Positions 1 to 64,000 of a stretch of DNA of 64,000 nucleotides are shown in pieces. Where the stretch lies: positions 310,001 to 374,000 of the forward strand of contig NZ_PJCF01000086.1 in assembly GCF_002835935.1 (NCBI RefSeq), given 5' to 3'. Position numbers and translations under genes: made by a program. The notes under the pieces were generated by a model that did not search any database, was not told where the DNA came from, and worked only from the letters and a program-made list of their open reading frames with translations. This DNA is from Paraglaciecola sp. MB-3u-78. Its GTDB lineage: Bacteria > Pseudomonadota > Gammaproteobacteria > Enterobacterales > Alteromonadaceae. Numbering within the stretch: the stretch's first letter is position 1; each line of letters opens with the position of its first letter.

Positions 1-429
1 CTAATGGGTAACCAATTTATTCCAGTGGCCGCTCCAAGTTATTTAGCTGAAATGGGCCGGCCGCAATATGCAATTGAATTGAAGCAGCATAGAGGTTTAT
101 ATTTTCGAACACCCAATGGCCCTACACCTTGGTTAAGCCAAATTAATGGTCAATGGCAAGATGTTTCTGCTCCACAAGTAGCGGTTTCCAATAATGGAAA
201 ATGGTTAGGTGAGTTGGCGGCACAAGGAAAGGGCATATTGATGACGCCACGTTGGGCGGCGGCAAACTACCTTGTGAGCGGTGAGTTAGAAGAGCTAGTG
301 TTAAATCCACAGGTTCAGATTAGTCAAAACAATGATATGGCAGTCTATTTATTGTATCAAAAGCAAAGATATCTTGTACCAAAAGTCAAAGCCGCAGTAG
401 ATTTTATAGTGGCGAGAGTTAAGTGTTAA
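1..429 (+). CDS. LysR-family transcriptional regulator, C-terminal part (cut by window edge)
   Basis: The reading frame is open to the first base of the window, so the N-terminal helix-turn-helix lies outside. What is visible, about 140 residues, resembles the second half of a LysR substrate-binding domain: a hydrophobic segment of the type VAAPSYL near the start, then a GKGILMTP stretch followed by a hinge-like segment, and a C-terminal DFIVARV helix. LysR proteins are cytoplasmic one-component regulators that usually control a nearby or divergent gene. The target cannot be told from this end. The ATG at position 4 is probably internal rather than a start. Confidence 0.75.
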   Translation, partial: LMGNQFIPVAAPSYLAEMGRPQYAIELKQHRGLYFRTPNGPTPWLSQINGQWQDVSAPQVAVSNNGKWLGELAAQGKGILMTPRWAAANYLVSGELEELVLNPQVQISQNNDMAVYLLYQKQRYLVPKVKAAVDFIVARVKC

Positions 430-518
430 AGCCATGCAAATATACAATTTAATTTGACATTTATGCAACGAACTAAGATTGTACATCATCAGGTTTCTTA
501 ACGCTTAGATGAATATCC

Positions 519-1694
519 ATGCCTTCTAAAAAAGTAATGTTTACAATTATTTCCTCTTTCATCATTCTGGTTATTATTGGCTTTTTTGTGTTTTTCCCCG
601 CTCAATTAGATAAACAAACCAACCGGTTACATGATTCGACATTGCCTGCGATATCCGAGCAAGCCAGAACCTTGCATAGGGATTTATTGATCGGTGATTG
701 GCATAGTGATTCTTTATTGTGGAAAAGGGATTTGATGGACAATCATGATTATGGTCATGTGGATATTCCGAGATTGCAGCAAGGTAATGTTGCGTTACAG
801 ATGTTTACCACAGTCACTAAGTCTCCAGACGGAATTAATTACGAAACGAACAGTAGTGATGCCAGTGACAATATTACGAAACTGGCGTTAGTTAACCTTT
901 GGCCTACAAATACTTGGAGCAGCTTAGCTGAAAGAGCGCTATTTCAGGGGAGTAAAGCATTAGAGTTGACAGATAAATTTCCCCAACAAGTTTCGCTGAT
1001 CACCTCAAAAACCGCTCTCTCAGAATTTTTACTGCAACGAAAAGCGAACCCTCAATTATTAGGTATGTTGTTAGGTACTGAGGGCTCTCATGCATTAGAC
1101 GGTGATTTGAGTAATATTCAACGCTTATACGATAGTGGTTTTCGTATGATGAGTTTACAGCACTTTTTTGACAACAAATTAGGTGGTTCACTGCACGGGG
1201 AAAGTGGTGAGGGTTTAACAGAATTTGGACGAGAAGCAGTACAACAAATGCAATTTTTGGGCATTATGTTGGATGTATCCCACTCTTCTGAGCAAGTGGT
1301 AAAAGACGTATTGATTATGAGTAGTCAGCCTGTATTAGTCAGCCACACTGGTTTTTATGGACATTGCCCATCACCACGAAATATTTCAGATGATTTGATG
1401 CAACAGATTGCTGCTAATGGAGGTCTTATTGCTGTGGGGTATTGGGATGCTGCTGTATGCGAGTCTAATGTAAACGAAATTGCCAAAGCGATTCAATATG
1501 GAATTACATTAGTTGGCAGCGAACATGTTGCCCTTGGTTCAGATTACGACGGTGCGACTAGTGTGCCTTTTGATACGTCTGAGTTAATTTATTTAACCCA
1601 AGCTCTGTTAGATTTAGGGGTGACTGAACAACAAATTAAGCAAGTGATGGGCGGTAATATGCTGCAATATTTACAATTACATCTGCCGGATTAA
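519..1694 (+). CDS. Membrane dipeptidase, peptidase M19 (renal dipeptidase-like)
   Basis: A 391-residue zinc dipeptidase of the M19 family, which hydrolyses dipeptides, including those with a D-residue. A hydrophobic segment at residues 7-27 is an uncleaved anchor or signal peptide, so the enzyme probably acts in the periplasm. The metal ligands expected of the family are visible: His62 and Asp64 in DWHSD, Glu in LGTEGSHAL, His in DVSHSS, His in LVSHTG, and the catalytic-site Asp in GSDYDGA. The length is normal. It starts 89 bases after the LysR gene and precedes mtnK by 74 bases, so a shared transcript with mtnK is possible but not shown. The family call is secure; the physiological substrate is not known. 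Confidence 0.88.
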   Translation: MPSKKVMFTIISSFIILVIIGFFVFFPAQLDKQTNRLHDSTLPAISEQARTLHRDLLIGDWHSDSLLWKRDLMDNHDYGHVDIPRLQQGNVALQMFTTVTKSPDGINYETNSSDASDNITKLALVNLWPTNTWSSLAERALFQGSKALELTDKFPQQVSLITSKTALSEFLLQRKANPQLLGMLLGTEGSHALDGDLSNIQRLYDSGFRMMSLQHFFDNKLGGSLHGESGEGLTEFGREAVQQMQFLGIMLDVSHSSEQVVKDVLIMSSQPVLVSHTGFYGHCPSPRNISDDLMQQIAANGGLIAVGYWDAAVCESNVNEIAKAIQYGITLVGSEHVALGSDYDGATSVPFDTSELIYLTQALLDLGVTEQQIKQVMGGNMLQYLQLHLPD

Positions 1695-1768
1695 AACCTA
1701 TGTGTGAGGTCAAAACTTCTAAATCAAGTATTGATTCAATTAAAATTTAATTTAACGTATAAGAATTA

Positions 1769-3013
1769 ATGGAATATTATCAACTAACCCAAACCAATCT
1801 TACTGACTATCTAAAGTTATTACCCGAAGTTCAACTCAGGTTTTCGTCTTTTGACAGCCTAAAGGTGCAAGAAATAAACGATGGGAATATGAATTACGCT
1901 TTTGTCGTAACCAATAAGTTAGACACAAATCAATCCGTATTTGTTAAGCAGGCACCCCCCTACATCAAAGTATTAGGTGAACAGTGGCCATTGACCCGTC
2001 AACGGATGACAGCAGAAATTAATGCGTTAAATTATCAAGTTAGCGTATGCCCTGAGATGGTACCAGAGGTGTATTATCAGTCTGAGACTTTGTCTGTGCT
2101 TATCATGGAAAATCTCAGTACCCATGCTCTTTTACGCACAGAGTTAATCCAAGGACGATATTTACCTAGACTGGCGGAAGACTTGTCTACTTTCCTTGCT
2201 GAGACATTATTTTATTCTTCTGATTTCGCTCTGCCATCAGCAGATAAAAAGGCGATGGTCAGTAAAAGTAGTAATCAGGAAATGTGTCAAATCACCGAAG
2301 ACTTTGTATTTACTTATCCTTTTGAACATCATGACATGAATGATTACAATCCCGCTTTGTCCCAGTCGATTATTGACTCGATTCAAAAAGATGCAAACGT
2401 CAGGGCCCATGTTGCACAAATGAAGTTCATATTTATGAATAGGCCAGAAGCCTTATTACATGGCGACTTGCATACCAGTTCGGTCATGGTTAATGTGCAA
2501 CAAACCTTTGTGATTGATCCTGAGTTTTCTTTTGCAGGCCCAATGGGATTTGACATTGGTGCACTTATTGCCAATTTATACTTAAGCTACTTTTCACATG
2601 CACATAAGTCATCGGCTGAATCTGTTAATTACAGTCAATGGTTACTGCAGACTATTGACGACCTTTGGTACAAATTCGAAGCCAAGTTTTTATCTTTGTG
2701 GTCTGAACATGAACAGTCTGCGCTAAGTACCTTTATGGGCAAAGATCTAACCGGAGACAGTCATCAAATCTTTAGGCAGATATTTTTGCAACAAGTGTTT
2801 AGCAATACCCTAGGTTTTGCAGCATGTAAGATGATACGCAGAATTTTAGGCGTGGCTAAAGTGGCTGATTTTATGCAATTTGAGGATCAAAAGCTCAGAG
2901 CAAAACTAGAAACCCAAGCCCTTAAAATGGCCACAACTATGCTACTGAATCGCCAATCCTATGCAAACATTGGTGATGTGAATAAATTGGCAGAGGATGT
3001 CAGTTCAATTTAG
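1769..3013 (+). CDS. mtnK: S-methyl-5-thioribose kinase
   Basis: A cytoplasmic kinase of the methionine salvage pathway that phosphorylates 5-methylthioribose, made from methylthioadenosine. At 414 residues it has normal MtnK length. It shows the APH/choline-kinase-like fold signatures: an N-terminal segment with DGNMNYAFVV, the catalytic loop LLHGDLHTSSVMV near residue 230, and the metal-binding stretch VIDPEFSFAGPMGFDIG. The usual partner mtnA (isomerase) is not adjacent here; the next gene downstream is on the other strand. I looked for a SAM-type riboswitch in the 74-base leader and saw none. Confidence 0.9.
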   Translation: MEYYQLTQTNLTDYLKLLPEVQLRFSSFDSLKVQEINDGNMNYAFVVTNKLDTNQSVFVKQAPPYIKVLGEQWPLTRQRMTAEINALNYQVSVCPEMVPEVYYQSETLSVLIMENLSTHALLRTELIQGRYLPRLAEDLSTFLAETLFYSSDFALPSADKKAMVSKSSNQEMCQITEDFVFTYPFEHHDMNDYNPALSQSIIDSIQKDANVRAHVAQMKFIFMNRPEALLHGDLHTSSVMVNVQQTFVIDPEFSFAGPMGFDIGALIANLYLSYFSHAHKSSAESVNYSQWLLQTIDDLWYKFEAKFLSLWSEHEQSALSTFMGKDLTGDSHQIFRQIFLQQVFSNTLGFAACKMIRRILGVAKVADFMQFEDQKLRAKLETQALKMATTMLLNRQSYANIGDVNKLAEDVSSI

Positions 3014-3148
3014 AAAGTGGCTAGATCGTCAACTTCAAAAAAAATAAAATTTTAACTACACAGAGCACAGAAAAAAGCAAAGACGAATTACAGCTTCGCC
3101 GAAAAGACTAATGCATAGTTTGTCATAGTCTTGTATTCCTCTGTGGTT

Positions 3149-4036
3149 CTAAAGCATCACTATTTCATCATCTTTTAAATGACTCACAATAGGGCTGTTT
3201 TCAGCATCGGCAAACGCAGCATCTAGAAGCGATGACCTATAAGCAATTGATGAACGGAAGTTGGGGTGAGTAAATATATAAGTCTGTCCCGATTGAAGCG
3301 CTTCTACTACGCGTTTGGCTAATACCGAGGTGGGAATACCAGATTCAACTAACGCTTTTGCCTTGTTCACAGCGTCCCCTGATTTCACTAAAGTAACGGC
3401 TTGTTCCTTAACACTTTTGTATTCAGGTTGAAGATTACGTAATGACTCATGGATACGAGTTTGAACAAAAGCAGGACATAGCGCCGAGACCGCAATATTG
3501 TGCTTTTTCAATTCAACAGCCCAACTTTCTGACATGGAAACCACTGCTGCTTTTGACGCGGCATAAGCACCAGAAAAGGGCACGCCATTCATGCCAGCCA
3601 TGGAGGCTACGTTAATGATCCAACCGCCTTGACCATGGCGTTTCATAGAGGGAGCGGTGGCTTGTGTACCATTTACCACGCCCATTACATTAACGTCCAA
3701 TACCCATTTCCAGGTTTCAATGTTGGTTTTATCTACTGATCCGGGAATACCCCCTACACCTGCGTTATTCACCAACATATGAATATCACCAAATGTAGCT
3801 TCGGCTGCAGCAACAGTGTCCTCCCACTGTTGATAATTTGTGACGTCTAGTGGGCAGGCTAACACTTGGATATTCGCATCTTTTAATTGCTGTTCTGCTT
3901 TTGCCAGTTCTTTATGGTCTATATCAGCGATCACGATTTGCATACCTAACTGACCAAATTCCTCAGCTAATGCCAAGCCTATCCCACCCGCGCCACCAGA
4001 TATAATGGCTGTTTTACCTGCAAATTCGTTCGACAT
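3149..4036 (-). CDS. SDR family NAD(P)-dependent oxidoreductase
   Basis: A classical short-chain dehydrogenase. The N-terminal Rossmann motif is SGGAGGIGLAL, the NNAG motif follows (MLVNNAGVGG), then the catalytic Ser in INVASMAG and the YAASK pair of Tyr and Lys. The C-terminal part is about 50 residues longer than the shortest SDRs. I placed the start at the ATG at 4036 (MSNEF) because a GAGGG ribosome-binding site lies 8 bases upstream; a longer TTG-started version would overlap that site. The substrate cannot be inferred. The gene is convergent with mtnK, and its upstream side abuts an insertion sequence. Confidence 0.85.
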   Translation of the reverse strand: MSNEFAGKTAIISGGAGGIGLALAEEFGQLGMQIVIADIDHKELAKAEQQLKDANIQVLACPLDVTNYQQWEDTVAAAEATFGDIHMLVNNAGVGGIPGSVDKTNIETWKWVLDVNVMGVVNGTQATAPSMKRHGQGGWIINVASMAGMNGVPFSGAYAASKAAVVSMSESWAVELKKHNIAVSALCPAFVQTRIHESLRNLQPEYKSVKEQAVTLVKSGDAVNKAKALVESGIPTSVLAKRVVEALQSGQTYIFTHPNFRSSIAYRSSLLDAAFADAENSPIVSHLKDDEIVML

Positions 4037-4127
4037 AATGCTATCCCTCAATAATTAACAATGTTTATTTGTAACTATTCAGCCTCATGAAAATATATTT
4101 TGACGATCCCAGCGATCGTAAGTATAT

Positions 4128-5501
4128 TCCAATTAACAAATGAGTCTTAAGTAAGTAAATTTTTAGGCTCGTTTATTCTGTTCAAAGATCTGGTTAAATA
4201 ATTCATTACGTTCTTTTTGAAGTAATTCAGCACAAGCATTATCTGTCATTTCCATAGCTTGCTCATCTAGTATTTCAAAATGAAAGTCTGCTTTCAAATA
4301 TGTTTTGGCATTGGGTAAAGATTTTAGTTTTTCATAGGGCGTCATCATACTTTTGTAAGGGTAAGTTTTACGTTGTTTCCCTTTATCATCAGTGGTGACT
4401 TCAGGAAAGAAACAAGGTCTATGATAATTGATATACGGGTAAAGATATTTTAAATTAAACGTATTGATTAACGGTGCCCATTTCTGTGGAATATGTGTGT
4501 AACCAAACTGTTTTCTTACAATTGATGCATTTTTACTTTCTGCTAAGGCATTATCGTTTGAGTGTCTTGAGCGTGATTTAGTGAGCTCTATTTCAAGTTT
4601 GGTGAGTAATTTACACACGTGTTTGTTGATGTATTCAGAGCCATTATCTGAATGAAACCCTTTGATAATAAAAGGAAATGCGGCCATCATTTGCGTTAGT
4701 ACTGGAATGAGGTAACGCTCACTAATACGTTCAACTGAGCAAACAACCTCAAACTGTGTCACCTCATCAACTGCATTAATATGATACACGCCTTTTTGTT
4801 TATCTAGGTCTCCTTGGTGCACGGTATCAATACGAATATAGCCAGGCTCGCCGTTGGGTTGAGGTTTACGCCGTTCGCCAATAGGCACTTGTCTTGATTG
4901 TGTTTTTGTGAAGTGTCTGCGTTGTTTTTGGTAGCCTTGAGAGTGCCTCAAGTTATATAAATGTGAAACAGAGATAGTGGCAAGCATTTGGTATTCTGAT
5001 TGCTCAAACGTATTGTAGGCACGCTCCAACAGCTTTTTAGTGGCATGACCACAGATATCATCATGCCTTGCGTCCATTTCAGCCAGTAGCTTAATATCCT
5101 TTGTACTGTAAATGGTTGAAAAGCCGTTAGTTCGGCAAGGTTGCCAGTTAATTCTGCCGACGTCCTTGTATTGTTTTATCAATCGAGTGAGTTGCTGCCG
5201 CGAGTAGCCTGTCACCTTTTTAAGGTATTGATTGACGATCCCTTTGTCGGTTTTTTTTAACGTGATATAGCGAAATTTTATCAATGTTTTTTGAATGAAT
5301 TGATATCGCTGATTTTTATCACCTAAAACGGTAAAGGCGACGGCTTGGTTACCTTGAATAAAGCGTTCAAGCTCTTCAATAGTGGTGAGGTTTTCTATAT
5401 TCATGATCGCTTGCATCTTATGATCATGAACAGAATTTAAGTCTTTAGACGCATTTCATTTTGGAAACACGCAATTAGTTAAGACTCATTTCATATTGGA
5501 C
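4128..5501 (-). mobile_element. Insertion sequence with integrase-core transposase
   Basis: An element of about 1.37 kb whose ends carry an imperfect inverted repeat. The left end (4128-4154) reads TCCAAT then AAATGAGTCTTAA. The right end (5474-5501), reverse-complemented, reads TCCAATATG then AAATGAGTCTTAA. Between them lies a single transposase gene. The right end lies directly against an IS66-type element. I could not identify a convincing target-site duplication, so the exact outer boundaries carry an uncertainty of a few bases. Confidence 0.75.
4163..5416 (-). CDS. DDE transposase with integrase catalytic core (rve)
   Basis: A 417-residue transposase, apparently intact. The N-terminal third has a helix-turn-helix region (TGYSRQQLTRLIKQY). 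The central DDE/RNase H-like core has Asp in YIRIDTVHQGD, Asp in FHSDNGSEY and Glu in NALAESKNA. This arrangement is seen in IS481-like and related integrase-core elements; I cannot assign the exact IS family. It occupies nearly the whole element, ending about 35 bases from the left inverted repeat. Whether it is active is unknown, but no frameshift or stop is visible. Confidence 0.85.
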   Translation of the reverse strand: MQAIMNIENLTTIEELERFIQGNQAVAFTVLGDKNQRYQFIQKTLIKFRYITLKKTDKGIVNQYLKKVTGYSRQQLTRLIKQYKDVGRINWQPCRTNGFSTIYSTKDIKLLAEMDARHDDICGHATKKLLERAYNTFEQSEYQMLATISVSHLYNLRHSQGYQKQRRHFTKTQSRQVPIGERRKPQPNGEPGYIRIDTVHQGDLDKQKGVYHINAVDEVTQFEVVCSVERISERYLIPVLTQMMAAFPFIIKGFHSDNGSEYINKHVCKLLTKLEIELTKSRSRHSNDNALAESKNASIVRKQFGYTHIPQKWAPLINTFNLKYLYPYINYHRPCFFPEVTTDDKGKQRKTYPYKSMMTPYEKLKSLPNAKTYLKADFHFEILDEQAMEMTDNACAELLQKERNELFNQIFEQNKRA

Positions 5502-7092
5502 AAGGCTTCGTATTGACTGATCCCGCTAGGATGTCAGACTTGCCTTAATATCACTTTAGTTATTAACCAATGAAGATTGACGGCATTGAAATCGACAGTG
5601 TGATCGATTCAACAAAAAAGTTGCTTACAGAGGATAAATCAATTTCGCCGGCCTTAAGAGCGGCAATTGAATTGATCATGCTGGTTGTGTCTTTGCTTGC
5701 TAATCGATTAGGACTAAATAGCCAAAACAGCAGTAAACCACCCTCCACAGATTTTGATAGAAAGAAGAATTCAAGGACTAAATCTGACAATCCGGCCGGC
5801 GGCCAGAAAGGGCGGGAGGGTAAAACGCTGAGCCCGTTCGAAGAGCCCGATGTAGTCAAGGATATTCCCGTAAACAGGGCGCTATTGCCTCCTGGGAAGT
5901 ATCGTGATGCTGGCGTCCAGTGTCGTCAAGTGGTTGACATAGAAATATCACGCATGGTCACCGAATACAGAGCGCAAATACTGCTCAACGAAACAGGCAA
6001 GAAATTCACAGCTGAGTTTCCACAAGGTGTTAACAGTGCTATCCAATATGGCGATGGCATTAAAGCGCACGCGGTTTACCTGTCACAATATCAATTGCTG
6101 CCTTATAAACGTATTGAAGAGTATTTTTCCGATCAACTCAATATTCCGATCAGTGCGGGAACCTTGTTTAACTTCAATCAAAAAGCGTCAGATTTAATTG
6201 AGCAAACAGGTGCCGCGGATCGGATCAAAGCCGCACTACGAGCATCACCCGTGCTGCATGTTGATGAAACAGGCGTCAACATTAACGGCAAGCGGCGTTG
6301 GTTACATTGTGCCTCATCACTTACCTGGACGTATTTCCATGCCCACGATAAACGTGGGAAAGAGGCCATGGATGCGGCCGAGATACTGCCATGCTTTACG
6401 GGCATTCTGTGCCATGACCACTGGAAACCTTACTACAAATATATCCTATGTGAACATTCTCTGTGCAATGCCCATCATTTGAGAGAATTGGAAAGAGCGT
6501 GGGAGCAAGACAAGCAGAAATGGGCCAATGAAATGCGTGCACTGCTGACCAAGCTTTGTCAGGACGTGAAGGATAATGACGGTAAGTTAACGCCAGAGTC
6601 TGCCCGCGTCGCCAGAGAACAGTACCGTGAAATACTCTTTGAGGGTGATAAGGAGTGTCCGCCACCAAATGAGGAGGACCGACCAGCAGGACAACGGGGT
6701 CGTTTAAAACGAACCAAAGCGCGCGCCTTGCTTGAACGGCTCAGAGAATTTGAAAATGATGCGCTTAGATTTATCGAAATAAAAGATGTCCCCTTTACTA
6801 ACAATCAAGGGGAAAACGATATTCGAATGACAAAAGTACATCAAAAAATATCGGGATGTTTCAGAAGTCAAAACGGTGCGGATATGTTTTGTTTGCTTCG
6901 CAGTTACATATCCAGTTGTCGCAAGCAAGATGTTTCAGCAAGTGAGGCGTTGCGACTATTGTTCAAGGGCAGGCTTCCTGACATCTTTTCATCTGCGCGA
7001 CCTGAATAGTTACGTTTATTTTATAAATATGCATAGATATTAGGTGCAGATTAATTTCAAAAATACTTTATTTAGCGAATTGGTAAGGCTTC
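5502..7092 (+). mobile_element. IS66-family insertion sequence (single-gene type)
   Basis: The region carries one full-length IS66-type transposase without the accessory tnpA/tnpB genes seen in some IS66 members. The 8-mer AAGGCTTC occurs in direct orientation at 5502-5509 and 7085-7092; IS66 elements usually create 8-bp target duplications, so these may mark the ends. I could not find a clear terminal inverted repeat just inside those points, so the boundaries are tentative. Confidence 0.5.
5570..7009 (+). CDS. IS66 family transposase
   Basis: A 479-residue transposase. The N-terminus has the typical LGLNSQNSSKPPSTD motif followed by a basic linker and the GGQKGREG zinc-ribbon-adjacent segment. 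The catalytic core has Asp in LHVDETGVNI, Asp in CHDHWKPYY, the CNAHHLREL motif, and Glu in TNNQGENDIRM followed by the usual C-terminal domain. No interruption is visible. Base composition is more G+C-rich than the neighbouring genes, consistent with horizontal arrival. Confidence 0.93.
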   Translation: MKIDGIEIDSVIDSTKKLLTEDKSISPALRAAIELIMLVVSLLANRLGLNSQNSSKPPSTDFDRKKNSRTKSDNPAGGQKGREGKTLSPFEEPDVVKDIPVNRALLPPGKYRDAGVQCRQVVDIEISRMVTEYRAQILLNETGKKFTAEFPQGVNSAIQYGDGIKAHAVYLSQYQLLPYKRIEEYFSDQLNIPISAGTLFNFNQKASDLIEQTGAADRIKAALRASPVLHVDETGVNINGKRRWLHCASSLTWTYFHAHDKRGKEAMDAAEILPCFTGILCHDHWKPYYKYILCEHSLCNAHHLRELERAWEQDKQKWANEMRALLTKLCQDVKDNDGKLTPESARVAREQYREILFEGDKECPPPNEEDRPAGQRGRLKRTKARALLERLREFENDALRFIEIKDVPFTNNQGENDIRMTKVHQKISGCFRSQNGADMFCLLRSYISSCRKQDVSASEALRLLFKGRLPDIFSSARPE

Positions 7093-7120
7093 ATAGAATG
7101 AATGTTGTATGATCTTTTGG

Positions 7121-7703
7121 ATGTGTGAACGCAAGTTAAATTTCGCTGAGTGGTCACTACTTTTTACCCTGTGATAAACTGAGGTAGGGACCGACAAAAT
7201 ATCTTTCATGGGCAAGCCTACTTTGGTGCCTTTTGGGATACTTTAGCCGAAGTGCATAGCTATTGTTTGATGAGTAATCCTTACCCTCTCCTGATTGAAA
7301 CCCCTAATGCCAGACTTAGCCGAGTAATGCGGCATATCAACGGCGTGTTTACACAGCGCTATAATCGCCTGAAACGCTATTCCTGGGCCACTATTTTGGG
7401 GGCGCTACCAAGGGATTTTGGTCAGTCAGGACAAATACCTTTTGCAACTGTCACGCAAAATCCACCGTCACTCAAACGAAACGACTATTCCAATGGTTGA
7501 GGTGCTAAAGGACTAACCGCTATCAAGCTACCCGGCATGCGTTGGCCTGCGAGAATCCGAAGATTGCCTTGACGTAGCGCCGACTTATCAATTGCTTAGC
7601 AATTACTTAAACAACCTAGCCTTTTAAGGATTACCGTCATTATGTTATGCGAGGTGTTGAAGAACAAACCAAACGCTTTCACGCCAAAGGCAATATGAGG
7701 ACG
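7121..7703 (+). pseudogene. REP-associated (RAYT/Y1) transposase remnant, 5' part
   Basis: A decayed TnpA-REP gene. An N-terminal stretch starting at ATG 7121 (MCERKLNFAEWS) gives way after a frameshift to VIN-stop-GRDRQNIF. It continues as LAEVHSYCLMSNPYPLLIET, RHINGVFTQRYN, then after a further frameshift GRYQGILVSQDKYLLQLSR, a stop, LSSYPACVGL and YRHYVMRGVEEQ. Several stops and shifts make it nonfunctional. The catalytic HUH motif, normally NHYHLL, reads NPYPLL, so both metal-binding histidines are prolines. The family link rests on these consecutive matches. It is interrupted near 7703 by a remnant on the other strand and resumes near 8366. Confidence 0.75.
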
Positions 7704-7717
7704 ACAACTAGCCTGAC

Positions 7718-8241
7718 ATCTATCTTTGACCACATTAACTTCCATTCAAGTGGATTGGAACATTGTTTGCAACTAACTGATTTTGCTAGTAATTTATAAC
7801 CAATTAGCTACTGCAGCTGCAGTAGCCTTACTGCTATGAATGCTGTTATGACGATAATTTTCTCTAGATTATTTCGCGTTTGAAGTCGAAACGATTCAAC
7901 TTGAGTTCCAGCTGATTTCCAAGCTTTATGAAATTCCTCTACTCGCCACCTTAACTTATAATAGCGCACTATTTTCAGTGCATCGGAAGCGCTGTTTAGA
8001 GGCTCGCCCGTATACAGTTTCCACGATAATGGTGTTATACCATTTGGAGGGTTAATCTCATTACAACTTATCACTGGTAAATTGATGCCGCCAAGTTTTT
8101 TGTGTTTTTTAGGTGGGTAAATAGTGACGCAAGCATAACGTACCGCCACTTTTGCAATACGGGCTTTGCGACTGCCTTTTTGTTGTATCTTAACCGAGTA
8201 AGGTACACAAAGTTCAATTCAAGCCCAATTTGTTTGTGTAT
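7718..8241 (-). pseudogene. Tn5/IS4-type transposase remnant (C-terminal half)
   Basis: On the minus strand a fragment reads QQKGSRKARIAKVAVRYACV, then WKLYTGEPLNSASDALKIVR, YYKLRWRVEEFHKAWKSAG and VITAFIAVRLLQL. This matches the end of the catalytic domain of Tn5-like IS4 transposases, including the YxxRWxxE box that holds the last catalytic Glu. After an in-frame TAG at 7808-7810 the same frame goes on with SNPLEWKLMWSKI, also typical of the family. The N-terminal domain and the first catalytic Asp are missing, so it is a dead fragment. It lies between two halves of the RAYT remnant. Confidence 0.7.
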
Positions 8242-8365
8242 AAGGGTTAGAGCATGACATAGAAGGGCGATGAAACGTTCACACTGTGGGTTTTCCACAA
8301 ACTGATGCCACAGCTAGCTGCTGAGGGCAAAAGCTGGGTTATACAACCCAATTTGTTTATGCCGA

Positions 8366-8650
8366 TAGTAGTCCAAGGTGTGGCTGGCTTACTACAACAC
8401 AACACCCAAGGCATTAGTGAAGTGTACTCGTGGACGGCAGCATGGCAATGAGCCCCGCAAAGTGGCCATATATCTAAACAAGATGCTGTCGGCAGCCCGG
8501 TTGCTGAAAATTGCAGATTATTTCAATGTAAATCATTATGGTTGCGTTGGCTTTACGACCTATCAAATCCGCCAACGCAAAATGGAAGGCCATCAATTTC
8601 AACGTAAACTCAGCGGCCTAATAAAACGGCTGATAAAATTACATAGTTGA
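8366..8650 (+). pseudogene. REP-associated (RAYT) transposase remnant, 3' part
   Basis: The open stretch gives ALVKCTRGRQHGNEPRKVAIYL, LKIADYFNVNHYGCVGF and a basic C-terminal tail ending at 8650. This resembles the DnaA-like helical C-terminal domain of many RAYT proteins (RGRxNEPRxxAIYL, then an EIAxxFNxxHYGxV type helix-turn-helix). It is therefore most simply the missing end of the gene that starts at 7121, separated from it by the IS4-type fragment. No start codon context or ribosome-binding site supports independent expression. Confidence 0.65.
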
Positions 8651-8901
8651 AGTAATGGCCATTAATAGCTTTACTCCTTTTTTGGATAATTTAAATGAAC
8701 AAAAGAATTTCCCCCTTTGCTCTAAGCAAGAAAATATAGCTCACCAAATATTGATTACATTAGATAAACAGCGCCTAAATATCACAGGGCCCCAATCGAT
8801 ATTTAAATTACTATTCCTCGATTTTCACTCATGATTTAGCCTCTTTTTTATTATGTTAAAATTTGGTATATTATGATAACAATGTAAATATTTAAAAGAT
8901 A

Positions 8902-10011
8902 ATGCTAAAGCAGTTAGATAAAATCACTCAAGTCTACTTCCCTCATCGGCAATTATTAATACGCCAAAATGGTGAAGTTAAATATCTCCCTATCTCAACA
9001 TCTATTCAGCTTGTTTTGTCTTTAATTCTGTTAACTATTTTTTCCTGGTTTAGTTATTCAACCATCAAATATTTTTCTTTAAATGCAAAAGTCTCTCAAA
9101 CTAAAGATAATTTGAAACAATCTCAAACTGACTTCAATGCATTATCAGCACAATATCAGACAAAAAATACGCAATTAAATCAACAATTATCTCAACTTCA
9201 ACAACAACAAATAATATTGCAAAACTTATTAGACTCATTACCAGAAAAAATTGCGCCTATTAATACATCAGATGCATCTAAGCCTCTTAATAATTCAAAT
9301 GATAATACGCAAACTACTGATAATTCCGTTTTAAAAAATTTAATTCAGGTTAAAAATAGACTTGATTCACTTGAAACAGTGCAAAAAAATAGCTTTGATA
9401 AAATGTCATTACAAATCAGTAAAAGAAAACAGCAACTGATTCAAGCATTTTATTTAACAGGCATAAGTATCGATATGATTCACCATCAACCCATTTATGC
9501 ACAGGGTGGTCCATTATTTGAACTGAGTGAAAACACAACTGATAAATATCATCATCTTACTAACGAACTGATTGAATTAAGGCAGTTGGAGACTTCGCTA
9601 AAGAATGTGCCAATAAAATTACCTGCAAAAAATTATTATATTTCGAGTACATATGGTTATCGTAAAGACCCTTTTGTTAACAAAAAAGCCATGCATAAAG
9701 GGATTGATATGGCTGGGTGGATTAAAACTGAGATTTATGCGCCGGCCGATGGAAAAGTTATACGTGCAGGTAAAAATGGTAGTTATGGTAACTTTATTGA
9801 AATAGATCATTTAAATGGATTTACAACACGCTATGGTCATCTATACAAGGTAAAAGTTAAAAAAGACGAATATGTCAGTGAGGATTTTGTGATCGGCCTT
9901 ATGGGCAGTACAGGACGCAGCACCAGTACTCATTTGCATTATGAAGTTCTTTTTGATGATAAAACAATCAATCCATTAAAACTGACAAAGGCGCTCAAAC
10001 ATGTTCTCTAA
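8902..10011 (+). CDS. M23 family metallopeptidase (LytM domain) with coiled coil
   Basis: A 369-residue envelope protein. Residues about 32-55 form one transmembrane helix, followed by a Gln/Asn-rich coiled coil (residues about 60-120) and a second coiled segment, then a C-terminal LytM domain. The zinc-binding residues of an active M23 endopeptidase are present: HKGID (HxxxD) and the STHLHYEV HxH motif, with YGHL between. Such enzymes cut peptide cross-links in peptidoglycan. The gene overlaps the bactofilin gene by 11 bases, a pairing known in other bacteria where bactofilin positions an M23 peptidase and affects cell shape. That role here is inference. Confidence 0.9.
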   Translation: MLKQLDKITQVYFPHRQLLIRQNGEVKYLPISTSIQLVLSLILLTIFSWFSYSTIKYFSLNAKVSQTKDNLKQSQTDFNALSAQYQTKNTQLNQQLSQLQQQQIILQNLLDSLPEKIAPINTSDASKPLNNSNDNTQTTDNSVLKNLIQVKNRLDSLETVQKNSFDKMSLQISKRKQQLIQAFYLTGISIDMIHHQPIYAQGGPLFELSENTTDKYHHLTNELIELRQLETSLKNVPIKLPAKNYYISSTYGYRKDPFVNKKAMHKGIDMAGWIKTEIYAPADGKVIRAGKNGSYGNFIEIDHLNGFTTRYGHLYKVKVKKDEYVSEDFVIGLMGSTGRSTSTHLHYEVLFDDKTINPLKLTKALKHVL

Positions 10012-10414
10012 AAACAAAAATATTCAAAGCCCTGCAATAGTAAACAAAAATAGCCCACCCTCTATTATTGGGGGGGATGTAGTGATTCAAGGTAATGTCA
10101 CCAGTCAAGGTTTGGTGCAATTAGATGGTAAATTTGAAGGTGAAATTCATATTCATAGCCTCTCTGTTGGAGAACTAGGCTGGGTTGATGGTATAATTGA
10201 CGCGCAAGAGGTTGTTATTAAGGGCAAAGTTACGGGTGCTATTCATGCCATTAAAGTGACGTTAGAGAAAACAGCTGATGTCAGTGGTGATATTACGCAT
10301 CATTCCATTAGCATTGCAAGCGGAGCAAAAGTAAATGGTAGTATCACACAAATAAATGAAGAGCAAAAAGTGGCGGACCTGAACAGTAAAAAAGCAACTG
10401 AAAAAGCGGGATAA
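10001..10414 (+). CDS. Bactofilin (polymer-forming cytoskeletal protein)
   Basis: A 137-residue protein of the bactofilin (DUF583) family, which forms nucleotide-independent filaments at the membrane. The central part shows the repeating beta-helix pattern: GGDVVIQGNVTSQGLVQLDG, then GEIHIHSLSVGELG and EVVIKGKVTGAIHAIKVTL. Short charged N- and C-terminal tails flank the core, as is usual. It overlaps the upstream M23 peptidase gene, so the two are translationally coupled and probably work together on the cell wall. Confidence 0.92.
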   Translation: MFSKNKNIQSPAIVNKNSPPSIIGGDVVIQGNVTSQGLVQLDGKFEGEIHIHSLSVGELGWVDGIIDAQEVVIKGKVTGAIHAIKVTLEKTADVSGDITHHSISIASGAKVNGSITQINEEQKVADLNSKKATEKAG

Positions 10415-10914
10415 CATTTAAAATAGATTATATGTAAAACAAAACGACATTTTTCGTAAAATCAAAATTCATCTTGCCGCATATTTTCCAGATTGAAATC
10501 TCTTCTATGCAAATGGGTTTATGAATGTGGGCCTATGAAAAGGGGTTAAGCCATTTGATCATTAAAACTTTATTTACTAACTTTGATGTATGCTCAGGCC
10601 ACTACGAATAGAATGCAAAAATACTTGTTACCATGCGATAAACAGAGGAAGCTATCGTGCAATTCTCTCTTGGCTAGCAGAAAGTTGCGTTGAAGTTCAC
10701 TGAAGCTTTAGGAGTCGATATTAGCGCCAATTGTATGCGCAGTAAGTAGCTAAAAATAACATGAACACCACAGCGCTGAGAATTGAAAGATTACAAACCC
10801 TTGACGAGTCAGCATAAAGCATAGCCAGCTTAGCAACTGGCTGATATGTTATTTACGTCAAAGTCGCTCGGTAATTAGACCGACACTATCCCTTGGTAAT
10901 CACACTAATTCAGT
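10415..10914. other. 500-base intergenic region
   Basis: Separates the bactofilin gene from the convergent rpiA. Apart from a short RAYT-like remnant (10623-10703) it shows only small hairpins, for example AGCCAG paired with CTGGCT around 10820-10840 and TCGGT with ACCGA around 10867-10882. These could help end transcription from either side, but none has a clear T-run. I see no complete gene. Confidence 0.6.
10623..10703 (+). pseudogene. Short RAYT-like N-terminal remnant
   Basis: Translation of this stretch gives YHAINRGSYRAILSWLAES followed by a stop. The pattern YHxINRGxYR is the conserved start of REP-associated transposases. It is only about 27 codons long with no continuation, so it is at most a fossil. 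It is on the same strand as the larger RAYT remnant at 7.1 kb, but its sequence differs from it, so it is a separate decayed copy. Confidence 0.4.
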
Positions 10915-11571
10915 TTAGTTGACTGTTTCAACCCCGTTATTGGTGCCAATCAATACTATGTCAGCGCCGCGAAGAGCGAACAATCCATTAGTGACCACAC
11001 CTACTATGGCATTAAGCTGCCTTTCAAGTTCTACTGGGTTTAGAATTTTTAGATTATATACATCTAAAATGACATTGCCGTTGTCAGTGACGACACCTTG
11101 GCGATAGGTGGGGTCGCCACCCAGTTTGAGTATTTCTCTGGCCACATAAGAGCGAGCCATGGGGATCACTTCAACTGGCAGTGGGAATTTCCCTAACATG
11201 GGTACTTGTTTGGTATCGTCAATAATACAAATAAATTTCTCAGCCACAGCAGCAACAATTTTCTCTCTAGTGAGAGCTGCCCCCCCGCCTTTTATCATAT
11301 GTTTGTGTTGGGTTATTTCGTCTGCACCGTCTACATATATATCAAATTTGTCTACTGAATTCAGGTCAAACACTTCAATGCCCATCGCTTTCAAGCGTTC
11401 TGTGGAGGCATCTGAACTAGACACGGTACCTTGAATATTATGTTTAACTTCAGCCAGTGCATCGATAAAATAATTAACAGTGGAACCTGTGCCGACACCC
11501 ACAATAGTGTCTTTTTTTACATATTTTAAGGCTGCTTGGGCAGCGGCTTTCTTTTTTTCATCTTGTGTCAT
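10915..11571 (-). CDS. rpiA: Ribose-5-phosphate isomerase A
   Basis: A cytoplasmic enzyme that interconverts ribose 5-phosphate and ribulose 5-phosphate in the pentose phosphate pathway. At 218 residues it has the standard length. Visible family motifs are [13 protein letters not shown] (phosphate binding), YVDGADEI (catalytic Asp) and [13 protein letters not shown] (catalytic Glu and Lys). It lies 62 bases after fau in the same direction. In E. coli the order is zapA-ssrS-fau-serA-rpiA, so the linkage to fau is ancestral, with serA absent here. It also completes a route with the nucleoside hydrolase and ribokinase upstream. Confidence 0.96.
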
Positions 11572-11633
11572 TGTCTATGGGACCTGTTGATTGTTAAAAC
11601 CGTGGGTGGCTAAAGTGTAACTCAAGCAATAGG

Positions 11634-12242
11634 TTAACTAACATCAAAAAATTGATCTGGCGTGGCAATAGCATTTAATGGAATATCCCAACTATCGGTG
11701 AGTAACTGATCAGTTTGCTGGCAAGTATGCGCCAATCCAATAAGTTGAGTGGGTAGTGAGTCACGACGTATAGGCGCTAAGGTTCGATCATAATATCCGC
11801 CCCCCATACCTAATCTATTGCCTTTAGCATCAAAAGCGACCAGTGGCGTTAGGATCAGTTCAATGTTATCTAGAGTATGTATGTTTGTGCTGTTGGCAAT
11901 AGGCTCATCTATGCCATAAACGTTTTTACGTGTAGGTGACTTAGGATGGTACTCAACAAACAGCAGATGCCCTTTACTAAAAGGGTGCAATACAGGTAAT
12001 AACACCCTTTTACCTTGTTGCCAGCAGTAGTCAATAATTGCTACTGGGTCAATCTCACCATCATTTGCAATGTAACAGGCAATAGTTTTTGACTGAGCAA
12101 GTGTGGTTGATGTAAGACATGTTTTTAATAGGTTGTGTGCTGCAGTAGATTGTTCTTTAGAAGACAATGCCTGACGTTTTTTACGGTAATCACTACGTAT
12201 TGCCTGCCTTTGCGATGTTTCTAAGCCTAGTAATTTATGCAC
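11634..12242 (-). CDS. fau: 5-formyltetrahydrofolate cyclo-ligase
   Basis: A cytoplasmic ATP-dependent enzyme that converts 5-formyl-THF to 5,10-methenyl-THF. It has 202 residues with the basic N-terminal SDYRKKRQAL segment, CYIANDGEIDP, TPLVAFDAKGNRLGMG and the GGGYYDRTL nucleotide-binding signature. The start is a GTG at 12242 that overlaps the last codons of the histidine kinase gene, so translation is probably coupled to that gene. In many gammaproteobacteria fau directly follows 6S RNA. Here four genes separate it from the ssrS gene at 16.8-17.0 kb, but orientation is retained. Confidence 0.94.
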   Translation of the reverse strand: MHKLLGLETSQRQAIRSDYRKKRQALSSKEQSTAAHNLLKTCLTSTTLAQSKTIACYIANDGEIDPVAIIDYCWQQGKRVLLPVLHPFSKGHLLFVEYHPKSPTRKNVYGIDEPIANSTNIHTLDNIELILTPLVAFDAKGNRLGMGGGYYDRTLAPIRRDSLPTQLIGLAHTCQQTDQLLTDSWDIPLNAIATPDQFFDVS

Positions 12243-13863
12243 TTGGCAAAACTGGAATAAAGCGGTTTAACGTTTGCACCAGCTTTTCTTTTTCTATGGG
12301 TTTACACAAATACTCATCCCAAATTTTGTTGTTTTCTGCAACATTGTGTTGATTAAAGACATCGGCTGATAAAGCCACTATGGGAATATTGGGATGAGTA
12401 TGTTTAATTTTTTCAGAGGCCTGACGACCATCAATACCGGGTAAATGAATGTCCATGAAAATTAGGTCAAAATGTCTGTTGCTGATAATCTCAATAGCTT
12501 CTTCTCCTGTCCCCACAATGATAATCGGAATATCTAATGATTCAAATATTGCTAGCATAACTGCTTGATTAATTTCATTATCTTCGACTAAGAGTACTTT
12601 ACTACTGTGATTAAAACTTGCTTTATCAGGCGAGGGATTAAGGTCTTCATTTGAAATTGTGATGTCACTTTGCAGAGGTAACTGGACTTTAAAAATACTA
12701 CCTGAGCCTAAGTTACTCAGAACATTTATTGTGCCGCCTAAAATGTCAACTAAACCTTGTGTAATCGACAAGCCTAAACCACTTCCTTCGGAACTTTTAG
12801 CTTGTCCGACTTGCTGGAACTTATTGAACAGTTTTGTTTGATCTATGGATGATATGCCTGCTCCTTGATCGGCGACTGTGATCACAAATTGTTCATTATT
12901 AAGTGAAAGCTCAATCTTGACCCACTTACCGCTATTAGTAAATTTAATTGCATTGTGGGCCAAATTAGTAATAATTTGGCTGATTTTGGCTTGATCAATA
13001 GTCAAGTGAGTCGGCAAGTTATCACTGACATCTACAGAGAACTCGACCTCTTTTTCGTTAGCCGTAATGGCTAACATTCCTTCTAAATCTTTAATAAACG
13101 TTCTTAAACAAATAGATTCGAACTCGACTTGCATCATTCCAGCTTCAATTTTATTTAAATCTATAACCGAGTTCACCACGCTTAGCAGTCGTCGACCTGA
13201 ATAGTCGATATGGCCTATGTATTCAGAAAACTTTACAGGTAATGTGTGATATTTAAAGTTATCTAACATCAAACGACTAAAACCGATAATAGCATTGAGT
13301 GGCGTACGCAACTCATGACTCATGTTAGATAAAAATTCAGTCTTATGTTGGTTGGCTACCTCAAGCTCTTTTATTTTTTTTCGCAATTCCATTTGTGAAA
13401 TGACGGATCTGCCTAAGACTTCAAGAGCTTGACGTTGATCTTGGGTTAATTTATTCGGTTTGTCATCAATTACGCATAATGTGCCAATGGCATGTCCGTC
13501 TGGGCTTACTAATTGTGTACCTGCATAAAATCGAATATTAGGTGCAGAGGTAACCAAAGGATTATCAAAGAAACGTTTATCTTTAAGAGTATCTTCTACC
13601 TCAAAAATTTCTTTTTGATGAATAGCATGGGCGCAGAAAGCGATATCTCTTGAGATTTCTTTTGCGTCTAATCCCACCTTGGATTTAAACCACTGTCTGT
13701 CTGAATCAACCAAGCTGATTAAGGTAATCGGGGTATTACAAATTTGAGCGGCAAGTTGGGTTAAATCGTCAAATATTTTTTCTGCTTCAGTGTCTAAGAC
13801 ATCATAGTCGTAGAGTGCTTTTAAACGAGTGATTTCGTCTATTGATGGGGAAACAATTTTCAT
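12235..13863 (-). CDS. GAF-domain hybrid sensor histidine kinase with receiver domain
   Basis: From N to C: a GAF domain (about residues 10-150), a HisKA domain with the phospho-acceptor His in FLSNMSHELRTPLNAIIGFS, a HATPase domain with DQGAGIS and GSGLGLSITQGLVDILGG, and a receiver domain with the phospho-acceptor Asp in LIFMDIHLPGIDG and a conserved KP near the end. There is no membrane segment, so it is a cytoplasmic sensor of unknown ligand. The start is uncertain. ATG 13863 has no ribosome-binding site because a hexanucleotide repeat precedes it, whereas TTG 13905 has AAGG 8 bases upstream and would translate the repeat as Asn-Ile pairs. The stop overlaps fau. No dedicated response regulator gene is adjacent. 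Confidence 0.88.
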   Translation of the reverse strand: MKIVSPSIDEITRLKALYDYDVLDTEAEKIFDDLTQLAAQICNTPITLISLVDSDRQWFKSKVGLDAKEISRDIAFCAHAIHQKEIFEVEDTLKDKRFFDNPLVTSAPNIRFYAGTQLVSPDGHAIGTLCVIDDKPNKLTQDQRQALEVLGRSVISQMELRKKIKELEVANQHKTEFLSNMSHELRTPLNAIIGFSRLMLDNFKYHTLPVKFSEYIGHIDYSGRRLLSVVNSVIDLNKIEAGMMQVEFESICLRTFIKDLEGMLAITANEKEVEFSVDVSDNLPTHLTIDQAKISQIITNLAHNAIKFTNSGKWVKIELSLNNEQFVITVADQGAGISSIDQTKLFNKFQQVGQAKSSEGSGLGLSITQGLVDILGGTINVLSNLGSGSIFKVQLPLQSDITISNEDLNPSPDKASFNHSSKVLLVEDNEINQAVMLAIFESLDIPIIIVGTGEEAIEIISNRHFDLIFMDIHLPGIDGRQASEKIKHTHPNIPIVALSADVFNQHNVAENNKIWDEYLCKPIEKEKLVQTLNRFIPVLPSA

Positions 13864-13892
13864 ATTTATATTTATATTTATATTTATATTTA
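13863..13892. repeat. Hexanucleotide microsatellite, five copies of TATTTA
   Basis: Five uninterrupted copies of a 6-bp unit (TATTTA on the plus strand, TAAATA in the sense of the kinase gene) end exactly at the ATG of the hybrid kinase gene. Because the unit is a multiple of three it would not shift the frame. Copy-number change would alter the spacing of the leader or the number of Asn-Ile pairs at the N-terminus. Confidence 0.9.
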
Positions 13893-13948
13893 ATTGGTCT
13901 CGCAATAACAAGACCTTAACATAATTAATTAATGCTACCTAAGCCGAA

Positions 13949-14890
13949 TTAGCGATTGTAGGTATCCAAATACAACTGAGTCAAACGTTCATTATCCACT
14001 TTGGTTGCTACATTGATTGTCTGGGCATTGAGCCAATCAGGGCTAGCTGTGGTGTTAGGCAACGCAATTGAGGTTTGGCCAATGTTTAAAGGATCAGTCG
14101 ATACTCTTGCATGGCCGGTTTGCAATCCGAACAAGCTTGGATCGACTAAATGGGCAAGAGGCATAGCATCGTGGAAAAAGCACACATCTTCGTCTCTATT
14201 TTGTGAGTAAAACTTCACGTAAAATTGTGCGGCATCATGCACAAAACCACCTAATTTAGGATTATTTTGTTTAAGCTGAGTTAAAAAATCTGGGCTGAAA
14301 GGGCAAGAGTTGGTGACATCCAAACCGAACATGTTTAGTTCCCATGACGCACCAAACACAATTTCAGCCGCGTATGCGTCGTTCCAAATATTGGCTTCTG
14401 CCACCGGTGTAACGTTACCAGGTACAAACGCAGCACCACCCATCACAGATACTGCCTTGAGCAGGTTAGGCAGTTCAGGTTCAAGACGTAAGGCCAACGC
14501 TAAATTGCCTAATGGGCCAATTGCGACCACAGTGATTTCGCCGGGGTATTTACGTGCCATATCGACTATAAACTGCGCTGAACTGCGTGGGTCTAGTTCA
14601 CCCTTAGCAGGGGGGAAGTTGATATTACCAAAGCCATCATCGCCGTGCACAAAATGTGCATATCCCGACTCTTTTCCTACCCAAGGCATACCAACACCCT
14701 TACATACAGGAATATCTTTGTTAGCCAAGGCACATAAAGTAATCGCATTTTTGGCTGCCATTTCAACAGGCACATTGCCGAATACAGTCGTTAACCCTAG
14801 TACATCGATTTCAGGGTGTTGGAAGGCAAAGAAAATTGCCATTGCATCATCAATACCCGGATCGGTATCTAGTATAATTTTGTGGCTCAT
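13949..14890 (-). CDS. Nucleoside hydrolase (ribonucleoside hydrolase, IUNH family)
   Basis: A 313-residue enzyme that cleaves ribonucleosides to a free base and ribose. The calcium-binding signature DTDPGIDDAMAI is at residues 8-19, TTVFGN follows, and the C-terminal catalytic His lies in FFHDAMPLAHL. Length and motifs are those of RihA/RihB/IunH; which nucleoside is preferred cannot be told. Its ribosome-binding site GGGAGA lies in the last copy of the 86-bp repeat array that separates it from ribokinase. The two genes are in the same direction and form a salvage pair: ribose released here is phosphorylated by RbsK. Confidence 0.92.
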   Translation of the reverse strand: MSHKIILDTDPGIDDAMAIFFAFQHPEIDVLGLTTVFGNVPVEMAAKNAITLCALANKDIPVCKGVGMPWVGKESGYAHFVHGDDGFGNINFPPAKGELDPRSSAQFIVDMARKYPGEITVVAIGPLGNLALALRLEPELPNLLKAVSVMGGAAFVPGNVTPVAEANIWNDAYAAEIVFGASWELNMFGLDVTNSCPFSPDFLTQLKQNNPKLGGFVHDAAQFYVKFYSQNRDEDVCFFHDAMPLAHLVDPSLFGLQTGHARVSTDPLNIGQTSIALPNTTASPDWLNAQTINVATKVDNERLTQLYLDTYNR

Positions 14891-14894
14891 TTAT

Positions 14895-15325
14895 TGTCTC
14901 CCTGAAAGGTTTTGTTAAACGAGAAAACGGTTCACGTCTTCTTTGTTAGGTATAGTATAAATTGCGTCGCACCCATCTAGTGTCTCCCAGAAAGGTTTTG
15001 TTTAGCGAGAAAACGGTTCACGTCTTCTTTATTAGGTATAGTATAAATTGCGGCGCACCCATCTAGTGTCTCCTTGAAAGGTTTTGTTTAGCGAGAAAAC
15101 GATTCACGTCTTCTTTATTAGGTATAGTATAAATTGCGCCGCACCCATCTAGTGTCTCCCTGAAAGGTTATTGTTTAGCGAGAAAACGATTCACGTCTTC
15201 TTTGTTAGGTATAGTATAAATTGCGCCGCACCCATCTAGTGTCTCCCTGAAAGGTTTTGTTTAGCGAGAAAACGATTCACGTCTTCTTTATTAGGTATAG
15301 TATAAATTGCGCCGCACCCATCTAG
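14895..15325. repeat. Five tandem 86-bp copies of the ribokinase 3' end
   Basis: Units begin at 14895, 14981, 15067, 15153 and 15240, with period 86 (one of 87). A sixth, original unit starts at 15326 inside rbsK. In the minus sense each unit runs from ATGGGTGCGGC to GGGAGACACTAG, that is, from the codons for MGAAQ near the end of RbsK through its stop codon. All five extra copies share a 5-base TATAA insertion absent from the gene copy, so they were amplified from one altered unit. Each junction places GGGAG 7 bases before an ATG, giving up to five 14-codon mini reading frames. Confidence 0.93.
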
Positions 15326-16230
15326 TGTCTCCCTGAAAGGTTTTGTTTAGCGAGAAAACGATTCACGTCTTCTTTATTAGGTATAGATTGTGCCGCACCC
15401 ATTTTCATAACGGCCAATGCAGAGGCTGCACAAGCACGAATTAATGCGGTTTTTGAATCGGCATGGTTACTGTAAGCAGATAAAAAATAGCCAATAAATG
15501 TATCGCCTGCTGCTGTTGTATCTACCGCGTCAACTTCAAAAGCGGGCACGTTAATAGTTTTGTCTTTCTTGAGCATACGCACCCCAGCTTTACCCAAAGT
15601 AATCAGTACTTCAGCATGTGGCCAGTCTTGACGAAAGTAGTCTTCCATTTTATCTAAATCTTGGCGCCCAGAGATCTCTTCAGCTTCCACTTCGTTGACA
15701 ATTAATAAATCTATACATTCATGTGGCAGATGTTTGACTGACTCTGTCATAGGTGCAGGGTTAAAGGCTACCTTTAAGCCTTTTGCTTTGGCTTGGCTCA
15801 GCACTTGGTCAATATTGTTGGTTTCATTTTGCGTCAATACCCAATCTGCAGATTTTACAATATCTAATGCATACATGATGTCTTTAGGTGTCATTTCATG
15901 ATTGGCACCGCCAAACAATACTATGGCATTTTCAGCCGAAGGGGTGACTTGAATAATCGCATGGCCAGAAGCGGTTTCAGTACATGTGACATGTTTACAA
16001 TCAATACCATCACGGATCATGGTTTGTTTGAAAGCGACGTCCGTTTCGTTAATCTTACCCACATGGCGAACTTCAGAGCCAGCTCTAGCTAACGCTATGG
16101 ACTGATTCGCTCCCTTTCCGCCCAGTAAACACTGGTAATGGCTGGATGCGATGGTTTCACCGGGCTGAACGAAGTGATCTACCTGATAGACATGGTCGAT
16201 GTTGATTGAACCAAAATTGATAATGGCCAT
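15322..16230 (-). CDS. rbsK: Ribokinase
   Basis: A PfkB-family sugar kinase of 302 residues that phosphorylates ribose to ribose 5-phosphate in the cytoplasm. It shows the N-terminal substrate-binding motif GGKGANQSIALARAG (residues about 38-52) and the ATP/catalytic motif DTTAAGDTFIGYF with the general-base Asp. The TAG stop is directly followed by ATG of the first extra repeat unit. It is transcribed toward the nucleoside hydrolase, and a perfect 12-bp palindrome lies about 90 bases upstream. RbsK versus another pentose or nucleoside kinase of the family is judged by motif and context. Confidence 0.9.
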   Translation of the reverse strand: MAIINFGSINIDHVYQVDHFVQPGETIASSHYQCLLGGKGANQSIALARAGSEVRHVGKINETDVAFKQTMIRDGIDCKHVTCTETASGHAIIQVTPSAENAIVLFGGANHEMTPKDIMYALDIVKSADWVLTQNETNNIDQVLSQAKAKGLKVAFNPAPMTESVKHLPHECIDLLIVNEVEAEEISGRQDLDKMEDYFRQDWPHAEVLITLGKAGVRMLKKDKTINVPAFEVDAVDTTAAGDTFIGYFLSAYSNHADSKTALIRACAASALAVMKMGAAQSIPNKEDVNRFLAKQNLSGRH

Positions 16231-16320
16231 AATGCGCTGCTTTGCCTCTTGTTTTAAAGTTCTGATTTGGAATTTATTCTAGCCGAATAAAAACAAATAA
16301 TAACCTTTAATTGAAAAGTT

Positions 16321-16332
16321 GACCATTTGGTC
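16321..16332. promoter_or_regulatory. Palindrome, possible operator upstream of rbsK
   Basis: GACCATTTGGTC is a dyad with 5-bp arms and a two-base centre. It lies about 90 bases upstream of the rbsK start and just past the stop of the preceding gene. It could bind a dimeric repressor of the nucleoside/ribose genes, but no regulator gene is nearby and a 12-bp palindrome can occur by chance. Confidence 0.3.
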
Positions 16333-16370
16333 CAGAAGCAATTATATTGATTTTTACTGTGACAGCAAAT

Positions 16371-16784
16371 TTATCTACGTAAAAAGGCGGTTAATTTATG
16401 CATAAACCCAGTTTTGGTGACATAGGGGGAAGTATTGGTTAAAAATAATCTTAAAGATACTGTGGCACCATGACCCCATGGCCACCAAGCAGCCATGACT
16501 TTTGGATGGCGTTCAATATTGCTACTGAATAGTTTTTGTTGTTTCACTAATTTCGAAAATGCACCGGCGTAATGCTTGACTTCTTCCGGGGCTTTTTTGA
16601 TGGTTTTAACATCCCAGTACACAGGTAAAACCTGCTGTAAGGTAAATAATACTTGGTCTTGTTTATCTACTGAGAACTCAGCGAGCATCACTTTATCAAA
16701 ATCATCATATTTCCATTTAACCACAGCAGCCAAGGCTGCTATCACATCTTTTCCGTAAGTTTGTATTTGTTCTTCTTGATTCAT
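16371..16784 (-). CDS. Uncharacterised 137-residue protein
   Basis: I do not recognise this protein. It is probably soluble, with no signal peptide or membrane helix. It is rich in aromatic residues in the C-terminal half (MAAWWPWGHGA) and ends in a basic tail. It lies directly downstream of the 6S RNA gene, in the position where fau is found in many relatives, and upstream of ribokinase in the same direction. Codon use looks like that of its neighbours, so it is probably a real gene. Function unknown. Confidence 0.6.
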   Translation of the reverse strand: MNQEEQIQTYGKDVIAALAAVVKWKYDDFDKVMLAEFSVDKQDQVLFTLQQVLPVYWDVKTIKKAPEEVKHYAGAFSKLVKQQKLFSSNIERHPKVMAAWWPWGHGATVSLRLFLTNTSPYVTKTGFMHKLTAFLRR

Positions 16785-16819
16785 AAAACGTCGGGTCTCA
16801 ATCTATTCTTAATAGTTTG

Positions 16820-17004
16820 GATGCCTCCCAAAATGCCGCTGTCTAGTAATAAGCCCGTGAACCGAAAGTTCAGGGCGGAAGTATCATCACTACCTTAGGC
16901 TTCTTGATACGAGCCAAGCTTGCACAATAGTAGTGGAATCAACTCCCTAGGTAAAAAGCATCGGCCAGGGACAAAACTGAACTGGCAAACATCCCAGGAG
17001 ACGT
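16820..17004 (-). ncRNA. ssrS: 6S RNA
   Basis: Read on the minus strand, this segment of about 184 bases matches the 6S RNA plan. The closing stem pairs GTCTCCTGGGATG (5' side, 17002-16990) with CATTTTGGGAGGC (3' side, near 16835-16823), using several G-U pairs. Further blocks resemble E. coli 6S in order: GTCCCTGGCCGATG, GAAGCCTAAGG, CCTGAAC with GGTTCACGGG, and GCGGCATTTTGGGAGGC. It lies between divergent ygfB and downstream genes that include fau, the conserved neighbourhood of ssrS. 6S RNA binds sigma-70 RNA polymerase and damps transcription in stationary phase. Exact ends are estimated. Confidence 0.85.
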
Positions 17005-17166
17005 AGAAAACTGTTTGTTATTTGACTGGTAAATAACTAGTCATCCTTCAAACATGACCATTTAATCAGTTAGCAGTCAGATATACTACCCCTATCGCAT
17101 CCGCTAACGTGTATTTGCCTTCTTGAGAGTGGTAGAATTGCCTGGTCCAATGATTGAGAGAGAATT

Positions 17167-17736
17167 TTGAATACATCAACCAACCTTTTCGATACTTTAA
17201 CTCCGTTACTCGAACGTAACAATATCTTAACCACAGCTGCAGAAGTACAAGGCATGTTTTGTGGCATGTTAGGTGGGGGGATGCCATTAGAATGCCAAGA
17301 TTGGCTAGAGCCCCTCGCTGATTTTATTCACCAAGGTGAGATGTTTTCCAAAGAGGTAGACGCAGCGTTCAAAAGTCTTTTCGACAGTACATGCCAGCAG
17401 TTGGTAGAAAACGATTTTGCACTTGTGCTGTGTTTACCAGAGGATTCAACGCCCATAAACGAGCGTGGCCAAGCTTTATTAAATTGGGTACAAGGGTTTA
17501 TGCTTGGTTTTGGTTTACATCAGGATGATTTAACCGGTTGTTCTGACGATGTCAAAGAAGCCCTAAACGATTTTGCAGAAATTGCCCGTATGGATGATGA
17601 AATGAGTGAAAATGAGGAGTCAGAACAGGCTTTGTTTGAAGTGATGGAATATGTGAGAGTGACCGCTATGTTATGTTTTAACGAGTTAGGTAAGTCACCG
17701 GAACAACAACAAAGTGAACCCAAAACGGTTCACTAG
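17167..17736 (+). CDS. ygfB: UPF0149 family protein YgfB
   Basis: A 189-residue cytoplasmic protein of the YgfB/UPF0149 family, an all-helical protein of incompletely known function. Characteristic features are AAEVQGMFCGMLGGG near residue 30 and the acidic C-terminal half with WVQGFMLGFGL and a DFAEIARMD segment. The start is a TTG at 17167 preceded by GAGAGA; no ATG lies near. It begins the plus-strand block ygfB-pepP-ubiI, divergent from 6S RNA, as in E. coli. zapA, which normally sits between ygfB and ssrS, is not found here. Confidence 0.92.
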   Translation: MNTSTNLFDTLTPLLERNNILTTAAEVQGMFCGMLGGGMPLECQDWLEPLADFIHQGEMFSKEVDAAFKSLFDSTCQQLVENDFALVLCLPEDSTPINERGQALLNWVQGFMLGFGLHQDDLTGCSDDVKEALNDFAEIARMDDEMSENEESEQALFEVMEYVRVTAMLCFNELGKSPEQQQSEPKTVH

Positions 17737-17808
17737 ACGTTTATAAAGACATTCATTTAAATAAGTCTAGTTTTTTCGTAAACAGTAAAGTGAGTCAGAT
17801 CATTGCCC

Positions 17809-19128
17809 ATGGATAACACTGAATTTTTAACTCGTCAAAAATGTCTATTAGAACAAATGCAGCCTAACAGTATTTGTTTGGTTCCCGCGTCAAACTTAGT
17901 CACGCGTAGTCGCGATACTGAGTATCCATTTCGTCAAGACAGTTATTTTCAATATTTGTGTGCTTTCCCTGAGCCAGAAGCCTGGTTGGTATTGTCTAAT
18001 CATCAAAAATATTCACAGGGATTGTGCGTTTTATTCTGCTTAGATAAAGACCCTTCCATGGAAATTTGGCATGGGCGCAGAGTGGGTCCAAAACACGCCA
18101 AGCAGCAATATCCAGTCAACATGGCCTTTGCGTTAGATGATTTAGATGAGCAGTTATTAGATTTGATTGATGGCCATCAAAACATCTATTTTGCTCAAGG
18201 ACATAACCATGATGCAGATGACCTTGTGTTTTCGTTATTGCAAGCATTACGTGATGCCCCAAAACAAAGTAAACAGGCTCCTTCTAGTCTGATCGATGTT
18301 CGAATCATCCTAGATGAAATGCGCTTAATTAAGTCTACTAATGAAATAAACATGATGCGTCAGGCGGCAGCTGTTGCAACCCAAGCACATATCCGGGCCA
18401 TGCAATTTGTTGAGTCCGGTAAAAATGAATATCACCTTGAAGCAGAGATTCATCATGAATTTGCTATGCAAGGCGCTAAATATCCAGCCTATGGCACTAT
18501 AGTTGGGGCCGGTGATAATGCTTGTATTTTGCATTACACCGAAAATAATCAAGCTTTAAAAGCCGGCGATCTCGTTTTAATTGATGCAGGTTGCGAATGG
18601 CAAGGTTATGCATCGGATATTACCCGTACATTCCCTGTTTCTGGCACGTTTTCAACGGAGCAAAAGCAACTTTATCAACTGGTGTTGAATGCGCAACTTG
18701 CTGCCTTTGACATGATTAAGCCTAACAATACTATTAAGCAGGCTAGTGATGTAGCAATTGCGGTGATCACTCAAGGTTTGATTGATTTGCATATATTGAA
18801 AGGGGAATTAGCCGACAATATTGAACAACAAACCTATCGTAAGTTTTACATGCACGGTCTAAGTCATTGGCTTGGTTTAGATGTTCACGATGTGGGTCAT
18901 TACAAAATAGATGGTCAAGACCGACCGCTAAAACCTGGAATGGTACTTACGATTGAACCTGGTCTTTATATCGCGCCTGATGCAGACGTTGCGAGCAAAT
19001 GGTGTGGCATAGGTATTCGTATTGAAGACAATTTACTGATAACCCAAACTGGTCACGAAAATCTGACTATAGCTGCACCTAAAACCATCAGCGATATTGA
19101 AGCACTGATGCTAAACAAGAGCGGCTAA
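17809..19128 (+). CDS. pepP: Xaa-Pro aminopeptidase
   Basis: A cytoplasmic M24B metallopeptidase that removes N-terminal residues preceding proline. The protein has an N-terminal creatinase-like domain followed by the pita-bread catalytic domain. The metal ligands are visible: Asp in LIDAGCEW and SDITRTFP, His in MHGLSHWLGLDVHDVG, Glu in TIEPGLYI and Glu in GIRIEDN. Length is normal for PepP (about 440 residues). I chose ATG 17809 over an in-frame TTG two codons upstream. It is separated from ygfB by about 70 bases and followed by ubiI after 4 bases. Confidence 0.95.
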   Translation: MDNTEFLTRQKCLLEQMQPNSICLVPASNLVTRSRDTEYPFRQDSYFQYLCAFPEPEAWLVLSNHQKYSQGLCVLFCLDKDPSMEIWHGRRVGPKHAKQQYPVNMAFALDDLDEQLLDLIDGHQNIYFAQGHNHDADDLVFSLLQALRDAPKQSKQAPSSLIDVRIILDEMRLIKSTNEINMMRQAAAVATQAHIRAMQFVESGKNEYHLEAEIHHEFAMQGAKYPAYGTIVGAGDNACILHYTENNQALKAGDLVLIDAGCEWQGYASDITRTFPVSGTFSTEQKQLYQLVLNAQLAAFDMIKPNNTIKQASDVAIAVITQGLIDLHILKGELADNIEQQTYRKFYMHGLSHWLGLDVHDVGHYKIDGQDRPLKPGMVLTIEPGLYIAPDADVASKWCGIGIRIEDNLLITQTGHENLTIAAPKTISDIEALMLNKSG

Positions 19129-19132
19129 CAGC

Positions 19133-20347
19133 ATGCGTGGATTCGATATTATTGTAGTGGGTGGCGGCACAGTAGGCTTGACTCAAGCTCTCGCTTTAAA
19201 AAATAGTGGGCTCTCGGTTGCGGTTGTTGAAAGCCATGTTAGTGAGTCTATGCCAAGTGGTGATCCTCAGTTGCGAGTGAGTGCACTTACGCTAGCTTCA
19301 GAGAATATTTTACAAAACGTAGGTGCTTGGCAACATTTAGACCTTAACAGGTTATGCAGTTATGTGAATATGCAAGTGTGGGATCAAGACAGTTTTGGAA
19401 AAATCGCGTTTTCTGCTGACCAAGTTCAAAAAAAGCAACTCGGTCATATTGTTGAAAATCAGGCTATTAGGCATAGTTTATGGACCCAAGCCCAGAACAG
19501 TAGCCATATTGAATTACTGGCCCCTAAAAAAATTAAGCAATTGGTTTTTGGACAACAAGAATGTTTTATTACCTTAGACGACAATAGCCAGTTAACTGCT
19601 AGATTAGTCATAGGTGCTGATGGCGCTAATTCGATAGTCAAAAAACAAGCAAACTTAGCACAAACATTCTGGGATTATGATCAACATGCGATAGTTGCAA
19701 CGGTTAAAACTATTTTGCCCCACAATCACACCGCTAGGCAGATTTTCACTCCCACTGGACCTTTGGCTTTCTTGCCTTTATGGGATGAATATCATTGTTC
19801 TATTGTGTGGTCACAAGATGAACCTAAAGCAGCCGAACTGCTCAAACTCTCAAATCAAGAATTTAATAAATCTCTGACTGCAGCATTTGATTGCACCTTA
19901 GGTTTATGTGAACTCGTGAGTGACAGGCAAAGCTATCCCCTTAAAATGCGTTACACACGCCAGTGGGTAGGTAATAGAGTCGCTATTATTGGCGACGCTG
20001 CACATACGATCCACCCTTTGGCTGGTCAGGGTGCCAATCTAGGTATATCGGATGCCGCTGCTTTGGCTGAACAGATTATTAAGTTGGTCGAACAAGACAA
20101 GGATTTTGGTTTAGCTAAAAATTTAAGACCTTTTGAGCGTTGGCGTAAAACTGAAGCCGTTAAAATGGTGGCAGCAATGGAGGGTTTTAAGCGTTTATTT
20201 GCTGGAGATCAATCTGTTAAGAAATTAATCAGAGATACTGGATTAAGTTTGGCTAATCACTCATTATTTACGAAACAAAAAATCATTCAACATGCCATGG
20301 GTCTTGAAGGTGAACTGCCTGAACTCGCTAAAGTGCGTTCAGATTAA
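19133..20347 (+). CDS. ubiI: FAD-dependent 2-octaprenylphenol hydroxylase UbiI
   Basis: A flavin monooxygenase of ubiquinone synthesis. The FAD-binding GxGxxG is in VVGGGTVGLTQAL, the LVIGADGANS motif is central, and the GD motif is in AIIGDAAHTIHPLAGQGANLG. The middle and the C-terminus (QLRVSAL, VWDQDSFGKI, LGHIVENQAIRHSLW, AMEGFKRLF) match UbiI (VisC) better than UbiH, so I name it ubiI. In E. coli the order is pepP-ubiH-ubiI; here pepP is followed directly by this gene 4 bases later, so ubiH must be elsewhere or absent. Confidence 0.88.
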   Translation: MRGFDIIVVGGGTVGLTQALALKNSGLSVAVVESHVSESMPSGDPQLRVSALTLASENILQNVGAWQHLDLNRLCSYVNMQVWDQDSFGKIAFSADQVQKKQLGHIVENQAIRHSLWTQAQNSSHIELLAPKKIKQLVFGQQECFITLDDNSQLTARLVIGADGANSIVKKQANLAQTFWDYDQHAIVATVKTILPHNHTARQIFTPTGPLAFLPLWDEYHCSIVWSQDEPKAAELLKLSNQEFNKSLTAAFDCTLGLCELVSDRQSYPLKMRYTRQWVGNRVAIIGDAAHTIHPLAGQGANLGISDAAALAEQIIKLVEQDKDFGLAKNLRPFERWRKTEAVKMVAAMEGFKRLFAGDQSVKKLIRDTGLSLANHSLFTKQKIIQHAMGLEGELPELAKVRSD

Positions 20348-20402
20348 GAATTTGTGTTTTTAAGTTTCAACAGCCGTGATTTATATTTAAAAGGAATATT
20401 CA

Positions 20403-20693
20403 GTGAATAAAATTTTTATTGTTAGCGCTTTAACCCTAACACTTGTTGCTTGTGGCTCTCATCAAGCACCCGCTTACGAAACAGACAAACGCCCAGAAGA
20501 CCGAGGTGAATATACTGGTGTGGCTGGTGTGGTTCAAAAGCAAAAAGATCAAGCTTACATGGCTAACCAAGCCAACAAATTGAGATGCCAAGATTCGCGA
20601 TTAGATTTGGTTGATGCCGAGGCTGAAGGGGATATCAATATGATCCGTCAAGTCAAAGCCAGAGTCCAAAAAAATTGTGTGGTAGAAAATTAG
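20403..20693 (+). CDS. Small lipoprotein, uncharacterised
   Basis: A 96-residue protein beginning with a GTG preceded by AAGGA. It has a short lipoprotein signal with lipobox LVAC and the lipidated Cys at residue 17. The mature part is charged, with three basic/acidic helices and two further cysteines (LRCQD and KNCVV) that could form a disulfide in the periplasm. It lies downstream of ubiI and just ahead of ybaK, without an obvious functional link to either. Confidence 0.75.
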   Translation: MNKIFIVSALTLTLVACGSHQAPAYETDKRPEDRGEYTGVAGVVQKQKDQAYMANQANKLRCQDSRLDLVDAEAEGDINMIRQVKARVQKNCVVEN

Positions 20694-20711
20694 TCGTTGG
20701 AACATGGTCTT

Positions 20712-21179
20712 ATGACCCCCGCGATTAACTGTGCCAAAAAGGCAAAAATTGAATATACCCTTCATCAATACGACCATGACAGTAGTAATGCTTCTTATGG
20801 ACCGGAAGCAGCCGAAAAACTGGGCGTATTGCCTGAGCGTGTATTTAAAACCCTAGTGGTTAAACTCGATGCCACCCAGCTAGTTGTTGCCATACTGCCA
20901 GTTAATTCTATGTTGAGTATGAAGAATGTTGTCAAGGCTTGCGGTGGTCGAAAGGCTGAAATGGCGGATAAAGTTGAAGTGCAACGCAGTTCGGGTTACG
21001 TATTAGGTGGTGTGAGTCCTCTTGGACAGAAAAAGTCTTTGAAGACCGTTATTGATCAGTCTGCCCAACAGTATCCAACTATCTATGTGAGTGGTGGCCG
21101 TAGAGGACTTGAAATAGAGTTAAATGCGCTAGACTTGCAAACCCTTACACTGGCTACATTCGCGCCACTATCACAGTGA
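20712..21179 (+). CDS. ybaK: Cys-tRNA(Pro)/Cys-tRNA(Cys) deacylase YbaK
   Basis: A trans-editing protein of the INS superfamily that hydrolyses Cys mischarged onto tRNA(Pro). The single domain has the conserved Lys in RVFKTLVVKLD, the KKSLKTVID stretch and YVSGGRRGLEIEL near the end. I place the start at ATG 20712; an in-frame TTG five codons upstream is less likely. The stop overlaps an in-frame GTG of the next gene, suggesting coupled translation with the downstream permease. Confidence 0.92.
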   Translation: MTPAINCAKKAKIEYTLHQYDHDSSNASYGPEAAEKLGVLPERVFKTLVVKLDATQLVVAILPVNSMLSMKNVVKACGGRKAEMADKVEVQRSSGYVLGGVSPLGQKKSLKTVIDQSAQQYPTIYVSGGRRGLEIELNALDLQTLTLATFAPLSQ

Positions 21180-21181
21180 CT

Positions 21182-21934
21182 ATGCTGGAGTTATTTGGAT
21201 ATTCCCTTAGTTATTCTAGTTTGGCGCTACTGTTTTTAGTGGCGTTTTTTATTGGTATGGCAAAAACCGGTGTCCATGGCATATCCATGTTTGCGGTGCC
21301 TTTGTTAGCCATTATGTTCGGCGGTAAAAGCTCAGCAGGTCTTATGTTACCTATGTTGATTATGGCTGACCTGTTTGCAGTGAAGTATTACCATAGAGAT
21401 GCCAACTGGGGATACTTGTTCAAACTATTCCCTTCTGCAGCCATTGGTGTATTAGTGGGTACTTGGCTTGGTAATGTAATCGATGACCAAGTATTTAGAA
21501 CCATCATGAGTGTTATTATCTTTGTTAGTTTGGCCATTATGTTGTGGATGGAAAAAGGTGACAAAGGCGCCATTCCCGATTATCTTTGGTTTGCATTATT
21601 GATGGGGTTATTGGGTGGGGTCACGACTATGATTGGCAATCTAGCAGGCTCGGTTATGGCTCTGTATCTACTCAGTATGCGTTTACCTAAGAATGAATAT
21701 ATTGGTACAGCAGCGTGGTTTTTTCTAGCCATCAATCTGTTCAAAGTACCCTTTCATGTATTCAGTTGGCAAAGTATTGATGTGAACTCTTTTCTACTTA
21801 ACCTTATATGTTTACCTTTTATTGCTTTAGGTGCTTGGTCTGGTATTTGGCTAGTTAAACGCATTCCTGAAAAATACTATCGCTGGCTGGTGATTGGCAT
21901 GACGGGCGTCGCGTCAATTTTAATGTTGGTTTAG
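21182..21934 (+). CDS. TauE/SafE (TSUP) family membrane permease
   Basis: An inner-membrane protein of about 250 residues with seven to eight hydrophobic helices. The N-terminal repeat has FFIGMAKTGVHGISMFAVPLLA and the second repeat LMGLLGGVTTMIGNLAGSVMALYLLSMRLP, the internal duplication typical of the family. Members export or import small anions such as sulfite, sulfonates or organosulfur compounds; the substrate here is unknown. The start is ATG 21182 (or GTG 21176, inside ybaK). It is convergent with the next block, 16 bases away. Confidence 0.88.
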   Translation: MLELFGYSLSYSSLALLFLVAFFIGMAKTGVHGISMFAVPLLAIMFGGKSSAGLMLPMLIMADLFAVKYYHRDANWGYLFKLFPSAAIGVLVGTWLGNVIDDQVFRTIMSVIIFVSLAIMLWMEKGDKGAIPDYLWFALLMGLLGGVTTMIGNLAGSVMALYLLSMRLPKNEYIGTAAWFFLAINLFKVPFHVFSWQSIDVNSFLLNLICLPFIALGAWSGIWLVKRIPEKYYRWLVIGMTGVASILMLV

Positions 21935-21950
21935 TACATTACAAGTTAAG

Positions 21951-23870
21951 CTAAAACAGCTTCCGTTCCAGCCATAACATACTCATAGATACCACTAACA
22001 ACCCCCAAAACCAGTCTTTATCAAGGGATTTCACTGACTGTTTGTTAAACTGCTTTGGGTTGTGTTGTTTCGCCATGTTTTGGCTCGCGTGCTGTTTTTG
22101 CGTTTGTTGCCATACGGGCCAATCTTCCTCAGCATGGGCATATAACCAAGTATTTATTAACGAGCTTTGATCATGTTGTGAATTGGCTAACCCTCTGTTT
22201 TTCCACCAAGCAAGCTTGTGCCATCCTTCATTCGCGGGCCATATTGTGAGGCATTGTTGCTCGGTTGGTAAAAAGTCCTCAGTCAATATTGTGGGCTGCG
22301 TGTTTTGATTATGGGTAGCAATACCGGAAGCTGAACCACCGAGTAAACATCTTTGCACCGCCTGATTGACCAAAAGTAACGTGTCGGATTGAGTATTTAG
22401 CCAATAGGGGGGCTGTTTGGGTCTGGCTAAGCTATAGATGACATTCTGCCAATAGTGACTATATTGTTCGGTCAACCCCGAAGTCTGCCAGCCATAAGTA
22501 GCATTAATAAGTGATACTGCCACTTGCCCCAATCCTATTTTGCTACGAGATACCAATATTCGGGCTTCGTTATTTTGTACCAAATATGAACTTTCAGCGG
22601 AAGTTATCGTGGCTTTTACTAATGGTATGGCCTGTTCAATGTTGCTATGTGGCCAATTAGGGATAGCTGAATAATTTGCCACATCTAAAGGTTGAATATG
22701 AATATCCAAAAGCCAGTTAAGTGATGCCACTGGCCAAGCGTTGACGAGTTCATTGTCGGCAACAATATATACACCCAAACCATTTTTAATCGCTGTTTGC
22801 AAGGCATGCATCTGCTTTACTGGCAGTGATAGTAAGGCGCGACCATCAATCAGCAGCCAATCAAAGTAAGCTAATGTTTGCTTACTAAATACTGGGGTGA
22901 TATGTGGTAATGTTTCTGTGTTTAGGTTGATATTTTGTTGGATATCTTTATTTTGACTAATTTGTGTCAAGACCCTTATTTGACTACCCAATGCCGCCGC
23001 CCAGTTCTTTAATTGTCGCGTTTCAAAAGAAGGCGCCGATTGTTTAATAAGTATTTTAACAGGTGCTGGCTGGGTAACTGAAAACGCAATAGGTTCATCT
23101 GCTAAAAGTGTAGTATCGCCAGATTTGTATAGTTGTAGACGATAGACCCACTGCCCAGTAATTTTTGCTGGAAAGCTTAAGGTAAAACGTTCTGCAGCTT
23201 TAAGCCTTATTGTATCGACGATTTCTCCTACTGGGTCCAACAAACTCAGTTGATAAATGGTATCTGCTGCAGGATCACCAGTGCCTTGCAGTTGCCCTTG
23301 TACTTCGATAAATTGTCCTACAACAGACTCTTTCGACCATTGCATATTCACTAGTCCGACAGCTGGCTTGGATGGGGTAAAGGTCACTGAAATATTCGCA
23401 AACGCTTCGTCCATCAAAAGTTGCAGATCTTGCCACTGGGTTAAACTAAGCCCATCGCCTAAGACATGCAGATTATCAAACCTAGGTTGGTGAGATAACA
23501 ATTGTGATGGAACATCAAGTAGGGTAGCGACATCTAATATATTGTGGTCATCTATGGATTTAACTGCCTCACGAAGTACAAAAACAGATTGTTCTCTGTC
23601 TATTTTGTTTAACTGTTGAGGCGTTGTGCCTTTAGTCACGAGATAAGTGACTGACGCTTGGTTACTTATTATATGTATATCAAAGGCCAATCCAACCACC
23701 ATCAAAGCGGCAACAGTGTTAACGACTAACACCCCCGCCAGCCTGATTCTTTTGTGTTTTAGACGTTGCTTAGCAAAGTAACAACTGATCATTAAGCCAA
23801 TCATCAACAGTAACATCGAGACACTTGCTGTTATTGGATAGTGAGAAAATAACCCTAGTGAGAAAGTCAT
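21951..23870 (-). CDS. Large membrane protein of the MoxR/BatA cluster
   Basis: 639 residues with two N-terminal membrane helices (about 13-30 and 42-63) and one C-terminal helix just before the end (WGLLVVSMSMLWL). Between them lies a periplasmic-side region of about 540 residues that includes beta-rich segments and a part resembling the class I amidotransferase-like fold often found in such cluster proteins; no catalytic triad can be assigned. This topology is like BatA-type proteins and their partners. It is the last gene of the block, overlapping the preceding gene by 4 bases. Specific function unknown. Confidence 0.7.
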   Translation of the reverse strand: MTFSLGLFSHYPITASVSMLLLMIGLMISCYFAKQRLKHKRIRLAGVLVVNTVAALMVVGLAFDIHIISNQASVTYLVTKGTTPQQLNKIDREQSVFVLREAVKSIDDHNILDVATLLDVPSQLLSHQPRFDNLHVLGDGLSLTQWQDLQLLMDEAFANISVTFTPSKPAVGLVNMQWSKESVVGQFIEVQGQLQGTGDPAADTIYQLSLLDPVGEIVDTIRLKAAERFTLSFPAKITGQWVYRLQLYKSGDTTLLADEPIAFSVTQPAPVKILIKQSAPSFETRQLKNWAAALGSQIRVLTQISQNKDIQQNINLNTETLPHITPVFSKQTLAYFDWLLIDGRALLSLPVKQMHALQTAIKNGLGVYIVADNELVNAWPVASLNWLLDIHIQPLDVANYSAIPNWPHSNIEQAIPLVKATITSAESSYLVQNNEARILVSRSKIGLGQVAVSLINATYGWQTSGLTEQYSHYWQNVIYSLARPKQPPYWLNTQSDTLLLVNQAVQRCLLGGSASGIATHNQNTQPTILTEDFLPTEQQCLTIWPANEGWHKLAWWKNRGLANSQHDQSSLINTWLYAHAEEDWPVWQQTQKQHASQNMAKQHNPKQFNKQSVKSLDKDWFWGLLVVSMSMLWLERKLF

Positions 23871-26251
23871 GGTTGCGACTCATTTTTCAGCACTTTTTCT
23901 AGCTCTTTTTTTAGTACTGTTTCTCGCACTACTTTCTGCATTTTTTCATGCTGTTGTAAAAATGCCTGGTACTGTTGCAGCATAGTGTTCTGTAAAGAAT
24001 AGGTTGTTTGTCGCGTTGTTGGTGCCGCGATAGGCGAAGGCAATGTTTGCCACAACTTCTTTATCAGAGCGGTGCTACAACCCTTACAATTATGTAAATC
24101 AAAAGAGTTGGCTTGCTGCATTTTTTCCAAGGTAGCGATAAAATTAATGTCATTAGGATTTGCCGTTAATTGCTCAGAAAAATATGCTTTTACGTTTTCT
24201 AGACTCTTTGTTTGCTCAGTTGTTAAGGCTTTAGAGCTCCATTGGTCCGAGTGTTGGTTGAGTGTATTAAGTAAAAATACAATTGATGGCATTGATGGCA
24301 TAGTTGAGTTTGTTTTAAGTGTTTGTTCATCACGCTGATAACTAAGGATGTCTGATAAATCACCCTGATAACGGCGTTTTTCCGATACTGGGGGCGGTTC
24401 AAAGCCTAAACGTTTAACATAAATACGATCGGCTTGTTTAGCTCGGTTTAGGAAAGCCAAGGCTTGACTTTCAAAGGGTAGGGCAAGCTCAGGTTCTGAT
24501 AGCAGTAGATGCAATTCAGCCTGCCACATATTGGCAATGGCGCGTTTCATAAGTAGTTTGGGGCTTGGCAGTCCTTTTTTGATGAAATTGCCATCGTCGG
24601 CTTCACCATGGGCGTGTCCAAACTGCTCAATAATTTGATTATAGCCAGATTTATCAGTCTGCTCTGATTGATGCTCTGCGCCATCGTGTTCATGTTCCGC
24701 AGCCGTTTGTGGTGATTTTTCATTGGCATATTCGTCATGTCCATCATGTGTTATCTCGGGGCCGGCCTCCATTGATTGAAGAGTACCACTATCAAATTCA
24801 TCACCTAAGAACTGACCATATTTTTGTTTAAGAAAGCTTTGTGATGCGCCTAGTTCACGAGATATGCGATTAAAGTTTTCAATGGAGATATTTGGTTTGT
24901 CGGCGACTAATTCTTTGGTTTCGATAATAATTTGTCTCTGACTTTTAAAATACTCTGGCATAAAATCCATGAGCAAGCCATCTGCTAACACTGTCTGTTC
25001 TTCTTCTTCGAGCCACCGAATGATTTTGCTAGCGGAGTGACTTTGTTGAGCAATTGGCAGGCGGTTATCCCAGGCTCTAATACTGAAATATAGTTCGTCA
25101 CCGGGCTGCATACCCAGTTCAACTAAATCCCAGTTTTTAAAGAAATATGCTTTGTCCTCGACCTCTGATTGGGTATCAAATTGGAAGCTTTGATCGCGAA
25201 ATTTGACCGCTTCTCCAGAGCCACTAGCAATAGACGCCAGTATTTCAACACGCCCTATACCAAAGTCATCTTCGATTGATACTGTCGCTTGCACGTTAGG
25301 AATGGCATTTTTAGCTAATTCGGTAATCGTCCCAGTGGGCGCGATAAAACGAATGCTCGGTTTGGTGTCTGCGGTGACAGCAAGGGTGTGTATATCACCC
25401 AACATTATCTCATCAACAGCAATATGATAAACACCTGATTGATTTAACGTTGCACTGCTTAAGTAAACATTGTCAGCTTGTTTAATGAGCGAGATACGTT
25501 GTTTGTCTGGAAGCATAATAGACAAATTCTTTTGCTTATTGACCCCATTAACCTCATTGACCTCAGCGACGCCTGTGAACTGAAGTCGCCATGTGACGGT
25601 TGAGCCTGCAATTAATGCTAAGTTCAAGTCTGATGTTTGCCAAGGTGCCAAACCGGTGTAACTGGGTGCAGTGACAGTGATACTTTTAACCTCAAATTGA
25701 ATAGGTTTGATAGGTTTAGAGAGGTCACTCATCTCTTGAGTCTTAGTGGCATCATTTTCAATTAAAAGACCTGACGGGATGATTTGCAGCAATGTAAAAA
25801 TGAGTAACGCTATAGCATTAAGCAGTAAAGGCTTAGTGGATGAATACTTTGGTAAGTGTGAATCAATACCGGTGGTTAATAATTTGTCTACTTGCGGCTG
25901 AATTCGGTTTTTTTGCAATTGTTGCAAGGTCGTTAGAGTGCTATTTGGCAGTAAAATCAGTTCTGCACTTTCTTCACATTCGCTGAATTGTCGATTCAGA
26001 TGTAGCAGTATTTTGTTCGCCGTAATATTTTGATATTGTTTACTTCGTGAATACACCAACGCAGCAAAACTTATCATGAGAACAACTGCTGTGATTGGCC
26101 AAACAACCCAATCAGTGATCCAGTAAACAGGTATACCGACACAAATGCCAATCAAAAGGGTGTATGCGAGTTTTTGCCATAACCATCTTCGCCTAAGGTG
26201 AATGACAATCTTATTCAGTGTTTTGTTTTCTGTGTTTGGCGAACTAGACAA
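23867..26251 (-). CDS. DUF4175-like membrane protein with His/acidic-rich segment
   Basis: 794 residues. Two closely spaced N-terminal helices and a third near residues 145-165 are followed by a large extracytoplasmic region with beta-sandwich-like parts (ITVTAPSYTGLAPWQ is typical of DUF4175-like proteins) and a long helical C-terminus rich in Gln and Lys. A segment at about residues 495-555 is dense in His, Glu and Asp (HDGHDE, HEHDGAEHQSE, FGHAHGEADD), and a CKGC motif lies near residue 728. It directly abuts the BatA-like gene and overlaps the next. I infer an envelope role with the cluster; metal binding is a guess from composition. Confidence 0.68.
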   Translation of the reverse strand: MSSSPNTENKTLNKIVIHLRRRWLWQKLAYTLLIGICVGIPVYWITDWVVWPITAVVLMISFAALVYSRSKQYQNITANKILLHLNRQFSECEESAELILLPNSTLTTLQQLQKNRIQPQVDKLLTTGIDSHLPKYSSTKPLLLNAIALLIFTLLQIIPSGLLIENDATKTQEMSDLSKPIKPIQFEVKSITVTAPSYTGLAPWQTSDLNLALIAGSTVTWRLQFTGVAEVNEVNGVNKQKNLSIMLPDKQRISLIKQADNVYLSSATLNQSGVYHIAVDEIMLGDIHTLAVTADTKPSIRFIAPTGTITELAKNAIPNVQATVSIEDDFGIGRVEILASIASGSGEAVKFRDQSFQFDTQSEVEDKAYFFKNWDLVELGMQPGDELYFSIRAWDNRLPIAQQSHSASKIIRWLEEEEQTVLADGLLMDFMPEYFKSQRQIIIETKELVADKPNISIENFNRISRELGASQSFLKQKYGQFLGDEFDSGTLQSMEAGPEITHDGHDEYANEKSPQTAAEHEHDGAEHQSEQTDKSGYNQIIEQFGHAHGEADDGNFIKKGLPSPKLLMKRAIANMWQAELHLLLSEPELALPFESQALAFLNRAKQADRIYVKRLGFEPPPVSEKRRYQGDLSDILSYQRDEQTLKTNSTMPSMPSIVFLLNTLNQHSDQWSSKALTTEQTKSLENVKAYFSEQLTANPNDINFIATLEKMQQANSFDLHNCKGCSTALIKKLWQTLPSPIAAPTTRQTTYSLQNTMLQQYQAFLQQHEKMQKVVRETVLKKELEKVLKNESQP

Positions 26252-27436
26252 TTATTCATCCACCCCAGCTTTGAGTTGACAGTTTGGCCATTCACTTAAT
26301 ATTCTCTCTAGAATAAATATGCCGATTAACATCAAAACCAGCCAAATATGTAAGGATGACCCATGAGTATTTTTACTGGGTGACGCTTTGATAGTTTGTT
26401 TTTTAAAAGGTAAGGGCACTAATTGATTGCCACCCGTTGCTAAGTTTTGAATAATTTGCCCCGTTGATAATCGAGCATTCTCTAACCACCAACTTTGGCT
26501 TTGTGATGAATACAATAACCGAGTTAGGGTTAATGCAAAGTCCGCTTGTTTAACATTGTTAAGCGCTGCTTGAGTGATATATGTATGTTGCCACGGTAAT
26601 TCAAAAGGGCGACCTTGTTGAGTCAGTCTCTGTTCTCTCAGGTCAATTATTTTGTCATAAATTAGTAAGTGCCCACTGTTCTCACTTGATATGTTATTCG
26701 TATCATAATCAACCTTGGCACTTAATTTATCTTGTGTGTTGATCACCTCAAACGCCGCACGTAAATAGACTAATAATGGTTCGCTCGAATTATCGTATAT
26801 CACTTTTATGTTAACTAAATTTTCTTGAACGACAGTCTCTACAGGTATTGTTTTCACCTGCCATTGAACTCGTCTAGGTAGCGGTACTTTACTTCCTATA
26901 AAGTGTTTCAGGCGATTTGTTGTATACACGGTTATCGATGAATCAGCTGCCAATTGTGCTGTATAGTCGGCTACTTTACTCCATAAGTTAAGTACAGGTG
27001 TTTGTTGGGAATTCGTCGACCACTGTGCTAATTCTGCTGTATTGATATTGCGGTTGTTGCTACTAATAAGGACTAAATCTGAACCTTTAACTTGGTCAAT
27101 TAATGTTTGCTTTTCGATGTCTGTGGCATGGTTTAGCCAGTCTTCGGTTAACAATATATGTGAGTTAACCTGTAGATTGACGTTCTGCCAATACAGTTGA
27201 GTGAGTATCAAGGTCGCAAGCATTAACATCGCCATACGTAGCCCCAGTAAAATTAACTGGGTTAATCTGAGCTGTCGTAACACGGGGGAGGTGCTAACTT
27301 TGATAAATGCGATATGTGCAAACGCGATAACCCTAGGGCGGGCTTTGCTTAATAAGTGAATACCCAGTGGGATAAGCAAGGTTAACAAACCCCACATGGC
27401 TAAGGGTGATTCTAATATAAAAGGCATATTAAACAT
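26252..27436 (-). CDS. BatA-like membrane protein (aerotolerance regulator N-terminal domain)
   Basis: The start MPFILESPLAMWGLL, then LLSKARPRVIAFAHIAFI and a second helix (LGLRMAMLMLATLIL), is the BatA N-terminal domain. The rest is a periplasmic region of about 300 residues and a C-terminal membrane helix (IWLVLMLIGIFILERIL). A full VWA MIDAS motif is not visible, unlike BatA proper. The start may be ATG 27436 or ATG 27427. It is the middle member of MoxR-DUF58-BatA, a gene set conserved in many phyla and linked to envelope stress and protein maturation in a few studied cases. Confidence 0.8.
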   Translation of the reverse strand: MFNMPFILESPLAMWGLLTLLIPLGIHLLSKARPRVIAFAHIAFIKVSTSPVLRQLRLTQLILLGLRMAMLMLATLILTQLYWQNVNLQVNSHILLTEDWLNHATDIEKQTLIDQVKGSDLVLISSNNRNINTAELAQWSTNSQQTPVLNLWSKVADYTAQLAADSSITVYTTNRLKHFIGSKVPLPRRVQWQVKTIPVETVVQENLVNIKVIYDNSSEPLLVYLRAAFEVINTQDKLSAKVDYDTNNISSENSGHLLIYDKIIDLREQRLTQQGRPFELPWQHTYITQAALNNVKQADFALTLTRLLYSSQSQSWWLENARLSTGQIIQNLATGGNQLVPLPFKKQTIKASPSKNTHGSSLHIWLVLMLIGIFILERILSEWPNCQLKAGVDE

Positions 27437-27467
27437 GTCTCTTACTCGGCCAACAAAGAACAAATGT

Positions 27468-28394
27468 TCATCGTAACTTTTGCCTTGCCGCTAAAAACTG
27501 ATGTAATGTTTTGTCTAATGGCTGGTCAATGTTGGCGATACAATGCTGAATGTTGAGCTGGTTAAAGGTTTTTTTCATCGTTTCTTGCCAGGTTTGTCGT
27601 GCCACCAGGTAGTCGCTTTTTACTTCTTCTGCAGAGACTAAAACCTGTTGTTTACTTTCTCTGTCTTCAAAGCGAATCTGTCCTTTATAAGGGAACTTAA
27701 GTTCATCATCACTTTCTAGTTGTACTGCAATCACCTCGGTTTTTTTGCTGACCAAACTTTGCATGAAATCGACTATTTCATTGTCCTTTTGATAAAAATC
27801 ACTGAGCACAAAAATAAGACTATTAGAGTGCATGCGGCTTAAGTGGCGTTGCAACATTTGTGGCGACGGGAACACCGAACCAGTAGACATCTGACTGAGT
27901 TGCAGCAGCAATTTTTGCCAGTGTTGTTTACCTGTTAAAGCGGGCGAAAAGTGCAGACTCTCACTCGACAGTCCCAATAAACCGACCGCATCACTTTGTT
28001 TGTGTGCGATGTAAGCGATAGTGGCCAACAGGTGTTTAGCATAATCAAACTTATGCCAGCCTTTGTTAGATTTTGATTTAGAATGAGAGTCAGAGCTAGA
28101 TTCAGACGAACGTTGCAACATAGATGCGCTGGCATCTAACACTAGCCAAATATTGATATTGCTTTCACGCTCTGCTTCTCGCACAAAATATCGGTCTGAG
28201 CGTGCAAATAACTTCCAATCAATATTGCAAAGAGCATCGCCAGGTTCATAGGCGCGATACTGGCTGAACTCTAGACCTGTTCCGCGCTGCACACTGTCAT
28301 GTAATCCATGCAATAAGCCTTCGGCAACCGTCTTTGCTACCAAAGGCATATCTTTGATACTGGCGAGTACAAGTGGGTCAATAAGTGGTTGCAT
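27468..28394 (-). CDS. DUF58 domain-containing protein (VWA-like)
   Basis: A 308-residue soluble protein. The signature of DUF58 is clear: GTGLEFSQYRAYEPGDALCN, then IDWKLFARSDRYFVREAERE, followed by a VWA-like core starting VWLVLDASASM with a MIDAS-type DxSxS. A Ser-rich insertion (SSESSSDSHSKSKS) lies just after it. Proteins of this family are encoded directly after MoxR ATPases and are thought to be their partners. It follows moxR after 20 bases and precedes the BatA-like gene after a few dozen. Confidence 0.9.
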   Translation of the reverse strand: MQPLIDPLVLASIKDMPLVAKTVAEGLLHGLHDSVQRGTGLEFSQYRAYEPGDALCNIDWKLFARSDRYFVREAERESNINIWLVLDASASMLQRSSESSSDSHSKSKSNKGWHKFDYAKHLLATIAYIAHKQSDAVGLLGLSSESLHFSPALTGKQHWQKLLLQLSQMSTGSVFPSPQMLQRHLSRMHSNSLIFVLSDFYQKDNEIVDFMQSLVSKKTEVIAVQLESDDELKFPYKGQIRFEDRESKQQVLVSAEEVKSDYLVARQTWQETMKKTFNQLNIQHCIANIDQPLDKTLHQFLAARQKLR

Positions 28395-28414
28395 GCTATC
28401 CGCTTTTTAACATG

Positions 28415-29461
28415 TTAAACCGCGGGTGACGTTGGGGAATAATGGGAAGAAGCGCCAAAAGGACTGACTGGCTGTGCTAAATCCTTTAATAAACCATCCA
28501 CCACATCATCGCTGGATATATTCTGCGCTTCTGCTTGAAAGCTCAATAATAGTCGATGTCTTAACACCCCATGGGCCACCTGTTTGATATCATCCATGGT
28601 AACGGCAAAGCGTTTTGACAGTAACGCATTAGCCTTGGCACACAACACCATTGCTTGACCTGCACGAGGCCCTGCTCCCCAGCGCACGTATTGATTAACA
28701 GCTGATGACTGACTATTGCCAGGGCGTGTATTGCGGGCGAGTTGATTGATGTATACCAGCAGTGGTTCAGATATTTCTATATCTCTGACCACATGTTGCA
28801 AGCTGATAATCTGTTGTGCATTGAGTACCGCATTTAACGTGGCTTGGGTATTACCTGTGGTGCGGCGCAAAATCTCTATTTCTTCTAACTCAGAGGGGTA
28901 ATCCACTTTTATAAACATTAAAAAGCGGTCAAGTTGCGCCTCAGGCAAAGGATAAGTACCTGCTTGTTCAACAGGGTTTTGCGTGGCTAACACAAAAAAC
29001 GGCTTTGGTAAGGCGTAACTGGTTCCCGCGTAACTAATGCTCTTTTCTTGCATGGCTTCCAGCAGCGCTGCTTGAGTTTTAGGCGGGGTACGATTGATTT
29101 CGTCGGCTAATAGAATGTTGGTAAAAACGGGGCCTTGCTGAAATTTAAAGAAACGGTCGCCTGACTCATGATCGGTTTCTAATATTTCAGTACCAATAAT
29201 ATCACTGGGCATCAAATCAGGCGTAAACTGCACGCGTTTAAATCCCAGCTCGAGCGTTTCTGCTAAGGCATTGACCATAAGTGTTTTAGCTAATCCTGGT
29301 ACACCTTCTAACAAACAATGCCCGCCAGCTAACATACTGATCAACAATTGCTGGATCACCTCTTTCTGTCCAACAATCACTTTACCAACTTCATGCTCAA
29401 CCAGAGCCAGCTTGTCCAGTAATACAAGAACGTCTTGTTCGGATAAATTCTGTCTACTCAT
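28415..29461 (-). CDS. MoxR-family AAA+ ATPase
   Basis: A 348-residue AAA+ protein that probably works as a chaperone-like ATPase with the DUF58 and BatA-like partners. Walker A is GVPGLAKT (about residues 53-60), Walker B LLADEINR with TPPKTQAALLEAMQE after it, sensor 1 VLATQNP, arginine finger region PLPEAQLDRF, and the C-terminal lid with YVRWGAGPRAGQAM. This matches the MoxR proper subfamily. A large inverted repeat lies just upstream, so transcription may begin anew here. Confidence 0.95.
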   Translation of the reverse strand: MSRQNLSEQDVLVLLDKLALVEHEVGKVIVGQKEVIQQLLISMLAGGHCLLEGVPGLAKTLMVNALAETLELGFKRVQFTPDLMPSDIIGTEILETDHESGDRFFKFQQGPVFTNILLADEINRTPPKTQAALLEAMQEKSISYAGTSYALPKPFFVLATQNPVEQAGTYPLPEAQLDRFLMFIKVDYPSELEEIEILRRTTGNTQATLNAVLNAQQIISLQHVVRDIEISEPLLVYINQLARNTRPGNSQSSAVNQYVRWGAGPRAGQAMVLCAKANALLSKRFAVTMDDIKQVAHGVLRHRLLLSFQAEAQNISSDDVVDGLLKDLAQPVSPFGASSHYSPTSPAV

Positions 29462-29492
29462 AAAATCTCTTAAAGTTGATGTGGGAAAAAGC

Positions 29493-29583
29493 TACGAGCT
29501 GCGAGCTACGAGCCTCTAGCTAAAGACAAAATCTTATAAGCTTTTGGTTTTTTTAGCTCGTAGCTAGAAGCTCGCAGCTCGTA
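29493..29583. repeat. Long imperfect inverted repeat between DUF4159 and moxR genes
   Basis: Arms of 30 bases at 29493-29522 and 29554-29583. The outer 15 bases, TACGAGCTGCGAGCT and its complement, match perfectly. The inner halves contain the same two modules (ACGAGC and TCTAGCTA) in swapped order. The unit is built from repeated GAGCT-type words, as in dispersed intergenic palindromes. It could form a strong RNA hairpin between the two genes. Confidence 0.85.
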
Positions 29584-29590
29584 TCTGCCC

Positions 29591-30289
29591 TTAAGCCGTC
29601 ATTGCGTAAATCACAATGTTGACTGCAAACTTGGTGTTGTCGATTTTTAGCCAGCGTTTGTTTCTAAAGTCGTAATCCCATTCACAGCCCAAGTCTTTAT
29701 TGCTGTATAACACGGCTATTCTGCCATTTATTTCAATAGCTTTGAGGTATTCGTGAACCAAATCGTCACCCCAACCATTTAGCTCAACTGAGGTGCGTGG
29801 TGGCCCGTCAAATTCAAAAAAAGACGAATATAATGGATGTTCATTAGGAATTTTTTTTAGCGCCTCTGGGCCAAACATATCCCCCATTTGTGCTTCAAAC
29901 GTTTTGGCAAACATGCCGTCAATATCGTGATTACAGTCGTCTACAAAAACAAAACCGCCGTTTTCAACATAACGTTGAAAGTGTTGTCTCTCTTGCAAGT
30001 TAAACTGCACTAATCTGTGGCCTGCCATATAACAAAAGGGTGCACTTAACATACTAGGATCGGACAGTGGGATCACTCGTTCCTGTAAATCGACTCGCAA
30101 ACTGGTGTACTCAATTAAGGAATTGAGTACGTTCGCGGGCATACGTTCATCAACTTCCCAATTACCTGATTCGTAACTCAAGCGGGTAAAGTAAAAGTCG
30201 TATTCACTATTTTGACTGCGCACAGCTAAAGGTAATGCGGCTAAAACAGCAACAGCACAACCAGAGCGAATAAAGTGACGGCGATCCAT
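29591..30289 (-). CDS. DUF4159 domain protein with Tat signal
   Basis: About 232 residues. The start at ATG 30289 gives DRRHFIRSG followed by a hydrophobic stretch ending LPLAVRS, a twin-arginine export signal. The mature part (FYFTRLSYESGNWEVDERMP, then FCYMAGHRLVQFN, NGGFVFVDDCNHD and the late DLGCEWDYD) is the DUF4159 domain, which has an amidotransferase-like fold but no assigned activity. DUF4159 proteins regularly occur beside MoxR/BatA genes, as here. Tat export places it folded in the periplasm, on the same side as the loops of the membrane partners. Confidence 0.87.
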   Translation of the reverse strand: MDRRHFIRSGCAVAVLAALPLAVRSQNSEYDFYFTRLSYESGNWEVDERMPANVLNSLIEYTSLRVDLQERVIPLSDPSMLSAPFCYMAGHRLVQFNLQERQHFQRYVENGGFVFVDDCNHDIDGMFAKTFEAQMGDMFGPEALKKIPNEHPLYSSFFEFDGPPRTSVELNGWGDDLVHEYLKAIEINGRIAVLYSNKDLGCEWDYDFRNKRWLKIDNTKFAVNIVIYAMTA

Positions 30290-30347
30290 AGGGATATAGG
30301 GTAAATAAATAGCCACAAACTATTCTGTGTAACTTGTGGCTAATTGT

Positions 30348-31691
30348 TTATACCGCGTCAGATAAACTGCTGAAAGTAAAATCTCTGATTTTCATCGGCG
30401 GGATCATATTGCCGTCGATACGTTCAGGTTTACCTAAGGCTTCAATATTGTTTAACATCACTATCGGACTTTCGTTAAAACGGAAGTTTTTGATGGGATA
30501 TTTTATTTTGCCATCTTCAATATAGAATGTGCCATCGCGGGTTAACCCGGTATATAGCAAGGTTTGTGGATCGAGTGAGCGAATATACCAAAGGCGTGTG
30601 ACCAAAATGCCTCTACGGGTATTTTTTATCATCTCTTCTAAGGATTCGTTGCCCCCATCCATAATGATATTACCTCCACGAGGAACGTAAGCCACCCCCG
30701 TTTTTTTCGCCCAATAAGGTGAATTAGGCATATTGACTACTGTGCCGTTTTTGATCCAATCGGTGCGATTGCGTGGGTAGCCGTCTCCCGAAAAAGGGGC
30801 TGCTGGAGCAATAGGGTGGCTCGGGTCAGTGTAAATGTTGACTCTTTCATCAAACATTTTTTGGCCTAACTTATTTTTAGGGGCTTTTTCAGCATCTTCG
30901 CCTTCTTTTAGTTTGTAACTTAAAAAGCTACGCCCTTCATCCGCGCCTCTTTGAGCAAAATTACGCACCATATTGCCTAATAATCCAACGCTAGCTGCAG
31001 GCTCTAAAATCACGGTGTATTTGCCTGGCTCCATCGCTTTGGCGTCAACCGAACCTTTAGACTTTTGAATCGCAATGCTTGACGCTTTAGCGGTGTCTAA
31101 CAATGAATAATCGCTAAAGTTACGTGTAACCCAACCAGAGCCTTTACCGTCTTCGGTGCGAATAGTCACAGAAAAGTCTACATCTGTAGATTTATTATAT
31201 GCGAACAAACCTTTGTTATTTATTATGGCGCTAAACGTCACAAACTCTTCTAAAAAGCCTGCAGCAACCAGTTTGTTCTTTTTCGACGGCACTATGCTGT
31301 CTTCGGCAGCTTGTGCTCTATTTTCAGGGGTGACATTTGCTGTGGACTCAAAATAAGTTTTAGAAGGCGAGTATTTTTGTGGTCCAAATAAAGGCATATG
31401 TTCTGCATTTTCAGGTGCCAGTTTGGCTAACTCTTCAGAGCGGCGCACTACTTTTTCAAGTGATGCATCGTCAAACTCGTTGATAGTCGCGGTGCCGGTT
31501 TTTTTGCCAAAAGTGGATTGTACTGCTAGCACCAGATCGCTTTCTTCGCCAGCTGTAGAGACAGTATTTCTGGCATAACGAATGTTGCCGCCTATACTGC
31601 CATCTAAGTTACATTCAATTTCGTCAGCTTTAGAGTATTTTAATACTTTGGTCAGTAACTCTTTGGCGTTTTTTTCAGATAAAATAGTCAT
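30348..31691 (-). CDS. TldE/PmbA-like metallopeptidase-family protein
   Basis: 447 residues of the TldD/PmbA family, most like the TldE (PmbA) side: N-terminal domain with the ADEIECNLDGS and RYARNTVSTAGEE segments, and C-terminal part with GKYTVILEPAASVGLLG, GAADEGRSF-like and IMDGGNESLEEMI segments. It lacks the HExxxH zinc motif, as TldE does. No signal peptide is visible. TldD and TldE form a protease that trims unfolded peptides in E. coli; here the two homologues are adjacent, 30 bases apart. Why one has a Tat signal and the other does not is unexplained. Confidence 0.85.
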   Translation of the reverse strand: MTILSEKNAKELLTKVLKYSKADEIECNLDGSIGGNIRYARNTVSTAGEESDLVLAVQSTFGKKTGTATINEFDDASLEKVVRRSEELAKLAPENAEHMPLFGPQKYSPSKTYFESTANVTPENRAQAAEDSIVPSKKNKLVAAGFLEEFVTFSAIINNKGLFAYNKSTDVDFSVTIRTEDGKGSGWVTRNFSDYSLLDTAKASSIAIQKSKGSVDAKAMEPGKYTVILEPAASVGLLGNMVRNFAQRGADEGRSFLSYKLKEGEDAEKAPKNKLGQKMFDERVNIYTDPSHPIAPAAPFSGDGYPRNRTDWIKNGTVVNMPNSPYWAKKTGVAYVPRGGNIIMDGGNESLEEMIKNTRRGILVTRLWYIRSLDPQTLLYTGLTRDGTFYIEDGKIKYPIKNFRFNESPIVMLNNIEALGKPERIDGNMIPPMKIRDFTFSSLSDAV

Positions 31692-31721
31692 AATTTGAAT
31701 TCCTTCTAAAGGGTTACCGAC

Positions 31722-33350
31722 TTACACATTACGCGCAGTGTTGATGACGTTAATGTTGTTGAATCTCGTAGTCGGACAACCATGAGAAACCGCGCTAACC
31801 TGTGAAGGTTGACCTTTACCATCAAAGAAAGAACCACCCACACGATAATCTGATTTGCCAGCCATTTGGGTGCAACTGTTCCAAAATTCTTGGGTGTTGG
31901 ACTGATAAGCCACATCTTCAATCTGATCAGTGATTTTTCCATCTTTGATTTCGTAAAACAGTTGCCCACCAAATTGGAAGTTGTACCTTTGTTGATCGAT
32001 TGAGAACGACCCACGACCTGCGATATAAATACCATTTTCGACGTCTTTGATTACATCTTCAGCTGAAATGTCTTTTTCATTAGGTTTTAAAGATACATTG
32101 GGCATCCGCTGAAATTGCACATCACGCCAGCTTTGGGAGTAACTACAACCATGTGATTCGTTTTGGTCAATCATATGGACTTGATCGCGCGTCGCTTGAT
32201 AGTTAACTAAAATGCCGTCTTTGACTAAGTCCCAGTCTTTGGTTTTGACACCTTCATCATCATAAGCAACATTGCCTAATGAATAAGGTTGGGTTTTATC
32301 TGCAAACAGGTTAACCCTGTCAGAGCCATATTGAAATTTGCCACTTTTCCATTTGTCTAAGGTAGCAAAACTGGTGCCTGCATAATTGGCTTCGTAACCT
32401 AATACTCTATCGAGTTCTAAGGGATGCCCAACCGATTCATGAATGGTCAACATAAGGTGTGCAGGATCTAACACTAAATCGTATTTGCCCGGCTCAACTG
32501 ATTTTGCTTTCAGTTTTTCTTTCAGTTGCTTACCTGCAGCAGCAGCATCTTCAACCAAGTCATAGGAGTTGTTATACCCCACGTTAGCACCCGTAATTTT
32601 GATTTTATCTTTTTCTAGACCATCTAAATATTCGAAGCCCATGCCCACAGGATTGCCTAAACCGTTGCGTTGTTTAAAGCCATTTTTACCTATGCCAGTG
32701 GCGTAAAACGGTGCCCATAAGCGGTGCACATCTTGATCAATATAAGAGCCGTCTGTTGAGGCAAAATATTTTTGTTCATTCACTAAAAATAGCATGGAGG
32801 TAATGTAGTTAGCACCATTATCCATGGCAGCAGCGTTAGCTGCGAGCAACAAATCAGCTTTGTCTTTAATGGGCACTTCCATCGCATTTTTGGTGATAGG
32901 TGTTTGCCAACTCACTTCACCCACACCTTTAACAGGTGCAAGCTTAACCGGCATTGTCTGAAATTTAGAGTTGGCTTTAGCCACGGCGACTGCACGTTCG
33001 GCCGTTTTAGCCACGCTGTCTGGGGTCATATTTGAAGTAGAGGCAAAACCCCAAGTTCCATTTGCGATTACGCGAACACCAATACCTGCTGACTCAGTAT
33101 TAACAATATTATCGACACGGGTTTCACGGGTGGTTACAAATTGGTTTAGATAGCGGCCAATACGTGCATCTGCATAGCTTGCTCCAGCCGATTTAGCTGC
33201 ATTAAGAGCAATATCTGCGAGCTTCTTTTTATAGGCTACGTCCATGGGTTTATCTAACATTTGCTCTGCTGAAATGGCGATGCCAGTTATGGGCAGCATT
33301 AATGCGCCCACACCTACACCTCCGATTTTAATAAAATCGCGTCTTTCCAT
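31722..33350 (-). CDS. TldD-like zinc metallopeptidase with Tat signal
   Basis: 542 residues, longer than cytoplasmic TldD (about 480). The N-terminus MERRDFIKIGGVGVGALMLP is a twin-arginine signal, so the protein is predicted to be exported folded. The catalytic motif HESVGHPLELDRVLG (HExxxH) is present with downstream GYEANYAGTSF, and the C-terminal half has YIAGRGSFSIDQQRYNFQFG. It is the first gene of the block with TldE-like, DUF4159 and MoxR genes. Periplasmic proteolysis is inferred from the signal. Confidence 0.88.
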   Translation of the reverse strand: MERRDFIKIGGVGVGALMLPITGIAISAEQMLDKPMDVAYKKKLADIALNAAKSAGASYADARIGRYLNQFVTTRETRVDNIVNTESAGIGVRVIANGTWGFASTSNMTPDSVAKTAERAVAVAKANSKFQTMPVKLAPVKGVGEVSWQTPITKNAMEVPIKDKADLLLAANAAAMDNGANYITSMLFLVNEQKYFASTDGSYIDQDVHRLWAPFYATGIGKNGFKQRNGLGNPVGMGFEYLDGLEKDKIKITGANVGYNNSYDLVEDAAAAGKQLKEKLKAKSVEPGKYDLVLDPAHLMLTIHESVGHPLELDRVLGYEANYAGTSFATLDKWKSGKFQYGSDRVNLFADKTQPYSLGNVAYDDEGVKTKDWDLVKDGILVNYQATRDQVHMIDQNESHGCSYSQSWRDVQFQRMPNVSLKPNEKDISAEDVIKDVENGIYIAGRGSFSIDQQRYNFQFGGQLFYEIKDGKITDQIEDVAYQSNTQEFWNSCTQMAGKSDYRVGGSFFDGKGQPSQVSAVSHGCPTTRFNNINVINTARNV

Positions 33351-33513
33351 TATTGTTTCCTCTGCCGTTGTTTTTTATATTTATTATTAATCACATCAGT
33401 GTATTGCATTGTTTGAATGGCACTCAATAGGCTAAGAACAGTTATTTGACTCGAATACGTAACAAACCGTTACATAAATGTAAAATTTCACACAGTTGGA
33501 ATATTAGAGGGAC

Positions 33514-34164
33514 TTAGTTATGCTCGATATAGGATAAAATAGCATGACCCCATTTATGATATTGGGTGGCATTAGGGTGAAGTAAATCAGGCATAACCGA
33601 TTCCAGTAATACGCCATTCTCAGTCAGAAATTGGTGGTTGATATCTAACCAATGTATTTGTTTGCCATCGGTAAATGTTTTGATTAAAGCATTGCTAGCA
33701 TCCACTCGCTGGCGCATGGGTTTATTAGTGTTTCTACTACGTGGAAAGATTGCCATAAGCAATACTTTGCTTGTTGGCAGCCGATGACGTAATTCATCTA
33801 ATATTGATTGAACACCTGCCGCTATGTCTTCTGGAGCATCAAGTCTATGCCCCGCGTTATTCGTACCCATTAACAAAACGACCCATTTGGGTGACAGACT
33901 GTCTAACTCACCGTTTTGTATACGCCACAACAAGTGTTCGGTTCTGTCCCCAGCAAAACCAAGATTAAATGCCTTGGGATGCACAAAATGTTGTTGCCAA
34001 TATTCCTCTCCTTCTACTTCCCACGCATGAGTGATTGAGTCTCCGAGAAACAAGATATCGATAGGTTGGTCACTGGCCTTAAGCTCCTTCAGTTTTTGCT
34101 GGTGGCGTGTTAGCCACCAGTCTTCAGTGCGAGGTGTAGAAATAATGGATAAAGGTTTTTTCAA
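33514..34164 (-). CDS. SGNH/GDSL-family hydrolase
   Basis: 216 residues resembling the catalytic subunit of platelet-activating-factor acetylhydrolase IB. Block I is ILFLGDSITHAW with nucleophilic Ser, block II FAGDRTEHLLWRI, block III LMGTNNAGH, and block V DLLHPNATQYHKWG with the Asp-His pair. No signal peptide is seen, so it is likely cytoplasmic. The only available start is a TTG at 34164. Part of its 5' coding end (34098-34131) is repeated at 35141-35174 beyond higBA. The natural ester substrate is unknown. Confidence 0.87.
   Translation of the reverse strand: MKKPLSIISTPRTEDWWLTRHQQKLKELKASDQPIDILFLGDSITHAWEVEGEEYWQQHFVHPKAFNLGFAGDRTEHLLWRIQNGELDSLSPKWVVLLMGTNNAGHRLDAPEDIAAGVQSILDELRHRLPTSKVLLMAIFPRSRNTNKPMRQRVDASNALIKTFTDGKQIHWLDINHQFLTENGVLLESVMPDLLHPNATQYHKWGHAILSYIEHN
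34098..34131. repeat. Direct repeat, copy 1 (inside SGNH hydrolase gene)
   Basis: This 34-base stretch, starting GCTGGTGGCGTGTTAGCC, recurs in the same orientation at 35141-35174 with two differences. Together the copies bracket the higBA module. Confidence 0.85.
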
Positions 34165-34330
34165 TGTACATTGGCTTTTGTTTATTGTTTTATTTAGAAA
34201 GTACCGCTTAAAACAATTACTGATGATTTAGCAAGAAGCCATTTTAACCTACCTAGGTTTCAAAAGTTATGCATAATTTGATAAGTGTAAACTATTGGTT
34301 TACACTTTGTATTCAGACCAAGGAGCGTAA

Positions 34331-34639
34331 ATGGCAATTAAAAGTTTCTCTCATAAAGGACTGAAAAAGCTGTTTTACAAGGGCGATAGTAGTGGTATCC
34401 AGCCGATCCATACTGACAAACTTGTAATTATGTTAGATATCATTCAAGCATCTCACTATCCAAAAGATATGAAAGCTATATATGGACCTAAATTTAGGGA
34501 AAAAGTCGGTTCGGGAGCAGGAGTTTACTCAGTAGACGTGAGTGGTAACTGGCGAGTGACGTTTGAAATCGAAGATGATGGTGCTGTTCTGCTTGACTAC
34601 CGTGACTATCACGGAAAGCAGATCAAAGCGAAAAAATAG
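34331..34639 (+). CDS. higB: HigB-like toxin of type II toxin-antitoxin system
   Basis: A 102-residue RelE/HigB-fold protein expected to cut mRNA on the ribosome. The order KGLKKLFYKGD, KLVIMLDIIQAS, VYSVDVSGNWRVTFEIEDD and YRDYHGK is typical of HigB. It precedes its antitoxin gene, the inverted order of the HigBA family, and probably shares a promoter autoregulated by HigA. The leader (34270-34330) is A+T-rich with GTAAACTATTGGTTTAC, an imperfect dyad that may be the operator. Confidence 0.92.
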   Translation: MAIKSFSHKGLKKLFYKGDSSGIQPIHTDKLVIMLDIIQASHYPKDMKAIYGPKFREKVGSGAGVYSVDVSGNWRVTFEIEDDGAVLLDYRDYHGKQIKAKK

Positions 34640-34673
34640 GATCCAAAATCATTTGGAAAGTAAGGGGAATAAA

Positions 34674-34970
34674 ATGGAAAAAATGACTAGATGTCCCACC
34701 CATCCTGGGCTTGTATTTAAAACAACTGTGTTGGATGAAAACAATATTACAGTATCTAAAGCGGCAGAAGCCCTTGGGTTGTCAAGAACTACCATGAGTA
34801 GGTTTTGCAACGGACGTACTCCTTGCACGCCTGATATAGCGCAAAGAATAGCGTTGTCGATTGATAGTAATGTAGCCGTTTGGATAAATCTTCAAGCAAA
34901 TTATGATGCTTGGTTTGCTGAAAATAACGAAAAGCCCCATGTTCAGAAACTGCTAAACGTTGCTGCATAA
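34674..34970 (+). CDS. higA: HigA-like antitoxin
   Basis: A 98-residue antitoxin with the Cro/C1-type helix-turn-helix (ITVSKAAEALGLSRTTMSRF, then NGRTPCTPDIAQRIA) in the HigA manner, preceded by the typical CPTHPG start. I place the start at ATG 34674, with AAGGGGA upstream. It neutralises HigB and probably represses the operon. The following hairpin at 35037-35066 ends the module. Confidence 0.92.
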   Translation: MEKMTRCPTHPGLVFKTTVLDENNITVSKAAEALGLSRTTMSRFCNGRTPCTPDIAQRIALSIDSNVAVWINLQANYDAWFAENNEKPHVQKLLNVAA

Positions 34971-35036
34971 TGATACTTCGAAAACTCCAAGAACCTGTTC
35001 GAAAATGGGTTTGTAAAGAGTGTGATATCAGCAACT

Positions 35037-35066
35037 TTTTCAGTCTTGGAATTCAAAGACTGAAAA
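35037..35066. terminator. Hairpin terminator after higBA
   Basis: TTTTCAGTCTT pairs perfectly with AAGACTGAAAA across an 8-base loop. The A- and T-rich flanks on each side would allow it to end transcription in both directions: from higBA, and from the S41-like gene side if read through. Confidence 0.7.
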
Positions 35067-35140
35067 TTCACCATGGCAAAAAATGTGTTTCAAGTACGGT
35101 GTGGATGAGTTGGAATAAATGAATTACCCAGCTATTCTTC

Positions 35141-35174
35141 GCTGGTGGCGTGTTAGCCTCCAGTCTTCGGTGCG
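35141..35174. repeat. Direct repeat, copy 2 (downstream of higBA)
   Basis: Second copy of the 34-base stretch of the SGNH hydrolase 5' end, with two changes (CCTCC for CCACC, and TTCGG for TTCAG). It is not within a gene here. Confidence 0.85.
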
Positions 35175-35206
35175 CTTAGTTGGTATAATAGCTAGATGTA
35201 GCAGGG

Positions 35207-36766
35207 TCACTTCGATGAAACCAACTGAAGAGCGCGCTTAATGTTGTCTTCTTCTATCGATAAGTAATTAGATTTATTCACGTCAAACTCGATATCCAAA
35301 ACATTAGTATTTCCCTCAAGCCTAATGCCATTTAATGACACTGTTCGTGTAACAGGGACTCGATACTCAAAAAGCAACTGGCCTTGAGAAAAATCTTGTT
35401 GCAAACCTTCTCCGCTAATAATTGACGCGATCTCCCCATCAGACATGAGGATTACATAGACCATTAACCTTGCATATGTGCCGTCAGTCGACGGCATTTG
35501 CCCCACTACTTTTGCATTAGAAAATGCCTTTAAGCGCCAAATTAAATCGTCGCAGGAACTCACACATCTGCTATTGGTTATCAATACCAACCGGTTAAAC
35601 TTAATATGATTTGGGTTCGATTTAATCAATGTTGGTAAACATGTGTTTGAGCCCCGACAAAAGTCACCACGTGCAGGTAGAAAGTTGTTTTCTTTCTGGT
35701 TTTCTTTTAATTGAGCAAACCAATCTTCGGCATAGTCACTGCCATAAAACATGGCTTGGCGAATACTCGTTTGGCTAATCTCACCTATATTTTTGTATTC
35801 GACTAAGTTATCCACAAATCCATTTGCCGTTAGAGCAGCAACCCAAGGTGTGTTTTCGGAGCCGCCACCGTTGTTTTGCAAATCTATGAGTAGGTTTGCG
35901 GCTGGTGTTTTGTTGATGATTGCATTAATGGAATTAATATCTGTACACATACCTACTTCAAATGGCTTTGAGCAATAAAAATCGTCAAATTTATTTCCCC
36001 AATTATCGAATTCTAGAATTTTTAGCAAATAATCTTTTTTGTATCTGAATAGGCAAGACTGCGCACCCTGAAATATAAGTTTAAGGTCAAGTATATTCCT
36101 ATATTTTTCACATCCTTTAGACGAGGGCTTTGAAGCTATTGATGACGAATGTTTATCAAACAGTTTTTCACTGCCATCGATGTAACCCACGGTAATTTGT
36201 TTCTGGCTCTCTGCGAACCGATAGCCCTTAACTATATATTTCGTGAAACGATTTAGGCAGCCTTGTTGATGTAAGTCGTTGCAATAATAATTTACGAATT
36301 TTTCAAAAATGTCTGCAATAGGCCGTCCGTTCAATGACATGATTGACTTATCTGTTTGAGTATCAAAAAAGCTTAATTGTGGGTAGGTATAGCCAAGTGG
36401 GATAGCAGGCCACGATGGCCTTCCTTTTGGGGATAATGTTCTGATTTCTTTGGCCACCTCAACGTAAGAATGTAAATTGGTGATCCCATAGTGAAAGCTA
36501 TCTATGGCTAACACGAAATCAGTCCAATTTCTTGCCTGACTAATTGAAGTTCTCAACCAATTTTTATAAGTATCCCATTTTACAGAACGACTACGATCTC
36601 TAACATCAATGGAGATCGCATCCAGTCTTTCAAAATTTGCAATAAGTTGATCAGCAACCGCATCAAGCTGGCGCTGATCTAAGTATTTTTGCTTTTCCTG
36701 TGCGACACTTACAAAAGTGAATATAAAAAGCAGAAACGTGCAAGCAATCTTTTGATGCCTTGTCAT
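35207..36766 (-). CDS. Secreted S41-like (tail-specific protease family) protein
   Basis: 519 residues with a signal peptide (residues 1-22, ending VSVAQ). The C-terminal half resembles the S41 peptidase core: LLIDLQNNGGGSENT, then a nucleophile-like region NSRCVSSCDDLI and KVVGQMPSTDGTYAR. The expected catalytic Lys is not obvious. At least ten cysteines, several in close pairs (YYCNDLHQQGC, FCRGSNTC, CVSSC), suggest disulfides and periplasmic or outside location. It precedes the DUF885 gene in the same direction, 2 bases apart in the intergenic sense, so the two may be co-transcribed, the DUF885 gene lying upstream in the map but downstream in the transcript. Confidence 0.72.
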   Translation of the reverse strand: MTRHQKIACTFLLFIFTFVSVAQEKQKYLDQRQLDAVADQLIANFERLDAISIDVRDRSRSVKWDTYKNWLRTSISQARNWTDFVLAIDSFHYGITNLHSYVEVAKEIRTLSPKGRPSWPAIPLGYTYPQLSFFDTQTDKSIMSLNGRPIADIFEKFVNYYCNDLHQQGCLNRFTKYIVKGYRFAESQKQITVGYIDGSEKLFDKHSSSIASKPSSKGCEKYRNILDLKLIFQGAQSCLFRYKKDYLLKILEFDNWGNKFDDFYCSKPFEVGMCTDINSINAIINKTPAANLLIDLQNNGGGSENTPWVAALTANGFVDNLVEYKNIGEISQTSIRQAMFYGSDYAEDWFAQLKENQKENNFLPARGDFCRGSNTCLPTLIKSNPNHIKFNRLVLITNSRCVSSCDDLIWRLKAFSNAKVVGQMPSTDGTYARLMVYVILMSDGEIASIISGEGLQQDFSQGQLLFEYRVPVTRTVSLNGIRLEGNTNVLDIEFDVNKSNYLSIEEDNIKRALQLVSSK

Positions 36767-36768
36767 GT

Positions 36769-38493
36769 TTACTTATCTATCTGTGTTTGTATCCAATCGT
36801 TAATCACATCTTCCAGCACCGCCATAGGCAATGAACCTTGCCCAATTACAGTATCGTGAAAGCTGCGAATATCGAACTTTTCACCTAATGTTTGTTCAGC
36901 CTTGGCTCGCAATTCACGAATTTTGATTTCACCCATTTTGTATGACAACGCTTGACCCGGCCATGAGATGTAGCGATCAATTTGGTTCTCTACTGATTTT
37001 TGGGGCAGCGCGGTATGTTGTGCTAAGTAATCGATGGCTTGCTGGCGGCTCCAGCCAAAAGCATGAATGCCAGTGTCTACTACTAGGCGCACGGCGCGCC
37101 ACATTTCATAGCCTAAGCGGCCAAAGTCGCTATAGGGGTCTTGGTAGAATCCTGCTTCTTTGCCTAAACGCTCTGAATATAAGCCCCAGCCTTCGCCAAA
37201 GGCTGAATGACTCAGGGTGCGCCTGAATTCGGGGACATCTAACTCCATCGCTATGGCATTTTGAAGATGATGCCCAGGTACCGCTTCGTGCAGACTGAGC
37301 GCCTCTAGGTTATAAAGTGGTTGTTGTTTTGGTTCAGAGGTTAAAAAGTAAGTCCCCGGTGTGCGATTGTCGGGTGGCGGCATATAAAATGCGCCTCTAG
37401 AAGCGGAACCTTTAATGATGAAGGTATTGCGGGGTAGGTGACCAAAAAATGTGGGTAATTTGCCATACATTTTCATGGTGATAAAGGCGGTTTTTTCGAG
37501 CACATCTTGTGGGTCTGCTGCATAAAACTGTGGGTCGGTCGCCAAAAATTCCAAGAATTCAGCGTAACTTCCTGTGAACCCTACTTGGTCAATAATTGCC
37601 TGCATCTCAACACGAATTCGCTTAACTTCGCTTAATCCCAAATCATGGATTTGTTGAGGCGTGGCATCGGTAGTGGTGTAGTAGTTGGCTGTGTAGGCGT
37701 AATAATCTGCACCCCCTTTGGCACTGGAAATGCCAGGCTCTTTACGACAGTTAGGCATATAGTCGTCAACAAAAAAATCGTAAAAATTCTGATAGGCAGG
37801 TACCACTGCCGATGTGATTAACTCTATCGCTTTTGCACTATAAATGCTTTTCTGTTGCGGAGTAAAAGTACTAGGGAAGCGGGTGAAGGGTTCAAACAGC
37901 GCACTGTTTTTGGGGTTTTTGACTATGTGCGCACTGATCGTTTGATGGTAATCCTTAAAACTTTCGCAGTGATGCACATAACCAGCAGTTAAACCGGCTT
38001 GCATCAAGTTGATATTTTCTTGGTTAAAGCGTGGATAGTCAGCCAAACTGGTTAAAAAACTGTCGTAATCGTTACTGGTTAAAAATGCCATATTGGCAGG
38101 TGCTTCAGCAAAGTAGGTATGCCAACCACTTAAAAAATTCACCGGGAAATACTTATCTTGGTATTGGTGACTTAGGGCTTCCGTTTCCCGTTCATATTTA
38201 AATAAACGGTAATTCATTAACTGTTTTTCGCTCAGGGTTTTTGTATCAATTTCGCCAAGGGTGGCTAATACCTGAATATTATAAGCTTCTCGCCTAGCTA
38301 GGGCCTGTGGTGTAAATTCGGCTAATTTGCCGTTAGGTTTCCAGCCATCAGGATCGGTGCGAAAGAATACCTTTTCCTTTTGAGCATTTTGCCAATGCTG
38401 GTCGATGATATCTGTTAGATCTTTATTTGAGTCAGCAAAGGTGTGCCAGCTAAGTGCTGTGAAAGTGAATGCGGTTAATACTTTTTTAAGCAT
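36769..38493 (-). CDS. DUF885 family secreted metallopeptidase-like protein
   Basis: 574 residues with a signal peptide (residues 1-20). The DUF885 signature HEAVPGHHLQNAIA carries an HExxxHH zinc motif, followed by LSHSAFGEGWGLYSERLG with a Glu that may be the third ligand. Many such proteins are annotated as M32-like carboxypeptidases, but activity is shown for few. In the minus sense this gene comes first and the S41-like gene follows 2 bases after, so they form one unit, perhaps acting on extracellular peptides. Confidence 0.88.
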   Translation of the reverse strand: MLKKVLTAFTFTALSWHTFADSNKDLTDIIDQHWQNAQKEKVFFRTDPDGWKPNGKLAEFTPQALARREAYNIQVLATLGEIDTKTLSEKQLMNYRLFKYERETEALSHQYQDKYFPVNFLSGWHTYFAEAPANMAFLTSNDYDSFLTSLADYPRFNQENINLMQAGLTAGYVHHCESFKDYHQTISAHIVKNPKNSALFEPFTRFPSTFTPQQKSIYSAKAIELITSAVVPAYQNFYDFFVDDYMPNCRKEPGISSAKGGADYYAYTANYYTTTDATPQQIHDLGLSEVKRIRVEMQAIIDQVGFTGSYAEFLEFLATDPQFYAADPQDVLEKTAFITMKMYGKLPTFFGHLPRNTFIIKGSASRGAFYMPPPDNRTPGTYFLTSEPKQQPLYNLEALSLHEAVPGHHLQNAIAMELDVPEFRRTLSHSAFGEGWGLYSERLGKEAGFYQDPYSDFGRLGYEMWRAVRLVVDTGIHAFGWSRQQAIDYLAQHTALPQKSVENQIDRYISWPGQALSYKMGEIKIRELRAKAEQTLGEKFDIRSFHDTVIGQGSLPMAVLEDVINDWIQTQIDK

Positions 38494-38518
38494 AATGTTC
38501 TCTTGTTTTTTATTGTTA

Positions 38519-38767
38519 TTAGATAGGATAAGCGGCTAGTTTGCCAATAGGGGAGGCTAAAGAGTCCGGTGGTACAGTAAACCACTGGATACCTTTGTCT
38601 GTCATATACACACAATCTTCTAAACGCACCCCAAATTCACCGGGTAGATAGATGCCAGGTTCATTCGAAAAACACATTCCTGGTTTTAAGGTTTCGGCAG
38701 CGCCACTGGCTATTAAAAACTGTCGTTTATTCAATTCCATGTTTGGCCTTGTGAGAGTGAGGAGCAT
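38519..38767 (-). pseudogene. C-terminal remnant of an M24 Xaa-Pro dipeptidase
   Basis: Only about 82 codons remain. The segment [41 protein letters not shown] is the end of M24B aminopeptidases, containing the last metal-binding Glu residues (EPG and RLED). The bulk of the protein, including the Asp and His ligands, is absent. It lies 25 bases upstream of the DUF885 gene in the same direction, and a perfect inverted repeat lies at its truncated end. Confidence 0.75.
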
Positions 38768-38769
38768 TA

Positions 38770-38810
38770 CTTCAAAATACAGACTATTACAAATAATCTG
38801 TATTTTGAAG
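38770..38810. repeat. Perfect 14-bp inverted repeat
   Basis: CTTCAAAATACAGA at 38770-38783 and its exact complement at 38797-38810, with a 13-base spacer. It directly abuts the truncated end of the M24 remnant. It could be a terminator or an element scar; no T-run follows. Confidence 0.85.
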
Positions 38811-39203
38811 CGGTTTGCTTAATGTGTAGTAGCAGAATATTGCTCTATCCGTAGCGTTGCCCTTACATCTTTCACATTTTTAATTGATAACGCAAAAGTG
38901 AAGATTTACTGATAGTTTGACAGTTGAGTTATATTTAAAATTTCCCTATTTTGTTCAGCCATTGGTTCAGCCTTTTAAACATCTTTTGTTTGTCTACTGG
39001 TTAATATTATACCGCAACTCAAGTACATCGTTTATTTTTCTAGGTTCTGCTATCTTGGACGCTCAGCATATAAATCATCCTAATAAATGTGGCTGCAGTG
39101 AAATATTGCAATCGATTTTGCAGGCTCTCAAAACTGAGAATATATTATACCGCTAATTGTTAATGTCGTATTTTCATCTCGCCAACAAAAAAGACAAACC
39201 TAT
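38811..39203. other. 393-base intergenic region
   Basis: Lies upstream of the serine hydrolase gene. A plus-strand open stretch at 38917-39156 has no ribosome-binding site and no recognisable product, so I do not call it a gene. The promoter of the serine hydrolase gene is presumably within the last 100 bases, but I cannot fix it. Confidence 0.5.
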
Positions 39204-40397
39204 ATGAGCAAAGCATTTAAATGGATCGGCGTCACGGGTATAACTCTAGCCGTCTTAGGTAGTATCGGATGGTGGTCGATTGGAGCGGATTGGCGTGCGC
39301 TTTTGTCTGATCCCCCCCGAGACACCAATATTTTGTTTTGGTCCCAAAGTCAGCGTGATGCAGGTTTTAAAATGATGGATAAATTACCATTATTGGTTAA
39401 ATCGAACCCTATAGAGCCCAGTTCAATCGTCAGGGAGTTACCTGAAGGCGAACCGTTAGCATTTGATATGGATATGGATGATTTTTTTGCCAAGCAGCAT
39501 TTGGCCGGTGCGCTCATTCTGCATAAAGGCAACATTCGCTATGAGCGATATGGCATTGGGCTTTCGCCACAGAAACGTTGGACCAGTTTTTCAGTCGCTA
39601 AATCCTTGACTTCGAGTCTGGTGGGCATTGCTTTAAAAGAAGGTTATATCAAAAGTCTAGACGACAGTGTTTCAGACTATATCGAAGGTCTGAAAGGTTC
39701 GGCCTATGATGCTGTCACAATAACGCAGTTGCTCACTATGACATCGGGGGTTAAGTGGAATGAAGACTATTTTGATCCACAATCTGATGTAGCAAAATTC
39801 AATAATCATGTTGCGAACGACGGTCTTCCTAGCATAGTGAGTTACATGAGAAAGTTGCCCAGAGCCTATCCTGCTGGGGAACAGTGGCAGTACTCCACCG
39901 GAGAAACTAATCTTATCGGGATTTTGGTAGGCGAGGCGACGGGACGCACTTTGTCACACTATTTGACCGAAAAAATTTGGAAACCTTTTGGTATGGAAAA
40001 CCAAGCAAGTTGGCTGCTAAGCCCCGATGGGCCAGAAATTTCCGGTTGCTGTATTCAGGCAAGTTTGCGTGATTTTGCTCGATATGGTCTTTTTGTACTG
40101 GAGGATGGCAAAATACAGGGGGCCGCCACTTTGCCCGATGGTTGGTTTGAAATGGCTACCAGTAAACAGGCTGATATTGGCAGTTCCGGCAAAGGATACG
40201 GTTATCAATGGTGGACATTCGACGATGGCAGCTTTACCGCCCGGGGTATTTTTGGGCAAACTATCTTTATCGACCCCAAAAGGCAACTTGTGGTTGCCAT
40301 GAATGGTAATTGGGAAAATGCCACCGAACCTGAACTCAATAAACAACGTTTTGAATTTATAGACAGGGTTCGCGGGATCATTGATCAACAGGACTAG
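39204..40397 (+). CDS. Serine hydrolase, beta-lactamase/penicillin-binding family (class C type)
   Basis: 397 residues with an N-terminal membrane anchor (residues about 8-28). The SxxK nucleophile motif is in SFSVAKSLTSSLVG, the second motif YSTGETN (Tyr at the YxN position) follows, and the C-terminal part has GYQWWTFDDGSF and ARGIFGQ in the position of the third box. Such proteins can be esterases, D-amino-acid peptidases or 6-aminohexanoate hydrolase-like enzymes; resistance to beta-lactams should not be assumed. It stands alone. Confidence 0.87.
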   Translation: MSKAFKWIGVTGITLAVLGSIGWWSIGADWRALLSDPPRDTNILFWSQSQRDAGFKMMDKLPLLVKSNPIEPSSIVRELPEGEPLAFDMDMDDFFAKQHLAGALILHKGNIRYERYGIGLSPQKRWTSFSVAKSLTSSLVGIALKEGYIKSLDDSVSDYIEGLKGSAYDAVTITQLLTMTSGVKWNEDYFDPQSDVAKFNNHVANDGLPSIVSYMRKLPRAYPAGEQWQYSTGETNLIGILVGEATGRTLSHYLTEKIWKPFGMENQASWLLSPDGPEISGCCIQASLRDFARYGLFVLEDGKIQGAATLPDGWFEMATSKQADIGSSGKGYGYQWWTFDDGSFTARGIFGQTIFIDPKRQLVVAMNGNWENATEPELNKQRFEFIDRVRGIIDQQD

Positions 40398-40688
40398 TCC
40401 ACTCAACAGCGCGGAACTGGATTGAAGATATTTACAGAGACATCAGCCATGGTAACCTTACGTTAATTAAGCTGTCTGTCTCTGTCATATACTTTTTGAA
40501 GCACTGCAATAAGTTGCATTTAAGACAGGCGTATCATGTGCAATTAGTGTACTTGAATGGCAAGGGCTGAGTGAGTTTACACTCATAACGTATTGATTTT
40601 ACTTGGCTTAGACACTATAACTCGCTACAGTGATTGTCTGAACTTTAGTGACAAATTTGAATTTTTCATCCTGCCTGAAGGCTCAAGT

Positions 40689-41885
40689 ATTATTGTATCA
40701 CTAACAAATCAATCTCCCCTTGAAGTGTACCAATCACAATTGGGCGATAAGCTTGTTGACGATCCATCTCAACAAGCTGCAATAAAGGCCTTAGATGTCC
40801 TATTTGGCAATTTAACAAAACGTAAAGCTCCATCCTGTTCGCCTATCAAAGGGTTATACCTATGGGGTGATGTGGGTCGAGGTAAAACCTACTTGATGGA
40901 CTTGTTTTATGATTGCCTGCCCGATGAGGGCAAGTTGCGGTTGCATTTTCATCGTTTTATGGCGCGTATTCATCAAGCGCTGAACGAACATTCGGGTGAG
41001 CAAGACCCTTTAGTTAGGATTGCTCATGATTGGGCGAAAACATGTCGAGTGTTATGTTTTGATGAGTTTTTTGTTTCTGACATTGCCGATGCCATGATCT
41101 TGGCAGGCTTATTTGAATGTTTGTTTAAACAAGGGGTGGTGTTGATTGCCACATCAAATATGCCAATCGAAGATTTATACAAAAACGGTTTAGCTCGGCA
41201 CAAGTTTTTGCCCTGCATTGCTTTGTTGCAACAACATACCGAGATGCTACATCTCAATGGCAAACTTGACCACAGGTTACATTCAACAAACCCAGAGATA
41301 ACTACGCCTGCCATAAGCGGCCCATCATTGAATATGGGTATCAAAGGCGAAATCGATTTTGAGGCGATCTTCTTGGGATTAACTCATACCATTGCCCATC
41401 AAACTATCAATACCAGCAGTTTAAACATCTGTCATCGAGAGATTCCGGTGATCCGAGCCACACCGGGCGAAGTGCCCAACTCAGTGGCCTGGTTCGACTT
41501 TTCTGCCTTGTGTGATGGTCATCGCTCGCAGTTAGATTACATGGACATTGCTAATCGTTTTAGCACAGTGATGCTCAGTGATGTGCCCTATCTTGGCGGT
41601 GAAGTTCGCGGCTGGATCAAGGCCCGTGGTACAGAGGATGGCATAGGCGACAATCAAGCCATGAGTACCGGAGAACGGGTTGTGTCTTATGCCAGTAGCG
41701 ACAATAGCGCCAGACGGTTTATCAGCCTAATTGATGAATTGTACGACCAGAATGTCATCCTATATTTAAACTCTGATGTTCCTTTAGCTGAGCTTTATAA
41801 AGAAGGCGCATTGCTGTTTGAATTTCGCCGAACTTATAGTCGGTTGATGGAAATGAGTCAGGTGGATGTTCAATCATCAACCTGA
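40689..41885 (+). CDS. zapE: Cell division protein ZapE (AFG1-like ATPase)
   Basis: An ATPase that associates with the FtsZ ring during constriction. Walker A is LWGDVGRGKTYLMD, then LHFHRFMARIH, Walker B VLCFDEFFVSDIADAMI, and sensor TSNMP; the C-terminal half has WFDFSALCDG and FISLIDELYD as in the family. About 40 residues between (around HSTNPEITTPAIS) look like a family-typical insertion. No ATG lies near the conserved N-terminus. An ATT at 40689 has GAAGG 7 bases upstream, while a TTG at 40593 has no ribosome-binding site and adds 32 unconserved residues. I chose the ATT tentatively. Confidence 0.85.
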   Translation: MIVSLTNQSPLEVYQSQLGDKLVDDPSQQAAIKALDVLFGNLTKRKAPSCSPIKGLYLWGDVGRGKTYLMDLFYDCLPDEGKLRLHFHRFMARIHQALNEHSGEQDPLVRIAHDWAKTCRVLCFDEFFVSDIADAMILAGLFECLFKQGVVLIATSNMPIEDLYKNGLARHKFLPCIALLQQHTEMLHLNGKLDHRLHSTNPEITTPAISGPSLNMGIKGEIDFEAIFLGLTHTIAHQTINTSSLNICHREIPVIRATPGEVPNSVAWFDFSALCDGHRSQLDYMDIANRFSTVMLSDVPYLGGEVRGWIKARGTEDGIGDNQAMSTGERVVSYASSDNSARRFISLIDELYDQNVILYLNSDVPLAELYKEGALLFEFRRTYSRLMEMSQVDVQSST

Positions 41886-42046
41886 ACTCTGAATTAGACG
41901 TGCCGGCACACTAAAAATAATTTAATAAAAAACAGTATGTTAGATAGTTTTTTTTACATAATTAGGCCAATAAATGCATTCAGTGCTGATATTATTGAGC
42001 CAATAATTTTCTGCCTATTAATGGGCCTCAAAACAGGATGTCGATA

Positions 42047-42754
42047 ATGAGCAATATAGTCGTATTAATCACGGGTACCAATAGGGGTATAGGCTTCGAA
42101 TTGACTAAGCAATATCTTTTAGATGGTTGTCGGGTTATTGCAACCTGCAGAAATATTGAACAAGCGACTGATTTAGTATCGTTACAAGAAAGGTTTGTTG
42201 AAAATTTGATTATTGAACCTATGGACATATCGTCTCCAGAGACTATCCAAGGGTTGGCTGATAAGCTTGATAAACGTGATATTAAGATAGATTTAATCAT
42301 CAGTAATGCAGGCTATCTGGATCGTGAAAATAAAAGTATTTACGCTATAGATTACGCGGCCGCTGAACAGAGTTTTAAAGTGAACTCTGTTGGCCCTCTA
42401 TATTTGGTTCATTGTTTTTTACCCCTTATCAATCAAGAAAGATTATGCAAAATAATATTCATATCTTCTGCCATGGGGTCATTGACGCTTGAGCAGAACG
42501 TAGATTGGTATGGTTACCGAATGTCTAAGGCTGCAACCAATATGTTAACCGTCAATTTATCTCAAGAATTAGGTCAAAATAAGATTGTTGTTGCCGCCAT
42601 TCACCCTGGTTGGGTACAGACTGATATGGGTGGTCACAGTGCAGCAGAAAGTATAGAGGATTCAACCTTAGGCATTATGAAGGTGGTTAATGGATTATCT
42701 ATTAATGATACGGGGCATTTTTATAGTTTTAATGGTGAAATATTACCGTTTTAA
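42047..42754 (+). CDS. SDR family oxidoreductase
   Basis: About 235 residues, a short-chain dehydrogenase of the sniffer/carbonyl-reductase-like type: ITGTNRGIGFELTKQ cofactor motif, CRN at the end of the second strand (NADP preference possible), ISNAGYL, then FISSAMGSL and YGYRMSKAA with catalytic Tyr and Lys, and HPGWVQTDMGG. I chose ATG 42047 since AGGA lies 8 bases upstream; an ATG three codons earlier overlaps that site. Substrate unknown. Confidence 0.88.
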   Translation: MSNIVVLITGTNRGIGFELTKQYLLDGCRVIATCRNIEQATDLVSLQERFVENLIIEPMDISSPETIQGLADKLDKRDIKIDLIISNAGYLDRENKSIYAIDYAAAEQSFKVNSVGPLYLVHCFLPLINQERLCKIIFISSAMGSLTLEQNVDWYGYRMSKAATNMLTVNLSQELGQNKIVVAAIHPGWVQTDMGGHSAAESIEDSTLGIMKVVNGLSINDTGHFYSFNGEILPF

Positions 42755-42830
42755 AAGGTCTAACAAGGATTTCACCCTGAAAAATATCAATTGCCTACGT
42801 CTACTTACATATTGATAACAGAAACGTCGG

Positions 42831-43031
42831 GGTGGTTCTATTGTCAGTTATGAGCAATCCAAAGATATGGCTGCGGCGCTAAAAAAAGCTAACAAAGAAG
42901 ACGATTTAGAGATAATTGAGTTTGGTACTCATTATCTAGATGATGCCTTAAATAGGGAAAAAGCCATGTCGAAAATGGACCAATTTTTGGTTGAAAACTT
43001 ACTCGAACTTGGACAGTGTGAGGCAGTGTAA
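42831..43031 (+). pseudogene. C-terminal remnant of an S9-family (prolyl oligopeptidase-like) hydrolase
   Basis: The stretch reads VSYEQSKDMAAALKKANKED, then EFGTHYLDDALNREKAMSKM and ends after FLVENLLELG. This is the last 65 residues of dipeptidyl-peptidase-like alpha/beta hydrolases, with the catalytic-His region in GTHYL. No start or upstream part is present. It lies between the SDR gene and gpsA and is on the plus strand. Confidence 0.7.
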
Positions 43032-43089
43032 ATTACATTAAGTTGATCTGGACACTGTTCAATTAACCCTGTCGTAAACTTATCCGCTC

Positions 43090-44085
43090 TTATTCAGATG
43101 TTGGGTCTCGGCTCAATAGTGTAAGAGCCGCTTCTTTAGCTGATTTATTGTGATATAGGACCTGGTAAATTTGTTCACATATTGGCATTTCAATGCCTAC
43201 ACGTGAAGATAGGATGTGTACCTCTTTAGTATTTCGGTATCCTTCAACTACTTGACCTATTTCATTCATTGCTTCTTCAATGCCAAGGCCTTTGCCTAAA
43301 GCTAATCCAAAACGTCTGTTACGGGATTGGTTATCGGTGCACGTGAGGACTAAATCACCTAAACCTGACATACCCATAAAAGTGGACTGCTTGGCGCCCA
43401 TTTTAACACCCAGCCGGGTTAATTCAGTCAACCCTCTAGTTATCAGAGCTGTTCTAGCGTTAGAGCCAAAGCCTAAGCCGTCCGATAGACCTGCGCCTAT
43501 GGCTATAACGTTTTTAACCGCTCCGCCTAGTTGTATGCCTATGAAGTCATCATTTCTATAAACTCTAAAGGATTTGGAGCAGTGAAGTTTATTAGCAAAC
43601 TCTTCGGCAAGGTTTTCATTTGTAGAGCTTAATGATATGGCGGTAGGAAGGCCGGCCACCATTTCTTTAGCAAAGGTTGGGCCTGATAATGCTGCAATTG
43701 GTGTGTCGTTACCTAAGATTTCTACGGCAACGTCTTGTAAAAGTCTACCTGTTTCAGGCTCTAAGCCTTTAGTTGCCCATATAATTCTATGATGAGGAGT
43801 CAGGTAGGGTTTGGCTTGTTGTAGTGTCCTGGAAAATGCGTGGCTGGGCACAACAATTAGAATATCTTGACTATTGACTATGGCTTCACCTAGTTCGGAC
43901 TCTATCACTAGATCCTTGGGAAATATGGCGTTAGGCAGATACTTTTGATTGCATCTGTCCTTAGCCATTAATTCCATTTGCTGCTGATCACGACCCCACA
44001 AAACAGTTTTTACGCCATTACGTGAGAGGCAAAAAGCGAGGGCAGTACCGTATGATCCTGCCCCTAATACACAAACCGAATTCAT
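43090..44085 (-). CDS. gpsA: Glycerol-3-phosphate dehydrogenase [NAD(P)+]
   Basis: A cytoplasmic enzyme making sn-glycerol 3-phosphate for phospholipid synthesis. 331 residues, standard length. The NAD-binding motif is [15 protein letters not shown] at the N-terminus; [10 protein letters not shown], the catalytic Lys in [17 protein letters not shown], and [16 protein letters not shown] follow. It is last in the secB-gpsA pair, 15 bases after secB, an arrangement conserved in gammaproteobacteria. Confidence 0.97.
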
Positions 44086-44100
44086 TTAAAATCAGCCAGC

Positions 44101-44616
44101 TTATGCGTCTAGTTTTTGCGGTGCTTGTTCATTAGCTTGAGCTTGTTGAGCACGTTTTTGCATATAAGCTGCAAAAATGGAGTTGAAGTCGACAGGTGCC
44201 AAGTTTAGTGGTGGGAATGTACCGCGGTTCACTAAATTAGAGATGGTTTCTCTGGCATAAGGAAACAAAGTATTAGGACAAAATGCGCCAATCATTTGGG
44301 CTTTGTTTTGTTCTGGCATTTCGCCAATCATGAATATGCCAGCTTGCTGTACTTCACATAGAAATGCGGTTTCTTCACCAATTTTAGCGGTAACAGTGAC
44401 AGATAAAGTCACTTCATATAGGTTTTCACCTAGAGGGTTGCTCTTTGTATCTAAGTCTAACTGTACCTCTGGCTTCCATTCTTTTTGAAACATTGCAGGT
44501 GAATTAGGTGCTTCAAATGAAATATCTTTAGTATATATCCTTTGGATTGAAAATTGTGGGCCTTGCGCCGCTTCTGGTTGCGCTGCAGCTTCGTTTGGTT
44601 GATTCTCTTCAGCCAT
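44101..44616 (-). CDS. secB: Protein-export chaperone SecB
   Basis: A cytoplasmic tetrameric chaperone that keeps preproteins unfolded for SecA. 171 residues, with the family core [42 protein letters not shown] and [17 protein letters not shown]-type segment. A Gln/Ala-rich tail of about 15 residues ends it. It lies between grxC and gpsA in the same direction. Confidence 0.97.
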
Positions 44617-44638
44617 GATACATCCTTTAATTGAGTTG

Positions 44639-44896
44639 TTAGTAAGTTAATAAACTGTCTAGTTGGTTTTTTGCTTCTAATGCAAATAATTCATCGCAAC
44701 CGCCTACATGATAATCTTTGATGAAAATTTGTGGAACAGTCGATTTACCTTTTGAGCGTTCGATCATTTTGCTGCGTAATTCGGGCATCACATCAATTTC
44801 AATTTCATTAAAACCTATTGCTTTTTTGGTCAACAAAGCCTTAGCTCTATGACAATAAGGGCAATGACCTTTAGTATAAATATCAACTTTACTCAT
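44639..44896 (-). CDS. grxC: Glutaredoxin 3
   Basis: A small cytoplasmic thiol-disulfide oxidoreductase of 85 residues with the active site CPYC at residues 12-15 and the glutathione-binding TVPQIFI and GGCDELFAL segments. The start is ATG 44896 (MSKVDIYTK), just after the rhodanese gene; a longer reading in the same frame overlaps that gene and is not needed. Confidence 0.95.
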
Positions 44897-44912
44897 ATTT
44901 ATTTCCTGCAAT

Positions 44913-45338
44913 TTATTTGGTGACTGGTAGATTTGCACTTTGCCAAGCACTAATGCCACCTTTTAAGGTCACCACATTTTCAAATCCTGCTTTGAGCATT
45001 TGAGATGCAGTGCGTTTCGACGTCATGCCCATAGCACAGACAACAATAATGGGTTTGTCTTTTGATTTTTCAAGTGTTGAAAAGTCGCCTTTAGTCACTA
45101 ACTCAGCTTTGATTTGTTTAGAACCTAAAATATGTCCTTTTTTAAAATCCGCAATTGGGCGAATATCCAAAATATAGGCATCTTCTTTGTTCATTAATAA
45201 AGTCGCTTCATGTGTGCTTAATTCTTTTAATGATGAAAGCTGGCTTGCCACTGTGGTGTATATCAGTGCTGCTAAAAGTGCAGCGAACAAACCAGATAAA
45301 ATATAGTGATTAATGACAAATTCTACCATTTGATCCAT
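44913..45338 (-). CDS. yibN: Rhodanese-like membrane protein YibN
   Basis: 141 residues with an N-terminal membrane helix (about 14-30) and a rhodanese domain (EDAYILDIRPIADFKKGHI; active-site loop VVCAMGMTSKRTAS with the Cys). Typically involved in sulfur transfer, but the role of YibN is not settled. It heads the yibN-grxC-secB-gpsA series and is divergent from gpmI. Confidence 0.92.
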   Translation of the reverse strand: MDQMVEFVINHYILSGLFAALLAALIYTTVASQLSSLKELSTHEATLLMNKEDAYILDIRPIADFKKGHILGSKQIKAELVTKGDFSTLEKSKDKPIIVVCAMGMTSKRTASQMLKAGFENVVTLKGGISAWQSANLPVTK

Positions 45339-45614
45339 AACAGGTGACCCTTACAGGTGAGTAACTTAAAAAAATGAGGCCAAAGTATATAGATTTTGTG
45401 TGTAGAAACTAGTCCTAGGGTGTATTCATCGGTGCGACAAAGAATAACTTATTGTTATACATTTGGTTTTTTAAAATGATTTAGCCGTGACGTGCATTGC
45501 GAGTAAGGATAACATGAGCTTATTATCAAGGTACTAGGCCATGTATATCCATTTACAATCAATCCTAGTATGAATCACTACATTAATTAATCGTTTCATC
45601 TATAGGACAGCATA

Positions 45615-47147
45615 ATGACTCAAACTAAAAAGACCACCGCATTGATTATTTTAGATGGTTGGGGTCATCGCGAAGAACTAGAAAGTAATGCGATCGCTTA
45701 TGCTAATACGCCAGTGTTAGATGGCTTGTGTAATGACTATAGCAATACCTTAATATCTGGGTCAGGATTAGACGTTGGCTTGCCTGTGGGACAGATGGGT
45801 AATTCTGAAGTCGGTCATGTAAATTTAGGAGCCGGGCGTGTGGTTTATCAGGACTTTACGCGGGTAACTAAAGCCATCGAAGACGGTGACTTTTTTGAAA
45901 ATTCTGTACTTACAGAAAACCTAGACAGAGCTATACAAGCAGATAAAGCAATCCATGTCATGGGGTTATTGTCAGCCGGTGGGGTGCATAGCCATGAAGA
46001 CCATATTTTTGCCTTCTTGAAATTAGCCGCAAAGCGCGGCGCAAAAAAGTTATATCTTCATGCCTTTCTGGATGGCCGCGATACACCGCCACGAAGTGCA
46101 AAGGGACCATTGCAGTCAGCTGATGCCGTGTTTGCCGAGTTAGGCTTAGGTAAAACAGCCAGTGTCATTGGCCGTTATTATGCGATGGACAGAGATGCCC
46201 GCTGGGACAGAGTCGAAGCTGCCTATAATTTAATTGCTCATGGAACAGGAAATAAGGTTGCGACTAGTGCTATTGAGGCGCTAGATGCTTCATATCAACG
46301 TGAGGAAAATGACGAATTTATGCAAGCCACCGTTATAGGTGATGCGGTACCATTGGAAGATGGGGATGCTGTTTTCTTTATGAACTTTAGAGCCGATCGA
46401 GCCCGTGAAATCAGTCGTCCTTTTGTGGAAAAAGATTTTAGTGATTTCAATAAAGGTAAGCACATTGAGTTAAGTGCCTTTGTCACCCTAACTCAATATG
46501 CCGAGAGTATTGATGCCCCTGCAGCGTACCCACCTGTACCTTTAGTCAATGTAATGGGTGATTGGTTAGCTCAGCATAATAAAACGCAATTGCGTATATC
46601 TGAGACTGAAAAATATGCTCACGTCACTTTTTTCTATAGCGGTGGACGAGAAGAATTATATGCAGGTGAAGAGCGTATTTTAATCCCATCACCTAAGGTC
46701 GCAACTTATGATCTGCAACCAGAAATGAATTCTGCTGAATTAACCGATAAGCTAGTAGCAGCTATAGATTCTGGTAAGTTTGACGTCATTGTTTGTAATT
46801 ACCCTAATGGAGACATGGTCGGACATACTGGTAACTTTGATGCAGCGGTAAAAGCTTGCGAAGCTGTTGATGCTTGTGTCGGTAGAGTAGTTGAGGCGAT
46901 GAAACGTAATGGAGGTGACTGTTTAATCACCGCTGACCATGGTAACGCTGAAAAAATGCAAGATGAACAGACAGGGCAAGCACACACAGCACACACCAGT
47001 GAACTAGTCCCCTTTATTCACGTTGGACAAAAATCAACTGTTAGAACCGGAGGCACATTAAGCGATGTGGCCCCGACTATGCTGTATCTAATGGGGATGG
47101 AACAACCTCCAGAGATGACAGGTACTCCAATAGTTACACTGGACTAA
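45615..47147 (+). CDS. gpmI: 2,3-bisphosphoglycerate-independent phosphoglycerate mutase
   Basis: A cytoplasmic glycolytic enzyme of 510 residues in the alkaline phosphatase superfamily with two manganese ions. Visible are [12 protein letters not shown] (first Asp ligand), the phospho-Ser in [49 protein letters not shown] and [11 protein letters not shown]. It is followed by envC after 4 bases, the conserved gpmI-envC-yibQ order. Confidence 0.97.
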
Positions 47148-47151
47148 TCAA

Positions 47152-48312
47152 TTGAGATTGATACCGCACAGGTTAATCCAAGGGAAAAACCGAACTCACA
47201 GGTTTTTCTTATTGGTAATCTTATGTAGTGTTTTTTTTGTATTCATTGCAAAAGCACAAGAACAGTCAGATCTTGAAAGTATTCAAAAACAAATAAAAAA
47301 TAAACAGGCACAAATTAATCAACAACTAGAGACTGCCAAGAAACTCCAAGACACCCTGAAAGTCGTTGAAATACAGATTGCTAAATCAGCTACAAAACTC
47401 AATAAAACAGAGCGTTCCCTCGCTAATAACCAACAACAACTCAGTGTATTGCGTAAACAACAAAAGGAATATTTGGCATCCTTAGAACAACAAAAATCAG
47501 TATTAGCCAAGCAAATCCGCAGCGCCTATATGACAGGCAATTATGACTTTGCGAAAATGTTATTAAATCAACAAGATGCCGCGAATTTTGAACGTACTAT
47601 TACTTACTATCAATATTTGAATAAAGCTCGGAAATTGCAGATAGATAGCTTTAACTTGTTAGTCAAAAATCTGCAAAAAGTGAATGCCAAGTTGATTGAC
47701 AATCAAAGTGAGCTAGAACAGTTAAAAGGTAAACAACTTGAGCAACAACAGGCTTTAAAGGCGAACCAAACTGAAAGGGAAGGAACGCTTATAGCGATGC
47801 AGAACGCTATCGAATCTGACGAAGCAAAAATTGCCCAATTACAAATCAATGAAAAGAATTTGCTCGAAGCATTAACTCGAGCGCAGCAACAAATTGACCA
47901 ACAAGACGTCACTTTAAGTGGACTTAGTGCCCTTAAAGGCCGCTTATTAATGCCCGCCAAAGGTAACCTTAGAAAAATGTTTGGTCGGTTTAGGCAAGGT
48001 CAAATTAAATGGAAAGGGGTGGTGATAAACGGCACTGCAGGAGACTCTGTGATTGCCGTACATCATGCTAAGGTGATCTATTCTGATTGGCTTAGAGGTT
48101 TTGGCTTAGTGACTGTACTGGATCATGGAGATGGATTTATGAGTCTTTACGGTCATAACCAAGCGTTATTAAAGCAAGCGGGTGAGTCGGTTCAGGCGGG
48201 TGAAGCCGTTGCTCTTCTAGGGCAAAGTGGAGGGCAAAGTCGACCAAACTTGTACTTCGAAATTAGACACAAAGGAAAGCCTATTAACCCTATTAATTGG
48301 TTAAAGCTTTAG
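47152..48312 (+). CDS. envC: Murein hydrolase activator EnvC
   Basis: A periplasmic protein recruited by FtsEX that activates AmiA/AmiB amidases at division. 386 residues: signal/anchor helix (residues about 18-35), a long Gln-rich coiled coil (about 40-265) and a C-terminal LytM domain. The catalytic zinc residues are degenerate (no HxxxD; the HxH position is LYFEIR), as expected of an activator rather than a hydrolase. The start is a TTG four bases after gpmI; no ATG is near. Confidence 0.92.
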   Translation: MRLIPHRLIQGKNRTHRFFLLVILCSVFFVFIAKAQEQSDLESIQKQIKNKQAQINQQLETAKKLQDTLKVVEIQIAKSATKLNKTERSLANNQQQLSVLRKQQKEYLASLEQQKSVLAKQIRSAYMTGNYDFAKMLLNQQDAANFERTITYYQYLNKARKLQIDSFNLLVKNLQKVNAKLIDNQSELEQLKGKQLEQQQALKANQTEREGTLIAMQNAIESDEAKIAQLQINEKNLLEALTRAQQQIDQQDVTLSGLSALKGRLLMPAKGNLRKMFGRFRQGQIKWKGVVINGTAGDSVIAVHHAKVIYSDWLRGFGLVTVLDHGDGFMSLYGHNQALLKQAGESVQAGEAVALLGQSGGQSRPNLYFEIRHKGKPINPINWLKL

Positions 48313-48407
48313 TTCCTTGGTGTATTTAAACGATTCAATCCTAGTAAAAATACTTGATGTGATTATAATCAAAGTGAAATGCTGTCGGGTAAAACAATAA
48401 TAAAAAC

Positions 48408-49172
48408 ATGCGTTTATTCCTAATTAGTTGTTTGTTGTGTATCAGTTGCTCTGCTAGAGCGGCCCAAATCGCCTTGATCATTGATGATATGGGAAACAAC
48501 CGACAAGATGCGGTTGCCTTTGCATTACCAGAAAATGTGGCATTTGCGATTTTACCGAATAAACCCCTCTCTAAGCCTTTTTCCAAGCGTGCCGCAGCTC
48601 AACAACGTGAAGTGATGTTACATATGCCAATGGAATCGTTGGCGGGTAATAACCAAGAAAAAAATGTATTGCTTTCTAGTATGCGACCTAATCAAATCCT
48701 ACATATGTTAAAAATAGCTTTGTCTACCGTGCCCGATGCCGTTGGCGTTAACAATCATATGGGCAGTAGGCTGACTCAGCTTTCATTACCGATGTCGATA
48801 ACTATGGAGTTTCTGTCTGAGCATGGGTTGTTTTTTGTTGATAGTCGCACCACCAGATATAGTAAAGCAGAAGTGATTGCCAAAAAAAATGGCGTTTTAA
48901 GCACTAAACGTAATGTGTTTATTGATCACACTCCAAGCCCCGAGCAGATTGATATACAATTTCATCGTTTACTGCATTTATCTAAAAAGTATGGTTACGC
49001 GGTAGGTATTGCCCATCCCTATCCACAAACCTTAGAATATTTGAAAATACATTTAGACAAACTTCAACAACATGGCATCAAATTGGTTAAATTAAGCGAC
49101 ATAGTGTCTTCAGAGGTCTCTTATGCTTATCATCCTAAAGCTGAGTCAAAACCCATCTCTCCCGCCTTGTAA
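48408..49172 (+). CDS. yibQ: Divergent polysaccharide deacetylase family protein YibQ
   Basis: 254 residues with a signal peptide (residues 1-18, ending SARA) and the divergent polysaccharide deacetylase (DUF610) domain: ALIIDDMGNNRQD at the start with paired Asp, MLHMPMES, NNHMGSRLTQ, FFVDSRTT and GIAHPYPQTL. It follows envC as in E. coli; envelope-related role presumed, reaction not shown. Confidence 0.92.
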   Translation: MRLFLISCLLCISCSARAAQIALIIDDMGNNRQDAVAFALPENVAFAILPNKPLSKPFSKRAAAQQREVMLHMPMESLAGNNQEKNVLLSSMRPNQILHMLKIALSTVPDAVGVNNHMGSRLTQLSLPMSITMEFLSEHGLFFVDSRTTRYSKAEVIAKKNGVLSTKRNVFIDHTPSPEQIDIQFHRLLHLSKKYGYAVGIAHPYPQTLEYLKIHLDKLQQHGIKLVKLSDIVSSEVSYAYHPKAESKPISPAL

Positions 49173-49181
49173 GGAAATATT

Positions 49182-50114
49182 ATGCCTGCTGCTAATCTAC
49201 TTGCTCTTATAGACGATATTGCCACCATTTTGGATGATGTGGCTATTTTGTCGAAAGTTGCCGCTAAAAAAACGGCTGGCGTGTTGGGAGACGACTTAGC
49301 TCTGAATGCTGAACAAGTTTCTGGAGTGAAAGCTGAACGTGAATTACCTGTTGTATGGGCTGTAGCAAAAGGCTCTTTTCTAAATAAATTGATTTTAGTG
49401 CCATCTGCGTTATTGATAAGTGCATTTTTGCCATGGTTAATCGTGGTGTTGTTGGTTATCGGCGGGTTGTATCTATGTTTTGAGGGTGTCGAAAAGCTGG
49501 CGCATAAATTTATTCACTCCAAAGATGAAATAGACAAAGAGCACGCTCAGAAACTAGAAGCTATAGCCGATCCTAAAATTGACTTAGTGGAACTTGAAAA
49601 AACAAAAATAAAAGGGGCCATTAGAACTGATTTTATCTTATCTGCCGAGATTGTAGTCATTGTACTCGGTACTGTACAAGCAGAGTCCTTTGCAACCCAA
49701 GTGACGGTTGTATCATTGTTGGCTTTAGGTATTACTGTGGGTGTATATGGTTTAGTCGCTGGAATTGTAAAGCTGGATGATGCAGGTTTGTATTTGCTAA
49801 GAAAATCTGTGAGCGGCACCTTTAACGGCATTCAAAGATCCGTAGGAAGGGGGCTATTGATTTTTGCACCCTTTTTGATGAAGACATTATCTGTAGTCGG
49901 CACAGCTGCCATGTTTTTGGTTGGAGGCGGTATTTTGGTACACAGTATTCCTTTCATTCACCATTTGCTCGAACCCATCTTACACAGCGTTGAATCGATT
50001 AAGGTTGTAGCCTCTATAGTGCCTATTTTACTTGATGGTTTAGTGGGTATCATTGCTGGTGCACTGGTTTTACTAGCCGTTACCTTAAGCCTTAAAATGA
50101 TTAAAAAACCTTAG
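49182..50114 (+). CDS. DUF808 family inner-membrane protein (YedI-like)
   Basis: 310 residues with about six membrane helices. The conserved N-terminus NLLALIDDIATILDDVAIL, then KTAGVLGDDLALNAEQVSG and the KLILVPSALLISAFLPWLI helix are the DUF808 signature. Function unknown in all species known to me. It begins 9 bases after yibQ, so it may be on the same transcript. Confidence 0.9.
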   Translation: MPAANLLALIDDIATILDDVAILSKVAAKKTAGVLGDDLALNAEQVSGVKAERELPVVWAVAKGSFLNKLILVPSALLISAFLPWLIVVLLVIGGLYLCFEGVEKLAHKFIHSKDEIDKEHAQKLEAIADPKIDLVELEKTKIKGAIRTDFILSAEIVVIVLGTVQAESFATQVTVVSLLALGITVGVYGLVAGIVKLDDAGLYLLRKSVSGTFNGIQRSVGRGLLIFAPFLMKTLSVVGTAAMFLVGGGILVHSIPFIHHLLEPILHSVESIKVVASIVPILLDGLVGIIAGALVLLAVTLSLKMIKKP

Positions 50115-50252
50115 TCGTCTTCTCTCAACCTATTCTTGAACGGGATAGTGATTAGGTAGCTACCGAGTATATTTTTGCCTGCACTCATTAAAGGTTTGGC
50201 TTTCTTGCTACTACCTCTCAAAATTTTAAGCATAAATACTTGTAAATTGCAT

Positions 50253-50275
50253 GAAATGTTATATTATAACGTTTC
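50253..50275. promoter_or_regulatory. Zur operator (zinc uptake regulator box)
   Basis: The 23-bp dyad is GAAATGTTATA, a T, then TATAACGTTTC. It differs from the gammaproteobacterial Zur consensus GAAATGTTATAnTATAACATTTC at one position, and the flanking CAT/ATG extends the symmetry to 29 bp. It covers the likely promoter of the MerC-domain gene starting at 50297. Zur with zinc would repress it. The match to the consensus is from memory and direct reading. Confidence 0.85.
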
Positions 50276-50296
50276 ATGAAGTTGAGGTATTTATTA

Positions 50297-50701
50297 ATGC
50301 AAGTAACTAAAGATAAAACGCTGTTTGACCGACTAGGCATTTGGGCCTCCAGTTTGTGTGCGTTGCATTGTCTGTTATTGCCTATTCTCATTCCACTCAT
50401 TCCATTTGTTGGCGCGTCATTTTTTGCTCAGGGTTGGTTTGAAAGAAGCATTTTGTCACTTTCAATGATCATTGGGTTTTGGGCGTTGTTCTCAGGATTC
50501 TATCGTTATCACAGACAGCTTTATCCGTTATACAGTCTAGTATTGGGCGGTATAATTTATTGGAATAAAGATATGTTTGGCGAGTCTTATGAACCTTTCA
50601 CTATTGCTGTTGGTGCCTTTTTAATTGTTGGCGCGCACATAGTGAATTTGAAATTATGTCAGAGCTGCCAAGATTGCGATTCTGGATGTGCTAGCTCTTA
50701 G
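50297..50701 (+). CDS. MerC-domain membrane protein under a Zur box
   Basis: About 134 residues with four membrane helices. The N-terminal helix carries ASSLCALHCLLLPILIP, the MerC-type Cys-x-x-His-Cys metal site, and the C-terminus is Cys-rich (KLCQSCQDCDSGCASS). MerC proper imports mercuric ion, but chromosomal relatives without mer genes have no assigned role. The operator just upstream indicates repression by zinc-loaded Zur, so a zinc-related transport role is more likely. I chose ATG 50297, with GAGG upstream; ATG 50276 overlaps the operator. Its stop overlaps that of the convergent next gene. Confidence 0.85.
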   Translation: MQVTKDKTLFDRLGIWASSLCALHCLLLPILIPLIPFVGASFFAQGWFERSILSLSMIIGFWALFSGFYRYHRQLYPLYSLVLGGIIYWNKDMFGESYEPFTIAVGAFLIVGAHIVNLKLCQSCQDCDSGCASS

Positions 50702-51405
50702 GGTTTCTTAGCATTTGCAGCTAGAGCTTGTTTAGCTTTAGCTGGCCCGTTACTAAATACAGCATCTACTCCCCATGCTTTTAATCTAAGCAGGTCTGCA
50801 GGCTCATCAACCGTATAAACAAACATTTTCAAACCACGATTGTGCGCATCTATTACAAAAGCCTTATCAACAAAACTAATCTCAGCATTAACTGAGTAGG
50901 CTTGCAGCTCTTGAGCAAATCGCGCGTAATCTAATGGGGTACTGGCAGTTAGTGCACTAACTTTGATATTGGGCGCAATACTTTTAAAAGCCAACAACAG
51001 ATGGTGATTGAAAGATGAAACGATAAATTGCTCAGGTTTGAAATTTAACTGGCTGACCGCTTTGTTAATACACAGATTCACTAGCGAAACATCATCCACA
51101 CCCTTCATTTCAATATTTATCAAACACTGCCCTTGTACACGTTCCAATACTTGCCAAAGTGTTGGCACAAATTGGCCTTGGCCTGCGTCTAATGTTTGTA
51201 ATTCTTCGAGAGTATAATCAGATAATAGGCGATTGCCGTTGGTGGTTCTACTGACCCATCTATCATGAATAACCACTAATTCATTGCCGAGTTGATAGAC
51301 ATCTATCTCAATGCCATCAGCTTGTTGGGTCAAGGCTTGATCAATCGCTAATAAAGTATTTTCGGGGGCGTCGGCGCTGGCACCCCTATGTGCGAATATC
51401 AGCAT
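50698..51405 (-). CDS. Glycerophosphodiester phosphodiesterase
   Basis: A 235-residue GDPD-family enzyme cleaving glycerophosphodiesters to glycerol 3-phosphate and an alcohol. The N-terminus has FAHRGASADAPENTLLA (His-Arg and Glu), DGIEIDVYQL and VIHDRWVSRTTNG, giving the catalytic His and metal ligands; NIEMKG follows. No signal peptide, so it resembles cytoplasmic UgpQ. It overlaps the stop of the MerC-domain gene tail to tail. Confidence 0.92.
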   Translation of the reverse strand: MLIFAHRGASADAPENTLLAIDQALTQQADGIEIDVYQLGNELVVIHDRWVSRTTNGNRLLSDYTLEELQTLDAGQGQFVPTLWQVLERVQGQCLINIEMKGVDDVSLVNLCINKAVSQLNFKPEQFIVSSFNHHLLLAFKSIAPNIKVSALTASTPLDYARFAQELQAYSVNAEISFVDKAFVIDAHNRGLKMFVYTVDEPADLLRLKAWGVDAVFSNGPAKAKQALAANAKKP

Positions 51406-51424
51406 AGTGTTAGCTCTCTAGCCA

Positions 51425-52291
51425 TTATTTACTGTGAAGTTTTTGGGCGTTAATGGTTTCATAAATGGCTGCTGAAATCACTAATAAGCCACCGACTAAG
51501 GTTTGCCATCTAGGCTGTTCATCTAATACCAATATCGCCAAGGTTACACCATAGAGCGGTTGCATACAGGCGATCAATGAGAATGTTTTGGCACGTAAAT
51601 GTTTCAGGCTTGCAGCAATTAATGCATGAGGGACGGCCGTTAAAAATATACCTAGTATAACCAGCCCGATGTAGGTTTCTTGGCTGGCCTTAAATAACTC
51701 ATCACTTGAAAAAAAGCTAAGGGAGATAAAAATCACCAAGGTTTGATAGGCCATGGCGTGAGCACCAGAGTAGTGAGAAAAGTGCTTTCGATGTACTAAG
51801 TTTCTAAAAGAATACAAAACGGCTGAACATACACCAATCAACACACCTTGCGTGATTTCGTTTTCTAAAGAAATTTCTGGCACTATCAGGAAAATACCAA
51901 ATAGCACAACAATAGCGCTGACTAAATCTTGCCAGACTAAACGTATTCCCTCAAAAAAAGGTTCTAAAAGGACTGTCATTACGGGGAATGTGAATAGAGC
52001 AATCATGCCTACAGATACCGATGAATACTGCATAGCAGCAAAATAACTAACCCAATGTGCTGCCATCAGTAGACCTAAAAACAAGGCAACAAAATAGTCT
52101 TTTTTACAGTTTAAAAATATTGGTTTTCCAAATATTTTAACGATGCCAAACAACATGATGCAGGCAATCGCTGAACGGCCAAATGTAATATCTACCGCTG
52201 ATAAGGGCAGAAGTTTAGAGAATAATGCTGTGGCCCCTAGCAAAATCATAGTGACGTGTAAAGACCATAGGCTTTTCTTAACGGGATCCAC
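51425..52291 (-). CDS. DMT superfamily transporter (EamA)
   Basis: 288 residues with ten predicted membrane helices in two EamA repeats (the first with AHWVSYFAAMQYSSVSVG, the second with ALIAASLKHLRAKTFSLIAC and PLYGVTLAILVLDEQP). Exports a small metabolite or amino acid of unknown identity. It lies 3 bases after psd in the same direction. Confidence 0.9.
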   Translation of the reverse strand: MDPVKKSLWSLHVTMILLGATALFSKLLPLSAVDITFGRSAIACIMLFGIVKIFGKPIFLNCKKDYFVALFLGLLMAAHWVSYFAAMQYSSVSVGMIALFTFPVMTVLLEPFFEGIRLVWQDLVSAIVVLFGIFLIVPEISLENEITQGVLIGVCSAVLYSFRNLVHRKHFSHYSGAHAMAYQTLVIFISLSFFSSDELFKASQETYIGLVILGIFLTAVPHALIAASLKHLRAKTFSLIACMQPLYGVTLAILVLDEQPRWQTLVGGLLVISAAIYETINAQKLHSK

Positions 52292-52294
52292 GGG

Positions 52295-53155
52295 TTACTT
52301 CGTTATGTTTGCGAAAACGTCACCGAGACGCGTAACATCTCCTGCACTTAGATCAGCAAATTCTATCATGTCAGCTTCGAAGCAAGCCACTATGGTTGAG
52401 CCGAGCTTAAACAAACCCATCTCGTCACCTTTTTTAATAAATACAGAATTGTCGCCTTGGATAGGGTACTGCCAATGCTGCACATTTTTGCCGGCTGGAG
52501 GTGACACTGTACCTGCCCATTTTGTTTCAATGCTGGCCACAATAGTCGCGCCTACCAAGACCATGGCCATTTTACCTATTTCAGTATCAAAAATAGCCAC
52601 TACTCGTTCGTTTCTAGCAAATAATCCGGGTACACGTTCTGCGGTAAGAGGGCTAACAGAAAACAGCTCACCAGGTACATAAATCATATCGGTAAGCTGA
52701 CCATCTATCGGCATGTGAATACGGTGATAATCTTTTGGAGAAAGATAAATTGTGGCAAATTTGCCATCTAAAAATGGTTTTGCAAGTTCAGGTTTACCAC
52801 CTAGCAAAGTGGTTAAACTGTAGTTATGGCCTTTAGCTTGGAAAATGGCATCGTGTTCAATATCGCCTAGTTGACTTACTGCACCATCGACAGGTAACGC
52901 GAGTTGTTTTACATCTTGGCAAATCGATCTAGCGTCGGCTTTCAGTTGCCGAGTGAAAAATGCATTAAATGATGAATAGGACTCAGGATCCGAGTCGAGT
53001 GCTTCAGACATATCTACTTTATATTGCTTAATAAAGAATTTAATCATGGCTGTAGTCACAGCTCCAGCTTGCGCTGCAGCTAGTGTGCCCACCAAACGAG
53101 ATAACAGATGTTTTGGGGTGATATATTGCACTGCAATTTTTAACGAATCAAACAA
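52295..53155 (-). CDS. psd: Phosphatidylserine decarboxylase proenzyme
   Basis: Makes phosphatidylethanolamine at the inner membrane. 286 residues. The [10 protein letters not shown] and DGAVSQLG segments, the HIPIDG-like MPIDGQL motif, and the self-cleavage site LGST (Gly-Ser bond giving the pyruvoyl group) near residue 252 are present. The start is a TTG at 53155; no ATG is suitable. psd next to rsgA and orn is the usual gammaproteobacterial order. Confidence 0.95.
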
Positions 53156-53291
53156 AGTAGCTTTCCTAATAATCTAACTTTACCACCAAGAATTGTACCG
53201 TAATAATCTTAGTAGTTTGCTCTAAACTAAGTCTAATAGGCTATATGCTAGTAGATTTTGAAGGCGAAATTTATGCTTAAATTGAGGGACA

Positions 53292-54326
53292 TCACACCTT
53301 TGTATGTGCTGGGCGTAGCTCGTCCATATTCAACAATATTTTATGATAACTTTGATAACGTTGTGGGCTTATTTTACCGTCTTCAACTGCCGCTTTAATT
53401 AGGCAACCAGGATCATTACCATGCTTACAATCTCGAAATTTACAGCCACCTAAATAGTCTCTGAATTCCCTAAACCCATTCGTCAGCCTTTCTACAGGCA
53501 GATGCCATAAGGCAAATTCACGTACCCCAGGGGAATCAATCAAATCACCGCCAGCAGGAAAGTGCAGTAGTTTTGCTGTGGTAGTGGTGTGCTGGCCTAG
53601 CCCTGAATTGTTGGATATGTCGCCAATGATTTCGTCTGCTTCGGGTAATAACTCATTAATTAGACTTGATTTTCCTACGCCTGACTGGCCAACAAATACA
53701 CTGACCTTATCTTTTAAGCATATCGCAAGTTCATCAAGGCCAGTCATTGTTTTACAACTGGTATAGACAATCTGGTAGCCAATATCGCGATAAATATTAA
53801 GCTGAGTTTCTACTTCATCAAGTTGTTGTGAGTCAAGTAATTCGACTTTGTTTAATAATATTACGGGCGTAATTTCCACGTCTTCTGCAGCAACTAAATA
53901 TCTGTCGATAATATTCAGAGACAAACTAGGTAAAACCGAACTGACGATGATTATCTGATCGATGTTAGCCGCAACAGGTTTCACCCCATCATAAAAATCT
54001 GGGCGAGTGAGAACGGATTTCCTATCTTGGACAATTTCAATGATACCGCTGATAGTTAAAGACTGATCTTTTCCCGGTCTAAACAACACGTCGTCGCCAC
54101 ACACCACACTATTAATGGTACGTCGCATATGACATCTGTGTACAACGCCAGCATGGTCTTCAACATCTGCATGTTTACCAAATCGGCCAATTACTCGTCC
54201 ACTTTGTTGTTCAGCAAACTGATTATCTTCAATCTCGTTAGATTTGACACCGCTTGAAATACGCTTTGAGCGGTTTACTGAGACTTGTCGTTTCTGCCTG
54301 TCTGTTAACTTTGGTTTTTTAGCCAC
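53292..54326 (-). CDS. rsgA: Small ribosomal subunit biogenesis GTPase RsgA
   Basis: 344 residues: OB-fold domain (to about 105), circularly permuted GTPase domain with VLLNKVELL (G4) before [16 protein letters not shown] (G1), [10 protein letters not shown] (G3), and the C-terminal zinc finger [14 protein letters not shown]. Acts late in 30S assembly. Divergent from orn and followed by psd. Confidence 0.96.
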
Positions 54327-54443
54327 GTTTTATCTTTGCTGTAATTAATACTATTTCTAGTATCATATTAACGTTTGAAGCGGTGGATACCAAATTATTA
54401 ATGTATTTGATGTTCCCACGATAATTTTCATCTAGGAGTCTGT

Positions 54444-54989
54444 ATGTCAGTAAATAACGAAAATTTAGTTTGGATCGATATGGAAATGACAGGGCTAGAG
54501 CCCGAGACCGATGTGGTTTTGGAAATTGCTACCATAGTGACGGATAAGGATCTTAATATATTGGCTGAAGGGCCAGTGTTAGCCATTTATCAGTCAGATG
54601 ATGTACTCAATGGTATGGATCAATGGTGCACAGATACCCATGGTAAATCAGGTCTTACCAAACGCTGTCGCGATAGTGATGTCACCGAACAACAAGCTGT
54701 TGAACAAACCATCTTATTTTTGCAAGGTTTTGTACCTAAGGGCATATCTCCATTATGTGGCAACACAATAGGCCAAGATCGCCGCTTTTTAGTCAAGTAC
54801 ATGTCTGAGCTTGAAGCATACTTTCATTACAGAAATATTGATGTCAGTACAATTAAAGAGCTAGTTCGACGGTGGAAACCTGAATTACTTGATGGTTTTC
54901 ACAAAAAAGGTGTGCATCTAGCGCTGGATGATATTCGGGAGTCTATCGCCGAAATGGTTTATTACCGCCAACATGTATTCACTATTTAA
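54444..54989 (+). CDS. orn: Oligoribonuclease
   Basis: A 3'-5' exoribonuclease for very short RNAs, including pGpG. 181 residues, DEDDh family: Asp12 and Glu14 in [12 protein letters not shown], Asp in [10 protein letters not shown], and the final His-Asp in [15 protein letters not shown]. Divergent from rsgA. Typical length. Confidence 0.97.
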
Positions 54990-55069
54990 TTTCACGTATG
55001 AATATTTGTTCGCTATTCCATCAATATGCCGTGATTAGCAAAAAATATCATAAAACTTGGCTTTAGTGC

Positions 55070-55097
55070 TTGCATTGAAGTCTTATTTTTGTAGAAT
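55070..55097 (+). promoter_or_regulatory. Promoter of the tRNA-Gly locus
   Basis: TTGCAT and TAGAAT are separated by 16 bases and followed by a G+C-rich discriminator GCGCCTCC, as in stable-RNA promoters under stringent control. It lies about 50 bases upstream of the truncated tRNA 5' end and the tandem repeats, so these repeats would be in the tRNA precursor. Confidence 0.6.
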
Positions 55098-55136
55098 GCG
55101 CCTCCGCTTTAGGCAACCACAGCTTAGAGCGAGAAC

Positions 55137-55341
55137 ATCATTATGCGGGACAAAATTGTCTGGAACAATTTTGAACATCTGCAAGATGGCCGTAAGGTTG
55201 GAGGCAGGACGCCTCAAATACAAAATTATCTGGAACAATTTTGAACATCTGCAAGATGGCCTGTAAGGTTGGAGGCAGGACGCCTCAAATACAAAATTGT
55301 CTGGAACAATTTTGAACATCTGCAAGATGGCCTGTAAGGCA
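55137..55341. repeat. Truncated tRNA-Gly start and tandem 70-71 bp hairpin repeats
   Basis: ATCATTATGCGGGA at 55137-55150 repeats exactly the leader and first six bases of the real tRNA-Gly at 55412-55425, but the tRNA sequence then stops. It is followed by three units starting at 55151, 55221 and 55292 (the third partial, about 50 bases). Each unit contains CAAAATTGT (or a one-base variant) pairing with ACAATTTTG across a 5-base loop, and full units also have GAGGC pairing with GCCTC. Confidence 0.85.
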
Positions 55342-55419
55342 AAATATAGGACATATTTTGTAGTAGCTCAGGGACTGGGCAATGACCATAGAAAGTGTAC
55401 GTAAGTACAATATCATTAT

Positions 55420-55494
55420 GCGGGAATAGCTCAGTGGTAGAGCACAACCTTGCCAAGGTTGGGGTCGCGAGTTCGAATCTCGTTTCCCGCTCCA
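55420..55494 (+). tRNA. tRNA-Gly (anticodon GCC)
   Basis: The 75-base gene folds as a normal tRNA: acceptor GCGGGAA with TTCCCGC, D-stem GCTC/GAGC, anticodon stem CAACC/GGTTG with loop TTGCCAA, T-stem GCGAG/CTCGT with TTCGAAT, and an encoded TCCA end. The GCC anticodon reads GGC and GGU glycine codons. Confidence 0.97.
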
Positions 55495-55529
55495 AATTCA
55501 AAGTGTCAATGTTTTAAGATGATCCATTA

Positions 55530-55714
55530 CCGTCCAAGCGACCCCAAGGGTACACGACAACGCGGTTGGCGCAACGCAGTTGGCGGTTACAAATCTCGTT
55601 TCCCGCTCCAATGTTTACATTTAGTAAAAGTTTAATTCAATGTATACCGTTTAAGCGACCCCAAAGGTTACACGACAACGCGGTTGACGGTTACGGCTCT
55701 CCTTTCCTGCTCCA
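55530..55714. repeat. Two tRNA-Gly 3'-end remnant modules
   Basis: Two modules 117 bases apart (from 55530 and 55647) share AAGCGACCCCAA, ACACGACAACGCGGTTG and GGTTAC, and each ends in a tRNA 3' end. The first ends with 19 bases identical to the tRNA-Gly 3' end (AATCTCGTTTCCCGCTCCA at 55592-55610). The second is a mutated copy ending CTGCTCCA at 55714. The rest of the tRNA is absent, so neither is functional. Confidence 0.8.
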
Positions 55715-56158
55715 AATTTACTCTTCAAGTAAAAATATCAATTAATTTTCAGATCTTCCTAATATGCCTGTTCAATAATTGGATATTTAGCAGTTTTATT
55801 TCATTTTCATACATTATTTTCACTTTGAATAAATATTCATCCTATTTTTGCTTCATAATCGGGATGAATTGTACCTTTTCATTAATTATCTAGTAATCAA
55901 CTGACATACCGCCAAATAATTTTATTTATGGTCACTCAATGCGGCCCAAGATAGTGCGCTGCTGCACTGGAAGATCCCACTTTTAGTTGATATCCGCATA
56001 TAAAGTGAATATCTATTCGTTTTGTAGGCCTAAACTGCATTTAATTCATATATTTAGTCCTTGTACTTGGTGTGATTTTTGCTGACTATTGGCAGAGGAG
56101 AGTATTTATTCAGGGAAAACATTTATCAAAATATAAAATATAAAATGAGGAAACACCT
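55715..56158. other. 444-base intergenic region upstream of the TonB receptor gene
   Basis: A+T-rich, without a recognisable gene or a clear Fur-type operator. The receptor's promoter and leader should be within the last 150 bases. I see no strong hairpin. Confidence 0.5.
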
Positions 56159-58621
56159 ATGACTACGCACAAGAAAAACCTGTTTACTTACTCTGCATTG
56201 GCAATAGCGGTATCGTCTTCGTTGATACCCGCACAGGCGATTGCTCAAAGCACCGAAAACCAAATTGAAAAAATTGAAATAACTGCGACTCGGCGCACAG
56301 GTAGTGTTCAAGATGCACCTTTGAACATCACGGCCTTGACCTCAGATACATTAGCCGAGCAAAATATTGGTGACCTTGACGATGTGGCCCGCTGGGTGCC
56401 GGGCTTGACGGTCACCGACCAAGGTGGGCGAAGTGATTCGCCGATCGTTGTGCGTGGCCTTAATACAAATTCCTCGGGACCAGGCTCTGATGGCGGCACG
56501 GTTGCTACCTACGTAGGCGAGATCCCCCTGTTTATTAATATGCGTTTGAATGATATCCAACGTGTTGAAGTCTTGATTGGTCCGCAAGGTACTTTGTATG
56601 GGGCAGGTACCCTGGGTGGCGCAATAAGATATATTCCTAATAAGGTCGAGTTAGATATCACAGAAGGTAGGATTTACGGAGATGTATTTTCCCTTTCCGA
56701 GAGTGATAGCATTGGCGGTGAAGGGGGCTTTGTTTTTAACACTCCGATAATTGATGATGTTCTGGGTTTTCGCGCGTCGCTAAATTATCTGAATAACCCC
56801 GGCTTTATCGATTACAACTATGTTGTAAGAGAAGGCGGTGTATCCTTGCCTGATCCTGATTGGTCAAATCAGTCAGAGGTAGACGCAAATCTGCGCCGAG
56901 TGAAAGATGCCAATGGCGAAGATACCCTAACCGCCAAAGCCGCATTACGCTGGCAACCCAATGATTGGTTTGACGCGACCTTGAGTTATTTGTATCAAAA
57001 TCAGGAAGTGGAAGGTCGGTCAATTGTACATTATGGTGCTTTAGCAGACAGTAACCCATTGCAAGCTGTCATAGGCCAATATGAATCTGCTTATCGCTAC
57101 GAAGAGCCGCGGGAAAAAGAGGATACTCTGTTAAGCTTGGAAATAACCGCTGATCTTGGCTTTGCTGAATTGGTTTCTGCTACCGGGAAATCTAGCTTTG
57201 ACGCTGTTGGTCAGCGCGACCAAACGGATTTGTTAATTCGTCTTGATTATAGTTATGAAGAATTTCCCGCATTCACGGCTTTTACTAGAGAACTAGATAA
57301 TGCCGATATCCTTACTCAGGAAATCCGTTTAGTGTCTCAAGGGGATTCAGCCCTTAGTTGGATAGTAGGTGCTTTTTATAACAAAATTGAGGGGGATAAT
57401 GAAAGTCGTGAATTCACTCCAGGTTTTGATGAGTATGCCATTAATGTATGGGGTGTAGAGGGGAATCTTCGTCCTGATTCACTAGAATACTTATCGGTTG
57501 GCTTTGACGAAACTACCGAAAAGGCACTGTTCGGTGAAATCAGCTACGCCATTAGCGATGATTGGGATGTTACGGTTGGCTTGCGTCGTTACGAATATGA
57601 CGTCACTTCTACCTCTGCAATTGATCTGCCTTTGTTCTACTCCGTTTTCGATGGAAGAGCTTCTGACTCAATTGAGTTAGACTTTTCTACAGAAGAAGCA
57701 GGTGAATCGGGAAATTTGTTTAAATTCAATACCAGTTATCAATTCACTCGTGATGTTATGGGCTATTTTACTGTCAGCGAAGGCTTTCGTATAGGGGGGG
57801 CCAACGGTGTAGCAGCTTGTCCTGCTAATATTGATGAAATTGAAAACCAGATTGTATGTGCTTTGCCTAACGAAATTATTTATAAGGCAGACACGACCAC
57901 AAACTATGAATTGGGTTTCAAAAGTACTTGGATGAAGAATAAAGTACATTTTAATGCTGCATTATTCAATGTCGATTGGGATAATGCCCAGGTCAGTGGT
58001 GCAACCGTAAATGGACAGCAACCCATTACTGCTAACGCAGACGGTGCTAACAGTCGCGGGGTAGAAATTTCTACGAGAGCTATTTTGTCCGATGACTTGA
58101 CTGCCTATGCTACCTACGCTTATACGCAAGCAGAATTAACCGCGGATGCCCCGTTTTTGTTCCAGGTGGTAGACGAGCAAGGTACAGAAATTCAAGATTT
58201 TTATGATGGTAAAGATGGAGATAGATTACCAGGCTCTGCTGAAAGTCAGTTTTCTTTTGGATTAAAATATACCCAGGAAGTTTTGGACGGGAAGTTACTA
58301 GACCTAGTCTATGGTCTGACTGCACAGAGCGATGTGTATACTAAAGTGGGATTGCGAGCCGACGGTGAAGCGCTTCCTGGTTATGCTTTGAGTAACATGA
58401 GCGCGAGAATTTCAGATGATGACTGGGCGGTGACCTTATATGTTGACAACTTGTTCGACAAATACGCCTTTTCATCTACTCGTCGTGACACAGGTGATAT
58501 CGGTCTGGCGCGTTTTTCAGAAATGAACTCTAATGGTGAGCAGTTAATGCGTAACTACGGTCATTTCCTGATCCAACCACGCAAGATTGGTTTGAAGTTT
58601 ACATACAATTTTTCAATGTAA
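56159..58621 (+). CDS. TonB-dependent receptor
   Basis: An 820-residue outer-membrane receptor for energised uptake. Signal peptide to about residue 30 (PAQAIAQ), a TonB box-like IEKIEITATRR, the plug domain (APLNITALTSDTLAEQNIGD, then VVRGLNTNSSG and GPQGTLYGAGTLGGAIRYI), and a C-terminal 22-strand barrel ending FTYNFSM. The substrate is unknown; the downstream TPR-sulfotransferase gene recurs with such receptors in Alteromonadales. A hairpin terminator follows at 58645. Confidence 0.95.
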   Translation: MTTHKKNLFTYSALAIAVSSSLIPAQAIAQSTENQIEKIEITATRRTGSVQDAPLNITALTSDTLAEQNIGDLDDVARWVPGLTVTDQGGRSDSPIVVRGLNTNSSGPGSDGGTVATYVGEIPLFINMRLNDIQRVEVLIGPQGTLYGAGTLGGAIRYIPNKVELDITEGRIYGDVFSLSESDSIGGEGGFVFNTPIIDDVLGFRASLNYLNNPGFIDYNYVVREGGVSLPDPDWSNQSEVDANLRRVKDANGEDTLTAKAALRWQPNDWFDATLSYLYQNQEVEGRSIVHYGALADSNPLQAVIGQYESAYRYEEPREKEDTLLSLEITADLGFAELVSATGKSSFDAVGQRDQTDLLIRLDYSYEEFPAFTAFTRELDNADILTQEIRLVSQGDSALSWIVGAFYNKIEGDNESREFTPGFDEYAINVWGVEGNLRPDSLEYLSVGFDETTEKALFGEISYAISDDWDVTVGLRRYEYDVTSTSAIDLPLFYSVFDGRASDSIELDFSTEEAGESGNLFKFNTSYQFTRDVMGYFTVSEGFRIGGANGVAACPANIDEIENQIVCALPNEIIYKADTTTNYELGFKSTWMKNKVHFNAALFNVDWDNAQVSGATVNGQQPITANADGANSRGVEISTRAILSDDLTAYATYAYTQAELTADAPFLFQVVDEQGTEIQDFYDGKDGDRLPGSAESQFSFGLKYTQEVLDGKLLDLVYGLTAQSDVYTKVGLRADGEALPGYALSNMSARISDDDWAVTLYVDNLFDKYAFSSTRRDTGDIGLARFSEMNSNGEQLMRNYGHFLIQPRKIGLKFTYNFSM

Positions 58622-58644
58622 CTTTTCTTCCACTATTAAAGAAT

Positions 58645-58670
58645 AAGGGCACGTTATGTGCCCTTTATTT
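58645..58670 (+). terminator. Rho-independent terminator after the TonB receptor gene
   Basis: AAGGGCAC pairs with GTGCCCTT across GTTAT and is followed by TATTTTA. It lies 17 bases before the TPR-sulfotransferase start, so that gene would be expressed by read-through or its own promoter. Confidence 0.8.
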
Positions 58671-58686
58671 TAGGTGTTAATTTTTT

Positions 58687-60255
58687 ATGACTGAACTTAG
58701 CCAGCTACATCAACTAGCTCAACAATCCATCAACCAAAGGGATTATTTAAAGGCACATGCATATTGTGTGGAGCTTATTAAGCGGCAAGGGGACCACGCT
58801 GACGCTTATTTTTTATTGGGTATCATTAATGCAGAGTTGGGGCAATTTAATAAAGCGATCCAACTCATTGAGAAGGCTATTTCCCTAGACTCTCAGCTCG
58901 AATATCATGCCCATTTAGCACGGTGTCATTCAATCGTCGGTAATGTGGCTGCTGCCTTGGACGCAATAAAATACGTGGCCGTAGAGAAAATAAATAGGCC
59001 GCTTACCCTCGACACAGTGGGGGTTTCATTAAGCCGGATAGGCTTACATAAACAAGCCTTAAGCTACTTTCAAAAGGCGCTAAGCCTTGATAAGGCAAAC
59101 CCGTCCTTCTATTACAACTATGCCGTATCGAGTAAATTTGACGGCCAGTTTACGCAGGCAAGAGAGGCCTTTGAGCGAGCGATCTCTTTGAAAACCGACT
59201 ATCATCAAGCTCACTTTGCCCTCTCTGATTTGGGGGGTGTTAATCAAGACCATAATCATGTTGAACGACTCCAGGGGCTTTTTAAAACGAGTTTGGCGCC
59301 GGATGCTGCATTACATATAGGTCACGCTTTAGCTAAAGAATATGAAGGTTTAGGGCAGTACAACAAGGCATTTCAAACTTTGGCAGAGGTAAAGCGGGAA
59401 AAGTTAAGTAGCATCGATTATCACTTTTCCCAAGACAAAGTTCTGTTTGATTGCCTGCGAAAGAACAAGTTAGATGACTCGCCGCATCCGCCCGGCTTTA
59501 CTTCTGACAAGCCCATTTTTGTGATCGGCATGCCCCGCTCAGGAACCACTCTAGTTGAGCGGATCATCAGTAGTCATAGTGATGTAACATCTTGTGGAGA
59601 ATTGCAGGACTTTGGCGTGGCCGTTAAGGAATTAACAAAAACATCCTCACAGAAGGTATTGGATGTTGAAACACTTCAAGCAGCACAGACACTAGACTTT
59701 AGCGCCTTAGGCCAGCGTTACATTGAACGAACTCAAGCGGTTTCGGGAAACTCTAAACACTTTGTGGACAAGCTACCATTTAACTTTTTCTATATAAGTT
59801 TGATCCGCCGGGCTTTACCCAACGCCAAGATTATCTGTTTACTACGCAATCCTATGGATACCTGCGTGGGTAACTTCAGACAATTATTCTCGATCAACAG
59901 TCCATACTTCTCATATGCTTATGACTTGATGAATATTGGTCATTTTTACCAGGAATTCTATCGCCTTGCCCACTCTTGGAGCGATATCAATGAATATAAT
60001 TTCAAGTTGCTTAACTATGAGCAATTGGTAGCCGAACCAGAGAAGGAAATTCGAGGCTTGATTGACTTTTGTGGTTTGGACTGGCAAGCGCAGTGTTTGC
60101 ACGCAGAGCAAAATAAAGCACCCGTATCGACAGCCAGTAAGGTGCAGGTAAGGGAGCCGATCAATGCCAAATCTATTGGTCGCTGGAGGCAGTTTAAGCC
60201 CTTTACAGACGAATTAGAACAGTACTTCGAATCGCAAAACATTCCTATTTCTTAA
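58687..60255 (+). CDS. TPR-repeat sulfotransferase
   Basis: 522 residues. The N-terminal half has TPR motifs (for example ADAYFLLGIINAELGQFNKA and ALSYFQKALSLDKANPSFYY). The C-terminal half is a sulfotransferase domain with the 5'-phosphosulfate loop FVIGMPRSGTTLVERII and the 3'-phosphate motif KIICLLRNPMDTCVGNFRQ; a C-terminal IGRWRQFKPF matches the family. It transfers sulfate from PAPS to an unknown acceptor, possibly a peptide or glycan. It lies 66 bases after the TonB receptor gene. Confidence 0.9.
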   Translation: MTELSQLHQLAQQSINQRDYLKAHAYCVELIKRQGDHADAYFLLGIINAELGQFNKAIQLIEKAISLDSQLEYHAHLARCHSIVGNVAAALDAIKYVAVEKINRPLTLDTVGVSLSRIGLHKQALSYFQKALSLDKANPSFYYNYAVSSKFDGQFTQAREAFERAISLKTDYHQAHFALSDLGGVNQDHNHVERLQGLFKTSLAPDAALHIGHALAKEYEGLGQYNKAFQTLAEVKREKLSSIDYHFSQDKVLFDCLRKNKLDDSPHPPGFTSDKPIFVIGMPRSGTTLVERIISSHSDVTSCGELQDFGVAVKELTKTSSQKVLDVETLQAAQTLDFSALGQRYIERTQAVSGNSKHFVDKLPFNFFYISLIRRALPNAKIICLLRNPMDTCVGNFRQLFSINSPYFSYAYDLMNIGHFYQEFYRLAHSWSDINEYNFKLLNYEQLVAEPEKEIRGLIDFCGLDWQAQCLHAEQNKAPVSTASKVQVREPINAKSIGRWRQFKPFTDELEQYFESQNIPIS

Positions 60256-60329
60256 AATCCATCAAGAAAATAGTTCGTAAGTGCTGTTACTTATTGGCAG
60301 ACTCTCTTACTGGTCAAATCAGATTGAGT

Positions 60330-60721
60330 GTGCATCATATTCGTAAAAATCCCATTCGAAAGTTTGTTGATAAAGTTAACCAGTATCCTGGCTGGTTAGC
60401 TCTTTTTTAATGATCTAGGTGTTCCGTTACAAAGTCAAACTTGCGGCTAATATGGCGTTGTTGGCTGAGTCATGTACTGGTTTTATTGTTGGGATTAATT
60501 TGCCAGGAGATAAATTGCCTTTGATTAAACGTATGGACTTACATTATGTCAAACGTGCGACAGGTGACATGACGGCTGTAGCTAGCTTAACAGACGAACA
60601 AATTGCCTTGATGCAAACAGCAGAAAAAGGTGAGGTGAGCGTCAAAGTTCAAGTCACCGATGCCACAGGCATCGAGCCGGTAGAATGTGAAATGATTTGG
60701 GCATGGGTGCCTAAAAGATAA
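60330..60721 (+). pseudogene. Disrupted DUF4442/hotdog thioesterase-like gene
   Basis: An N-terminal piece (60330-60410) reads NPIRKFVDKVNQYPGWLALF and ends at TAA. About 9 bases later, in another frame, an open stretch gives ANMALLAESCTGFIVGINLP, KRMDLHYVKRATGDMTAVASL and a C-terminal EPVECEMIWAWVPK, the end of a hotdog-fold DUF4442 protein. The middle (about 40-60 residues, including the usual KNRRKVQNH-type segment) is missing. The 100-codon 3' part, from a GTG at 60419 directly after a stop, could in principle be expressed but lacks a ribosome-binding site. Confidence 0.6.
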
Positions 60722-60960
60722 CATTAGTTAAATCTTAGCTTATATGTGATTTATAAAGGTTTGTATTAGCTTTAAGACTCATTAGTAATATTCAGCATGT
60801 GAATTGTAAAATTCATACAAAAACAGTTGACAGATTTTTGTTTTAAATTATAAAGCAAGTTAATTAAGACGTTAACGCTAGCGTATTTATCTTTTCAGAT
60901 AACGTCTTTATTAAACCAATGATCATTAATCTTGTTAACTTATTTTTTATGGGTGTTGTG

Positions 60961-61350
60961 ATGGCAAAACTTAGCAGAGATTCCTTAGTCAATCGTATGT
61001 TCAGCGATGCGAAAAATTATCCTTACGGTTTTTCTCGTTCTGGAGATTTTTCTATCAACGAAAGTAAAGCTTTAACTCAATATGGTTGCTTGATTGCAGC
61101 TTTAGTCGATGGCCAGATTCAATCCCAAAGTAGTGAGGATGATGGATTGTTGGCTGCCGCTTTTGGTAATAAAGAGCCTGAAGGATTGGCAGAAAAAGCG
61201 TGGGTTAAATATCAAAAACAAATTAACCGCACTAGACCGGGAAGTGTGTATGGTAACCATCGTCCAACAATTGCTGAGGTTGTGGATGATGAGGACGATA
61301 CAGTGACGATTGAACAAGATGATATTGAAGTTGAAATCGAAGATGAATAG
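60961..61350 (+). CDS. maoP: MaoP/DUF413 family protein
   Basis: 129 residues from ATG 60961 (MAKLSRDS). The signature is KNYPYGFSRSGDFSINESKAL, followed by KEPEGLAEKAWVKYQKQINR, as in E. coli MaoP (YifE), which with the maoS site organises the Ori macrodomain. Relative to E. coli it has an acidic C-terminal tail (DDEDDTVTIEQDDIEVEIEDE-like). Whether it has the macrodomain role outside Enterobacteria is unknown. The ilv genes follow. Confidence 0.85.
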   Translation: MAKLSRDSLVNRMFSDAKNYPYGFSRSGDFSINESKALTQYGCLIAALVDGQIQSQSSEDDGLLAAAFGNKEPEGLAEKAWVKYQKQINRTRPGSVYGNHRPTIAEVVDDEDDTVTIEQDDIEVEIEDE

Positions 61351-61372
61351 ATAACTTGTTAATAAAATGTAA

Positions 61373-61447
61373 TTTCATCCTAATATTCTGTATATAAATA
61401 CTCTTCATTAGTAGTTTCATCCTAATATATGTCTATATTAGGATGAA
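61373..61447. promoter_or_regulatory. Dyad with upstream half-site before ilvI
   Basis: A 14-bp inverted repeat, TTCATCCTAATATA at 61416-61429 and its complement at 61434-61447, with a 4-base spacer. A direct copy of TTTCATCCTAATAT lies at 61373-61386 as well as at 61415-61428, 42 bases apart, which is close to four helical turns. It is 95 bases before ilvI. This could be an operator or a termination hairpin between maoP and ilvI; no T-run follows, which favours an operator. Confidence 0.55.
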
Positions 61448-61541
61448 TGTCTCACTTTTGTCTGTTTTCATGTTTAAATTTTCTAATCGCTCACGTATAG
61501 TGCCCGTTCATTTAAAATTATATATTTCTGGAGTGATTCTG

Positions 61542-63260
61542 ATGGAGATGATGTCAGGCGCCGCAATGGTTGTGCGAACGCTAAAAGATATAGGGGTAAA
61601 ACATGTGTTCGGTTATCCAGGTGGTGCCGTACTTGATATTTATGATGCGTTATATGCGCAAGAAGATGTCGAACATATCCTCGTCCGTCATGAACAAGCT
61701 GCAGCCCATATGGCGGATGGTTACGCCAGATCAACGGGGAAAACAGGTACCGTATTAGTCACATCAGGACCAGGTGCAACCAATACATTAACGGGTATTG
61801 CTACTGCATTTATGGATTCTATTCCAATGGTGGTGTTGTCGGGTCAAGTGCCTTCGAAGCACATTGGCGAAGACGCATTTCAAGAAACAGACATGGTGGG
61901 CTGTTCTAGGCCTATCGTTAAACATAGCTTTCTGGTTAAACGTGCGGTCGATATTCCTGAAGCCATTGCCAAGGCATATTACATTGCTAATACAGGTCGT
62001 CCAGGCCCAGTGGTGGTGGATTTACCTAAAGATATAGTGAATGTTTTAGAAGAGCATCCTTACCAATTTCCTGATGATGTCACTATGCGCTCGTATAATC
62101 CTACGCTTAAAGGGCATAGCAGACAGATTAAGAAAGCTGTCAAAACCTTGTTAGAAGCAAAACGCCCAATTATCTACGTAGGTGGTGGGGCAATTACTTC
62201 TGAAGCCAGTGAGTTAGTCACTGAGATTGCCGAAAAACTCAACGCTCCTGTGACATCGACATTGATGGGGCTAGGTGCCTTTTCATCTGTACACGAGCAG
62301 TTCGTAGGCATGTTAGGTATGCACGGTAGACTAGAAGCGAATAAAGCCATGCATAACGCAGATTGTATCTTAGCTTTAGGCGCACGTTTTGATGATCGTG
62401 TGACGAATAATGTGGATAAATTTTGTCCCTATGCAAGTATTATTCATGTTGATATTGACCCTGCATCTATTTCTAAAATTATAGGGGCGCATGTTCCTGT
62501 AGTGGGTAGCGTTGATGAAGTCGCTAAACAGCTTCTTAAAGAGATGGGTAAAATTGATGCCAAGGCACAAACAGCTAAACTTGCCGATTGGTGGGAGCAG
62601 GTCAATCAGTGGCGATCTCGTAAATGTTTAGATTATAAAAAAGATAAAAATTTAATTAAGCCACAAGAAGTGATCGAGTCTTTATACAAACATACTAATG
62701 GTGATGCATATATTAGCTCTGACGTAGGGCAGCACCAGATGTTTGCTGCGCTTTATTATCCCTTTGCTAAACCTAGGCGTTGGATTAACTCAGGTGGATT
62801 AGGCACCATGGGCTTTGGTTTGCCGGCAGCTATGGGTGTGCAAATGGCGCATCCTGAAGCCGTCTCTGCTGTGGTCACGGGTGACGGTAGTATTCAAATG
62901 AATATCCAAGAGCTGGCCACGTGTATGCAGTACAATTTACCTATCAAGATTATATCTTTAAATAACCGAGCTCTAGGCATGGTGCGTCAATGGCAAGATA
63001 TGAATTACAAAGGTCGCCACTCTAGTTCTTACATGGATGCAATGCCTGACTTTGTTAAATTAGCAGAAGCCTATGGTCATATTGGTATCAAGGTAACTAA
63101 GCCAGAAGAGTTAGATGCAGCAATGGCTAAATGTTTTGCTGCCAAAGACAGATTAGTATTTATGGACATCGAAATAGACCAAAACGAGCACGTTTATCCC
63201 ATGCAAATAAAATTTGGTGCAATGGATGATATGCGATTAAGTAAGACGGAGCGCACATAA
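61542..63260 (+). CDS. ilvI: Acetolactate synthase, large subunit
   Basis: The catalytic subunit of the first common step in branched-chain amino acid synthesis, using TPP and FAD. About 572 residues. The start is ATG 61542 ([11 protein letters not shown]), with GGAG 8 bases upstream. The catalytic Glu is in [14 protein letters not shown], followed by [16 protein letters not shown], the Mg-TPP motif [15 protein letters not shown] with [13 protein letters not shown] after it. The stop overlaps the start of ilvH by one base. It is of the biosynthetic IlvI/IlvG type. Confidence 0.95.
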
Positions 63261-63757
63261 TGAGAAGAATTATTTCTGTATTAATGGAAAACGCCCCGGG
63301 TTCGCTGTCACGTATAGTGGGCGTATTTTCGCAACGTGGATACAATGTCGACTCTTTATGCGTAGCACCAACAGATGACAAGAGTTTGTCACGTTTGACT
63401 ATTGTTACTCATGGCGATGATAAAGTTATTGAGCAGATCACCAAACAAGTCAACAAATTGATTGATGTGTTAAAAGTGACTGATTTGTCTGATGGCCATC
63501 ATGTTGAACGAGAGTTGATGTTGGTGAAAGTCGCCACCCGAAGTGATCTGGTTCGTGCAGAGGTTAAACGTAATGTTGATATATTTAGGGCACAAATTGT
63601 TGACGTAGATGCGAATAACTACACAATCCAGGTGACAGGTACCAGTGATAAGTTAGATGCTTTCGCACATACAATGAGTCAAAGCACAGAGATTATCGAA
63701 GCCTCAAGAACGGGGGTTTGTGGATTAGCCAGAGGTGAAAAAGCACTTCGTCCTTAG
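63260..63757 (+). CDS. ilvH: Acetolactate synthase, small regulatory subunit
   Basis: 165 residues with an N-terminal ACT domain (ISVLMENAPGSLSRIVGVFSQ then NVDSLCVAPT) and the C-terminal ALS_ss domain (ELMLVKVATRSDLVRAE and ASRTGVCGLARGE). Binds valine for feedback inhibition and raises activity of IlvI. Its ATG overlaps the ilvI stop (TAATG). Confidence 0.96.
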   Translation: MRRIISVLMENAPGSLSRIVGVFSQRGYNVDSLCVAPTDDKSLSRLTIVTHGDDKVIEQITKQVNKLIDVLKVTDLSDGHHVERELMLVKVATRSDLVRAEVKRNVDIFRAQIVDVDANNYTIQVTGTSDKLDAFAHTMSQSTEIIEASRTGVCGLARGEKALRP

Positions 63758-63779
63758 ACAGGATTATTATTTTATGAAA

Positions 63780-63809
63780 ACAAAAAAAGTCCTCATGGGC
63801 TTTTTTTGT
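63780..63809 (+). terminator. Rho-independent terminator after ilvH
   Basis: ACAAAAAAAG-T-CC pairs with GG-G-CTTTTTTTGT around a TCAT loop, with a T-run within the 3' arm. It ends the ilvIH operon. Downstream to 64000 I see no gene. Confidence 0.88.
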
Positions 63810-64000
63810 GAATAACTTTCAGTACTGCATCTCATATCGCCAGTCAGAACAATAATTAAAACCAACTGTAATGAAAAACCTTTATTTGTAATTAAATTAC
63901 ACTTTGTTTATATCTATTTAGCATATAAAAATATAATAAGGGAATAATTAAATATTATAAAGATAATTAAAACAATAGCTTGTGTGATTTTCTTTTGTGT

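Follow-up and report, generated by a model that had tools for sequence, protein, structure and literature searches.

A MerC-domain protein of Paraglaciecola, predicted to be controlled by Zur, is a candidate zinc importer

INTRODUCTION

MerC is named for mercury import, but in Paraglaciecola sp. MB-3u-78 one MerC-domain gene lies outside a mer operon and behind a palindrome that resembles a Zur operator. Which metal would such a protein handle, and in which direction would it move it? We addressed this question computationally, starting from the stretch of DNA referred to here as the window (64,000 nucleotides; contig NZ_PJCF01000086.1, positions 310,001 to 374,000). The host genome comprises 6,478,889 bases in 87 contigs and is rated 100% complete, with 2.36% contamination. 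A preliminary description of the window had proposed a role in zinc import or zinc sparing. In general, a metal site built from thiols only suits mercury, and a site containing His and Glu suits zinc. In the running text of the openly accessible literature searched, no link between MerC and Zur or zinc uptake was found among the matches listed, and none appeared in the excerpts of PMC2770081, PMC6103462, PMC10957091, PMC9817125, PMC12193353, PMC10641926, PMC5786701, and PMC4557270.

RESULTS

The product of the gene matched the Pfam MerC family (PF03203) at 99.1 bits against a cut-off of 27.6 and over positions 1 to 108 of 108, which bore out its original assignment; at E values up to 1, it matched none of the NCBIfam families, including NF033784 and NF010318. 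We placed the start codon at ATG 50297 (Table 1) because this codon is kept in 14/14 aligned Paraglaciecola loci and is preceded by TTGAGG. The alternative ATG at 50276 was rejected since, unlike ATG 50297, it is not conserved in these loci. As had been claimed, mer genes are absent from the locus: the seven flanking proteins scanned against Pfam were an M23 peptidase, a polysaccharide deacetylase, a DUF808 protein, GDPD, EamA, phosphatidylserine decarboxylase, and RsgA. The MerC-like protein found no match in plasmids and none in viral contigs; no solved structure was matched by sequence, and a Foldseek search with the low-confidence model matched no solved fold (best E value, 1.0). A second MerC gene of the host genome (C23:180452) adjoins a merR-like gene, and its product matched NF033784 at 165 bits (cut-off, 140). 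Elsewhere, the window contains an 86-bp tandem repeat at 14888 to 15386 (5.8 copies, 96% matching) and a 71-bp tandem repeat at 55150 to 55339 (2.7 copies), which lies just before tRNA-Gly (55420 to 55494) and in which the short open reading frames look spurious.

Table 1. Features of the MerC-like gene and its upstream region, in window coordinates
Feature	Position	Strand	Remark
Putative −35 element TTGTAA	50240..50245	+	9 of 12, spacer 16; two TTG positions invariant
Zur box GAAATGTTATATTATAACGTTTC, 23-bp imperfect palindrome	50253..50275	.	Genome-unique; kept upstream of orthologues
Putative −10 element TATTAT	50262..50267	+	Sits within Zur box
Putative Shine-Dalgarno sequence TTGAGG	50282..50287	+	One G invariant among aligned loci
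MerC-domain protein, 134 aa, zinc type, predicted inner membrane	50297..50701	+	PF03203; stop TAG 50699-50701
CALHC motif, residues 21-25 (C21, H24, C25), helix 1	50357..50371	+	Invariant in alignments A1 and A3; replaced in mercury-type MerC
E49, helix 2 start	50441..50443	+	Clade A, Glu; clades B and C, His
H114, helix 4	50636..50638	+	Invariant in A1 and A3; Ser in 95% of M-labelled rows
Cys-rich C-terminal tail (C121, C124, C127, C131)	50657..50689	+	Predicted cytoplasmic (side inferred from charges)

The dyad at 50253 to 50275 deviates by a single mismatch from GAAATGTTATANTATAACATTTC, which we take to be the gammaproteobacterial Zur consensus. The preliminary description had rightly seen a near-perfect Zur box in this dyad, but had begun it at 50250, 3 bases too early. 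At up to three mismatches, the box was the sole match both in the window, where 100 shuffles yielded none, and in the whole genome, where the reversed control pattern gave 0 matches. The proposed overlap with the promoter region also held, with the putative −10 element lying inside the box; the TTGTAA-N16-TATTAT pair (50240 to 50267) came from a promoter scan that returned 2 sites versus 1.5 expected by chance per region. Across the aligned Paraglaciecola loci, the conserved footprint consisted of the box core, two TTG positions of the −35 element, a single G within the ribosome-binding site, and the start codon, and it was dominated by the box.

Absence of the box from close relatives had been named beforehand as evidence against Zur control. 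With a threshold score of at least 17 of 23, however, the box was present ahead of the gene in 20/20 same-genus relatives with upstream sequence, a 21st match at a contig edge being excluded, and in 42 of 45 named family loci, compared with 1/1055 control windows (300 bases each) taken from these loci. The named loci belong to Paraglaciecola, Aliiglaciecola, Lacimicrobium, Bowmanella, Aestuariibacter, Opacimonas, Glaciecola, and unclassified Alteromonadaceae; of the 45, 18 share their DNA with loci of the same-genus set, and the other 27 include 24 with the box. Among the three loci below the threshold, one has 30 bases upstream only, one contains the full core with a score of 16, and one scores 15. 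Gene order around the 45 loci is also conserved (DMT in 44, Psd in 43, and GDPD in 42), and the MerC gene of this lineage, clade A in the tree described below, would therefore be an old resident. Matches to the clade A protein came mostly from Paraglaciecola and its kin, with identity of up to 96%; in one MerC search, 6/77 places were dropped (one at a contig edge, the others fragmentary or unfetched).

A genome lacking a Zur gene had likewise been named as evidence against the proposal, and the host genome has one (C12:184519-184875): it is one of two Fur-family genes, and its best NCBIfam match is Zur NF008646 at 156 bits, with a strict cut-off of 167. The exact core of the box, YGTTATANTATAACR, occurs at two places in the host genome, ahead of the MerC-like gene and ahead of a TonB receptor gene, and the reversed control also occurs twice; a looser core pattern was rarer than its control (5 places versus 8). 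In the 22 genomes of the genus taken together, 59 exact cores were counted versus 14 control matches. The second exact core of the host (C34:374900-374914) lies 30 bases before the receptor gene (L080:6703-8871, strand −) and faces a UPF0149 gene. The receptor has ZnuD as its best NCBIfam match, at 365 bits and far under the strict cut-off of 950, and contains a His/Asp/Glu-rich stretch. Because core counts in the host genome do not exceed the control, the receptor's box rests on conservation, its orthologue being preceded by the core at 29 to 38 bases in 11/19 same-genus relatives examined. Taken together, the box, its conservation, and the presence of a Zur gene make Zur control of the MerC-like gene well supported at the level of sequence.

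We inspected 35 cores in 34 retrieved loci, one of them in the host genome. For 19 cores, a gene linked to zinc or encoding a TonB receptor lay within range, in two cases by weak TonB similarity only; the remaining 16/35 had no recognised zinc gene in range. Further genes preceded by the core in relatives encode ZigA, an ABC ATPase, and DUF3299. The starts of the ABC ATPase genes (L190:1741-2475 and L197:2525-3271, in G003 and G010) lie 40 and 27 bases downstream of a Zur-like core. In G004, a Zur-like core lies 165 bases before an alkaline phosphatase gene (L210:2662-4242; Pfam, 419.5 bits), which encodes a zinc enzyme; the arrangement is possibly due to chance and possibly zinc linked. In G005, G011, and G016, a Zur-like core lies 3 to 4 bases before the ATG of a gene for a 103-aa protein without a Pfam match (L191:2491-2799, L198:2185-2493, and L204:2199-2507), possibly a new zinc-starvation gene.

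To place the MerC-like protein among its relatives, we built a tree of 131 MerC proteins by a quick method from few columns and with SH-aLRT support only. It separated a clade M (n = 19; support, 100) on a long branch from clades A (87), B (90), and C (95); the MerC-like protein fell in clade A and the second MerC of the host in clade M. Usable gene context was available for all but 12/131 places. Mer-family neighbours accompanied clade M in 15/15 contexts, as against 0/44 for clade A, 0/49 for clade B, and 0/11 for clade C (0/104 together). The 15 contexts of clade M contained MerA in 10, MerR in 9, MerP in 8, and MerT in 5, with MerP and MerT labelled by reading sequences and MerA and MerR confirmed on one protein each. 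Conversely, tblastn with Zur, ZrgA, COG0523, DUF1826, ZnuD, FolE2, and dihydroorotase queries detected zinc-starvation genes near 42/49 clade B and 12/12 clade C genes, but near 0/19 of clade M and 0/49 of clade A; here, any match to either of the two Zur queries was counted as a Zur neighbour, and some of these neighbours may be Fur. Representatives of ZrgA, ZigA, DUF1826, FolE2, and dihydroorotase passed their Pfam or NCBIfam cut-offs, and a ZrgA homologue was present in 20/49 clade B loci. In L035 (G001), a znuD-like receptor gene is divergent from merC-zrgA-zur-merC, with two clade B MerC genes, and L036 (G017) looks alike.

Boxes scoring at least 17 were found in 44/49 upstream regions of clade A (including the window gene), 10/12 of clade C, 18/51 of clade B, and 0/19 of clade M. 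Over all 131 upstream regions, 72 were boxed compared with 23/980 control windows, in which some matches may be true boxes of neighbouring genes. The box and neighbour counts thus describe clade A as an orphan by position that nearly always has its own box, and clade B as residing mostly in zinc clusters. Altogether, of the 112 zinc-type rows outside clade M, 104 were boxed themselves or had a zinc gene at the locus, and 8 had neither.

The two kinds also differ in their residues. We compared 18 zinc-type proteins (alignment A1), the MerC-like protein with 44 named relatives (alignment A3; 45 rows, L170 left out), and 20 M-labelled rows, of which 19 are true clade M members and one, G030_L054, is put in clade A by the tree. 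In the numbering of the 134-aa protein, D11, C21, H24, C25, P29, G85, E99, and H114 are invariant in A1, and C21, H24, C25, E49, H72, E99, H114, and N117 are invariant in A3. In the M-labelled rows, position 21 is mostly Ser/Ala, 24 Gly/Ser, 49 Ile/Val, 114 Ser, and 117 Asp. The helix-1 motif of the mercury type is CxxC-Phe-Pro and that of the zinc type CxxHC. The Cys-His-Cys site and Cys-rich tail noted at the outset are both present, and C121, C124, and C127 of the tail are at least 90% conserved in A3.

AlphaFold predicted four helices (residues 4 to 38, 45 to 72, 76 to 89, and 96 to 127) with low to moderate confidence (pLDDT, 67.6; pTM, 0.53); a hydropathy scan recovered three regions and missed helix 3 at its threshold. 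Since the charges K5, K7, and R12 precede helix 1 and R70 and R73 lie between helices 2 and 3, both termini would be inside. In such an orientation, E49 and E99 would be found at the outer face, whereas CxxHC and H114 would lie within the membrane and H72 and the Cys-rich tail on the cytoplasmic side.

Searches for other zinc importers in the host genome returned 0 matches to ZnuA (PF01297), with 11/14 control genomes giving matches; this absence, like the others reported from genome searches, is based on a loose first pass with a limited number of candidates scored. A box ahead of znuABC, for which a scan had been suggested, cannot exist here because no ZnuA was found. For the ABC-3/ZnuB family (PF00950), a single partial match (21.9 bits) was obtained, in a frame of 352 aa that probably represents another permease type; a same-genus relative (G001) gave a strong ABC-3 permease match. 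The host genome also encodes a ZIP homologue (C12:768683-769387; 82.4 bits), and zinc can therefore enter by another way.

Among 295 genomes of the order, ZnuA was found in 213. Within the host family, 24 sampled genomes gave ZnuA in 1/24, MerC in 23/24, and a ZIP match in 14/24. Zinc-type MerC was present in 33/82 order genomes without ZnuA versus 19/213 with it (Fisher P = 2e-9, relatedness not corrected), six genomes with an over-cut-off but unclassified MerC being counted as not zinc-type. Outside the host family, the difference was weak (11/59 versus 18/212; P = 0.03, relatedness uncorrected). Both ZnuA and zinc-type MerC were carried by 19 genomes, and 14 of the 25 genomes without ZnuA and ZIP matches carried zinc-type MerC. 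The MerC search of the order dropped 11 listed places, mostly weak or fragmentary. Family f7 gives little support because zinc-type MerC occurs in only 4 of its genomes, although no f7 member has a listed ZnuA. Beyond the order, a profile of the 18 zinc-type proteins found matches in 59/398 genomes sampled across the phylum. At the places outside the order examined (41 of 51 listed), CxxHC was present in 41/41, a motif that the profile itself favours, and 27 of 40 such loci had a zinc-starvation gene nearby.

DISCUSSION

We consider it likely that the MerC-like protein is a zinc importer with four helices in the inner membrane and that Zur represses its gene when zinc is plentiful; the importer would perhaps stand in for ZnuABC. 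That Zur binds the dyad, how the protein is oriented in the membrane, that it carries zinc, and that it does so inward are all inferred. Of the two roles offered by the preliminary description, import would fit better than sparing, because the metal-ligand residues are invariant. In the proposed mechanism, zinc-loaded Zur would sit on the dyad, cover the −10 element, and thereby prevent transcription until zinc starvation lifts the repression. The ZnuD-like TonB receptor would bring zinc into the periplasm, from where the MerC-like protein might pass it inward, from Glu49 and Glu99 near the outer face to Cys21, His24, and Cys25 of helix 1 together with His114 of helix 4, and on to the cytoplasmic His72 and Cys tail. 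It is the placement of the ligands and the chemistry of the site that led us to propose such an inward relay. In clade B relatives, its partners would be ZrgA on the outside and the COG0523 chaperone ZigA on the inside, in what might be a zinc counterpart of the MerP-MerC-MerA relay.

Other explanations start from the same data. The dyad could have arisen by chance or could serve another regulator, given that its AT-rich core sits in an AT-rich intergenic stretch and that in the host genome the exact core does not outnumber its control. The full box, however, is unique in the genome, is not expected in shuffles, occurs at 42/45 loci versus 1/1055 windows, and dominates the footprint; across the 22 genus genomes the core exceeds its control (59 versus 14) and also precedes ZnuD-like, DUF3299, and ZigA genes. 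On these grounds we rejected the explanation as scarcely credible. If the box is genuine, it might still be incidental to an ordinary mercury (or cadmium) MerC, as a Pfam MerC domain well above the cut-off would suggest. This reading is very improbable and was rejected as well: the protein has 0 NCBIfam matches at E values up to 1, in contrast to the paralogue in the same genome at 165 bits over a cut-off of 140; the mercury motif is replaced, the protein belongs to a separate clade, and mer-family neighbours number 0/44 in clade A against 15/15 in clade M contexts. In other bacteria, Zur also controls broad metal uptake systems, and a Zur-controlled carrier of some other metal that is scarce or mis-sensed during zinc starvation, such as cobalt or nickel, might be envisaged; CxxHC could hold several metals. 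We regard it as improbable in view of the neighbours of clades B and C, which form the classical zinc set of Zur-type regulators, ZrgA, ZigA, FolE2, dihydroorotase, and a ZnuD-like receptor.

A further alternative concerns the function rather than the metal. The MerC-like protein might be a Zur-regulated membrane zinc chaperone or sensor whose CxxHC motif and Cys tail bind zinc at the inner membrane and hand it over to other proteins or to a separate importer, e.g., ZIP. Its size of merely 134 aa with four predicted helices, the Cys-rich tail, the frequent adjacency of clade B relatives to ZigA-type and ZrgA genes, and the ZIP homologue of the host are all compatible with this role. Against it, the conserved Cys, His, and Glu/His residues lie inside predicted helices, and 14 genomes with zinc-type MerC gave neither ZnuA nor ZIP matches in the loose first-pass search. 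Moreover, excerpts of PMC12193353 present mercury MerC as a transporter, and among characterised proteins it is the closest relative. A chaperone or sensor therefore appears unlikely to us, and zinc import remains the preferred reading.

A broader proposal can be made tentatively. Zinc-type MerC (CxxHC, Glu/His49, and His114) might make up a widespread group of small proteobacterial zinc importers without a name as yet, which in many Alteromonadaceae would be the sole Zur-controlled inner-membrane zinc importer, replacing ZnuABC, and would work in a relay with ZrgA and ZigA. If zinc-type proteins are indeed widespread as importers within such a relay, mercury MerC may be a specialised member of a mainly zinc-handling family. 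The import reading offers a concrete importer candidate, together with a partner receptor, for a marine family in which ZnuA was found in 1/24 sampled genomes. If true, it would add a new type of small transporter to zinc uptake and suggest how a handful of ligand substitutions could shift a fold from one metal, zinc or mercury, to the other. In many genomes, genes named for mercury resistance are probably zinc-starvation genes, and their names would mislead surveys of metal resistance.

Among known systems, the closest is mercury MerC (NF033784, PF03203), which shares with the zinc type the Pfam domain, a similar size, a proposed inward metal relay, and Cys residues both within helix 1 and, for most rows, close to the C terminus. 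The zinc type differs in lying outside a mer operon, in having no NCBIfam MerC match, and in forming its own clade; it has CxxHC rather than CxxC-Phe-Pro, as well as Glu/His49, His114, and Asn117, and a Zur box rather than an adjoining MerR-type regulator. We thus see a known domain with a different regulator and different ligands, and probably with a different metal. ZIP proteins (ZupT, PF02535) take up zinc at the inner membrane as single proteins; they belong to a different family, and the host ZIP frame of 275 aa, compared with 134 aa here, has no exact box core. ZnuABC is described as the Zur-repressed zinc uptake system of the inner membrane in excerpts of PMC9817125, the very function proposed for the MerC-like protein. 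The latter comes from an unrelated family, has no ATPase or periplasmic binding subunit among its seven scanned neighbours, and in its zinc-type form is commoner where ZnuA is missing. ZrgABCDE of Vibrio also belongs to the Zur regulon, with ZrgA corresponding to DUF2796 and ZrgE to DUF3299 (excerpts of PMC9817125), and a ZrgA homologue recurs at clade B MerC loci; in contrast, the Vibrio operon has an ABC ATPase and a permease, and no MerC-like gene is listed in those excerpts. Finally, the receptor behind the second core of the host resembles the TonB receptor ZnuD (excerpts of PMC4557270), which is no relative of MerC and is likened here as the proposed outer-membrane partner.
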